IMG/VR virus record: IMGVR_UViG_3300048839_001360
Coordinates: 1 to 38,457 of that record
From: a virus
Length of the DNA: 38,457 nt
Reading direction: 5' to 3' (one strand)
Part shown: positions 1 through 38,457 of the stretch, in pieces
Position numbering within the stretch: position 1 is the first letter of the stretch
Layout: each line of letters starts with the position of its first letter
The notes under the pieces: generated by a model
What the model was told of the DNA's origin: nothing
Databases searched by the model: none
Seen by the model: the letters and a program-made list of their open reading frames with translations, nothing else
Made by a program: the position numbers and the translations under genes

Positions 1-273
1 GTCCTCCAGGCAATCAGCCACGGTCGCCGGATCGACATCCTCCACGCGGATGTCGGCCGCCTTGCCGTACAGGTGTTGACTGTCGGCAGCCCCGCCCACC
101 AAGGCGTTGTGCATTTTACAGCGGCACCCACTGATTACCGTGATTCGGTTTCCGCGCAATGATAGGCGCAAATCTTCGAGCACGCGGATCAACTCGGCGT
201 CCACCGTGTTGGTACCGCAGCCGCATTTGCACACGAATTCGCTACGGTCGAAATGGTCGCTCAAATTTCCCAT
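1..273 (-). CDS. Peptidase M15 family endolysin (partial, runs off left edge)
   Basis: The frame is open from an ATG at 273 to base 1, giving 91 codons with no stop, so only the N-terminal part is in the window. The start follows a strong GGAGG six bases upstream. The protein reads FVCKCGCG near residue 13, then a VISGCRC segment, HNALVGGA and SQHLYGKAADI around residues 76-86. This is the pattern of the M15_3 (D-Ala-D-Ala carboxypeptidase-like) family, zinc peptidases that cut peptide crosslinks of peptidoglycan. The His and Asp of SQHLYGKAADI fit the first two zinc ligands; the usual C-terminal His lies beyond the edge. It follows the holin-like gene, so it is most likely the phage endolysin. 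The cysteines near the N-terminus are common in this family. Family is fairly sure; the lytic role is inferred from position. Confidence 0.85.
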   Translation of the reverse strand, partial: MGNLSDHFDRSEFVCKCGCGTNTVDAELIRVLEDLRLSLRGNRITVISGCRCKMHNALVGGAADSQHLYGKAADIRVEDVDPATVADCLED

Positions 274-280
274 GGAAACC

Positions 281-323
281 TCCATTCATTGCATCGCATT
301 GCATTGCATTTTGTATTTGTATT
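281..323. repeat. Short ATGCA-type simple repeat between holin-like gene and endolysin
   Basis: The 53-bp gap between the membrane protein gene and the endolysin contains iterated CATTG/CATTC units (cattcattgcatcgcattg and onward). On the coding strand these read as repeated AATGC/AATGA units just before the endolysin ribosome-binding site. They may be slippage-derived and could vary the spacing to the Shine-Dalgarno. No other signal is seen here. Confidence 0.5.
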
Positions 324-326
324 CTT

Positions 327-743
327 CTACTCGCCAATCTTTTCGATCCCGGCCTTGATCCAGCGCCAAAAACCGGAATCTGTTATTTTCAACACGACAC
401 CGACCACGGCCACGACAACGACGCCAAGAACGATGTTGCCAGTCTTGTCCCGCGCCGTCCGCCACCGCCTGACAAACCGCATGTCCTCCTGAATAGCGTC
501 GTCGGTAAGCAGGATCTCAATTTTCCTGATGGTTCTCATTGAACTGCGAAATAGCTCGATCCCGCGGCCGTATCCATCTTCTCCACCCCCGCCAACGTCC
601 TTGATGCAACCCATGAAATGGGACAGTTCCGGGACGGCCTTTTCGGAAAGGCCGCACGGGGGACGGGCCGCGTATCCGACGATGGCCGCGTCAACGGCTT
701 GGCGGATGATGGACTGGATCTGGTCGTCGGTTATTTCGGGCAT
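327..743 (-). CDS. Single-span membrane protein, holin-like candidate
   Basis: 138 aa with an AAGGAT Shine-Dalgarno ahead of the ATG. The N-terminal third carries the motifs RPPCGLS and GCIKDVGGGG (about residues 28-54), followed by a charged helical region. A strongly hydrophobic valine-rich segment lies at about residues 106-122, and the C-terminus is SGFWRWIKAGIEKIGE. A cytoplasmic domain, one transmembrane helix and a short basic tail, placed immediately before the M15 endolysin, suggest a holin or lysis accessory protein. That role is an inference from position. The protein is clearly paralogous to the product at 19600-19977, which shares the PPCGLS, GCIKD-GGGG and GFW-W-KAG-I motifs but sits among connector genes. 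A membrane-anchored structural or superinfection role is therefore also possible. Confidence 0.6.
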   Translation of the reverse strand: MPEITDDQIQSIIRQAVDAAIVGYAARPPCGLSEKAVPELSHFMGCIKDVGGGGEDGYGRGIELFRSSMRTIRKIEILLTDDAIQEDMRFVRRWRTARDKTGNIVLGVVVVAVVGVVLKITDSGFWRWIKAGIEKIGE

Positions 744-786
744 TTTTTCAGATCCTTTAAAATCTTATTTTTCGAGCGGATTTCGG

Positions 787-1932
787 TCATATTTCCGCGT
801 CCGCTTCAATGTAACCAGAACTGGAAAATTCCACATAGGCCGCGGCGTCCGCCGCGCTGGATTTGGCGATCAACCGAGCGCCATCCACGGTTGGCATGTT
901 GACCCAGATCTCAGAAAACGAGTGCAGGGTTTCGCCATCAAAATCCATCGTGGGGGTGTCGCGCATGGTCACGGGAAATTTGATCGGCCAGCTCGCGTAC
1001 TGATCGGCGGCTGTGGTGAACTGGGTAAAATGCCGACCCGGCAAACCGCGCCAAAAATAGCGCTCACAAAGTTGTCTTTCGGAACCGATGTCTCGGTGTT
1101 CGAAGGGAGTGGCGACAATGCCGTGCTCAAGCTGGATCATGGAGAGCTTGAAATCATTTGACGTCGAGTCCACACCATTGACTTGATTTGACGTTGCAAA
1201 GACTGCCCCGGCGCCCCATGTGTCTTTCGTTCCATGATAACTTGTCCCACACATCAGGGCAATTGTCAGGATCAAACCGGTTTGATGGTCGTATGCATAG
1301 CTGCCACTTCCGGATGTTCCGTCCACTTGAATCGTGATGGTTTTCTTTTCCCAGGTGTTGGCCGTAGAAACCGTGAACTCAGAAACATAACTCCGAGCCA
1401 GCGCCACGCTTGAAAGGCCGACGCAAAAGATTCCGGTCTTGGTTGATTTCACCCAAAAAGATATGGTGACATATCGGGTGCCGGAAAGCCCGAACCCGAA
1501 ACATGCCGCGTTGTGTCCTTCGATCTTTTGTGCGAGCACAAGTAGATCATCACTGGCAATTGACGTGTCGGCTGTTGTGATATCAACGTGCAGGCAATAT
1601 GGTGAATAATATCCCGCTTGTTCCGCTGTTGGTCCGTCCAGTGTTTTCTTGATGTCGTAAACGGATGCCCCAGAGTGCCATGCAAAAAACCGATCGGCCG
1701 AATAGTCTCCGCTGGCAGGCGATGTTATGGTGGTTCCTCTTTGCCAGGGGTTGGTGCTAAAATCCCCGCCGATAATTTTATTGCGAAACCCTTGCCTTGG
1801 GTTAACGAGCACGTTCCGGGACCCGGTCCCGACAAAAAACTGTTCGGCATCCGTGGTCCATCCCGGCTGGCCAGCGGCAAGAGTCGGTAGGTTTGCGATC
1901 AGCCCGCGTAAAAATTGGATTGGATTGGCCAT
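787..1932 (-). CDS. Tail fibre / receptor-binding protein with jelly-roll-like domain
   Basis: 381 aa. The first 45 residues (IQFLRG, PTLAAGQPGWTTDAEQFFVG) match the N-terminal motif of the fibre gene at 2339-3901, an attachment motif common in phage fibres and in the Mtd N-terminal domain. A conserved stretch follows (FRNKIIGGDFSTNPWQRGT, residues 49-67), then a beta-rich carbohydrate-binding-like region with ADRFFAWHSG and an AYDHQTG segment. The C-terminal part holds MIQLEHGIVATPFEHRD and ERQLCERYFWRG, typical of phage tail proteins with a jelly-roll receptor-binding domain. It starts three bases after the preceding coiled-coil gene ends, so the two are probably cotranslated. Its role in host adsorption is inferred. 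There is no C-type lectin fold or reverse transcriptase nearby, so no diversity-generating system is implied. Confidence 0.75.
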   Translation of the reverse strand: MANPIQFLRGLIANLPTLAAGQPGWTTDAEQFFVGTGSRNVLVNPRQGFRNKIIGGDFSTNPWQRGTTITSPASGDYSADRFFAWHSGASVYDIKKTLDGPTAEQAGYYSPYCLHVDITTADTSIASDDLLVLAQKIEGHNAACFGFGLSGTRYVTISFWVKSTKTGIFCVGLSSVALARSYVSEFTVSTANTWEKKTITIQVDGTSGSGSYAYDHQTGLILTIALMCGTSYHGTKDTWGAGAVFATSNQVNGVDSTSNDFKLSMIQLEHGIVATPFEHRDIGSERQLCERYFWRGLPGRHFTQFTTAADQYASWPIKFPVTMRDTPTMDFDGETLHSFSEIWVNMPTVDGARLIAKSSAADAAAYVEFSSSGYIEADAEI

Positions 1933-1935
1933 TAG

Positions 1936-2307
1936 CTACTCGCCCTCGGGCTCGGTTTCGAGTTCTTCGGTTTCAAGTTCTTCGAAAGCCTTATTGCTGA
2001 CAGCAATCATTTCGGACAATTTATGCCGTGCGGCGTCGCGCTCCAAGGCCGTTTCATGAACCTGTTTTTCAAGGTCTAAAATTCTGCCCGAAAGCGACTC
2101 GGCTTTTTTTGTCGCATCGATGGTTTTCTGCTCAACCGCTTTGAGCCTTGCGTTTTCAGCCAGAAGCTCTTTGCACCTTGCCGTGAGCATGGCGATATTT
2201 TTCGCCCTGTCGCGAAGCTGCACTTCTTTTTCGCCGATCATAAAAACCAGATCGTCGGTTGTGATGGAAGACTGGTTCTGGGGCTCGTTGACCTGTGCTT
2301 CTTGCAT
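1936..2307 (-). CDS. Small coiled-coil protein between tail fibre genes
   Basis: 123 aa from the ATG at 2307. A longer reading from a TTG at 2358 is possible but overlaps the preceding fibre gene. Residues about 20-105 are predicted continuous helix with heptad-like hydrophobics (MIGEKEVQLRDRAKNI, LLAENARLKAVEQK, ILDLEKQVHE), and the tail is very acidic (LETEELETEPEGE). Position between two fibre genes suggests a fibre assembly or trimerisation helper, but nothing in the sequence identifies a family. AAAGG lies about 12 bases from the ATG, which is a long spacing. Confidence 0.55.
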   Translation of the reverse strand: MQEAQVNEPQNQSSITTDDLVFMIGEKEVQLRDRAKNIAMLTARCKELLAENARLKAVEQKTIDATKKAESLSGRILDLEKQVHETALERDAARHKLSEMIAVSNKAFEELETEELETEPEGE

Positions 2308-2338
2308 TTGGCTTGCGACCTTTCTTTTCTGGTTTGGA

Positions 2339-3901
2339 TTACCAAGTACCGCCGTCAAGGGTTGAAACGTTGGTGAGAATTGTTCCGTTTTCCGACGGAA
2401 GTTCTATGTCGTAGTTTGCGGTAAGATTTGTTGCGTCCGACATGACTCGAATATAGTGTGACTTGTCTTCGTCATAGAATTTAACGGCTCCGCGAGAGCT
2501 GTTTCCGCCATAAGCCTGAAAGTCCTTGGCACGATGATCTGCCAGGATGCTTCCGGTATAGCTCATCGTTTCCAGGACGCCGCTGTTGTTTTTTAATGAT
2601 GGCCCGCTATTCCCTGAGTCGATCTGAAATGATGTTCCAGTGGTGCCAGTGTCGGTATTCTGAGAATGCAACCGGGCATCGTTGCCTTGGCAAAATTGCC
2701 CAGAGCCGGTTCCAAATGTTGGGGTTAGCGCTCCGGAAGAAAAACTGAATGCCGTGGCGTCGATGTTGACTTGGACTTTCTGTGGGCTTGATGCGTCGAA
2801 TTTCAGGCCGGCGGCAGTGTCGATGAGGGTGTCGACCAGTATGTTGCCAGTTATGTTTGGAAGCGTGTGGGTGCGATTTGCTGTCATCGTGCCAACGGTC
2901 AGGTCGCTGTAATACGTCCCGTCGGCGCGATAGATATAAACGTTTCCCGCATTCGAAATCCCATCGCCATATGCCCTGAGGTCCTTGATACCAATGGAAG
3001 CATTGTTTAGGCCATCACTGGCTGTTATGCGGACCCCGTTTACATCCTTGCCCAGTATTGGACCGTTACCGTCGGAGTCAATCTGAAACGATGGTGCGGT
3101 AGTGCCGGTGTCTGTGTTCTGGGAGTGTAACCGGCTGTCGTTGCCCTGGCAAAATTGTCCGGAACTGGTCCCGAATGTCGGCGTCAAAACGCCGGATGAA
3201 AAAGAGAATGCCGTGGCGTTAGCGCTGACGGCAATAGAATCAGTAGCGACGGTGATACCGTTACCGGCGCCAACGTCAATGGTGTCACCGGTCTTGGTCA
3301 GGCCGGCGCCGGCTGTAATCTGGCCGGACCCTGAAAACTGAACGAACGTGACCGTCGTGGACCCGAGAGTGCCGCCTGCGTTGACCGTGCAGAGCCAGCC
3401 GGTGTCGCCGGACGCCGTGCCCTGCTCAACCCAGGTATAGAGCGACACCAGTTCGTCCCAGGAGTCTGCGTCCGCTGCCCGTGCCCATGTGGACGCCGCG
3501 ACCACATAGATCCCGTTGTTGGCCGTTGTGGTCTGGTTTTTCACAAGGACTCGATCGCCTACGGATACTGCAACTCCATCGATCGTTTGTGTGCCGGAGA
3601 GCGTAATGTTCTCCGTGGTGGCGACCTTGACGCTGGCCTTGGCATCGATGCCCTGGATCAAATTGTCGACGTATTGTTTGGTGGCAGGATGCATGTCGCT
3701 GGACGGATCTGCATGCAACGTTAAAAATCCGGTTAGCGTCGACCCGGCAAGCTTTACGAAATCCGCTTCGCCGACAAGTTTGTTGGCGCTGCCTTGGCCG
3801 ACATAAAGCCGGAAAGTGTCAGTAGTCCATCCGGGCTCGCCGTCGTTTAGCGTCGGGATGCCGGAAGCCGTGCCGCGTTTGAATTTGATTACATTTGACA
3901 T
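2339..3901 (-). CDS. Tail fibre protein with internal duplication
   Basis: 520 aa after a strong AAAGGAG site. It opens with the fibre attachment motif (IKFKRGTASGIPTLNDGEP, then WTTDTFRLYVG), followed by a HPATKQYVD segment at about residues 71-79 that is typical of phage collar and fibre proteins. Residues about 93-195 form a domain with NITLSGTQTIDG, NNGIYVV and ADADSWDEL that is also present in the neighbouring fibre gene at 3914-4738. Two copies of a module beginning ATAFSFSSG and containing FCQGND-RLHSQNTDTGTT follow, at about residues 229-275 and 382-428. The protein ends STLDGGTW, echoing the LVDGGSWD end of the upstream fibre gene. It is probably a trimeric shaft with repeated beta elements. 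Confidence 0.8.
   Translation of the reverse strand: MSNVIKFKRGTASGIPTLNDGEPGWTTDTFRLYVGQGSANKLVGEADFVKLAGSTLTGFLTLHADPSSDMHPATKQYVDNLIQGIDAKASVKVATTENITLSGTQTIDGVAVSVGDRVLVKNQTTTANNGIYVVAASTWARAADADSWDELVSLYTWVEQGTASGDTGWLCTVNAGGTLGSTTVTFVQFSGSGQITAGAGLTKTGDTIDVGAGNGITVATDSIAVSANATAFSFSSGVLTPTFGTSSGQFCQGNDSRLHSQNTDTGTTAPSFQIDSDGNGPILGKDVNGVRITASDGLNNASIGIKDLRAYGDGISNAGNVYIYRADGTYYSDLTVGTMTANRTHTLPNITGNILVDTLIDTAAGLKFDASSPQKVQVNIDATAFSFSSGALTPTFGTGSGQFCQGNDARLHSQNTDTGTTGTSFQIDSGNSGPSLKNNSGVLETMSYTGSILADHRAKDFQAYGGNSSRGAVKFYDEDKSHYIRVMSDATNLTANYDIELPSENGTILTNVSTLDGGTW
2622..2760 (-). repeat. Direct repeat copy 2 inside tail fibre gene
   Basis: About 139 bp, clearly similar to 3081-3219 in the same orientation. 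Both encode ATAFSFSSG, then FCQGND-RLHSQNTDTGTT. The divergence includes many third-position changes, so this is an old duplication kept in frame rather than a recent slip. Confidence 0.8.
3081..3219 (-). repeat. Direct repeat copy 1 inside tail fibre gene
   Basis: Partner of the repeat at 2622-2760. The spacing between copies is 459 bp (153 codons), so the fibre carries two similar shaft modules in frame. Confidence 0.8.
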
Positions 3902-3913
3902 TTTTTAGCTCCT

Positions 3914-4738
3914 TTAATCCCAGCTTCCGCCATCAACCAGCGGGCTTGTCTCAATCATTACGACCCAGTCTATGTCGTCTGTTTCCAGGGTTCCCGTGGC
4001 GGCGATATCGCAAGCGTAAGTCTTGCTGCCGTTTGTCGTTCCGGCAGACACAAACACGATTGCACCGACCAACTCAGCCCAACTGTCCGCGTCGGCAAGG
4101 CGGGTCCATGTGGACGTTGAAACCGTATAGATCCCGTTTTCGGACGCGTCCGTTTGGTCCTTGACCAAGGCCGTGTCGCCATTGGTGAGCGCCTGGCCGT
4201 CTATGGTTTGCTCGCCCGACAATGTGATGTTCGCTGTTGTGGCCGCGTCGACGGGATCTTTTATGTTGAAGGCCGCGGCCGATGCTTTGGCAGCCGCCGC
4301 ATCGCGCCCAAAAACAACCGTTCCGCCGTCTTCCGTCCAAAACTCCGCGAAGCCGTTTCCAGAAGCCGCCCAGTCAGGTTCAGACCCGTTTACCCACGTC
4401 ACCGCTGCCGGCCAAGTGATCGTGTGGGCACCAGCATTTGTCAGCCGCACGGTCATGGATGACAAAATGCCGGAGGCTTCCCAGTTTGAGAATGTGACAG
4501 TGAAATCGCCGCCAACGGTGACGGAATGGTAGACGCCGTCGTCAAGGTCGAAATCCTCGGTTCCGGATGAGACGGTGCCGTGGGCTTTGACCAGTTCCGC
4601 CTTGCCCATGCGCCGGTTTCCGGACGTTGAGCCGACGACAAGCTCGTCCCTGGTTTTGTCGTGGCACAGCTTGCCGGGTTCCAGTTCCGGAATGTTAGCG
4701 GTGGATGCGCGGTATATGCGGACATCATTGAATATCAT
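3914..4738 (-). CDS. Tail fibre / tail-tip associated protein
   Basis: 274 aa. The start overlaps the stop of the J-like gene by ATGA, indicating translational coupling. The N-terminal part (IYRASTANIPELEPGKL, then ELVVGSTSGNRRMGKAELV) is a divergent version of the attachment motif of the two fibres downstream. A beta region follows (YHSVTVGGDFTVTFSNWEAS), then an alanine-rich linker at about residues 148-155. The C-terminal domain is NITLSGEQTIDGQ, ENGIYTVS, LADADSWAELVGAIVFVSAG, the same domain as residues 93-195 of the next fibre. It probably attaches fibres to the tail tip, with the shared domain as a structural collar. Confidence 0.7.
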   Translation of the reverse strand: MIFNDVRIYRASTANIPELEPGKLCHDKTRDELVVGSTSGNRRMGKAELVKAHGTVSSGTEDFDLDDGVYHSVTVGGDFTVTFSNWEASGILSSMTVRLTNAGAHTITWPAAVTWVNGSEPDWAASGNGFAEFWTEDGGTVVFGRDAAAAKASAAAFNIKDPVDAATTANITLSGEQTIDGQALTNGDTALVKDQTDASENGIYTVSTSTWTRLADADSWAELVGAIVFVSAGTTNGSKTYACDIAATGTLETDDIDWVVMIETSPLVDGGSWD

Positions 4739-7700
4739 GGATCGAGATCTCCGCAGTCAATCAGGTTGTTGAGGCACTCATCGTCAGCGTAGGCGTATGA
4801 CGACGACTCTGCGCCAAAGATATTCACCGAATACACCCATATGCAAATTGTCGCATTTGAATGGGCCTGGATTTCCTTTTCTCTTTTAGTCAAAAACACA
4901 TCAATTTTATTGACAGAAGACGATATCCTGGTCCACGGGAGTCCTGTTACGCTCGCTATAAAACTTCTGAGCTTCTGGACCGTTTTTAGCCAGTCGATGC
5001 CGTCAACACCATTTGGCGGAACACTCCAGTCTGTCAACGCACCAGGAGATGTGCCAAGTTTTTGAATGTTCAGCGTTCCAATCGTTGCCGTTTCATCGGT
5101 TGCAAGGGCTTCTATTGTGGCCGTTGGTCTTACCGCCGGAGTTGTTCCGGTGTCGAGAGCTCGAAGTATGTGATACGTTTGTACCGCGTCAGTGCCGGCG
5201 TAGAGAATAATCCTGCCTTCTGGAAACTCTGTTTCGTCGTCATAGTCCGACGCACCTGTATCCCAAATCACGGTCCCATCTGTTATTGTCCCGGTGAATA
5301 ACCACGACGGGGCCGGGTCATCGTCGCAAGTCGTTCCAGCCTGAATACAGGTGTAAATTGTCATGTCGTTTACTACTACCACGTCCCCAAGCTGATATTT
5401 CTGGTTTGAGACTCGTTGCACACAATATCGGATCTTGTACCCGTCCATAAAGGCCGATGCCACGGGGTCCCATGAAAACGATACCCCGTCTTCCAGCGAT
5501 ATGGGGGTGATCGTGCCGACGGCTGCAGGCGTGAAAGAGACCCGACACTCCACCCCGTCCTCGTCCCCGAATGGGTACCAGACCGTGTACTTGCCGCCGG
5601 TCAGGCGCACGCGCACCCAGAAATAATAGGTCCCGTTGTTCTCCAGCCCGGTCACCAGGTACTGCCCGGACCCGGTTTCGCCCACCTTGACGGCCAGCGC
5701 GCGGTCGTTGCTCGCCGACATCCAGATTTCCAGGGCCTCGAAGCTGGCCGTCTTGGCATAGGTGGCCTCGATGAGCACCGCAGAATCCTTGGCCGTGGCT
5801 GTCAGCGCCGTGGGGTCCCATCCGTCGTAGTCCAGCTCCAGCTCGTCGGCCATGCCCGTGTCGCCGTCGATCATGGAGGCCACTGCCACGGTCCAGTCCG
5901 TGTACGGCCCGCCGGCGCCGACCATGTCGTCATAGGTCACCGCCAGGCTGTTGGTGGGGCTGTAGAGGGTGGCGACGATCGCGCCGCCCGCCTCGATGGT
6001 GACCAGGTAGGTGTCGGTGCCCGCCACGGCCGTCCAGGTCAGGCTGTAGGCCCCGTCGTCGATGCTGCCGTCCAGGGCCAGGTCGGCCACCGGACCGGGC
6101 ACAACGTAGGCTTCCACGATGGCGTCCTCGGACTCCAGCACGGCGCCGTCGTAGGGGGTGATGCGAACGCTGATGGTGGTGGCCGTGGCGATGGTGAAAG
6201 CGTAGTAAGCGGCCGTGTCGTAATTGTCCTGCTCGATGGAGTACCCGGCGCCCTCATCGATCTCGATGCGCACCTCGGTGGCCGTGCCGGCCCACGAGGC
6301 CACGTAGGTGTACTCGCCGTCTACCACTCCCTGGTATTGCAAGGTGACAGATTCCAGCAGCTCGGTGGTGCCGGTGCCCGGAACCGTGCCGGGGTCCGCA
6401 TAGGGCAGGGTGCCGTAGATCGTGCCGCTGATGCGCACGCTGTTTTGCCCGTCCGGCTGGATGCGCGTAACACGCATGGAGGTGGTCTCGGTGGCGTCGA
6501 AAGCAAACAGGTAGCGGGCCGCCTCGCCGGCGCCGGTGGCCACCGTGGCCGTGCCGACCGGCAGGCTGCCGGTGACCACGTGCTCGTTGGCGGTGCGCTC
6601 CACGGCATACGGGCCGGCCAGGGCCGCCGCGGCGCCGGTCAGGTAGAGGATGCCGTCGGTCTCGTCGCCCCAGTCGATATCCTCGCTCAGAGTGATGGTG
6701 GTGCCGACTATGCTCTGGATCAGCCCGCTGCGCTGCCAGCCGTCGGCGGCCGGGATATCGATCATCACCCGCGCGCCGGGCAGCGGGATGAGCCCCTGGA
6801 GCCCGGTGGCAAACTCGACGAAGGACCGGTTCTCCTTGTCGTCGGCGTACATGTACATGCCGACCTCGTAGCCCTGCTGGCGCGAGGTGCAGCCGGTCAG
6901 CTCGACGGCGGCCAGGTTGGTGTCGCTGCCGTCCCCGTCGTAGCACTCGATGACCGTGTCGGACCAGGTATCGGCATCGACGCAATGGATCTCCACCCCG
7001 GTGGGGCTGTCGGCGGTGCAAATGGAGTGGGTGATGGTGAACGAGCCCTCGGTATAATCGTCGGCGGTAAACTTCATCGAGCAGGCCGCGTGGGCCACGT
7101 CCTGGATCAGCATGAACAGCCCCGGCATGTAGGGCACGCACAGCCCGCAGCGGCCCGCCGTGGCGCAGGCCTCCATCACCGAGGAGCGCGACTGGAAGCG
7201 GTGATCAAAATAGTATCCGGCCGTGCCCAGCGCGCCGCGCAGTGTGGACAAAGAAGCAAAATCCAGGAGGCTGTCCGCCTGCTGACCGCCGTTGGCATCC
7301 GTTACCATGTAGGCCACCGCATCCACGATGGAGCGCGTCGCCGTCAGGGTGGCCCCGAAGCCGGCGGCCTCCACCGGGTAGAGCTTGCGGGTGGCCACCA
7401 CGGCGATCTTGTCCACAATGGCCCCGGTGACCTGGGCGTCGGCCTTGACGCGCATTTCCAGGCAGGTGCAGTCGCCCAGGGCGGAAATCCACTGGTGCCC
7501 CCAGCCATAGCCGCGCACCTGGCCCAGGAAACAGGTGGAGCAGGCCAGCATGTTGTCGATATTGTCGTCCACCCCCTCCAGCTTCAGCTCATAGCGCCCC
7601 CAGCCGAAGGGCGCCGGGAGCAGGTAGCTGGCCCGCAGCACCTTGGGCGTGTAGGCGAAGCAGTGCAGGGCATTGGTGGCCAGGCCGGGATACGAGTACT

Positions 7701-8685
7701 CGATGATGTTGGTCCAGGACCCGTCCCCGGTCGGGCTGCCGTCATCGTCGATCAGCCGCGCATAGGGCTTGATCGACAGCAGCGCGCCGTGCAACCCCCC
7801 GCGCGGATCCCCGGAGCGCACGTAGAGGCCGGCGGGGAACTCGATGTCAAAACCGATCAGCTCGATCTGGCAGCCCGGCGGGCACACGGCGGTAATCAGG
7901 GGGGTGGTGTCGGTGGAGGCGTAGTTAAGCTTTTGCCCGGCCAAGTTCTCGTTGCTCCACACGCAGCGCGTGCAGATCGTGGGAGCCACGCCGGGACCGA
8001 GGATGGCGTAATCGGCGTCCTCGAGATTGTCCACGTCGGTGCTGTCGATCAGCACCCGCTCCACGTCGTACTCGCCCATGCCGATGATGCCCAGAAAGTA
8101 CAGGTACTGATCGGCGCCGGTGGATAGCGCGTTGGCGGCCCCGTACTCGACATAGGGTTTTTGCACCAAGTCGGGGTAGATCTTCAGCCGCCCGAAATGC
8201 TCGGCAAAGGGCTGACCGATGCGCGCCCGGTTGCCCTGCGCCGAGATGGAGAAAGGCTGATCGGTCGCCCCGATGGCCCCGCTTTGGCCCGGCTGAGATC
8301 CGGCCAGAAACCCGTTGAGCAGTTGCATGCCTCCCACGACGGCCACCGTCTGGGCCACGAACGCCACGCCTTTGGCCACGAACATGGCCGTTTTGAGCGA
8401 GACGCCGCCGTAGGCTACCATCCAGGCGGCCAGCTTGTAGACCGCCATGGCGATATACGGGCCGCCGGGCAGCTCCACGAAATGGCACACGTCATCCTGA
8501 GCCAGCCGCCGCGTGCCCCACTCGGCCCGCCCGACCGGCTCGCCGTTGACCAGCAGATAGTAGGGGCGGACAAAAGACAGCCCGCAGCGCGCGATCACCT
8601 CGGCGGGCGTCAGGCCGGGCTCGACATCCACCACCTTCCGGTCGGTGGACAAAATCAGCGGATTCCAGGCATGGATTACCTGCAT
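4735..8685 (-). CDS. Tail tip / host-specificity protein (lambda J-like)
   Basis: 1316 aa from the ATG at 8685, overlapping the NlpC/P60 gene by 10 bp. Residues 1-75 form a small ubiquitin-like segment (VEPGLTPAEVIARCGL, LVNGEPVGRAEWG), as in gpI/J-type proteins. A hydrophobic stretch at about residues 80-130 (MAVYKLAAWMVAYGG, FVAQTVAVVGGMQLLNG) precedes the body of a phage tail tip protein (IGQPFAEHFGRLKIYPDLVQ, YLYFLGIIGMGEYDVERVLI). Cysteine-containing segments and several fibronectin type III-like repeats follow between about residues 760 and 1120. The protein closes the tail tip, takes part in adsorption and DNA ejection, and is the last gene before the fibres. Family assignment rests on size, order and the N-terminal features. 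Confidence 0.85.
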   Translation of the reverse strand: MQVIHAWNPLILSTDRKVVDVEPGLTPAEVIARCGLSFVRPYYLLVNGEPVGRAEWGTRRLAQDDVCHFVELPGGPYIAMAVYKLAAWMVAYGGVSLKTAMFVAKGVAFVAQTVAVVGGMQLLNGFLAGSQPGQSGAIGATDQPFSISAQGNRARIGQPFAEHFGRLKIYPDLVQKPYVEYGAANALSTGADQYLYFLGIIGMGEYDVERVLIDSTDVDNLEDADYAILGPGVAPTICTRCVWSNENLAGQKLNYASTDTTPLITAVCPPGCQIELIGFDIEFPAGLYVRSGDPRGGLHGALLSIKPYARLIDDDGSPTGDGSWTNIIEYSYPGLATNALHCFAYTPKVLRASYLLPAPFGWGRYELKLEGVDDNIDNMLACSTCFLGQVRGYGWGHQWISALGDCTCLEMRVKADAQVTGAIVDKIAVVATRKLYPVEAAGFGATLTATRSIVDAVAYMVTDANGGQQADSLLDFASLSTLRGALGTAGYYFDHRFQSRSSVMEACATAGRCGLCVPYMPGLFMLIQDVAHAACSMKFTADDYTEGSFTITHSICTADSPTGVEIHCVDADTWSDTVIECYDGDGSDTNLAAVELTGCTSRQQGYEVGMYMYADDKENRSFVEFATGLQGLIPLPGARVMIDIPAADGWQRSGLIQSIVGTTITLSEDIDWGDETDGILYLTGAAAALAGPYAVERTANEHVVTGSLPVGTATVATGAGEAARYLFAFDATETTSMRVTRIQPDGQNSVRISGTIYGTLPYADPGTVPGTGTTELLESVTLQYQGVVDGEYTYVASWAGTATEVRIEIDEGAGYSIEQDNYDTAAYYAFTIATATTISVRITPYDGAVLESEDAIVEAYVVPGPVADLALDGSIDDGAYSLTWTAVAGTDTYLVTIEAGGAIVATLYSPTNSLAVTYDDMVGAGGPYTDWTVAVASMIDGDTGMADELELDYDGWDPTALTATAKDSAVLIEATYAKTASFEALEIWMSASNDRALAVKVGETGSGQYLVTGLENNGTYYFWVRVRLTGGKYTVWYPFGDEDGVECRVSFTPAAVGTITPISLEDGVSFSWDPVASAFMDGYKIRYCVQRVSNQKYQLGDVVVVNDMTIYTCIQAGTTCDDDPAPSWLFTGTITDGTVIWDTGASDYDDETEFPEGRIILYAGTDAVQTYHILRALDTGTTPAVRPTATIEALATDETATIGTLNIQKLGTSPGALTDWSVPPNGVDGIDWLKTVQKLRSFIASVTGLPWTRISSSVNKIDVFLTKREKEIQAHSNATICIWVYSVNIFGAESSSYAYADDECLNNLIDCGDLDP

Positions 8686-9074
8686 GTCCAATACTCCATC
8701 ACCCGCCAGCCGGCGGTGCGCAAGGAGGCCAGGGGGGACAGCACCACCCCGCGGCAATCGGCGGCGTGCAGGATGCACAGCCCCTCGTCGATGCGGGCCA
8801 CCACCCCGATGTGGTGCGGCCGGGCGCCCTGGCTGAGGAAAGCGGCGTCGCCCTCCTCCGGGCGGTCCGTGGGCTGCCAGCCCATCCCCCGCGGCACATT
8901 GCCGGCCAGCGCCTTGGCGGCCTGGGCCACCAGGCGGTCGGGGTCGATCGGCACGGCGTCAAGGCGGCGCCCGAAGTGCTCGGACTGCACGCGGCGGAAC
9001 CACTCGTAGCAGTTGTTGACGCCCGGGTCCCAGGGCTTGCCGACATACGGCGCTGTCCAGTGCGGGGCCGTCAC
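8676..9074 (-). CDS. NlpC/P60 family tail-tip peptidase (lambda K-like)
   Basis: 132 aa from a GTG whose GTGA overlaps the stop of the upstream gene. NNCYEWFR (about residues 20-27) supplies the candidate catalytic Cys. PEEGDAAFLSQGARPHHIGVV (about residues 73-93) is the G-D-hydrophobic segment followed by the catalytic-region His. LCILHAA and the WRVMEYWTCR terminus fit a short NlpC/P60 fold. Such peptidases associate with the tail tip and locally cut cell-wall peptides during DNA entry. The order DUF1833-like, NlpC/P60, J-like is a known tail arrangement. Confidence 0.85.
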   Translation of the reverse strand: MTAPHWTAPYVGKPWDPGVNNCYEWFRRVQSEHFGRRLDAVPIDPDRLVAQAAKALAGNVPRGMGWQPTDRPEEGDAAFLSQGARPHHIGVVARIDEGLCILHAADCRGVVLSPLASLRTAGWRVMEYWTCR

Positions 9075-9550
9075 AGCCGCAACCCCGGTAGAGATTTGGT
9101 GGTCATCAGCCGGCGAGGGAAGGGCAGGCCGGTTAAGTCCGGCGCCAGGGCCGTCATCTCGATGCCGGCGTAGGTCTCGCGCACGGCGCTGATCGACAGC
9201 GGCACCGGGTACTCGGCGGCCGGGTCCGGGTCGCTGTCGACATACTGCCGGTAAGTGACCGTGACCGGCGCGCGGGTCCCGGCCCCGTTGCGGATCGCCG
9301 CGCGCACGGATGCCGGCACCCCGGCGATGGAGATGGTCATCTCCCCGCGCACGGAGCCCGCGGTCTCGGGCAACTTGAAATCGAAACGCACCGGCAAAAA
9401 CTCGCCCTCGGTGCGCGTGGTCGGCGCGTGACTGTTGACGATCAGAATGGGGGCGGCGAAATCCTCGTGGTCGATCTGGAGGGTGTCGTAATAGGTCGCG
9501 TCCCCGGGGGCGTTGGCGTAGGCCTCTTTGATAGCGTCGGTCAGTTCCAT
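9071..9550 (-). CDS. DUF1833-like minor tail protein
   Basis: 159 aa. The second ATG (9550) is chosen because GGAG sits six bases before it; an in-frame ATG four codons upstream is less well placed. The sequence MELTDAIKEAYANAP, TLQIDHEDFAAPILIVN, FKLPETAGSVRGEMTISIAG has the features of the DUF1833 family, a baseplate or tail-tip component usually located just before the NlpC/P60 gene, as here. The fold is probably beta-rich and homologous to lambda gpL-like tip proteins, but this last point is inference. Confidence 0.75.
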   Translation of the reverse strand: MELTDAIKEAYANAPGDATYYDTLQIDHEDFAAPILIVNSHAPTTRTEGEFLPVRFDFKLPETAGSVRGEMTISIAGVPASVRAAIRNGAGTRAPVTVTYRQYVDSDPDPAAEYPVPLSISAVRETYAGIEMTALAPDLTGLPFPRRLMTTKSLPGLRL

Positions 9551-9599
9551 GCAAATCTCCATCGCTCGTCTGGCCCGGCCCGGCCAGTAGTTGCTGCGC

Positions 9600-9995
9600 C
9601 TACACGCTGATCGGCGCCACCAGCACGGTGGCATGCAAATCAACAAAACCCTGATACGGAAACGCGCTGTGGCGCTCCTGCGGGTAGCCCATGATCTTGG
9701 CGTAGTGGCCGGCACCGTAGCCCAGGCGGCTTATCCAGGGGGCCGCGAACCACATCGTGCCAAGATCCAGGCTGTCGTTGTAGTAGGGGGCGAAGACGAT
9801 CAGCTCTGCGTCGTTGAAGCGAAAGACCAGGCTCCATTCGTCGGGGCCACGCTCGCCGAACCGGCGCAGCTCAACGCGCCCTCCCTGCGTCCTTCGCCTC
9901 TTGACGTTGGTGCCGGCCTTCATGCGCAAAGACGAATCGAACATCGGCCCCGGAAGTTCGGACGGCCAATCGTCTTCGGCAATTACAAAGGCCAT
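9600..9995 (-). CDS. Minor tail protein, distal tail candidate 2
   Basis: 131 aa, two bases after the preceding gene. It contains WPSELPGPMFDSSLRMKAGT at its start, a DEWSLVFRFNDAELIVF segment and MWFAAPWISRLGYGAGHYAK. The preceding product has a similar layout: a short proline-containing N-terminus, a basic TNVKRRRTQGGRV-type strand, then an aromatic -W- beta segment. The two are likely distant paralogues. Position between the tape measure and the DUF1833-like gene points to the distal tail or tail-tip hub. No enzymatic motif is visible. Confidence 0.6.
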   Translation of the reverse strand: MAFVIAEDDWPSELPGPMFDSSLRMKAGTNVKRRRTQGGRVELRRFGERGPDEWSLVFRFNDAELIVFAPYYNDSLDLGTMWFAAPWISRLGYGAGHYAKIMGYPQERHSAFPYQGFVDLHATVLVAPISV

Positions 9996-9997
9996 CC

Positions 9998-10393
9998 CTA
10001 TTCCTCCTCGACCCGAATGATTTCAAAGCGGGCGGAAACCATCCAGCTCTTGTGCCAGTAGCCAATCGGATCAGTGTCAATCCGCTGGACCTCGTAAGCA
10101 TGGTCTGCCAGGCGCGCGTAGCATTCCAGCAGCGATTCTGAAAGCCCTGCGATCGTCAACCAATCGGCACTGAAAAAAGCCGTGCCGCCGCAAAGGGTGT
10201 CGTCGAAAAAGGTGCGCCATGCCGCAAACTCGTCTTCCGTGAGGTAGAACGAAAAGCTGTTCTCGCGCTCCGGCATTCTTCGGTTGCGAACGGCGGGCGT
10301 GCTGGCATCGTTTTCCGACTGGCCGGAAGCCAGCTGGGAGGCAAACTCCACGGCGGGCGGCGGAAGGGTAGATGGCCAGGACGCGATTGTCAT
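9998..10393 (-). CDS. Minor tail protein, distal tail candidate 1
   Basis: 131 aa. The start overlaps the tape-measure stop by ATGA. It begins WPSTLPPPAVEFASQLASG, then VRNRRMPERENSFSFYLTEDEFAAWRTFF and WYHKSWM-like aromatic motifs near the end (GYWHKSWMVSARFEI). Proteins of this size and layout directly after a tape measure usually form the distal-tail ring. Specific family not recognised. Confidence 0.6.
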   Translation of the reverse strand: MTIASWPSTLPPPAVEFASQLASGQSENDASTPAVRNRRMPERENSFSFYLTEDEFAAWRTFFDDTLCGGTAFFSADWLTIAGLSESLLECYARLADHAYEVQRIDTDPIGYWHKSWMVSARFEIIRVEEE

Positions 10394-13300
10394 CTGGCCC
10401 TCCGATACATGGAATCAAAGAACCGGGCCATTCCGGCCCCTCTTTGCATGCGCCCGGAAATAGCCGACTCGACCTGCTCAACGATGATGTTGAAATCAAG
10501 CCCATCGCCGGAGTCGTCTACCCTGGCCTGGGTTCCCGGAGCCGTGTTGTTGACAGTGATGTTGACCGCCGGAGCGTTGCGGCCGGCCGCCACGTCGCGC
10601 CTGGACAACACCTCCTCACCGCGCTGGAGGATTGCCGGAAACTCGTCGTAGGCCAGGCCGGAGTGCAGCCGGGGAGCCAGGGCAAAGACGGAAGGGTCTA
10701 CCCGGCGGATAAAACTATGGTCGCTGCCGACCGCCCCGCCGCCGTGCATCCCGACAACGCCCCACGCCGACAGCAGGGCAGCACTGCCACCCCGGATAAC
10801 CGAACTGGTGAATGATTCTGACGTAGGCGCCTTGGGCATCATGCCGGCAACAAGGTTGAACAACTGCCATCTCACAATAATCTTGGCCAGCCAGTTGAGG
10901 GTGTCTCTTGCAAAATCAACCACGGCCTCCTTGGCGCTTTTGGTGCCATCGACAAAATCAAACAGGCTGTTGGTCATGTTGTCTGCAATCGCGCCGGCGG
11001 CCCGCTCGGACGTCGAAATAACAAGCTCGCCCCACTTTTCGCTGCCCCGCTTTGCCTTTTCGACACCAAGGCTTATTCTTTCCCACGCCGACCCGTTTGC
11101 CGCCACGCGCTTTTCGTTGGCGGCCTCCTCTGTAAGCACCTGGTGGAGAACAGCCGCTTTGACGGCCGCCGCATACTCGGAGGCCGAAACGCTCCCGTCC
11201 CTCCAGCCCTTCTCGATGTTCTCGAACATCTGCTTGTAGGCGTCGTTGACCTTCTGCGTGAACTGCTCGACGCTGAGACCCTCCAGGGCGTAAATCTGCT
11301 TGAGGATGTCCAGCCAGGCCTCGGAGTATTTGGCCACGCTCTTGAGCTTGGCCTTGAGCCGGTCGATCTCCTCCTTGTCCAAATGCTCCTGGTAGCGCCG
11401 CATGGCATCGGCGTACTGCTGCTCCTGGATCAGGCCGTTGGCATACATGTCCTGGAGCACGGCCAACCATTCGTCGGAAAACTTCTTGGCCGCCTTGAGC
11501 TTGGCCATGCCCTCGTCCTTGGCCGTGTCGATGCGCACCTTGGCGTTGTGGTTCTCCAGGGCCGCGACGTCCGCTTCGTGGGCTTTTTTGGCCGACAGCA
11601 TTTGGGACATGGCCGCCAGGGTTTCCCGCGTGTGCTCGCCGTACAGGGCGCGGGTCCGGGCGAGGTTGCGCTCCTCGACCGCCATGATGTCGCGAGACGA
11701 TTCCACCGCCGCCTGGAGCTGCTTGGCCCGGATGTCGTCTTGCGACACGTCGCCGCCATCCCTGGCCACGGCGGCGCGCTCCTGCTCCAACAGGATTTCG
11801 GCCTCCTGTTTCTTGATGTCCAGGCGCCGGCGGCTCAGGTCCTGCTCCAGGTCCAGGCGTTCGCGCGCGGCGCTTGTGGCGATCTGCTTTTGAAGCTGTT
11901 GGTACTGGGCGTCAATGCCGGCCGTGTCCTGACCGTGTTCGATGGCGGCGGCCTTGCGCCGCTCGTGCCAGACCTGGGCGTCGTCCAGGGCGGCCTGCTC
12001 CTTTTGATTGATCCGGGCCGCCTCGTTGGTTTCGAGGCCCGCCATCTTGGACTGGAACTGCTTTTCGAGCTGGAGCAGGTCGAGGTTGGCCTCGTTGGCG
12101 TTCCGAAACTCTTCGAGAAATTGCTTCTTGCGGGCCTGGATCCCAGCGTCGATCTGTTCCTGGGACTGGCCGGCGGACTTCAAGGTCTTTTCGATCTGGG
12201 AAATCTGGCTGTAAAGGCTCTTCAGCCCGAGGGCGAACTTCGTCTGGTCCAGCGGCGGCAGGCTGTCAAAAACTTCCTGGAAGCCGTCCGGCATCTTGGC
12301 CAGGTTGTTCTTCACTTCCTCGTCGAGATCAACCACCTCGACCTTGACGCGCTTGGAAAACGCCTCGAGGTTGGCGCCTATTTCGTCCAGGATGAACTTC
12401 GTTTTTTCCGGATCGAGCCCCAGGCCGGCAACAAACGACTGGGCCGTCGACTCCATCTCCGGGATGTCTTTCCGCTCGTACATGTCGAAGATCGAGCGCG
12501 CCACGCTGGCCGCGGTCGTCCTCAAGTTTTCCAGCGCCCGGGCCCCTTCTTGCGATGACTTGGCAAACTCGTCCAGGCCGTAGACTTTCGGCTTGCCGCC
12601 TATCAGCCAAGACCCATAGTCGGCGGCCCCGTAACTCTCGAAGTCCTCCTTGAGCTGCATCAACTTCTGGTGCTGCAGTTCCATCAACTGGACCTGCTTT
12701 CGAATGGACTCCTCCACCGACGTCCGTTCAAAACGGTCCATGACCCGCAACAAGTCTTCGTAGGAATCCTTGTTCAGGTCGATTTCACGGGACAGCTCGG
12801 GGTGCGTCTGTTTCAGGCGGGTAAGCAGGGCGTCGAATTCGCGGCCGACCTCTTCGCCTTTTCCCCACCGTTCGGCCAGGCCCTGGATCTGGTCGCGATA
12901 GCTGCCGGCCGAGTCTGCCGCCTGGGCGAACTTCTCGGCGGACTCCTGGGTCTTTTTGATGTTGCGGTCGGTTTCGCCGTAAAGATACTTCAGGGTCGTC
13001 AAAAGGCCGGCGACCACAACGGAAAAGGTGATGATGGGGTGGTTCAGCATCACGCCGCCAAGAACGCCGAAAGCGGCCGACACCGTACCGCACGATGCGC
13101 TCAGGGCCTTGAAGGCGTAGACCATGTCCACGGCCCCCGCGATCATGCCGGTCATGTAGGACGCCTTGAGCAGCCCCAGCAGCTTGGTCAGGGCGAACGT
13201 CGTGCCCGCGATGGCCGCCGTCCAAAGCGCCATCTGAACCAGGACCTCGCCCTGGACGCTGCGCACAAACCGGTCGAGCCCGTCCACCACCGCGGACAGG

Positions 13301-14583
13301 CTCCTGACCAGCGCCGACAGTGCCCCAAGCACCCCGGCGTCGCCCAGCGAGATGGCCAGGTTGCGCATCCGGTCGGCCAGGTTCTTGGCCTGGATGGCAA
13401 GCCCCTCTTTCTGCTTGGCGGCCATGGCCTCGGCCGCGCCGACCTCGTACAGAGTTTCCAGGGCCTGCTGAAAGTTGCCGCTTTGAAACGCTTGAACCAG
13501 GATGGCCGCCGCCTGTGCGCCGCGAAGGCCGAACATCTCGTAGGCCTTGGCCATGTCGATGGTACCGGTCGCGTGATCCACCAGCACGGGCGCCAGATTC
13601 TTGATGGCGTTTTCAAACCCGGCGATGCTCGGATTCACCTTCTCCAGCTCGATGTTGTACTCTTTGAACGCTTCACGCAGCTTGGTGCCCGGGCTCAACA
13701 GCCGTGCCAACACCTGGCGCAACCCGGTGGCCGTGGTACTGGCGCGCAAGCCATTGTTGGCCAACACCATGGTAGACGCCGCCAACTGCTCAAGGGTCAG
13801 CCCGGCCTGGTGCGCCGACGCGCCGACGTAGCCGAACACGACGCGCAGCTTTTCCACCGTCAGCTTGGACTTGTTGATGGCGTTGGCCATGACGTCGGAC
13901 ACCCGGCTCGACTCGGTGGCCCGCATGTTGAACGACACCAGGGTCGTGGTCAGCAGGTCGGCCGTCTTGTCGAAGGTTTCAAGGGTGCCGGTGGCCAGGG
14001 TGGACACCGCGCCGATGGCCTGGATGGATTCGGCCGCCGTCAATCCCGACTGGCCCAACAACACCATGCCCTGGGCAACCTCGGTGGCCGAGTAGCGGGT
14101 TTCGGTGGCGATCTTGCGCGAAATCTCGGAGGCCTGCGCGACCTCGGCGTTGGTCGCCTGGGTGACGGCCTGCAGGTTTTTCAGGGCCTGGTCGAAGTTG
14201 GCGATCTCCACGACCCCGGCCTTCAAAGCATTGACCACCCCGAAGATGGCCGTGGCCGCGATGCCGTAGGACGCCGTGACGCGCATGGCGCCCTTGACCG
14301 ACTCCCACCCGGACTTGATGTGCTGAAGCTGTTTGCCGTGCTCGCGCTGGGCCGACGTCATGCTCCCGAGGGCGCCGGACGCATTGCGCGTTGCGGCCGA
14401 AACGCTCTGGATGGACCGCGACAGCTCGTCCTGCTGCCTTTTCAGCGCCTGGGTGCCGGCCGTCAGCTTCGACTGCTCGGCGTAGAACTTGGCGACCTCG
14501 GCGCGCACCTTGGCGGTCTTCGCCATAAAGTCGCGGATGTCTGCCGTGAACAGGGTGCCAAGCTCTCTGGTTTCCGCCGCCAT
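10390..14583 (-). CDS. Tail tape measure protein
   Basis: 1397 aa, the largest gene in the window. Residues 1-110 are charged helix. Residues about 110-350 match the TP901/TIGR01760 tape-measure core (FDQALKNLQAVTQATNAEVA, ATEVAQGMVLLGQSGL, ALSTMATG-like AVSTLATGTLE, FGYVGASAHQAGLTLEQLAA, ANNGLRASTTATGLRQVLA). Hydrophobic segments lie near residues 440-520, followed by about 550 residues of coiled coil. The C-terminus (FALAPRLHSGLAYDEFPAIL, QRGEEVLSRRD) is the usual conserved tape-measure end. It sets tail length and is ejected with DNA; at roughly 0.15 nm per residue the tail would be near 200 nm, an inference from length only. It begins just after the GT frame stops, as expected. Confidence 0.95.
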   Translation of the reverse strand: MAAETRELGTLFTADIRDFMAKTAKVRAEVAKFYAEQSKLTAGTQALKRQQDELSRSIQSVSAATRNASGALGSMTSAQREHGKQLQHIKSGWESVKGAMRVTASYGIAATAIFGVVNALKAGVVEIANFDQALKNLQAVTQATNAEVAQASEISRKIATETRYSATEVAQGMVLLGQSGLTAAESIQAIGAVSTLATGTLETFDKTADLLTTTLVSFNMRATESSRVSDVMANAINKSKLTVEKLRVVFGYVGASAHQAGLTLEQLAASTMVLANNGLRASTTATGLRQVLARLLSPGTKLREAFKEYNIELEKVNPSIAGFENAIKNLAPVLVDHATGTIDMAKAYEMFGLRGAQAAAILVQAFQSGNFQQALETLYEVGAAEAMAAKQKEGLAIQAKNLADRMRNLAISLGDAGVLGALSALVRSLSAVVDGLDRFVRSVQGEVLVQMALWTAAIAGTTFALTKLLGLLKASYMTGMIAGAVDMVYAFKALSASCGTVSAAFGVLGGVMLNHPIITFSVVVAGLLTTLKYLYGETDRNIKKTQESAEKFAQAADSAGSYRDQIQGLAERWGKGEEVGREFDALLTRLKQTHPELSREIDLNKDSYEDLLRVMDRFERTSVEESIRKQVQLMELQHQKLMQLKEDFESYGAADYGSWLIGGKPKVYGLDEFAKSSQEGARALENLRTTAASVARSIFDMYERKDIPEMESTAQSFVAGLGLDPEKTKFILDEIGANLEAFSKRVKVEVVDLDEEVKNNLAKMPDGFQEVFDSLPPLDQTKFALGLKSLYSQISQIEKTLKSAGQSQEQIDAGIQARKKQFLEEFRNANEANLDLLQLEKQFQSKMAGLETNEAARINQKEQAALDDAQVWHERRKAAAIEHGQDTAGIDAQYQQLQKQIATSAARERLDLEQDLSRRRLDIKKQEAEILLEQERAAVARDGGDVSQDDIRAKQLQAAVESSRDIMAVEERNLARTRALYGEHTRETLAAMSQMLSAKKAHEADVAALENHNAKVRIDTAKDEGMAKLKAAKKFSDEWLAVLQDMYANGLIQEQQYADAMRRYQEHLDKEEIDRLKAKLKSVAKYSEAWLDILKQIYALEGLSVEQFTQKVNDAYKQMFENIEKGWRDGSVSASEYAAAVKAAVLHQVLTEEAANEKRVAANGSAWERISLGVEKAKRGSEKWGELVISTSERAAGAIADNMTNSLFDFVDGTKSAKEAVVDFARDTLNWLAKIIVRWQLFNLVAGMMPKAPTSESFTSSVIRGGSAALLSAWGVVGMHGGGAVGSDHSFIRRVDPSVFALAPRLHSGLAYDEFPAILQRGEEVLSRRDVAAGRNAPAVNITVNNTAPGTQARVDDSGDGLDFNIIVEQVESAISGRMQRGAGMARFFDSMYRRAR

Positions 14584-14584
14584 T

Positions 14585-15345
14585 TCAGTTCCCGAACTTC
14601 GGCATCGAGCCCTTGAGTTTCTCTATCAGATCCCGGGTCATCTGCTCCCGGGCCTCCGGGCTCATGTGTTCGACCGACCGGGGATCCCCGTTGTAGATCT
14701 CCCGCGTGTCGACGACCCGCGTGTCGCCGTCCCGCCAGACGCTCTTGCCGCCCTTGAGCTTCGCGCCGTGGACCTTGGCGTAGAAGGCGACCTGCTGGTT
14801 TTCGCGCTTCATCGCGCTCTTGAGCAGCACGACGAATTGTTTCTGCGTCAGCCCGCCGTCCAGAAACGACTTGCGGGTCAGGTCTTCAAGGCGGTACTGC
14901 GGGTACTTCTCCAGAAAAAGGGCAAAGGCCTCCCCGGCCGTCAGTCCGCCGCCACCGCGTCCACGACGCCGACCGGAATCTTGCCGAGAAGGCCGCTCAG
15001 GTTTTTTAGGAGGTCCGCGTAATTCTCCTCCCACACCATTTCCACCAGCGCCCAGGCCTGCTTGTTGGTGACGTCGGCCAACAGGCCCCTGACCCCGTTT
15101 TCGTCCAGCCCGGTCACCAGGCGCATGATCTCGCCGATGTTGTCGCGCAGCATCTGCATGACGAACACGGCAAAGTCGATGTCGCTGGCCTCGCGCCGCG
15201 AAAAGTCCTTGAAGGTGTCGTCCAGGCGCCGGCCCAGAGCATCCTGGTCGCCGATGGACAGGGGCCAAATCTCCATCTTCTTCGGCGACCGGATGCCGTA
15301 GGTCCATTTTCGAGGCTTGACAATCAGATCAGAATCGCTTGCCAT
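14585..15345 (-). CDS. Tail assembly chaperone GT (product of -1 ribosomal frameshift)
   Basis: This is the extended product read from the G start at 15345 through the slippery site at 15001-15007 and then in the -1 frame to the stop at 14585, about 253 aa. The T part has no good start of its own. It reads PERPSRQDSGRRRG, LTAGEAFALFLEKYPQYRLE, LTQKQFVVLLKSAMKRE and KGSMPKFGN. By analogy with lambda gpG/gpGT, the fusion recruits tail-tube subunits onto the tape measure and is absent from the virion. Frame arithmetic confirms that T is -1 relative to G, and the join at C15001 gives a continuous reading frame. Confidence 0.85.
14941..15345 (-). CDS. Tail assembly chaperone G
   Basis: 134 aa from the ATG at 15345 after GGAGAACAA. 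It reads KWTYGIRSPKKMEIWPLSIG, a helical middle (DFAVFVMQMLRDNIGEIM, WALVEMVWEENYADLLKNLS) and ends VGVVDAVAAD. Position between tail tube and tape measure, size and the frameshift overlap with the following T frame identify it as the short chaperone of the G/GT pair. It coats the tape measure during tail assembly. Confidence 0.85.
   Translation of the reverse strand: MASDSDLIVKPRKWTYGIRSPKKMEIWPLSIGDQDALGRRLDDTFKDFSRREASDIDFAVFVMQMLRDNIGEIMRLVTGLDENGVRGLLADVTNKQAWALVEMVWEENYADLLKNLSGLLGKIPVGVVDAVAAD
15001..15007 (-). promoter_or_regulatory. Programmed -1 frameshift slippery heptamer A_AAA_AAC
   Basis: On the coding strand the G frame reads CTC CTA AAA AAC CTG, so the heptamer A_AAA_AAC is in the X_XXY_YYZ phase required for a tandem -1 slip. 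A slip here leads directly into the open T frame (CCT GAG CGG), which continues to 14585. The GC-rich run just downstream could form a stimulatory structure, but this was not folded. Confidence 0.85.
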
Positions 15346-15389
15346 TTGTTCTCCGTTTGCGGTCAGGTCGCACAACAGCCTCGGCTTGA

Positions 15390-16301
15390 TTACGCCCAGA
15401 TCATGCGGCCCAGCGGCATGGCATCCCATACCGCGTGGCCGGCCGCATTGGCGCTCGAAGCGTCCTTGGCGGCCAGGCGGATCGGGGGTTTGGCCTCTTC
15501 CTCGTCCTGGAAGTCGATCTCGGTGCTGGCCTCGGCCTGGGCCCTGGGCAGAACAAAGGTCAGGGTGTTGGTCCCGTTGGGGAAGGTGTAGACCGCCTCG
15601 ACCCGGATATCGACCGGGGCCGCCATGGCGCCGAAGCCGATGTTGCCGGAATGGGCGCTGGCGTACGCCGAGGCCCCGCCGGCCATGGTGTAAAAAACGT
15701 AGGAGTCGCCGTCGGCCCACGTCCCGGTAAAGAAGCTGGCCGGGATGCTGAAATACTTCTTGCTGTTGCCGTCGACGGGCGCCATGGCAGCATTCAGGGC
15801 GGCAAAAGCGTGGACGTAGCCGGTGCGCTTGCCGAAGATTTCGCCGGCCGCGGCCGCGGTAAAGACCACGATCCACTCCTCGTCGATCACAGCCCAATCA
15901 GCCGGGGTGCCATCGGTGACCGCGATGGCCTTGGCCGCATCGCGGGTACCGAGCGTGCTGACCAGGTGAACGTCCTCGATCGCCAGGGCGGCTCGCGAGG
16001 CGGTCGGGTCGAGTCCGCGGGCCAGGGCCACGTTGAACGGGGTCAGCTCCTTGAAGGCCACTTCGATGGCGGCCTCCTCTTTCAGGGGGATGACGCCGTC
16101 CTCGCGCTTCGGAAACCCGGAAAGCTGGCGGAAAAAGTCGGTGCTGCCGGCGAACTTGGTCTGCGCCATGGCGCCCAGCGAGCTGTCCGTGGTGGTCAGT
16201 ACCGGGGCGATGTTGGCGATGTTGGACGCGCAGGCGCCAACGCGAATGTCCATGAGCCCCAGGGCCCAAGCCGAAGAGTGTTTAGTTTGCGGTCCAGACA
16301 T
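15390..16301 (-). CDS. Major tail tube protein
   Basis: 303 aa after a strong AAGGAG site. It begins SSAWALGLMDIRVGACA and has KEEAAIEVAFKELTPFNVAL (about residues 74-93), with a terminal ARLAAKDASSANAAGHAVWD-like region, consistent with a beta-sandwich tube subunit directly before the G/GT chaperones. Residues about 138-207 look like an inserted domain (IDEEWIVVFTAAAAG, YFSIPASFFTGTWADGDS, VFYTMAGG) that recurs in the connector at 17567-18430. It would line the DNA channel, with the inserted domain exposed on the tail surface. Tail tube identity comes from gene order plus general character. Confidence 0.8.
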   Translation of the reverse strand: MSGPQTKHSSAWALGLMDIRVGACASNIANIAPVLTTTDSSLGAMAQTKFAGSTDFFRQLSGFPKREDGVIPLKEEAAIEVAFKELTPFNVALARGLDPTASRAALAIEDVHLVSTLGTRDAAKAIAVTDGTPADWAVIDEEWIVVFTAAAAGEIFGKRTGYVHAFAALNAAMAPVDGNSKKYFSIPASFFTGTWADGDSYVFYTMAGGASAYASAHSGNIGFGAMAAPVDIRVEAVYTFPNGTNTLTFVLPRAQAEASTEIDFQDEEEAKPPIRLAAKDASSANAAGHAVWDAMPLGRMIWA

Positions 16302-16355
16302 GGTGATTCTCCTTTTTAAGCAGTTTAAGTGGCAACACCCTACACCACCGGATTG

Positions 16356-16553
16356 TCAACTTCCGGCAATGCGATTGACGTGCCCGCAGCGATACCGAAG
16401 GCACTTGATTTCCACGGACCCGTCGATCGTCATGACCACCTTGGGCTCCCCGTCCTGCCGCAGTCCGAACACGAACTCGATCCGTCCGTCCGAAAGCCGT
16501 TTCGCCAGCTTTTTCTGGCAGCGTTCGCAAAACACCCAGATCGCGTCGTTCAT
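16356..16553 (-). CDS. Com-like zinc-finger protein
   Basis: 65 aa. Cys9-x2-Cys12 (FCERCQKKLAK) and a second cluster Cys51/Cys56/His58 (EIKCLRYRCGHVNRI) frame a segment with SDGRIEFVFG. This is the layout of the Com family; in phage Mu, Com is an RNA-binding zinc protein that activates translation of the mom DNA-modification gene. No mom homologue is visible here, and the gene sits between the tail terminator and tail tube genes. A regulatory or structural zinc role in tail gene expression is possible but unproven. The Shine-Dalgarno is weak (GCGGGG), so it may be translated at low level or by coupling. Confidence 0.75.
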   Translation of the reverse strand: MNDAIWVFCERCQKKLAKRLSDGRIEFVFGLRQDGEPKVVMTIDGSVEIKCLRYRCGHVNRIAGS

Positions 16554-16568
16554 TTTTGGAAAACCCCG

Positions 16569-17030
16569 CTACCCGTTGGCCACCCACACCGCGCGGTAGG
16601 ACAAGATCCTGTAGTTGCTCTGGTCCGGCGCGCTCATGTCGCCGGAGTCCCGCGGGTTCTTTTCCACCAGGATGCCGCCGATGGTGTCGTAGGTTTCCGT
16701 GCCGGAATTCCAGACCACCAGGGGAATCCGCCGGCAGCCGTCCGGCTTTGTCGCATCCCGCAGCCCATCGCGCACCGTGTCCACCTGCTCGCTGAGGGTC
16801 GTTCTTTCCGGGTCGCGCCGCGTGCAGCAGATCACCCGCAGCCCCGGCTCGAAGCGTCCGCCAACCCCGTCCAGGCCGCCCGAATCGACTACGAACCACT
16901 TGGTCGGCGCCTTTTCGAAGACCGTCGGGTCGATAAAGTTCTTGTCGAAGTAGACGTCGTCTCCAAGCAGGTCGACGAAGAACTTGCGCAGCGACTCGCG
17001 GTAAACGCTATCCTTGGCCGCGTCGTCCAT
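16569..17030 (-). CDS. Tail terminator candidate
   Basis: 153 aa, three bases after the gp10-like gene. Features include LRKFFVDLLGDDVYFDKNFI at the N-terminus, KWFVVDSGGLDGVGG (about residues 44-58), an AGLRVIC-like strand LRVICCTRRD and the terminus NYRILSYRAVWVANG. A mixed alpha/beta protein of this length ending in a YRI-S-RAVW strand between the gp10-like gene and the tail tube fits the tail-terminator/tail-completion family. It would cap the tube and join tail to head. Identification relies strongly on gene order. Confidence 0.6.
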   Translation of the reverse strand: MDDAAKDSVYRESLRKFFVDLLGDDVYFDKNFIDPTVFEKAPTKWFVVDSGGLDGVGGRFEPGLRVICCTRRDPERTTLSEQVDTVRDGLRDATKPDGCRRIPLVVWNSGTETYDTIGGILVEKNPRDSGDMSAPDQSNYRILSYRAVWVANG

Positions 17031-17033
17031 TGC

Positions 17034-17570
17034 CTATCTCCACAGCCGCACAATCGCGTTAAGCGAGTTGCGGCTTCTGCGCAGCCAGTGCGTCTTGGCG
17101 TATTCGTCGATGGACGGCTCGAACACCGGTCGCAGGTCCTCGTTGACCGCCGCGTACATGCCGATCGACTTGGATTTTCCGCGCGGGTTCTTTTTCGTTC
17201 CGAACCAGCTCTTGCCGCCGGAGTCCCGGGCGCTGGAAGGAACCCCGGCAAACCACCCGGCCCGCCCGCCGCCGGTCGAACGGTGGACAGTCGTGATGGA
17301 TTTCAGCAGGTCGCCGAACAAGATCCAGAACTGGCCCGTCGACCCGGACACCATCTGCTTCCAGTAGGCGTACCAGGGGTGATAGTCGGGGTATCCGCCG
17401 GCATACTTCTGGGTGATGATGGCCTTGGACAAATCGTCCCGGTATTCGGCGGCGCAGGTCTTGGGCAGCCAGGTTCTTTGGGCCGCGGCTTCGGACTCGA
17501 TGCGGCGAAGCGCCTTGCGGTAGCCGTCGAAGTCGGCCTTCTTGGGGATCATGCCTGCCCTGAGCGTCAT
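17034..17570 (-). CDS. gp10-like head-tail / minor tail protein
   Basis: 178 aa. It starts at the ATG at 17570, whose ATGA overlaps the upstream stop, after GGAGGACACGCG. It has an N-terminal basic helical region (DFDGYRKALRRIESEAAAQ), a central SGSTGQFWILFGDLLKSI, a glycine-rich GGKSWFGTKKNPRGKSKSIG and the C-terminal EPSIDEYAKTHWLRRSRNSL. The overall pattern resembles the HK97 gp10/neck family that lies before the tail terminator. Exact family unverified. Confidence 0.55.
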   Translation of the reverse strand: MTLRAGMIPKKADFDGYRKALRRIESEAAAQRTWLPKTCAAEYRDDLSKAIITQKYAGGYPDYHPWYAYWKQMVSGSTGQFWILFGDLLKSITTVHRSTGGGRAGWFAGVPSSARDSGGKSWFGTKKNPRGKSKSIGMYAAVNEDLRPVFEPSIDEYAKTHWLRRSRNSLNAIVRLWR

Positions 17571-18430
17571 CGCGTGTCCTCCGCGAGATAGCCGACCCAC
17601 ACGCTGTTGTAGCGGCGCTTCTTGATGTCCTGAATCCAATAGTATTCGGCCACCGTGCTGAACGCGCAGGTATCGTTTTCGGCCCAGGTGCCGCTGAAAA
17701 AATTGGCCGGGATCGTGAAATAGGTTTCCACGTCCAGGGCCTCGCCGACCGTGCCGGCCGCGTTCACCTGGCCGACATCGCCGCCGACCACGCGGAACTC
17801 GGTCGCGCTGTCGAAAATGATGGTCCAGTCCTCGGAAATCGGCGCGGCCCCCAGGGTGATGCTGGCACCGGTGGTGATCGTGCCGGTCGCGCTGGTCTTG
17901 GTAACGGTTCCTATGGTCGAGATGTCGAAGCGGTCGTCCTGTCGAATCCCGGAAGACGCCGGGATGTAAAGGTCCTCGCGCTTGAGCCCCAGGTTGGCCA
18001 GCTCCTCGTTGGAATCCAGCTCGTTGCCGTAAAGCGATTCGGTCAAAAGGGCGTAGCACCCGGTCTTGACCGCAGCCCACGAAACGTCCTGGCGATACCG
18101 CTCGTCGCGGGCGGAAGACGGGCGCATAACCCGGCCGATCACGTTGGTCTTGTAGAGCACGCTCCCCCACATATAGGTGGCCCCTTCGAGGACCATGGGG
18201 GTCTTGTTCATCACCAGGTAGACATCCCCCGAAGCGAACGCGATGGTGCTGCCGGCGGCAATCGAGGTGTCGTAGGGAAGCTGGGCCTCGATGAAGAACT
18301 CGCGGATGAACGGCTTTGTCACCTGCTTGTTGATGATGGCCCGGATATACTCCGTGGTGCTCCCGGGAAGGAGCGTGACGGCTGCGCCGACTTCCTGAAA
18401 CACGGACTTGATGTCCTGACCGACCGTCAT
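17567..18430 (-). CDS. Connector / neck structural protein with inserted beta domain
   Basis: 287 aa after AAGGAG. Residues 1-165 hold an adaptor-like core (FQEVGAAVTLLPGSTTEYIR, FASGDVYLVMNKTPMVLEG, VIGRVMRPSSARDERY). Residues about 170-265 are a threonine/alanine-rich beta domain (GTITTGASITLG, ISEDWTIIFDSATEFRVVGG) ending in YFTIPANFFSGTWAENDT. This motif is shared with the tail tube protein, and the terminus is SVWVGYLAEDTR. It is probably a head-completion or stopper protein. Exact role not recognised. Confidence 0.55.
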   Translation of the reverse strand: MTVGQDIKSVFQEVGAAVTLLPGSTTEYIRAIINKQVTKPFIREFFIEAQLPYDTSIAAGSTIAFASGDVYLVMNKTPMVLEGATYMWGSVLYKTNVIGRVMRPSSARDERYRQDVSWAAVKTGCYALLTESLYGNELDSNEELANLGLKREDLYIPASSGIRQDDRFDISTIGTVTKTSATGTITTGASITLGAAPISEDWTIIFDSATEFRVVGGDVGQVNAAGTVGEALDVETYFTIPANFFSGTWAENDTCAFSTVAEYYWIQDIKKRRYNSVWVGYLAEDTR

Positions 18431-18442
18431 CGGGAGGGCTCC

Positions 18443-18889
18443 TTACTGCTGAATGGCGTCATCGCCGTAATCGGTGACGTCGCGCCCCAGCTCGTCATAG
18501 GAGTGGCGCGTGCCGACCTGCACGCCGAAGTAGGCAACCGGGTCGCCGATCCCGTTGGCGTCGGCAAACATCTCGGCGCGATCCTCGAGAACCGCCGCGA
18601 AGGCCGCGTCCTCGGCCTTGATCAGCTCGCCGTAATGCTTGAACCGGTCGCCCAGGCTGATCTGGTCGACCTTGAACTTGCTGGCGGCCTCGGTGTAGAG
18701 CATAAAGATCAGGTGGCGCTTGGCCCTGCGCTTGAGCCACAAGACCTTGAAGCTGTCCGCGACCGGCAGGGTCCACCCGGTTTCCAGCTGGGCCTCCGAA
18801 ATGGCGTTGGTGTAGTCGGCCGACACCACGTAGCTCGACAGCCCCTTGATCTCGCTCGCCAACAGCAGCACCAGTTCGTTGGAGGTCAT
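18443..18889 (-). CDS. Head-tail connector candidate
   Basis: 148 aa, mostly helical. It begins TSNELVLLLASEIKGLSSYV, has LWLKRRAKRHLIFMLYTEAA (about residues 50-69) and ISLGDRFKHYGELIKAEDAA, and ends with an acidic DVTDYGDDAIQQ tail. A helical protein of this size after the head genes and before the neck genes fits a gp6/gp15-type adaptor ring. ATGA overlap with the upstream gene indicates coupling. No motif confirms the assignment. Confidence 0.5.
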   Translation of the reverse strand: MTSNELVLLLASEIKGLSSYVVSADYTNAISEAQLETGWTLPVADSFKVLWLKRRAKRHLIFMLYTEAASKFKVDQISLGDRFKHYGELIKAEDAAFAAVLEDRAEMFADANGIGDPVAYFGVQVGTRHSYDELGRDVTDYGDDAIQQ

Positions 18890-19590
18890 CGGCCGTCCTC
18901 GCTTTCAAGCGCCAGGATCCTTTCGATCATCTTTCCGATCGCCTGGCGGGCGTTGATCTTCACCCCGAACCGCTGGGTGGCGTAATCGCGCAACTGGCGC
19001 TTGGCGTCGGCCAGCTCGGAGGCCGCCACCTTTTCGCCGTCGAGACAGCCCGGACGGGCCGCGGGCACTTCGGCGGCCGTAACGACCGGTGCTTCGAGCC
19101 GCCCATCTTCCTCTTCGGCCGTCGCCACCGCCATCTCGGCCATGTCGAACCGCTTGCGGAGCAGCCCGCGAATCCTGGCGGAATCCTCGTCGGAATAGGC
19201 CGCCAGCCATGGCTTGACACGCTTCGACACGCGCCGCGGGACGGCAAAAATCTCCCGCACCCGCGGCCCGCCCTCGAACCGGCGAAACAGAATTTCCCGG
19301 GAGTCGGTGACGGTAACGGTGATGCCGCCATTTTCCTCTACCGCCGTTGCCGTCAGCGGCGACTGGGCCAGAACCGAAACCCATGCGGGTTCGTTCTCGT
19401 CCTTGAGGATTTCAAGCGCGCCGAGCCCCATTTCGATCCGCCCGCGGCCCGCCTTCAACTCCCTGACAATGCCCGGGGGGAACGGCGCGTCGAACACCGC
19501 CCCCGCCGGGTATCCGCCCCTTGGTCCGTCGGAGCACAGCAGGGTGCGGCGAACGCGAACTCGTTTGACATCCGGTTTGGCATCCGGCAT
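18886..19590 (-). CDS. Head-tail region protein of unknown function
   Basis: 234 aa. The N-terminal 60 residues form a small beta unit (RVRRTLLCSDGPRGGYPAG, FPPGIVRELKAGRGRIEMG), common in phage proteins that track head-tail genes. The middle is mixed. The C-terminal 40 residues (ELADAKRQLRDYATQRFGV, NARQAIGKMIERILALE) resemble the helix-extended-helix/SAP-type tail that ends many such proteins. The start uses GGGGG eight bases upstream. It may be a structural or linker protein; no enzymatic residues are apparent. Confidence 0.5.
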   Translation of the reverse strand: MPDAKPDVKRVRVRRTLLCSDGPRGGYPAGAVFDAPFPPGIVRELKAGRGRIEMGLGALEILKDENEPAWVSVLAQSPLTATAVEENGGITVTVTDSREILFRRFEGGPRVREIFAVPRRVSKRVKPWLAAYSDEDSARIRGLLRKRFDMAEMAVATAEEEDGRLEAPVVTAAEVPAARPGCLDGEKVAASELADAKRQLRDYATQRFGVKINARQAIGKMIERILALESEDGR

Positions 19591-19599
19591 TTGAGCCCC

Positions 19600-19977
19600 C
19601 TATTTCTCGATTCCCTTGAGACCGGCCTTGAGCCAGCCCCAAAAACCGGTCCCGATGATCAGCCCCGCGACACCGCAGACGCTCAGGATAATTGCGCCCA
19701 GAATGTAGGCCCCGGTCTGCTCGCAAACGGAGCGCCACTTCATGTTGAACGCCTGGTTCTTTCGGAAAACCTCGATGCCTTTCGACAGGCCGTCGTCGCC
19801 GCCGCCGCCGATGTCCTTGATGCACCCGAGAAGATGCGGCAGCTCCCGGGCGTTCTCCGCGGACAGGCCGCACGGCGGACGGTCGACATACCTGGCCAGG
19901 GCGGCGACCGCACCGGCCGCCGCCGCCGCCTCGATCATCCTTTGGGTCTGCTCGTCAAAAACACCGGCGCCGGCCAT
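19600..19977 (-). CDS. Single-span membrane protein, paralogue of the holin-like protein
   Basis: 125 aa from the ATG at 19977, which has GGGAGGTGACG directly upstream; a GTG two codons earlier is less likely. It contains RPPCGLS, LPHLLGCIKDIGGGGDDG, FRKNQAF, a hydrophobic segment (TGAYILGAIILSVCGVAGLI, about residues 88-107) and GFWGWLKAGLKGIEK. The same motif order appears in the product at 327-743. Lying between a structural protein and connector genes, it is unlikely to be the lysis holin. A membrane-anchored accessory, superinfection-exclusion or assembly role is possible, but none is supported by known motifs. Confidence 0.65.
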   Translation of the reverse strand: MAGAGVFDEQTQRMIEAAAAAGAVAALARYVDRPPCGLSAENARELPHLLGCIKDIGGGGDDGLSKGIEVFRKNQAFNMKWRSVCEQTGAYILGAIILSVCGVAGLIIGTGFWGWLKAGLKGIEK

Positions 19978-19989
19978 CGTCACCTCCCG

Positions 19990-21051
19990 TTAGGGCATCG
20001 TGGCGTTGCCCGACGCGACCTCGAACATGGTCGGCGCATTCTCGAACACGACGTTGCCGGTAAGCTCCGTCGTGCCCGGCGTGACCACGCCAACCTCGTT
20101 GCCCACCGCCGCCCATCCGATGACGACGTGAGCCGCTTCCGGCACCAGGGCCTTGGCCGCCGCCAGGGCCAGCGCAGCCGTCGCGTAACCGGCGCCCGCC
20201 TCCCCGGTATCCTCGCCCAGATCGACCGTGCCGTTGGCCCCGATGGTAAAGATCCAGCCGTTGTAGGCCCCGGCCCCGTCGGTCGCCGACAGGCCGTCCG
20301 GCGCGACCTCGGTTGCGTCGGTCGCGGCCTTGGAATACTTCTGGCCGTTGATCACGTAATCGAAGGCGCCGTGATCAATGTCGTCTGCGGCCGCGTTGCC
20401 GATCGCCAGGCCCGCCCGGGTCATGACGCCGTTGTAGAAAGCGGCCTTCTGGGTGGCCAGGGCCGCCACCGGGGTTTCGTCGTAAAACGCGGTCGCCGTC
20501 TGCAGGTCGGAATCGTCCAGCTCGGTGGTGCCGTTGGTAAAAGCCTCAGCCGCGGCCGTGTGGATCACGATGTAGCCGAGACGCTTGTGGCCGGCGGCCA
20601 GGGTGACGGCCTTGGCCGCCGCAAGGGCCAGGGCGGCACTGGCGTAACCGGTTTCGTTGTCGGCCGCTTCGGCGATGTCCACCGTCAGATTGGCTCCGAC
20701 GTCCACGGCAAAGGCGCCGTACTTGTTCTGGGCGATGGTGCCGGTCGGCAGGGCCACACCGGCGGCGCTGTCCGGCAGAGTGTAAAACTTTCCTGCGATC
20801 AACAGCGGGACCGAGCCGTGAGCCACGTTGGTCTTGGTCGTCCCGATGGCCAGATCCGGCTCGGCAAACATGCAGGTATCCCCGGCCAGGGCGGCCAGGG
20901 CGGCCTCCGCGCCGTCGATGTCGTCTTCCGCCGTGCCGACGGCATCTTCCAGGTCGCCGACCCGGGCGTCGAGATCGACCAGGTCGTTTTTGGCCTGTTC
21001 GCAGATCGGCGCCGGAAACGGACCCGGGAAGTCTTTCATGTAGGTCGTCAT
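19990..21051 (-). CDS. Structural protein with two internal repeats
   Basis: 353 aa. The ATG at 21051 is preferred because GTGGAGG lies just upstream. Residues about 20-60 are a coiled coil (DLVDLDARVGDLEDAVGTAE). Two copies of a roughly 75-residue domain follow: AFAVDVGANLTVDIAEAADN with GYASAALALAAAKAVTLAAG, GYIVIHTAAAEAFTNGTTEL, and later IFTIGANGTVDLGEDTG with GYATAALALAAAKALVPEA, VVIGWAAVGNEVGVVTPGTTE. It sits directly downstream of the major capsid gene. It may be a head fibre, decoration or capsid-associated protein, and low-complexity Ala/Gly composition fits that. Function not identified. Confidence 0.6.
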   Translation of the reverse strand: MTTYMKDFPGPFPAPICEQAKNDLVDLDARVGDLEDAVGTAEDDIDGAEAALAALAGDTCMFAEPDLAIGTTKTNVAHGSVPLLIAGKFYTLPDSAAGVALPTGTIAQNKYGAFAVDVGANLTVDIAEAADNETGYASAALALAAAKAVTLAAGHKRLGYIVIHTAAAEAFTNGTTELDDSDLQTATAFYDETPVAALATQKAAFYNGVMTRAGLAIGNAAADDIDHGAFDYVINGQKYSKAATDATEVAPDGLSATDGAGAYNGWIFTIGANGTVDLGEDTGEAGAGYATAALALAAAKALVPEAAHVVIGWAAVGNEVGVVTPGTTELTGNVVFENAPTMFEVASGNATMP

Positions 21052-21075
21052 AGATGCCTCCACTTCATTTGAAGC

Positions 21076-21102
21076 GATGGCCGGCCGAAAAGACCGGCCA
21101 TC
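21076..21102 (-). terminator. Hairpin after the major capsid gene (possible attenuator)
   Basis: Perfect 9-bp stem GATGGCCGG / CCGGCCATC with a 9-nt loop in the gap between the capsid gene stop and the next start. No long U-run follows on the minus strand, so it is more likely an RNA-stability or partial-termination element that lowers expression of downstream genes relative to capsid protein. Confidence 0.5.
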
Positions 21103-21135
21103 AGGTTTTCATTTCGCCCAGGCTTCCGCGCCTGC

Positions 21136-22359
21136 TTACAGAACCTCGACGCTGTAGGTCGCGTCCTCGAAGTACAGAACCGGGAGGCCCTTGTTCTGCA
21201 CCCGGATGAACACCCCGTCCGGATCCCACTGGATCTTGTTGTCGACCTTCATCCCGTAGGTCCGGTCAAGGTCGAAAGGCGCCTCGGCGAACTCGGCGAT
21301 CTTCTGCCCCTCGATGGTGTCGGCAAAGACGGTGAACTTATTGGTCGGCAGGAACTTGCGCACGGTGTAGATGAAGTCCGACTGGCTGCGCAGGCTGGTG
21401 GTGATCGTGCCGGTAGCGGTGATCGTGCCGGCCGCGGCGCTCACGGCGGTCACGGTCATGGCCTCGGTCTTGGTCTGGGTTCCGTCGTCGTTGTGGCGCA
21501 CTCCAAAGATCGTATCGCCGACGGCGATGTCCTTGACCTCGTCCACGGTGATCGTATGCGGACCGGCGCCGGCGGTCAGGGCGGCGCTCAACCAGCACCG
21601 GACCTCGTACATCTCGTTGTAGATAACGAAGTTCGGAACCTGCAGCAGGGCCTTGAGCACTTCGGCCGGACGGGTCATCAGGTCGCCGTCGCCGAAGGAC
21701 GACTTCGTGAGCAGGCTCTGAACGCCCTTGTTGAGCACCATGGCCCGTACGATCTCGCTGGTCACCAGAACGTGGGTGATCGGCGCCTGGGCGTGGTACT
21801 CGAAGAACTCCACGATGTCGAACCAGTCCTCAAGGATCTTGGACCCGTCCTGGTCCCACTTGCGAGCCGACTCCAGGGTCGGAAAGTGGGCGGCCGGAAC
21901 ACCGTAGTCGACGTTGACCTTGACGCCCTTCTTGTCCAGGTAGGAAAACGCACCGGCGGTCAGCATCTGGCAGAACATCCACTCCTTGCGCCGGTCGCAC
22001 CGGTTGCGCAGCTTCTGGGTTTCCCGGGCCAGCTGCTTGGAGGCGGCATAGTGCTTGCGGCTGTCGCCCGGCTCGCGGATGTTGTTCATGAAAGACGCGC
22101 CGAGGTAGGTCTTTTCCTTCCAGAAGGCGGCATGGGCGCGGTGCTCGGATACCCCTTCGACCCCGATCATGGGGGCCGGCGCATCCTCGGCGGCAAACGG
22201 CATGATGCCGCGGTTGCCGACCTGGGCATCCCAATACACGTCCTCGGATTCCCAGCGGTCGGACCCGAACAGCTTGGCCAGGATCAGGTTCGGCGCAACG
22301 GCGAACCGGGTGATCAGCTTTTGCAGGGTGGCCTGCTTCAACTCAGGGATGTTATTCAT
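21136..22359 (-). CDS. Major capsid protein (HK97 fold, lambda E-like type)
   Basis: 407 aa after AAAGGAG. It begins NNIPELKQATLQKLITRFA, then ILAKLFGSDRWESEDVYWDA, SFMNNIREPGDSRKHYAASK, and LRNRCDRRKEWMFCQMLTAG (about residues 117-136), as in lambda E/P22-like capsid relatives. About 80 residues (ALTAGAGPHTITVDEVKD to TGTITTSLRSQSDF, about 260-340) look like an inserted beta domain rich in Thr, Ala and Gly, flanked by a fibre-like CWLSA and IYTVRKFLPTNKF. The C-terminal FDLDRTYGMKVDNKIQWDP and LPVLYFEDATYSVEVL fit the axial domain. It forms the icosahedral shell after scaffold-directed assembly and S49 cleavage. Confidence 0.85.
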   Translation of the reverse strand: MNNIPELKQATLQKLITRFAVAPNLILAKLFGSDRWESEDVYWDAQVGNRGIMPFAAEDAPAPMIGVEGVSEHRAHAAFWKEKTYLGASFMNNIREPGDSRKHYAASKQLARETQKLRNRCDRRKEWMFCQMLTAGAFSYLDKKGVKVNVDYGVPAAHFPTLESARKWDQDGSKILEDWFDIVEFFEYHAQAPITHVLVTSEIVRAMVLNKGVQSLLTKSSFGDGDLMTRPAEVLKALLQVPNFVIYNEMYEVRCWLSAALTAGAGPHTITVDEVKDIAVGDTIFGVRHNDDGTQTKTEAMTVTAVSAAAGTITATGTITTSLRSQSDFIYTVRKFLPTNKFTVFADTIEGQKIAEFAEAPFDLDRTYGMKVDNKIQWDPDGVFIRVQNKGLPVLYFEDATYSVEVL

Positions 22360-22417
22360 GGGATCGCTCCTTTCGGTCCTTTCGGTTCAGTCGGCGTTGG
22401 CGCCGATTCGTTTTTCG

Positions 22418-23128
22418 TTACTTGAGAATCAGCCAGTTGCCGGACTGAACCGCCCCGAGATCGGTGATCGCGCCGGAATCCAGGTTGTACAGCGCCCCGA
22501 CGTTGAGGATGGCGTTGGAGAACACGATCACCCCCTGGCCGCCCTTGGCATCGGCGCCGACACCGGTTTCCACCCCGCCGACCAGAATGCCCACGGCGGT
22601 CTGGTAGGGGCTGGACGTGTCGGTTTGGTGGACCACACAGGCGCCGTTGGCCGAATCGCAAGCCGAAAGGTCGACCTGCGCAATGGTCAAAACGGCCTTA
22701 TCCTTGTAGGTCGTGCGGTCAATCTGGGTAATATTCGCGCAGTCGATGGCCGCGGTGTTGCTGTCAAGGACCGCCACATGGTCGCCGACCACGAACTTGT
22801 AGCTGTCCTCCATGGTGACTTCGAGGGTGGTCGCCGTGCCGCTGGGATCGGCCAGCAGGTAGGCCGCGCCAAACAGGGTGTCGAGAGCCGCGGCCAACCC
22901 GCCGGCGGCATCCTGCGGCGTGTACGGCACGTACTGCCCGGCCCGGGTGTTGGTGGCCTCGGCCGAAACCTTGCCCATGACGGTACCGGCGGGGATCCAG
23001 CCGAACCCGGGCGGAATGGTGACCGGAACCTGAAGGATGGCGTCAAGGTTGCAGGGGCCGAAGATCGAGCGCCGGTCAACCTGCCCGCCACGAAGGATGT
23101 GAGGGGTGTCTCCATAAAAACGGTTCAT
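22418..23128 (-). CDS. Head decoration-like protein
   Basis: 236 aa after AAAAGGAG. It opens GDTPHILRGGQVDRRSIFGP and TIPPGFGWIPAGTVMGKVSA, the extended N-terminal strand and GTVMGK motif of lambda-D/SHP-type decoration proteins, with VPYTPQDAAG afterwards. Residues about 100-170 form an inserted beta stretch (ATTLEVTMEDSYKFVVGDHV, YKDKAVLTIAQVDLS). The end (YQTAVGILVGG, VIVFSNAILNVGALYNLDSG) is typical of the D-like fold. It lies between protease/scaffold and capsid genes, as expected for a capsid-stabilising trimer. Confidence 0.7.
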   Translation of the reverse strand: MNRFYGDTPHILRGGQVDRRSIFGPCNLDAILQVPVTIPPGFGWIPAGTVMGKVSAEATNTRAGQYVPYTPQDAAGGLAAALDTLFGAAYLLADPSGTATTLEVTMEDSYKFVVGDHVAVLDSNTAAIDCANITQIDRTTYKDKAVLTIAQVDLSACDSANGACVVHQTDTSSPYQTAVGILVGGVETGVGADAKGGQGVIVFSNAILNVGALYNLDSGAITDLGAVQSGNWLILK

Positions 23129-23193
23129 TTCATTTCTCCTTTTCTATCGGTTAAACCGGCAATCCGGCCCCTTGTTTCCGGCCGTGCGTGGCC

Positions 23194-23700
23194 TTAGCCT
23201 TCCTGGCCGACCAGCTTGAGCAGGCCGCTGACAACCGCGTCTTCGTCGTTCTCGGCGCGTCCCGAATACCCGCCGCCGGCGACGGAGCTGGTCGAGCCTT
23301 CCACCGACCATTCCTGGACCTCCCCCTCGACGGCGGCCTTGAAAGCCTCGGCGTCGAACTCGCCGCTTTCGGCGCTGCAGAACTTTTCCGGGTCGACATA
23401 GGCCCGAATCTTGCCGTGCAGGTGAACGGGAACGGTGCTCTTGGCCAGCAGCTCGGAGAAGATCCCGTCGGCGACAGCCTTCATGGCGGCCTTGCGCTCA
23501 CGCTCCTCGCGGATGGCGTCCTTGCGCTCCAGGTCCTTGACCTTGGTGGCCAGATCGGCGTTGGCCTGGTTGGCCTGATCGACCTGGCGCTGCATTTCGG
23601 TCTTCTGGCCGTTGAATTCCGCTTCGGCCTTGGCGTAGCCTTCTCCCATGGCGGCGGCGTAGACATCGGGGTGTTTTTCTTTAAGCTCGTTCAAATCCAT
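23194..23700 (-). CDS. Nested in-frame scaffold protein (lambda Nu3-like arrangement)
   Basis: The internal ATG at 23700 (Met269 of the protease ORF, MDLNELKEKHPDVYAA) is preceded by AAGGAGGAAATCGCC, one of the strongest Shine-Dalgarno sites in the window. This strongly suggests independent initiation of a 168-aa protein in the same frame. It is highly charged and helical (EMQRQVDQANQANADLATK, VKDLERKDAIREERERKAA) and ends SGLLKLVGQEG. The lambda C/Nu3 pair is organised the same way: the short product builds the procapsid core and the long one supplies protease. Initiation is inferred from the sequence. Confidence 0.75.
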   Translation of the reverse strand: MDLNELKEKHPDVYAAAMGEGYAKAEAEFNGQKTEMQRQVDQANQANADLATKVKDLERKDAIREERERKAAMKAVADGIFSELLAKSTVPVHLHGKIRAYVDPEKFCSAESGEFDAEAFKAAVEGEVQEWSVEGSTSSVAGGGYSGRAENDEDAVVSGLLKLVGQEG

Positions 23701-24504
23701 GGCGATTTCCTCCTTTTCGATGATGTAAGAAATGAAAGCGGATAGATCGGTTTCGATGCGGTCGATCATGCCGGCGGCCACGGCGGGCTCGGCCAAAAAG
23801 ATTTTGCCGTCGGCCATCTTGAGAACGGCTTCGGTCGACATCCCGCGTCCCCGGGCCACGGTGTCGACAAAGATCGAGTAGGTCTGGTCCAGCCGCTCCT
23901 GGATGTAGTCCCTGGCCTCATCGGAAAGAGGCTCGGAATCGTTGCCCGCCGAGAGATAGGTGACCTTGACACCCATTTTCTCGTCGAACCCACTCCAGTC
24001 GACGTGCACCGAAATCACGCCGATGCTCCCGACGTAGGCCGTGCGGGGAGCCGCGATCTCCTTGGCCGAGCATGAAATCATCAGGGCGGCGCTGGTCATC
24101 TGCCCGTTGGCAAAGGCGTAAAGCGGCTTGACCCGGGCGGCAGCGTGCATGAAGTCGGCCAGCTCAAGAGCGCCGTCAACGGTCCCGCCGGGCGAATCAA
24201 TGTCCAGCAGAACGGCCCTGGCCGACCTGTCCTGAAGAGCCGCCTGCATCGTTTGGCGAAGCCCTTCGTAGGTGGACTCCCCGTAGAAGGCCGACCAGAA
24301 GTCCTCCTCCTTGACCAGGGCGCCGCGAATCTTCACCACCGCCACGCCATCGCGGACTTCGTAGCCGTGACGGCCGCCGGCCCCGTCGATGCGCGACAAG
24401 AGATTGTCTCCGGGCAGTTGGGCCATCATGGCGTCAAGGGCGTCCGGGGTGATCGCCCAGGCCGGCCGGCAAAACCTTTCGATCAGTCCTTTGGCTATCG
24501 GCAT
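23194..24504 (-). CDS. S49 (SppA/ClpP-like) head maturation protease fused to scaffold
   Basis: 436 aa. Residues about 50-250 form an S49 peptidase: AVVKIRGALV, AVLLDIDSPGGTVDGALELAD (about 98-117), FANGQMTSAALMIS with the candidate nucleophile Ser138, VGSIGVISVH, and AVARG-type DTVARGRGMS, LAEPAVAAGMIDRI. The usual SGKHK-type segment expected to hold the catalytic Lys reads SAGNDSEPLS, so the Lys is not evident. Residues 269-436 are a charged helical scaffold region. It should cleave scaffold and head proteins during maturation. The long form makes protease-scaffold; the short form is listed separately. Confidence 0.85.
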   Translation of the reverse strand: MPIAKGLIERFCRPAWAITPDALDAMMAQLPGDNLLSRIDGAGGRHGYEVRDGVAVVKIRGALVKEEDFWSAFYGESTYEGLRQTMQAALQDRSARAVLLDIDSPGGTVDGALELADFMHAAARVKPLYAFANGQMTSAALMISCSAKEIAAPRTAYVGSIGVISVHVDWSGFDEKMGVKVTYLSAGNDSEPLSDEARDYIQERLDQTYSIFVDTVARGRGMSTEAVLKMADGKIFLAEPAVAAGMIDRIETDLSAFISYIIEKEEIAMDLNELKEKHPDVYAAAMGEGYAKAEAEFNGQKTEMQRQVDQANQANADLATKVKDLERKDAIREERERKAAMKAVADGIFSELLAKSTVPVHLHGKIRAYVDPEKFCSAESGEFDAEAFKAAVEGEVQEWSVEGSTSSVAGGGYSGRAENDEDAVVSGLLKLVGQEG

Positions 24505-24519
24505 CGTCGTATCCTCAAA

Positions 24520-24569
24520 AGAAGAAAGGCCAGCACAGAGGGTACGGCCCCCGTACTGGCCTTTCTTCT
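24520..24569 (-). terminator. Rho-independent-type terminator / attenuator between portal and protease genes
   Basis: On the minus strand a perfect 14-bp stem AGAAGAAAGGCCAG / CTGGCCTTTCTTCT encloses a 22-nt loop that itself contains GTAC...GTAC arms, followed by TTTGAGG. The U-rich 3' arm (TTTCTTCTTTT) fits intrinsic termination. It lies in the only sizeable gap in the head genes apart from the promoter region, so partial termination may set portal versus capsid gene levels. Confidence 0.65.
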
Positions 24570-24573
24570 AGCC

Positions 24574-24603
24574 TCGTCGGCGGGTCATGACTCCCCCCGA
24601 CGA
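24574..24603 (-). other. Second inverted repeat upstream of the terminator
   Basis: TCGTCGG (24574-24580) pairs with CCGACGA (24597-24603) around a 16-nt loop, just after the portal stop. It may act with the longer hairpin as a tandem RNA structure; no T-run follows. Confidence 0.4.
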
Positions 24604-24628
24604 ATCCGGTTGTCATTTTATGGCTTCA

Positions 24629-26233
24629 CTATTCCTCGCCCTGCTTGCCCTTTTCTCCCTCGACCACTTCCTGGATCTTTTCGTCATCCTGGGTGTAGAG
24701 CAGCTTCGGGAACAGCTTGTCTTCGGTCGCCTTCTGCAGCCGCTGGCGCCCGTAGCCGCCAATGCCCATTCTCCTGGCCACGCTTTTCTTCGAAACGCCG
24801 AGGGTTTCCGTGACGGGACCGTGTTTGGTTCCCATCAACCCCTTGGCGCGCGACTCGTAGTCGATGCTCTCCGATGTGGGGTAGTCGACCTCGACCAACT
24901 GCTCGGGCCGCTTGAGCACCTTGCCGAAAACCGGCTCCTGGTTCTTGAACCCGACCGCCTCTTCCACCTCGTAACGGGGCCGCATAAACCCCATGGCCGC
25001 CTTGAGAAAGAAGATGCTGCCCCAAAAATCGTAGCGCCACCACCGGTCGAAGTAGGCGATCTCGTCCGACGTCCGGTCGCTCATCGGCCCCCGGCTGGCC
25101 CTGATCCCGCCATAGGTGCCCTTTGCCGTCCCGGTCATCGTGTCCCGCGGCTCGTTCATGCCGCTGGCCGCCATCTCGAGAATATCGGTGTCCGTGTCAC
25201 TGATCTTCGGGAGCTGGGGGCTCACGGCCTTCACCGCGATTCCCGGCGGAACAAACAGCCTGGCACCCGGCACAATGGTCGACATCATGCCGGTGGATTT
25301 TCTCTGGTCGTCAGTCAACGAGGCCCACAGCTTGAACGCTTTGGGATCCTCGAAGGTAAACACCCAGGCATACGCCCCGGAAGACTTCTTGTGGTCGATC
25401 TCGTACTTCTTGAGCTGCTCGTAATGGTTCAGCCACTCGATGGTCGTGCGCAGGTAGCTGACCGCCCGGCGCGTGATCAGCCCCTTGTCCCACGAAACCA
25501 CAAATCGCTGGTATCCGCCGATCTGGCGAAAGCGCGGAAGGGCCACCCGCCGCTGTTTGGACTCGTCGTAGCTCGTGTGGCCGGCAACGTCCTCGACCAC
25601 CCGCGGGTCGCGCGCCACGAAAATGCTCGGGATCTGCTCGACAACGCTGTTTCCGCTAATGTCCGATACGTTGTAAAAAACCGGCAGGGTGTCTTTCTTG
25701 GGGTGAAAGATGATGCCCGAGTCGTCATCCCCGCCCGCGCTGATCCGCAGCGGATCGAGAAAGTCGACCTCGATGAACCCGTCATAGTGGGCCGTAAGGA
25801 TCAGAAACAGCTCGCCCTCGGTATTGGCGCGGGTGATGAACTTGGGAACGAAGGAATAAAGCCGGTTGCGCCAGTCCAGGTCGATCTCCTCGATAGCGGC
25901 CTGGATTTCCGGCACCATCGAGGACGTCTCGAAGCCCCACCCTGCGATGCGGCCGGTAATGCCGCGAACGCTGGTGTTGACCTGTGGGTTGCGCTGGAAC
26001 ATCCGCCAGCATTCCCGCTGGGAACGCTCGCGGCTCCAGCTGTCGATTTCCTTGCCGGATGCGTAGGAAAGGGGAAACCCGTCCGCGTCGGTGTCAAAGC
26101 TGCGATCGACGGTAGTAGAGGCCGGCTGCCACGGCATAACCATCTGGACGTTTTTGAGCTGCTCATCGCTCAACTCCAAAAGGCCCGCCAAGGCCTGCTC
26201 ACCCGTCCGATTTTCAGCCGCAACGTCCGCCAT
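24629..26233 (-). CDS. Portal protein
   Basis: 534 aa. Landmarks in order: WMPQP-like VMPWQPASTTVDR, SRERSQRECWRMFQRNPQVN (about residues 66-86), RGITGRIAGWGFETSS, FITRANTEGELFLILTAHYD (about 131-150), VDFLDPLRISAG, HPKKDTLPVFYN, SWDKGLITRRAVSYLRTT, TGTAKGTYGGIRASRGPMSD near residue 370. Such segments, with the position after TerL and before the S49 protease, mark the dodecameric portal through which DNA is packaged. The start has only GAAGAG upstream. It follows the promoter at 26305-26333. Confidence 0.8.
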   Translation of the reverse strand: MADVAAENRTGEQALAGLLELSDEQLKNVQMVMPWQPASTTVDRSFDTDADGFPLSYASGKEIDSWSRERSQRECWRMFQRNPQVNTSVRGITGRIAGWGFETSSMVPEIQAAIEEIDLDWRNRLYSFVPKFITRANTEGELFLILTAHYDGFIEVDFLDPLRISAGGDDDSGIIFHPKKDTLPVFYNVSDISGNSVVEQIPSIFVARDPRVVEDVAGHTSYDESKQRRVALPRFRQIGGYQRFVVSWDKGLITRRAVSYLRTTIEWLNHYEQLKKYEIDHKKSSGAYAWVFTFEDPKAFKLWASLTDDQRKSTGMMSTIVPGARLFVPPGIAVKAVSPQLPKISDTDTDILEMAASGMNEPRDTMTGTAKGTYGGIRASRGPMSDRTSDEIAYFDRWWRYDFWGSIFFLKAAMGFMRPRYEVEEAVGFKNQEPVFGKVLKRPEQLVEVDYPTSESIDYESRAKGLMGTKHGPVTETLGVSKKSVARRMGIGGYGRQRLQKATEDKLFPKLLYTQDDEKIQEVVEGEKGKQGEE

Positions 26234-26304
26234 TTAAAGTCTCTTCATCGGCCTTCCCCTCATTGGTGGAAAGAAAACACTGGTGAAAACAATCGTTGCG
26301 CCTT

Positions 26305-26333
26305 TTGTATTAAAAAAACAACTCTTATGTCAA
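26305..26333 (-). promoter_or_regulatory. Putative sigma70 promoter for the head operon
   Basis: On the minus strand the -35 is a perfect TTGACA (26333-26328), then a 17-bp spacer containing a T-run, then ATACAA (26310-26305). An alternative -10, TAATAC, has a 15-bp spacer. It lies in the AT-rich 114-bp gap between the unknown gene at 26348 and the portal start at 26233, the only AT-rich gap in the late genes. Confidence 0.6.
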
Positions 26334-26347
26334 GCCAAAATAAACAC

Positions 26348-26779
26348 CTACGGCTTGCTTCTAAACTTCGGTTTGTGCTTCTTGACCCACGCGACCATCT
26401 TGCCGAACATCATTTCGGCCACGGGCGAAGTGTCGACGATTTCAACCTCGATCGGATTGGGCGACAGGATTTTTGCGCGCAGATTGTCCAGCGCCTTTTT
26501 GTCGCGCGCCAGCCGGCTCCTGCCGAACACCCCGCGCCCCCGATAAAGCGTTTCCAGCATTCGCGAGCACGTCAGCCAGTAGACGAACACCAGCTTGTAG
26601 CGCGCCGCGGCGTCCAGGTCGCCGGCGCCCTCGATCTCGGTCGTGACGCGCCGGACTTCCCGGTTCAGCGCACCCGACCACGCGCCCCATTGCGGATCGA
26701 GCCGCGACAGCTTGCGGGCCCTGGCCCAGCGGAACTTGTTGTCGATCTGGTCGAGGAACCAACCCGGCTGCCTGCTCAT
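26348..26779 (-). CDS. Conserved phage protein between terminase and portal
   Basis: 143 aa from the ATG at 26779, overlapping the TerL stop by ATGA, after GGAGGG. It reads RQPGWFLDQIDNKFRWARAR, KLSRLDPQWGAWSGALNREV, then helical LVFVYWLTCSRMLETLYRGR, and ends FGKMVAWVKKHKPKFRSKP with a basic tail. The basic helical character could suit nucleic acid or head-protein binding. Its conserved place between TerL and portal suggests a packaging or connector accessory role. Function not recognised. Confidence 0.55.
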   Translation of the reverse strand: MSRQPGWFLDQIDNKFRWARARKLSRLDPQWGAWSGALNREVRRVTTEIEGAGDLDAAARYKLVFVYWLTCSRMLETLYRGRGVFGRSRLARDKKALDNLRAKILSPNPIEVEIVDTSPVAEMMFGKMVAWVKKHKPKFRSKP

Positions 26780-29037
26780 CTCAACCCTCCGTAGTCTCCC
26801 AACAGCCCGGCCGGATACTGCATGGCGCCCCAAAACATGCTCCGGCCCCTGGGGTTGAAGTCGAAAACCGTCTTGAACCGTCCGCCGTAGATCGCGCTGG
26901 CCACCGAATAGACCGCGTCGTCCTGTACGCCGAACCGATTCTTCTTTTCGGGCGACCCGAACCATTTCCGCTCGTCGTCGTGATCGAACTTGGTCAACTC
27001 TTCGTAAAAAATGTTGTCCGTCTTGGACCCCGGGATGTTTACCGTCGGCGCCTTGAACCGGCCGTTGTCGACCAGGATGTAAAATTCGCCGAACATTGCG
27101 CGCTGGATGTTGTATGTCGGCTGCCAGGCCTCAAGAGCGATCCCCTCTTCGTCGGCCCACGGCTTCAGGTCCCACATCCCCCATCGCTCGCACCCGATTG
27201 CGTCGATTCCGCCGTACTCTGACGCCGCTTCGCCCAAAACGCCCTTGATACTCTCCAAGGAGTGGTCCGCGATAACCCCCAGGCAGACCAAAAAGTAGAC
27301 GTAGGCCAGGCCCATGGCCTCTTTCTTGGCATCCTGCGACTGCGTTGCCCTGATTCCGCGGCTGGCCGACCCCGCAAGCCCCTTGGCAACCGCCGTCAGC
27401 ACCGTTCTGGCCCCCGTCCGGCCGGTTTTCATCGGGTCGGCGCGGTCCACCGACGCCAAAATCGCCCAATCCGTGTCAAACAGCTCGCCCAGGGCCTCCA
27501 GGGCTCCGGATGTGGCCGCCACCACGCCGCTCGACTGCGGCTCCAGCGCGTAAACCATGTCTACCGGCCACAATCGGCGGTCAAAATCGTTGGCGCCGAC
27601 GCTGCGCCAGTCCATATCCATGCCCTCGGCGGTCAATTTATCCACCTGATCGACAATGTGGTTGCGCTGGGACAGGATTTCGATCAATTCGAGGTGGGTT
27701 TCGCAACTTCCGTCGATCCCCATGTACCCGATGGCGTCCACCTGCTCCCGGGTGAACACCGCCTCGGTGCCGGCCGACCACAAATTCTGAAAATACCGCT
27801 CGAAACCGCCCAGAATGAACTTCGTGCGGTACGAATTAAGCTGCCGCTGGCTCTGTTCAGGGTGCCAAAAGTCCCGATAATCGCCCATTTTGCTGTAGCG
27901 GTAGTCGAAAAAAAGGGTTTCGTCCTCTCCTTTCTGGTAGGACTTGTAAAGCCGATACAGGATGTGGTCCTTCGGCGACACGGTGGAGTCGATGACGCCA
28001 AAAGCGTTGGGGATGTTTCGGATCGAGCCGTCGACCTGCTGAAAGAATTCGTGGTCCTTGAGCTGAAACAACTCCGAAAAGGCGTAGCCCGTGATGTTCG
28101 ACACGATGCCGGTAAAGTTCGACATCGAGCGCATGAAGGAAACCGTGTTCCCGTTGCGGTCGGTGATCTTGAGTTCCTTTTCCTGAATGTTCTTCATGCC
28201 CACCAGGCGCAACAGCTTGGGCGAATGCTCTATCGTCTTGCGGATGATTCCGTACTGGACGAACTTTGTCTGGTCTTTGCTGTTGGCGCAGAGCATGATC
28301 TCCTGGTTCGGCCAACAAAAAAACTTCCACATCTGGATGTAGCAGACCACATAGGTCTTGCCCTCGCCGCGGGGCCAGCACAAAACGATCAACCGGTGCT
28401 TGAACTTGCCCCCCTCCATGACCAAGGCCCGCCGCACAACCTCTTTTTGCTTCTCCCACATCTCCTTGTACGACCGCCCGGTGTCCGGATCGGGCGTGTC
28501 CGGCAGGCTTGAAAGCGGGGTCCAGACAGGGATGACGCTGCCCGGCAGAATCACCCGAATGCAAATGTGCTCCTCGGCCCACAGGATGAACCCCTCGGCC
28601 CCGTCCCGATACCGGGCGTACCGGGCGGCGCGCTCCCTGGCCGTTTCGGGCCGGTCCTCCGGCCGCTGGCGATCGGGCACCACCACCCGAATGTACGACG
28701 CCACCCGCCCCCTGAACGGTCTTTGCGTCGGCGCGGCGGAGGCCGGATCGTAAAAGAAGCCGCCGGCAAAAAGCGCCACGCGGATCTCCTTCATCTCCGT
28801 ATCGTTCAGCCACACCAGGGCGTCGCACGGCGGCAGCCCCCGGCCCCGGTGCCTCACCCGGCGCGGCGAATGCTCGATCTTGAGCCTGACCAGCGCGTCG
28901 ATGACCTGCCCGGTGGTGACCGGGTCGCTCGTGCCGACCGCCTGGACCGCTTCCTCCACCGACACATCGGCCAGCATCGCCAGGCAGACGGCGCCGGACC
29001 AGACGTCGGTGCGTCGAACAAGGGTGATGTCCATCAT
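26776..29037 (-). CDS. Terminase large subunit with N-terminal papain-like domain
   Basis: 753 aa; the start shares TGATG with the TerS stop. Residues about 1-105 (TDVWSGAVCLAMLADVSVEE, TTGQVIDALVRLKIE, DALVWLND, ALFAGGFFYDPASAAP) look like a C39/papain-like fold with its active Cys replaced. The terminase ATPase follows: Walker A WPRGEGKT (about 221-228), NITGYAFSELFQ in the Walker B region, and the coupling motif VIDSTVS. The C-terminal RNase H-like nuclease has LASVDRADP, IGCERWGMWDLKP and FGVQDDAVYSVASAI. It translocates DNA into the head and cuts concatemers. At 753 aa it is longer than usual because of the extra domain. Confidence 0.85.
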   Translation of the reverse strand: MMDITLVRRTDVWSGAVCLAMLADVSVEEAVQAVGTSDPVTTGQVIDALVRLKIEHSPRRVRHRGRGLPPCDALVWLNDTEMKEIRVALFAGGFFYDPASAAPTQRPFRGRVASYIRVVVPDRQRPEDRPETARERAARYARYRDGAEGFILWAEEHICIRVILPGSVIPVWTPLSSLPDTPDPDTGRSYKEMWEKQKEVVRRALVMEGGKFKHRLIVLCWPRGEGKTYVVCYIQMWKFFCWPNQEIMLCANSKDQTKFVQYGIIRKTIEHSPKLLRLVGMKNIQEKELKITDRNGNTVSFMRSMSNFTGIVSNITGYAFSELFQLKDHEFFQQVDGSIRNIPNAFGVIDSTVSPKDHILYRLYKSYQKGEDETLFFDYRYSKMGDYRDFWHPEQSQRQLNSYRTKFILGGFERYFQNLWSAGTEAVFTREQVDAIGYMGIDGSCETHLELIEILSQRNHIVDQVDKLTAEGMDMDWRSVGANDFDRRLWPVDMVYALEPQSSGVVAATSGALEALGELFDTDWAILASVDRADPMKTGRTGARTVLTAVAKGLAGSASRGIRATQSQDAKKEAMGLAYVYFLVCLGVIADHSLESIKGVLGEAASEYGGIDAIGCERWGMWDLKPWADEEGIALEAWQPTYNIQRAMFGEFYILVDNGRFKAPTVNIPGSKTDNIFYEELTKFDHDDERKWFGSPEKKNRFGVQDDAVYSVASAIYGGRFKTVFDFNPRGRSMFWGAMQYPAGLLGDYGGLR

Positions 29038-29612
29038 CAGTCGACCCCGATAATGGCGTCGAGGTGGCCCGGGTCGCCATAGGTCATGTTAAAAGCCTCG
29101 TCGTCCTCCCTGTCGCCGGTCGGCTCGGGCTTCGGAGGCCCACCCGACAAAACGTCCATCAGACCGGCCTGCTCCGCAAGGTTCAGGATGCCGGCCGACC
29201 TCATGAGGCTCATGATCGTGACGGACGTTTCCCGAATCTCCTTGAACAGCGGGTTGACCTTCTTCTGGCCGGTCTTTTGGGCAACCTCGATCAGCTCGTC
29301 GTCGCTCATCGCCATCTGCCGCTTGTGCAAAATGATCAGGTGGCGAAACAGCGGCATGATCTGCGTCCCGATGATCTGCGCCAGCAGCTTGCTCGGCACC
29401 CGGTCAAGAAGCTCGACGTATGGATGGAAGGCCGCCTTGATCCATTTTTGCTCCAGGGTGCAATACCCCCTGTGTTCGTAGGAGCACATCTTGGAAATCG
29501 GGCAATCGTCGCCCGTGCAGGGCGATGCGGTGTCCAGCGAAAAGATGCCGACACCCTTGATATGCCCCTTCTGGATGCCGAACTTGCCGACGTCAGATTC
29601 TCTGAGAGCCAT
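29037..29612 (-). CDS. Terminase small subunit candidate with cysteine cluster
   Basis: 191 aa, seven bases after the preceding gene. Near the N-terminus, cysteines at about 32, 37, 43 and 51 (SPCTGDDCPISKMC, GYC) form a C-x4-C-x5-C-x7-C cluster that could bind zinc. The middle is helical (LAQIIGTQIMPLFRHLIIL, LFKEIRETSVTIMSLMRSA), as in oligomeric terminase small subunits. It directly precedes and is coupled to TerL. The Shine-Dalgarno (GGGGAG) is about 12 bases upstream of the ATG. The TerS assignment comes mostly from position; DNA recognition is not shown by a known motif. Confidence 0.6.
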   Translation of the reverse strand: MALRESDVGKFGIQKGHIKGVGIFSLDTASPCTGDDCPISKMCSYEHRGYCTLEQKWIKAAFHPYVELLDRVPSKLLAQIIGTQIMPLFRHLIILHKRQMAMSDDELIEVAQKTGQKKVNPLFKEIRETSVTIMSLMRSAGILNLAEQAGLMDVLSGGPPKPEPTGDREDDEAFNMTYGDPGHLDAIIGVD

Positions 29613-29618
29613 TCCGGG

Positions 29619-30044
29619 TTATATCTCCCCTTTCCAGTTTCGGCGCCACTTCATCTGCGGGCAAACCTTCAGCTCCATGATCGCTTTATTTTTCAGGGCG
29701 CACTTGAGAAACCGAACCTTGCCGTACCCCGAGACCTGCCCCGACCGGGCATGATCGCAAACGATGCCGATGCAGTCGCCAATCGGCTCGTCGTCGCAAG
29801 GATCATCGTCGCAAGGATCATCGGCGTCCGCCCGGCCCTGGCTGTCGGCCTCGGCCAGCACCCCGCTGGTGTCAACCGGCCCGGGCGGATTGACCGGCCC
29901 GGCAAACAAAATCTGGTCGCCGCGCCGAAGCCTCACACCGTCCTTGTAGTGGCGATACAGCTCGCCCCACCCGATTTCCTCCGGCGCCACGGCCCGCCAC
30001 GACCCCAGCCTGTACACCTCGAACCGCTCCGCGGATTCCGTCAT
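29619..30044 (-). CDS. Cysteine-rich unknown phage protein
   Basis: 141 aa from ATG at 30044 (ATGA overlap with the upstream stop, GGAGGGAGGGG ahead). It contains WRAVAPEEIGWGELYRHYKD, VRLRRGDQILFAGPVN, an acidic stretch with two CDD-P repeats and, in the C-terminal third, CIGIVCDHARSGQ, FLKCALKNKAIMELKVCPQM. The cysteine arrangement suggests metal binding. The acidic repeat corresponds to a 15-bp direct repeat at about 29790-29820 and may vary by slippage. Adjacent to terminase genes; no family recognised. Confidence 0.5.
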   Translation of the reverse strand: MTESAERFEVYRLGSWRAVAPEEIGWGELYRHYKDGVRLRRGDQILFAGPVNPPGPVDTSGVLAEADSQGRADADDPCDDDPCDDEPIGDCIGIVCDHARSGQVSGYGKVRFLKCALKNKAIMELKVCPQMKWRRNWKGEI

Positions 30045-30277
30045 CCCCTCCCTCCTGTGCCCATTTGCTTTTCCAGCGCGGTCCACGCCCTGTCCGCAAG
30101 CCGCCCGGCCTCCCATGAAGAAATCCGACCGGACATCCAAAACAGATCGAACATCGTGTTGCGCACCCCGATCTCGCGCCCGACGCCGGCACCGAAATAC
30201 TTCGCGGCGCAATCCACGGCCATCTTGTGTAGTTGGAATTCTTCGCTTACGGTCATGGCTTTGTCTGTCAGGATCAT
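30041..30277 (-). CDS. Small helical phage protein
   Basis: 78 aa. The start ATGATC overlaps the upstream stop as ATGA, after AAAGGAAACGCC. It reads KAMTVSEEFQLHKMAVDCAA, KYFGAGVGREIGVRNTMFD and EAGRLADRAWTALEKQMG. It is a compact helical protein of unknown role with normal GC-rich codon usage, in a run of small accessory genes. It is the first gene after the AAAGGAAACGCC junction cassette described at 30280-30297. Confidence 0.5.
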   Translation of the reverse strand: MILTDKAMTVSEEFQLHKMAVDCAAKYFGAGVGREIGVRNTMFDLFWMSGRISSWEAGRLADRAWTALEKQMGTGGRG

Positions 30278-30621
30278 GGCGTTTCCTTTGCGGCCTTATG
30301 GCCAGGAATATACTCGTGCTCCAGCCAAAGCCGCTTCATTTCGGCAAAAACCGCCTTGTCGCGTCCTACGTCTTCGCTGGTGCGACCTCTGCAATCAACG
30401 CTCGGACCTTTGTATAAGCAGTCAAAGCACATGATATAGCACGGCCCTTTAAGCGGGGTCGCACCAGCCTTAATAGCGCGGAAATATTGGCCCAACGCTT
30501 TATGAGCATCCGTAATGTCAATATCCACATCAATCGGGGTCTGCGGTTTCAAATTCCAGCTTCCACAAGAAGGACACGCCCGTTGGTATGTTTTCCGGCA
30601 ATGGTTTTCTGTAAGATTCAC
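30274..30621 (-). CDS. Lar-like zinc-ribbon protein
   Basis: 115 aa from a GTG at 30621 with AAAGGAGGACAG directly upstream, a near-perfect Shine-Dalgarno. It contains CPSCGSWNLKPQ (about residues 16-27) and CYIMCFDCLYKGPSVDC (about 68-84), giving two CxxC-type zinc sites, then AVFAEMKRLWLEH, the layout of Lar-type restriction-alleviation and related phage zinc ribbons. Such proteins protect phage DNA from host restriction or act as small regulators; which applies here cannot be told. The ORF is also open upstream to 30888, so a longer 204-aa in-frame product is possible. Confidence 0.6.
   Translation of the reverse strand: MNLTENHCRKTYQRACPSCGSWNLKPQTPIDVDIDITDAHKALGQYFRAIKAGATPLKGPCYIMCFDCLYKGPSVDCRGRTSEDVGRDKAVFAEMKRLWLEHEYIPGHKAAKETP
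30280..30297 (-). repeat. Junction cassette (KAAKE type), copy 1
   Basis: Coding strand AAGGCCGCAAAGGAAACGC, encoding the KAAKE end of the Lar-like protein and forming the Shine-Dalgarno for the next gene. Similar cassettes occur at 30624-30644, 30655-30673 and 33921-33940. Confidence 0.5.
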
Positions 30622-30623
30622 CT

Positions 30624-30644
30624 GTCCTCCTTTGCGGCCTTGAG
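30624..30644 (-). repeat. Junction cassette (KAAKE type), copy 2
   Basis: Coding strand reads CTCAAGGCCGCAAAGGAGGA immediately before the GTG at 30621. In the frame starting from the ATGA overlap near 30652 it encodes IALKAAKEDR and stop, an 11-residue relic ORF. Confidence 0.5.
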
Positions 30645-30649
30645 GGCGA

Positions 30650-30856
30650 TCATAGCGTTTCCTTTGCTGCGCTGAGAGGCGAACCGAAATAATCCGGCGC
30701 TGCATCCGGGTTGCGCTCTTCGCAATATTTGCATAAGTAGTGCCCGTCTGTTTCACAATCGCCGGAGGCTTCTCCGCGGAAGAAGAATTGACACGGGTTA
30801 TCAGGGTCGCCTCGCCGATCAGCGTCTTGTAGCCGTCCAGCCTTCCGGCGACCCAT
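30650..30856 (-). CDS. Small cysteine-rich protein (zinc-finger-like, start uncertain)
   Basis: 68 aa as listed from an ATG at 30856, though that start has no clear Shine-Dalgarno and sits in another frame from the better initiation site at 30888. The body is protein-like: NPCQFFFRGEASGDCETDGH, YLCKYCEERNPDAAPDYFG, ending SAAKETL, with four cysteines compatible with a zinc site. The true start may lie upstream after a frameshift, or translation may initiate at 30888 and shift. It overlaps the 5' part of the 30274-30888 frame. Confidence 0.45.
   Translation of the reverse strand: MGRRKAGRLQDADRRGDPDNPCQFFFRGEASGDCETDGHYLCKYCEERNPDAAPDYFGSPLSAAKETL
30655..30673 (-). repeat. Junction cassette (KAAKE type), copy 3
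   Basis: Coding strand AGCGCAGCAAAGGAAACGCT, encoding SAAKETL at the end of the small cysteine protein and preceding an ATGA overlap. Shares AAAGGAAACGC with copy 1. Confidence 0.45.
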
Positions 30857-30891
30857 CGCAGCAGCCGCGCGATCACGAAGTTACCCATCTC

Positions 30892-30937
30892 GGCCCTCCA
30901 CGTACTTTCCGTACGCCGCCACGAACCCCGCCTCGGT
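30892..30937 (-). repeat. Junction repeat (TEAxFV type), copy 1
   Basis: About 46 bp, similar to 31075-31119. On the coding strand one frame reads TEAGFVAAYGKYVEG and the repeat ends in GTGGAGGGCC, the Shine-Dalgarno of the start at 30888. No start codon is found for the frame within this segment. Confidence 0.55.
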
Positions 30938-30976
30938 AGCGGTAGCCGGCGCAGTAGCAGATGGTCTGGGCCATCG

Positions 30977-31072
30977 TCACCATCCGAGGATCCCCTCGAT
31001 CATCCCGCCCACCGCCAGGCCGGCGAGAGCGCAGATCGTGACGATCAGCAAAAAGTCAGGGCGGCGCCTCAT
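30977..31072 (-). CDS. 31-residue membrane peptide
   Basis: ATG at 31072 has GTGGAGGCCGC directly upstream. The product begins MRRRPDFLLIVTICALAG and continues through VGGMIEGILGW: a basic N-terminus and one hydrophobic helix with positive-inside topology. Such tiny membrane proteins are common in phage accessory regions. Coding is supported by the Shine-Dalgarno and the coherent membrane-span composition. Function unknown. Confidence 0.5.
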   Translation of the reverse strand: MRRRPDFLLIVTICALAGLAVGGMIEGILGW

Positions 31073-31074
31073 GC

Positions 31075-31119
31075 GGCCTCCACGTATTTCCGGTAATTTG
31101 ACACGAACTCCGCCTCCGT
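31075..31119 (-). repeat. Junction repeat (TEAxFV type), copy 2
   Basis: Partner of 30892-30937. The frame reads TEAEFVSNYRKYVEAA and the repeat ends in GTGGAGGCC, the Shine-Dalgarno of the 31-aa ORF at 31072. Differences such as ACC/ACG and AAG/AAA fall in third positions of this frame. Confidence 0.55.
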
Positions 31120-31159
31120 CCCCGCACCCAGGTCACCACCACCCCCAGGCCCCCGTTAG

Positions 31160-31227
31160 GGTCAGGGCGCCGCGAAGCGGTCAGGGGTGGTCAGGGGTGG
31201 TCAGGGTGAACGCGCGCCGCCCTGACC
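31160..31227. repeat. Inverted repeat enclosing three direct GGTCAGGGG repeats
   Basis: GGTCAGGGCG (31160-31169) pairs perfectly with CGCCCTGACC (31218-31227). Between them, GGTCAGGGGT is repeated in tandem (two full copies and one partial, 31179-31206). This could be a protein-binding cluster or a large cruciform. No known site identity is claimed. Confidence 0.55.
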
Positions 31228-31325
31228 ACGCAAACCACCGGCCAGACAAAGAAAAATGGCGGCCTCGGCCGGGGTCCAGGCGATGGTAGTGGGGTGGTGG
31301 GTCAAAGCCACACATCCTCGATGTT

Positions 31326-31361
31326 GGATCAAGTGGTTTGATCCGTCAAAAATTTCTTGAC
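31326..31361. promoter_or_regulatory. Two adjacent short hairpins, operator or terminator-like
   Basis: GGATCAA-N5-TTGATCC (31326-31344) is followed directly by GTCAA-N7-TTGAC (31345-31361). On the minus strand they follow the HPPC gene, with a weak TTGACG -35 and the palindrome in the spacer. They could be an operator over a weak promoter or a terminator. Confidence 0.4.
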
Positions 31362-31386
31362 AACTGGTTTAGGCCGCGAGCGCCGC

Positions 31387-32037
31387 CTAATGCTTGTTAG
31401 CGGTCGCTGTGGCGTTCATTGCAATCCTCAAAAGTTCGTCCCGAAATGCTGGCGGTGTCGCGTTGGCATCAATTGGGCTTAGAGTCGGTTTGTTTGCTGC
31501 CTTTCCGCGTTGGTCTTGGAATCCGATCTGGTGCGTTCCTTCAAGCCGCCGCCAATCTAACTCCGGCGGCTCGGCCTCGCCTCGGTAGTACAGCCAAGTG
31601 CGTTTCCTGGCCTTGTGTCCGTAGGCGCTTTGCCACACTTCGCAGACCCAGCCCGCGCCTGACGGCCCCCACCCGCGCTTCGGCGGCGGCTCCAGGTTGT
31701 AGATCGGCCACGCCATCGAAAACGCCGGGTGTTCCAGCACGCCGCCCCAGCAATTCACGGCGGCGAGCGCGGCAGCAAAACATCCGCCATCGTTCAGAGG
31801 GCGGTTGTGTTCACCGCCCCATCGAGCAAAGTTTGCAATGCCCAGCTTCCCGTAACGCTGGCATGGTGGGTGCGCAACCACCGGCCATGGTCCCGCATAT
31901 AAGCGCGCATCTCGGCTTTCAGGCCATGTGTCAACGTGCGGCAGCCCCGTGTAACAGCCATCGTGATGAACGTATAGCGCGGCGACCGCTAACAAGTTGT
32001 TGCAGCCGATGCCTGTCCCGCTGCGCGTTCCAGTCAC
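31387..32037 (-). CDS. Conserved phage protein with HPPC motif (nucleic acid modification-like)
   Basis: 216 aa from a GTG at 32037, with GGAG upstream and a GTGA overlap with the preceding frame. It reads AVAALYVHHDGCYTGLPHVD, PWPVVAHPPCQRYGKL (about residues 49-64), NDGGCFAAALAAVNCWGGVL, EHPAFSMAW and PPAFRDELLRIAM. This is a common uncharacterised phage protein. Its VVAHPPC motif and strand pattern recall a Rossmann-fold methyltransferase with a catalytic PPC-type loop, but no SAM-binding motif is obvious. It lies among modification-type genes near the Dcm gene. Function uncertain. Confidence 0.6.
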   Translation of the reverse strand: MTGTRSGTGIGCNNLLAVAALYVHHDGCYTGLPHVDTWPESRDARLYAGPWPVVAHPPCQRYGKLGIANFARWGGEHNRPLNDGGCFAAALAAVNCWGGVLEHPAFSMAWPIYNLEPPPKRGWGPSGAGWVCEVWQSAYGHKARKRTWLYYRGEAEPPELDWRRLEGTHQIGFQDQRGKAANKPTLSPIDANATPPAFRDELLRIAMNATATANKH

Positions 32038-32189
32038 GGCTGAACTCCGGCATTGTGCCTCTCGACCTCAATGCTGTCTCGACCGCACACCATGCACCTG
32101 GCAACATGTACGTCCTCAACCGTGCGCCACTCGACGGGTGTTCCAATAGCGTTTCCAGTAGGCGGCCAGCCCTGGCAGGTCGTCGGCAT
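32034..32189 (-). CDS. Possible small CxxC protein overlapping its neighbours
   Basis: 51 aa if started at the ATG at 32189. The C-terminal half (VEWRTVEDVHVARCMVCGRD, SIEVERHNAGVQP) looks protein-like and its stop overlaps the next start as GTGA. However it overlaps the 32116-32373 gene and its start lacks a Shine-Dalgarno. It may instead be the continuation of that gene after a frameshift. Confidence 0.35.
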   Translation of the reverse strand: MPTTCQGWPPTGNAIGTPVEWRTVEDVHVARCMVCGRDSIEVERHNAGVQP

Positions 32190-32373
32190 CCGGCAGGGGC
32201 TTTGGCACCCGCAGGTAATGGATCCGGGCGATGGCGATCTGATAGAGCAGGTTGGCCTCCAGCTGGTAGGGGTTCGGCCCGTCCACGCCGGAGACCACCC
32301 AGATCCGGTCCGCCAGGTGCATCCGCCCTCGCAGGTAGTGGCGCCAGATATCCGCTTCGGTGGCCGGCTCCAT
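32116..32373 (-). CDS. Conserved phage protein (YWKRYWNT family)
   Basis: 85 aa from the ATG at 32373 with GGAG nine bases upstream; a GTG eight codons earlier is an alternative. It contains EPATEADIWRHYLRGRMHLA, LYQIAIARIHYLRVPKPLPD and GLAAYWKRYWNT. Proteins of this type usually continue with a GKGT-containing tail; here they end RRVAHG, so the C-terminus may be truncated or shifted into the overlapping frame at 32034-32189. Function unknown. Confidence 0.6.
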   Translation of the reverse strand: MEPATEADIWRHYLRGRMHLADRIWVVSGVDGPNPYQLEANLLYQIAIARIHYLRVPKPLPDADDLPGLAAYWKRYWNTRRVAHG

Positions 32374-32484
32374 CTGAAAAATCTCCGTAGTATGCACATT
32401 TGAATCTGCTCCAGTTCACGGCTTCTCGCTTTTGGATGCTGGCGGGCCGAGATTCCCTCACCCCGGCCCCCACCATCACCTCGC

Positions 32485-32682
32485 CTACAGGACAACCGAC
32501 ACCCATCGAACAAACGTATCCACCTTACAGGTGTATTCCTGGCCGACCAGCCCCGGGCCCCGGCCATTCTTTTCCAGGATCTTGTAGGTCACCACGTTGT
32601 TAGAAACGCGCAGCACGTTTCGCCTGTCGCCGCGCTTGTTCTTGTAAGTTCTGCCCGCCTGTAACTGGCTGTGCTTGATCAT
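32485..32682 (-). CDS. Small phage protein with a basic beta-like core
   Basis: 65 aa from an ATG at 32682 after AAGGACAAGGACG. It reads IKHSQLQAGRTYKNKRGDRR, NVLRVSNNVVTYKILEKNG and CKVDTFVRWVSVVL. The layout (LQAGRTYKNKRGDRRNVL, strand, aromatic end) is common in small uncharacterised phage proteins. It overlaps the previous gene by 83 bp, which is unusual, so the earlier gene's C-terminus is suspect. Role unknown. Confidence 0.55.
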   Translation of the reverse strand: MIKHSQLQAGRTYKNKRGDRRNVLRVSNNVVTYKILEKNGRGPGLVGQEYTCKVDTFVRWVSVVL

Positions 32683-32791
32683 CGTCCTTGTCCTTTCTGG
32701 TAATAATCTGGGCTTCGTTGTCAACATACACCAAGGCATTGCCACTTCGCCCATAGTGGATTTTTACTGTGTGCCCGTTAATCGTTTCCAT
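32600..32791 (-). CDS. Small hydrophilic phage protein
   Basis: 63 aa from an ATG at 32791 with GGGAGGTGCC directly upstream. It reads ETINGHTVKIHYGRSGNALV, YVDNEAQIITRKDKDDDQ, then TGGQNLQEQARRQAKRAARF. The first 40 residues are convincing. The last part runs through the start of the next gene in another frame (83-bp overlap). A one-base indel near 32690 would end the protein at an ATGA junction. The true C-terminus is uncertain. Confidence 0.55.
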   Translation of the reverse strand: METINGHTVKIHYGRSGNALVYVDNEAQIITRKDKDDDQAQPVTGGQNLQEQARRQAKRAARF

Positions 32792-32840
32792 GGCACCTCC
32801 CATTCTTTGTTCGGCAAAAGCGCCCTGATAAACGCCGCGG

Positions 32841-33851
32841 CTACTTGCGGAACGATGCATTGCCGGCACCACGCAGTAAGCCCACTCTGCCGGGTAGCCC
32901 ATGAGCCAAAGGGAAAAGAGAGGGTTCAATTTCAAGCCGCTGTTGGGCATCGCTACCTGTGGTGTCGTCCACCCTGCCAGGCACCCGCCGCCATTTGCCA
33001 TCGGCGCAGGGGATGAGGACGGAATCACGCCAGAAATTGCCTTGACTTGCGCCCTCAGCCTGCACCCACTCGTTTGGCCCTCGTTCACATATTTCATGTA
33101 GTCCGTCAGGCTTCCCGCCCTGCCGCCATCCTCTACGCTCGGCGTTTGCCACCCCGCCATCTGGGCCGCCGCTTGCAGATCCCCGCCGCCCGATGCCGTC
33201 CTGCCCAACTCCTGCTTTCTCTCCGACGATTCCGCCCCGCCGGTTATTGTTCGCGGCGTCGGCCATCCCGCCATCTGGGCCTGCATCGTCAAGTGTGGGT
33301 TCCCCGACGAATCCCTTGCATTCGGGCCACCGTGGTCTGAGTCCGTCGCGTTTGGAGTCCGCCACCCAGAACAATCTTGACCGGATGTGCGGCGCCCCGA
33401 CGCTCGCAGCGCACAGATCGGCGGCCCCGACGGCATATCCCATCGCCTCCAGGTCAAGGCGTACTCCGGCGAGCCATTCGCGTCCAAGGCTTGACGCAAC
33501 CTGCTCTCCAAAAACCGCTGGAGGTCGGCACTCGCAGATGAGCCGGGCGAACTCCGGCCACAGATGCCTCTCGTCCTCAGCGCCTTTTCCAGCCCCGGCC
33601 ACCGAAAGGGGTTGACATGGGCATGATCCGGTCCAAACGGGCCTATCTGCTCCCCAACCTGCAAGCGTGAGCGCATGGGGCCAGCCGCCAATACCTGCGA
33701 AAAAGTGGCATTGCGTGTATCCGTCGAGGTCGCTCGGTCTGACATCGGATATGCTCCTGTCGTCCACGTCGCCGGGCGGCAAGAGCCCGGCTTGAATCAG
33801 GCCCCTCAACCACTTGGCGGCGAACGGCTCGTTGTCGTTGTAGTAGTTCAT
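32841..33851 (-). CDS. C5-cytosine DNA methyltransferase (frameshifted in the last motif)
   Basis: 336 aa as read. Motif I HFFAGIGG (about residues 49-56), motif IV GSCPCQPLS with catalytic Cys79, motif VI FGEQV (114-118) and motif VIII HIRSRLFWVAD (155-165) identify a Dcm-type enzyme that methylates cytosine at C5. It protects phage DNA from restriction or marks it. A variable region at about 165-300 holds the target recognition. The C-terminus reads GLLRGAGNASFRK and stops. A +1 reading at this point gives GNAIVPQVAAAFIRALLP, the expected motif X. A single missing base near 32863-32866 explains this. The enzyme may be inactive, or the base may be a sequence error. Confidence 0.85.
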   Translation of the reverse strand: MNYYNDNEPFAAKWLRGLIQAGLLPPGDVDDRSISDVRPSDLDGYTQCHFFAGIGGWPHALTLAGWGADRPVWTGSCPCQPLSVAGAGKGAEDERHLWPEFARLICECRPPAVFGEQVASSLGREWLAGVRLDLEAMGYAVGAADLCAASVGAPHIRSRLFWVADSKRDGLRPRWPECKGFVGEPTLDDAGPDGGMADAANNNRRGGIVGEKAGVGQDGIGRRGSASGGPDGGVANAERRGWRQGGKPDGLHEICERGPNEWVQAEGASQGNFWRDSVLIPCADGKWRRVPGRVDDTTGSDAQQRLEIEPSLFPLAHGLPGRVGLLRGAGNASFRK

Positions 33852-33903
33852 GCCCTATCCGCCCTCATCCCTTTTTCTTTCCCTTCTACTCAGGTTTCAG
33901 CCC

Positions 33904-34329
33904 TCATCCCTCAGCCCTTTTCTCCTTTACGGCCTTGAGGGCGGCAGACGCGAGGCTGTCTGCTTTTTCTCGAAGCGTCCTTGACCTGATACATTCAGGA
34001 CAATTTTGCCCGCCAGTCCTCTGTGGGTCCCAATGACCACTATGAGACTGAAACGATGCTTCGCGCATAATTTCATAGGCTTCTGCCAGTTCCCGCAGCC
34101 TGGCTTCTGCTTTAATGGCGCGGTCCTTCCACTCGAATCGCGTTGCGTTTGCAAGCGGGTCTTCGGTGATAACCGGATCATTCTCGTTCACTCCGAGATT
34201 TAGCGCCAGCGCGGCCTCAAGTTCACGAATGCGATCAGCCGCTTCGACATAAATCGCATGACGTTGCAAAATGTCCACCGGGTTTCTACCCCACACATCG
34301 GGCGGCATCCTCAGAATACCATCAAGCAT
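33904..34329 (-). CDS. Unknown phage protein with CxxC motif
   Basis: 141 aa from an ATG at 34329 after GGGGAAAAGCC, overlapping the upstream stop by 8 bp. It contains a helical region (IYVEAADRIRELEAALAL), a charged middle (KDRAIKAEARLRELAEAYEI), a CPEC pair (GGQNCPECIRSRTLREKADS) and ends ALKAVKEKRAEG. The CPEC pair could bind zinc if dimeric. It is next to another coiled-coil protein and precedes the methyltransferase. Function unknown. Confidence 0.5.
   Translation of the reverse strand: MLDGILRMPPDVWGRNPVDILQRHAIYVEAADRIRELEAALALNLGVNENDPVITEDPLANATRFEWKDRAIKAEARLRELAEAYEIMREASFQSHSGHWDPQRTGGQNCPECIRSRTLREKADSLASAALKAVKEKRAEG
33921..33940 (-). repeat. Junction cassette (KAAKE type), copy 4
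   Basis: Coding strand CTCAAGGCCGTAAAGGAGA, encoding ALKAVKE near the C-terminus of the 33904-34329 product. It differs from copy 2 mainly by GCA to GTA. Confidence 0.45.
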
Positions 34330-34561
34330 GGCTTTTCCCCGTTTCAAGGTTTACGCGGAGTTGGAATTTTGGACAAACGGTATCCAAGAGTCGCAGTCCT
34401 CGTAGGCAAGCTTGTAAGTGTTCATTCTCGGCTTCAAGTTCTCGGATTCGAGCGTTGGCCCTTTTTATTCCCTCTTCAATCTCTTCGCACTTGGCCTCCC
34501 AATAATCGGGAGATAGACGAGCTTTTTCGTGTTCCTCTTTGAACCATCCGGTTGGTTTCAT
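34322..34561 (-). CDS. Small coiled-coil phage protein
   Basis: 79 aa from an ATG at 34561 after GCGAGGAGCC. It reads WFKEEHEKARLSPDYWEAKC, IEEGIKRANARIRELEAENE, HLQACLRGLRLLDTVC. Residues about 20-55 are predicted coiled coil. Small proteins like this are frequent in phage early regions. The function is not recognised. Confidence 0.5.
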   Translation of the reverse strand: MKPTGWFKEEHEKARLSPDYWEAKCEEIEEGIKRANARIRELEAENEHLQACLRGLRLLDTVCPKFQLRVNLETGKSHA

Positions 34562-34619
34562 GGCTCCTCGCTTTCCTCCACGCCACACCCGCACTCCCAA
34601 CCGCGAAGCCAGGCCCCAT

Positions 34620-35222
34620 TCACTTCACCCCTGTATGCCCAAACCCGCCGGCTCCCCGCTCAGTCCGGCTCAACTCGTCGGCCATCTCGAACAGAACGCG
34701 GACTACCGGAGAAATCACGCCCTGGGCGATCCGATCACCCTTGCGCACCAAAAACCGTTCGGGGCCTGAATTGTGAAGCAGGATTCCAACCTCCCCGCGG
34801 TAATCGCTGTCAATAGTGCCCAGAAAAGACTGGACACCGAGTTTGCTGATTCCGGATCTGGGCCGGATCTGCATCTCCAGCCAGTTCGGTATTTCGAAGG
34901 CCAGGCCGGTCCCGACCATCACGGTTTGACCGGGCCAGACCTCGGCATCGGCCGCCGCCCGCAGATCAAACCCCGCCGCCCCGGCCGTCATATATTTCGG
35001 AACCTCCACCCCGGATTCCGGGTTTACCCGCATCACTCGAACCGTCGTTGCCAATCCGCGCTCTCCTTTCACGCCGTCACACGCCAGCCGAACTATCGCC
35101 CTCCAAGTGCGGCGAATTTGGCCTTGGATCTCTGGGTCAATATGCTCCCACTCCTGCCGCAAGCCTCGGCGGTCGCTAAGGTCTTCAATAATATCCCTGA
35201 CGATCCTGACCTCTATCTTCAT
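34620..35222 (-). CDS. dut: dUTPase with N-terminal extension
   Basis: 200 aa, with AAGGTGG ahead of the ATG. Residues about 60-200 are a trimeric dUTPase carrying all five motifs: GAAGFDLRA (motif 1), PRSGISKLGV (2), GTIDSDYRGEVG (3), RKGDRIAQ (4) and RGAGGFGHTG (5). It converts dUTP to dUMP, lowering uracil incorporation. The first 60 residues (VRDIIEDLSDRRGLRQEWEH, IDPEIQGQIRRTWRAIV) form a helical segment not normally part of dUTPase but found as a stand-alone small phage protein, so this is a fusion. The catalytic role is certain by motif; the role of the extension is not. Confidence 0.9.
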   Translation of the reverse strand: MKIEVRIVRDIIEDLSDRRGLRQEWEHIDPEIQGQIRRTWRAIVRLACDGVKGERGLATTVRVMRVNPESGVEVPKYMTAGAAGFDLRAAADAEVWPGQTVMVGTGLAFEIPNWLEMQIRPRSGISKLGVQSFLGTIDSDYRGEVGILLHNSGPERFLVRKGDRIAQGVISPVVRVLFEMADELSRTERGAGGFGHTGVK

Positions 35223-35237
35223 TCCACCTTCGCCCCG

Positions 35238-35579
35238 TCACACGGCGCACTTGCCGTCGCTGCTGTTCGTGAAGCACCAAAAACACACCGTCCTGTTGAT
35301 CTGGTAGTCGTAAGCGTAGGGCTTGAACAATCGCCGGCAACAGCTGCATTGCCGCTCGTCCTCGCCCTCGATCACCCGCACCCAGTTGCTTCCCCCCACG
35401 CCGCCCGTCCGCTCTCTGCCGCGCCCCTTGCCCTTGTGAACAATTCCGTGGCGCTTGAGGATGTGATAAACCGAGCTGGGGTGCAGCCCGTAAGACAGGT
35501 AAATCTGGCGGAAAGAAACCCCGCTCAACCTTGCGCCAATCACCTCCATTTCCGTCCTGTCGTTGTACTTTTTCAGCAT
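35238..35579 (-). CDS. Helix-turn-helix protein with CxxC zinc site
   Basis: 113 aa from the ATG at 35579 with GAGGAAT eight bases upstream; a TTG five codons earlier overlaps the previous stop. It contains EMEVIGARLSGVSFRQIYLS, YGLHPSSVYHILKRHGI, a helix-turn-helix resembling transposase/recombinase or sigma-factor HTH, followed by a zinc-ribbon CSCCRRLF and TVCFWCFTN. It is probably a DNA-binding regulator of phage genes. The family is not certain; the HTH and two CxxC pairs are visible. Confidence 0.65.
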   Translation of the reverse strand: MLKKYNDRTEMEVIGARLSGVSFRQIYLSYGLHPSSVYHILKRHGIVHKGKGRGRERTGGVGGSNWVRVIEGEDERQCSCCRRLFKPYAYDYQINRTVCFWCFTNSSDGKCAV

Positions 35580-35590
35580 CGGTCGATTCC

Positions 35591-36016
35591 TCAACCCGCA
35601 GCAATGTCGCGGGAGTCGACTGCCTGAACCGCCATCCCTCCTTCCTTTGCACCCCCCGGCCGCCCCACCTTCTCGGCCAACCTCATCCCCGCCGCCTCGA
35701 ACCGATCCGCCGCCCGGCGCAAAAGCCGCACGACCCCGCCCTTGCGCCGCCCGCCCACCGGCCTCCCCACCAGCCTGGCCGCCAGGTCGCCGTCAACCAT
35801 ACCGCCCCGCATCTTCACGACCTTCTTGAGCGCCTGGTATTTGCGCCGCGCCTCGCCGCAATAAATCTGGCCATAGGGTTTGACGAACTTTCCCTGGGCC
35901 GCCTCCCCCTTCAACTTCCCCTCCTTGTCCCGGTAGCTGACATACTTGCCCGGGTTCCGTTTCGACCCGTCCCTGTAGACCGCCCGCCGAATAGCCTTGG
36001 CTTTCTTTCCGTTCAT
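35591..36016 (-). CDS. Conserved small phage protein (GxKxRRxYQ type)
   Basis: 141 aa from the ATG at 36016 (ATGA overlap, GGAGGAAAGCC ahead). It begins NGKKAKAIRRAVYRDGSKRN, PGKYVSYRDKEGKLKGE and contains EARRKYQALKKVVKMRGG, basic throughout, a form widespread in phages next to replication and early genes. The C-terminal half (GDLAARLVGRPVGGRRKGGV) is also basic. It might bind nucleic acid. Function unknown. Confidence 0.6.
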   Translation of the reverse strand: MNGKKAKAIRRAVYRDGSKRNPGKYVSYRDKEGKLKGEAAQGKFVKPYGQIYCGEARRKYQALKKVVKMRGGMVDGDLAARLVGRPVGGRRKGGVVRLLRRAADRFEAAGMRLAEKVGRPGGAKEGGMAVQAVDSRDIAAG

Positions 36017-36684
36017 GGCTTTCCTCCAACCGCTCCCCCGACCTCTCCACCGCAAAAAACAGGCCAGCCCCCGCGCACTGCATTCCTGCGCGCCACATCC
36101 GCCATCGCCATGGCGACGGCAGCGTCCAGGGTCAGCCGCCCGCCCCGCTTTACCCCCAGCGTGAACGACGCCCCCAGCCGCCAGGACTCATCGGCCACCC
36201 GCTTGAACTCGGCCGCCCCCAACAACCGCTTGGCCTCAAACCACGTCAGTTCCGGCGCCCGGTCGGAATGCTTTCTCCACGGACACGCCGTCCCGGCCAG
36301 CACCCTGATCGCCCTCGGGTCGGTAATGTCCTTGTCAAGCCGCCCCTTCAACGCCCGGCTGGCGTAACACCAGGCCACGAACATCGCCCTGTGCTGATCC
36401 CACTCATCGTCAACCGACCGGATCGCCACCCCCCGAACAAACTGCCCGAGCCCCACCGCCTCGCGCTCGGTCGCACTCGGACTCACCCTCACCGTACAAA
36501 CCGTCACGGCCATCTCACCGCCCAACGGCCCGGCCTCGGCCCCGTAAAAACAGAACATCTTGCGAATCCCCACCCCACCGGACTGCATCAGCACCATCGG
36601 TTGGGAACGCTTTTCAAAGAATCGCCGCTGGACCTGCTCCAAACCCTGGTCGGCCGCCGCACACCCGTCGCCATCTTCGCCCAT
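36013..36684 (-). CDS. Unknown phage protein
   Basis: 223 aa from the ATG at 36684, chosen for AAGGAGGGAGCGCG just upstream; the frame is open further upstream but lacks support. It reads FFEKRSQPMVLMQSGGVGI, KMFCFYGAEAGPLGGEMAVT, AIRSVDDEWDQHRAMFVAWC, ITDPRAIRVLAGTACPW and a C-terminal LTLDAAVAMAMADVARRNAV. No catalytic motif is recognised. It lies at the start of the accessory gene run after three tiny genes; function unknown. Confidence 0.55.
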   Translation of the reverse strand: MGEDGDGCAAADQGLEQVQRRFFEKRSQPMVLMQSGGVGIRKMFCFYGAEAGPLGGEMAVTVCTVRVSPSATEREAVGLGQFVRGVAIRSVDDEWDQHRAMFVAWCYASRALKGRLDKDITDPRAIRVLAGTACPWRKHSDRAPELTWFEAKRLLGAAEFKRVADESWRLGASFTLGVKRGGRLTLDAAVAMAMADVARRNAVRGGWPVFCGGEVGGAVGGKP

Positions 36685-36842
36685 CGCGCTCCCTCCTTGA
36701 ACCTGTTGAATCGAACCGGGACTCTGTAACTTCCCGCCACCGCCGACACCCCACCGCCACACCCCCACCGCCACACTCCTGCCGCCGACACAGCGCCAGC
36801 CAGCACCAGCGCCAGCACCACCCCCACCCCAACCACCGTCAT
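36588..36842 (-). CDS. Possible small membrane or secreted protein
   Basis: 84 aa starting with ATGA at the upstream stop. The N-terminus (TVVGVGVVLALVLAGAVSAA) is a convincing signal/anchor helix. The rest is low-complexity Gly/Arg/Val and overlaps the next gene by 97 bp in another frame, so the real protein may be shorter or only the hydrophobic part may be functional. No lipobox is seen. Low confidence. Confidence 0.4.
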   Translation of the reverse strand: MTVVGVGVVLALVLAGAVSAAGVWRWGCGGGVSAVAGSYRVPVRFNRFKEGARWAKMATGVRRPTRVWSRSSGDSLKSVPNRWC

Positions 36843-37030
36843 TTCCCGTCCCTCGCCTCAACCGCCGCCGTCCACGCATCCTTGGCCCACCCGTCGGCCT
36901 CGTCGGCAATCTCCCTGAGCCGATCAACCCTGTCCGCCTGACCCAACCTACCCAACACCCGCTCCGCGTGCCCCGCCAAATACCTGGCCTTGTCCGCAAA
37001 CGCCTGGTAATCCCTCGCCAACAGCTCCAT
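36839..37030 (-). CDS. Small helical phage protein
   Basis: 63 aa from an ATG at 37030, with AGGGTGG a few bases upstream. It reads LLARDYQAFADKARYLAGHA, ERVLGRLGQADRVDRLREIA and DEADGWAKDAWTAAVEARDG, almost wholly amphipathic helix. Stop overlaps the next start as ATGA. Function not recognised. Confidence 0.5.
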   Translation of the reverse strand: MELLARDYQAFADKARYLAGHAERVLGRLGQADRVDRLREIADEADGWAKDAWTAAVEARDGK

Positions 37031-37052
37031 CTGCCACCCTGGTCATCATCGC

Positions 37053-37220
37053 TCACCCTCCCACTGTCCTGTCGCAATGCCTCGCTGCCGCAATGCCGCG
37101 CTGCCGCCGCTCCCTCTCACAGTCCCGCCCCTCGACGTACCCGTACACGAAACACAGAACACAAAGCGCGTACACACCTCCCGCGATGCAAAAGATCCGA
37201 AACCAACTCATGTCTTCCAT
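37053..37220 (-). CDS. 55-residue membrane protein
   Basis: ATG at 37220 after GGGAGGGCGAC, good spacing. The product starts EDMSWFRIFCIAGGVYALCV, continues LCFVYGYVEGRD and ends with a basic CERERRQRGIAAARHCDRT region. One transmembrane helix is followed by an arginine-rich cytoplasmic tail. It is the first good gene downstream of the promoter at 37789-37817. Supported by Shine-Dalgarno, composition and consistent frame; function unknown. Confidence 0.55.
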   Translation of the reverse strand: MEDMSWFRIFCIAGGVYALCVLCFVYGYVEGRDCERERRQRGIAAARHCDRTVGG

Positions 37221-37260
37221 GTCGCCCTCCCGCCGCCTTCAACGCCCGCCCTCACCCCAA

Positions 37261-37315
37261 CCCAACCAGCCAACCCCGCCAGCCCGCCAGCCAACCCGCC
37301 AGCCAACCCGCCCGT
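37261..37315. repeat. CCAGCCAACCCG tandem array
   Basis: Roughly 12-bp units (CCAGCCAACCCG with variants) repeated about four times. Confidence 0.6.
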
Positions 37316-37366
37316 CTACATGAGAAGGGATTGCCCTTGAAAAGCTCCGCCCCCGACCTGAACACA

Positions 37367-37436
37367 GGCCCCGCCAGGAAGGCCCCGCCAGGAAGGCCCC
37401 GCCAGGAGGGCCCCGCCAGGAAGGCCCCGCCAGGAA
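37367..37436. repeat. Five 14-bp tandem repeats
   Basis: GGCCCCGCCAGGAA repeated five times with one A-to-G change in the third copy. Confidence 0.9.
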
Positions 37437-37505
37437 CCTCGCTCAAAAAACCCCTTTTTATTCACAGGAGAAGAAGAGACTCCCACACACGCCAATAGAT
37501 ATGTA

Positions 37506-37589
37506 TTGTGAATATTGTGAATGTTATGGGTGTTATGGGTGTTATGGGTGTTATGGGTGTTGTGGATGTTATGGATGTTGTTGTGATAA
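37506..37589. repeat. 9-bp tandem array
   Basis: TGTTATGGG-type units repeated, with TGTGAATAT/TGTGAATGT at one edge and TGTGGATGT variants at the other. Confidence 0.85.
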
Positions 37590-37788
37590 GAAGGACAATC
37601 AGACGGGGAATAGGGTTGAAGAAAGGGCAAGGATTGAAACAAAAGTTGAAGCAGTGACAAGCAGGAACGGTGAAACAAGCCGGAGCAGTAGCACAAAAAA
37701 GACTGATCCAAAGGCAAAAACATGGCCAACCCTTTCGTTCAAACCCTGTTTCGAAACGCTGCATGAACTTTAGGCATTTGGTTCCTGT

Positions 37789-37817
37789 TTACTATCGGCT
37801 CCGTTCGGGATTGTCAA
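37789..37817 (-). promoter_or_regulatory. Putative sigma70 promoter for the leftward genes
   Basis: Minus strand: TTGACA (37817-37812), 17-bp spacer, TAGTAA (37794-37789); GATAGT at 15-bp spacing is an alternative -10. The -35 is perfect and the -10 weak. It would read leftward into the accessory genes, through the tandem arrays. Confidence 0.5.
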
Positions 37818-38035
37818 GAGCGAAATGAGTCACGCGGGGAGGGGGGAAACTTTACAAAAAATTTTATGGACACTACCCGTAGCGCAGCAGGCCGCCCCCG
37901 GTCGCCATGAATGAGACGGGGGGGCAACCCCTTGATTTTGTTCGGGTTTTTGTGTCTCATAGTGTCCATCGGTTGATATTGCTCGTTTTGTTGCCTGATA
38001 CACTCCAAAAGCCCTATGGTTATTGGCTTTGCCAC
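37814..38035 (-). CDS. Weak GTG-initiated ORF, possibly not real
   Basis: 73 aa from a GTG; begins AKPITIGLLECIRQQNEQYQ then HKNPNKIKGLPPRLIHGDRG. The first half looks protein-like, the C-terminal third reads through promoter sequence. No clear Shine-Dalgarno. May be a decayed gene. Confidence 0.25.
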   Translation of the reverse strand: MAKPITIGLLECIRQQNEQYQPMDTMRHKNPNKIKGLPPRLIHGDRGRPAALRVVSIKFFVKFPPSPRDSFRS

Positions 38036-38067
38036 GTTTTTTCGGCCGTCAATCCTTTGATGGTAAG

Positions 38068-38086
38068 GTTTTATGGCCTATAAAAC
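38068..38086. promoter_or_regulatory. Inverted repeat, possible operator
   Basis: GTTTTAT-GGCCT-ATAAAAC, a perfect 7-bp AT-rich palindrome with a 5-nt centre. Confidence 0.4.
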
Positions 38087-38130
38087 ATTATGAGGCCGGG
38101 TTATTATATCCGTGTGACAGTAGAAGAACG

Positions 38131-38202
38131 GTAGAACGTACGAATAGAAGTACAGTAGAACGTACGAATAGAAGTACAGTAGAACGTCCGAATGGTAGAA
38201 GG
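38131..38202. repeat. 24-bp direct tandem repeats (iteron-like)
   Basis: Two exact 24-bp copies (38131-38154, 38155-38178), each containing GTAGAACGTACG, and a degenerate third (38179-38202). No spacers, so not CRISPR. They resemble iterons in size. Confidence 0.8.
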
Positions 38203-38331
38203 CCAGAAGGCATTCACGCGATGGCATCACTTGATAATGATTCTCAATTAGCTTCACCTCTTGCCCGTCTCTTTTAATCGGCTCTATCCTCTTTCCATCC
38301 CTATTCCCAAACATGCTCTAAAACGCTCCCA

Positions 38332-38391
38332 GATGCCAGGTGATCCGATGCCAGGTGATCCGATGCCAGGTGATCCGATGCCAGGTGATCC
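38332..38391. repeat. Four exact 15-bp tandem repeats
   Basis: GATGCCAGGTGATCC repeated four times, followed by diverged GATGCCTTG units. Confidence 0.9.
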
Positions 38392-38457
38392 GATGCCTTG
38401 TCTATGATCCGATGCCTTGCCATGTCCATGCTTGGCGCCAAAATCGCTTTTAAGGCG

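Follow-up and report, generated by a model that had tools for sequence, protein, structure and literature searches.

To our knowledge, the large terminase subunit (TerL) is among the most conserved of phage proteins, and accessory domains of the sort described here are usually absent from it. The TerL of an uncultured tailed phage, encoded in an IMG/VR virus record of 38,457 nucleotides (the whole stretch analysed here, referred to as the window), carries an N-terminal extension ahead of its motor core, which raises the questions of what this extension is, whether it is translated as part of the packaging motor and what it could be doing there. An initial annotation, made from the letters of the sequence, had read it as a C39/papain-like domain without its nucleophile and histidine and had offered several binding roles for it. 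As a whole, that interpretation is partly supported by the analysis that follows.

The terminase gene and its surroundings

The gene product combines a Walker A ATPase with the acidic residues of an RNase H-like nuclease, and genes for a putative small terminase subunit (TerS), a portal-like protein, a protease and a capsid protein adjoin it (Table 1), as is expected of a large terminase subunit. Residues from about 185 to 430 match PHROG TerL profiles (terminase large subunit, E 6.9e-14 over residues 192-430), and the Walker A motif G224-K227 (in which K227 is the lysine), D531 and D706/D707 are invariant across 50 TerLs of the family. A full-length AlphaFold model, for which 50 family members served as input, has a mean pLDDT of 83 and places the ATPase and nuclease architecture in residues ~133-753. 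When searched with Foldseek, it matches the solved TerLs of HK97 (1e-12), T4 (gp17), D6E and Sf6. The solved chains matched are 400-550 residues long, compared with 753 here, and we know of no C39-like domain in the TerLs of HK97, T4 (gp17), D6E or Sf6 (gp2). The family is common in metagenomes, with >100 distinct members. A tblastn search with the full window TerL against 50,697 phage records gave no match at E 0.01, and the TerL of one relative matched only distant Streptomyces phage terminases (23%).

Cysteine-rich proteins like the TerS-like protein of the window also sit upstream of TerL in relatives. In this family, the TerS-like protein has a four-cysteine motif, C-x3-6-C-x4-6-C-...-C, for example in loci L004, L005, L009, L017 and L052, which is possibly a metal or Fe-S site. 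The strict pattern is present at 26 of 66 TerS-like loci; the window protein has the cysteines but fails the strict pattern. Elsewhere in the window, two long ORFs on the minus strand, at 32600-33745 and 32841-33851, overlap in different frames, and each is matched by a DNA methyltransferase PHROG (7e-29 for the first and 1e-68 for the second). The overlap is explained by dual coding, by a frameshift or by out-of-frame predictions among the sequences behind the PHROG. Two tail-fibre-like proteins, also on the minus strand, each begin with a domain resembling Mtd_N, the N-terminal domain of the major tropism determinant; the match is at 9e-4, below the cut-off, for 787-1932 and at 2.2e-8 for 2339-3901.

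Table 1. Features of the terminase locus, in window coordinates
Feature	Position	Strand	Evidence
TerL with N-terminal C39-like extension, 753 aa	26776..29037	-	ORF, PHROG match, full-length model, invariant residues
Predicted catalytically dead C39-peptidase-like domain, TerL residues 1-120	28678..29037	-	AlphaFold, Foldseek, hhalign
Ser14, column of the catalytic Cys	28996..28998	-	Alignments
Arg86, column of the catalytic His	28780..28782	-	Alignments
Asp97 of FYDP, retained third-triad residue	28747..28749	-	Alignment
Probable flexible linker, residues 121-132, C39-like domain to TerL core	28642..28677	-	Full-length model
Putative terminase small subunit, cysteine-rich motif	29037..29612	-	Position; weak PHROG 'terminase small subunit' match, E 0.29
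Portal-like gene	24629-26233		Weak match, E 0.008
Head protease	23194-24504		
Major head protein	21136-22359		

Fold and active-site residues of the N-terminal domain

The motifs from which a C39/papain-like domain had been proposed at 28720-29037 (residues 1-106 of TerL) are present as described: D11-V-W-S14-G15 precedes CLAML, followed by VSVEEAV, GQVIDALVRL and FFYDPA. An extent of about residues 1-120 is better supported. An AlphaFold model of the domain, built from two sequences, is of modest confidence (pLDDT 64, pTM 0.63), and it has in common with the full-length model the layout H-H-H-E-E-E-E-E, with predicted helices at residues 14-22, 27-34 and 42-51 and predicted strands at 56-59, 73-79, 84-91, 94-96 and 111-118. 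The elements of the C39 fold, an N-terminal helix bearing the nucleophile position, two more helices and an antiparallel sheet, are all found in the predicted structure. Between this domain and the core, the full-length model has a pLDDT of <50 at residues 122-128, and a helix starts at 133.

Comparison of the modelled N-terminus with solved structures had been suggested in the initial annotation, for which a lack of C39 or papain folds among the matches would have been telling; C39 folds were matched. Most of the top 26 ranks in a Foldseek search of the PDB with the domain model were C39 peptidase domains, the matches being to PCAT1 (4ry2; E 0.005, probability 1.00), ComA (5xe8 and 5xe9) and LahT (6mpz), with HlyB also listed, and the C39 domain of PCAT1 was matched again by the separate full-length model (E 0.016, probability 1.00). 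None of the PDB matches of the domain model had an E-value of <0.001, so the fold call leans on the consistency of the matches and on sequence. Among viral models, the best Foldseek match (E 9.5e-7) was to a protein with a C39 domain from Bacillus phage vB_BcoS-136.

Profile comparison also supports the assignment. In hhalign, a two-sequence profile of the domain matched the 143-residue vB_BcoS-136 protein (equated with the BFVD match by its length, the first 50 kb of the record being covered) at E 3e-9 over 93 almost gapless columns. In a run over 138 targets, the highest scores went to this protein, to an ORF of MT835593 (2e-7) and, weakly, to the Erwinia and Vibrio phage proteins (about 0.004), and the best clearly unrelated or shuffled decoy reached 0.03. 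The vB_BcoS-136 protein was scored twice among these targets, the second entry apparently being an alternative start, and a 177-residue ORF at rank 5, which shares its loci with the Erwinia and Vibrio proteins, is probably an alternative start of one of them. Searches of Pfam and PHROG with the domain gave no significant match, and Pfam gave no C39 family (PF03412 or other) even at E 10; the intact phage relative P0001 is likewise without a Pfam C39 match. Sequence searches of the PDB returned nothing useful. Two chance-level matches, RabGGT_insert in Pfam (0.06) and phrog_22701 (0.13), were discarded as identities for the domain, as were sub-threshold tblastn matches inside large proteins of Erwinia phages. 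At the level of predicted structure and profile similarity, the identity of TerL residues 1-120 as a C39-peptidase-like (papain-like) domain is confirmed.

The active site, by contrast with that of the intact relatives, has been dismantled. The catalytic columns hold Cys, His and Asp in the four stand-alone phage proteins aligned (vB_BcoS-136 gene 59, assigned to phrog_4049; the MT835593 ORF; Erwinia phage pEa_SNUABM_5 gene 208; and Vibrio phage phiVC8 p37), whereas they read Ser14, Arg86 and Asp97 in the window and Gln, Arg and Asp in the TerL of a second viral contig, L002, whose domain contains no Cys residue at all. The oxyanion Gln, found a few residues before the Cys in three of the four stand-alone proteins, is replaced by Arg or Pro in the fusions. 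Thus, Cys, His and oxyanion Gln of an active C39 peptidase are all missing, and the Asp/Asn of the third position is present, Asp97 being shared by all six proteins of the alignment. The original claim that nucleophile and His are lost is therefore confirmed, but the position it gave for the His is wrong: DALVWLND (residues 72-79) had been equated with the HWVV strand, and the alignments place the His column one strand further on, at Arg86 in IRVALF. MAFFT places the His one or two residues off in the distant Erwinia and Vibrio proteins, and the Arg86 call comes mainly from P0001 and MT835593.

Distribution of the domain and competing explanations

Two of the 109 distinct TerLs of the family, those of the window and L002, carry the C39-like domain, and these two form one clade (support 100/100). 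The 109 were drawn from two IMG/VR scans (best 80 loci each) and one genome-collection match, and 106 of them have a complete upstream frame. A search for other TerLs with the extension, as the initial annotation had advised, thus yielded one more among the best 80 loci per scan; viral-contig scans aimed at the domain itself found no carrier other than L002, and a viral-contig scan with the Bacillus phage relative as query gave no match. No separate copy of the domain was detected in the records of relatives, many of them fragments (34 records with the domain profile, 51 with phrog_4049), or in six-frame scans of the fetched loci. A long open frame upstream of TerL in L046 has no match to the domain, and the small ORFs before terL in the sister TerLs L009 and L020, considered as candidate copies, do not match it either. 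Small unrelated ORFs do lie between terS and terL in relatives (L020, 4814-5017; L009, 4727-4993; L005, 5681-6007), and genes inserted here may therefore be tolerated.

The reading preferred here, to which a probability of about one half is assigned, is that the domain descends from a C39-like phage gene that joined terL, and that it has since lost catalysis and serves as a non-catalytic docking module. It starts from what is established for the domain, namely its fold (by prediction), the loss of residues, the continuity of its frame, its rarity and moderate purifying selection. A small C39-like phage gene located between terS and terL would have become fused in frame to terL, and the fused domain would subsequently have lost its Cys and His while keeping the papain-like fold. 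Such a domain, translated within TerL through coupling to terS and connected with the motor core through a short, flexible stretch, could bind an extended peptide, whether from TerS, the portal or prohead, or a host factor, and tether it to the motor. Binding of a substrate, a ubiquitin-like tag or TerS, as put forward in the initial annotation, likewise has the standing of a proposal.

An alternative to this docking module is that the C39-like frame lies outside the mature protein, either because TerL is made from an internal start or because the domain is removed by proteolysis. The other TerLs of the family start no more than a few dozen residues from the conserved core, mostly in the region equivalent to residues ~121-155. 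Uniformly later-starting homologues, with the segment absent from the expressed protein, had been named as evidence against the domain. This does not apply cleanly: 107 of the 109 related TerLs lack the segment, but it is open, in frame and constrained in two divergent contigs. An internal start at the family's usual position is unsupported, as there is no ATG, GTG or TTG from residue 121 to at least residue 155 of the window TerL, nor from residue 115 to residue 155 of L002. Further upstream, codon 87 of the window TerL (28777-28779, minus strand) is a GTG behind AAGGAG, and the matching codon 88 of L002 is an ATG. These internal codons are probably due to chance, and translation from codon 87 would in any case retain the last strands of the domain. 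Moreover, the upstream frame is coupled to terS, whose TGA stop overlaps the TerL ATG (TGATG, in the context GAC TGATG ATG); the equivalent junction in L002 is TAG-CG-TTG. This arrangement, together with the open and constrained frame, bears out the earlier view that the domain is probably translated as part of TerL, and makes an internal start, or removal by proteolysis, very improbable. It is hardly credible that the domain remains an enzyme, with Ser14 as a changed nucleophile or with some other catalytic arrangement. The Ser in the Cys column of the window and the retained Asp97 would allow it, but the Gln of the Cys-free L002 domain, the Arg in the His column of both carriers and the loss of the oxyanion Gln all speak against activity.

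The main rival to a docking role holds that the segment is what is left of a small gene that became fused and is now in decay, tolerated but functionless, and it is considered unlikely without being far-fetched. Between the window and L002, the domain shares 44% protein identity and has a dN/dS of ~0.32, compared with 0.08 for residues 143-753, a ratio that is rough because synonymous sites are near saturation (dS ~1.6); the domain's rate of evolution is roughly four times that of the rest of TerL. Constraint is weak around the lost nucleophile, where identity falls to 18% (residues 1-12) and 39% (residues 12-42), and decay would also suit the loss of catalysis and the presence of the domain in so few TerLs. 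Nevertheless, residues 43-76 and 86-98 are the most constrained; they keep ~60% identity and have the lowest dN/dS values of the domain (0.26 and 0.20, respectively). Despite the near-saturated synonymous sites, neither lineage has lost the reading frame over these ~120 codons, and both proteins retain the fold core despite lost catalysis. The third-position excess in the domain is modest (p 0.03). The domain is under moderate purifying selection. Its rarity and fast evolution would fit an arms race, in which the accreted domain conceals or remodels the surface of TerL that Avs-type host sensors recognise and serves counter-defence, not packaging. Avs3 binds phage TerL, and the full-length model also matches a structure of Avs3 bound to the terminase of phage PhiV-1 (PDB 8dgc), but the placement of the domain relative to the ATPase is blurred in that model by the low-confidence linker, and a shielding role of this kind is judged improbable.

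Implications and relation to known systems

If the docking-module reading is correct, the principle of the C39-like domain (CLD), so far known from secretion ATPases, has been transferred to a genome-packaging ATPase, and TerL would be able to gain a peptide-docking module in parallel to the CLD of ABC exporters. More tentatively, the dead protease may have become a stable part of the packaging motor that captures a peptide partner (the TerS tail, the prohead or a host factor) or masks TerL from sensors. Residues 1-125 provide a construct for asking what contacts the motor at initiation, or how TerL evades host sensing.

The C39 domains of PCAT1, ComA and LahT, which rank highest among the PDB matches of the domain model, are active Cys-His-Asp proteases that cut double-glycine leaders; unlike them, the TerL domain is without Cys, His and oxyanion Gln. 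The stand-alone phage proteins are similar to it in length and order of elements, and have the AML and DP motifs in common, but differ in their intact Cys/His/Asp and in being unfused to TerL. A functional parallel is the CLD of HlyB, which is without the catalytic Cys, yet recruits and tethers unfolded substrate (PMC6363468, PMC8277102), and which keeps His83, stacked on a conserved Trp (PMC8277102). Like this CLD and those of related type 1 secretion ABC transporters, the TerL domain is a predicted C39 fold with a replaced Cys, N-terminal to an ATP-driven motor, and no proteolysis is expected of it. However, it is fused to a phage terminase instead of an exporter ABC ATPase and has also lost the His, so that the Trp-His stacking of the CLD cannot exist there; because of these two differences, it is not assigned here to the HlyB CLD group. 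No terminase-C39 fusion was found in the open-access papers or collections searched. ABC exporters already provide examples of the fold, of its dead form and of its placement N-terminal to a motor; the fusion to a terminase would be the new part.
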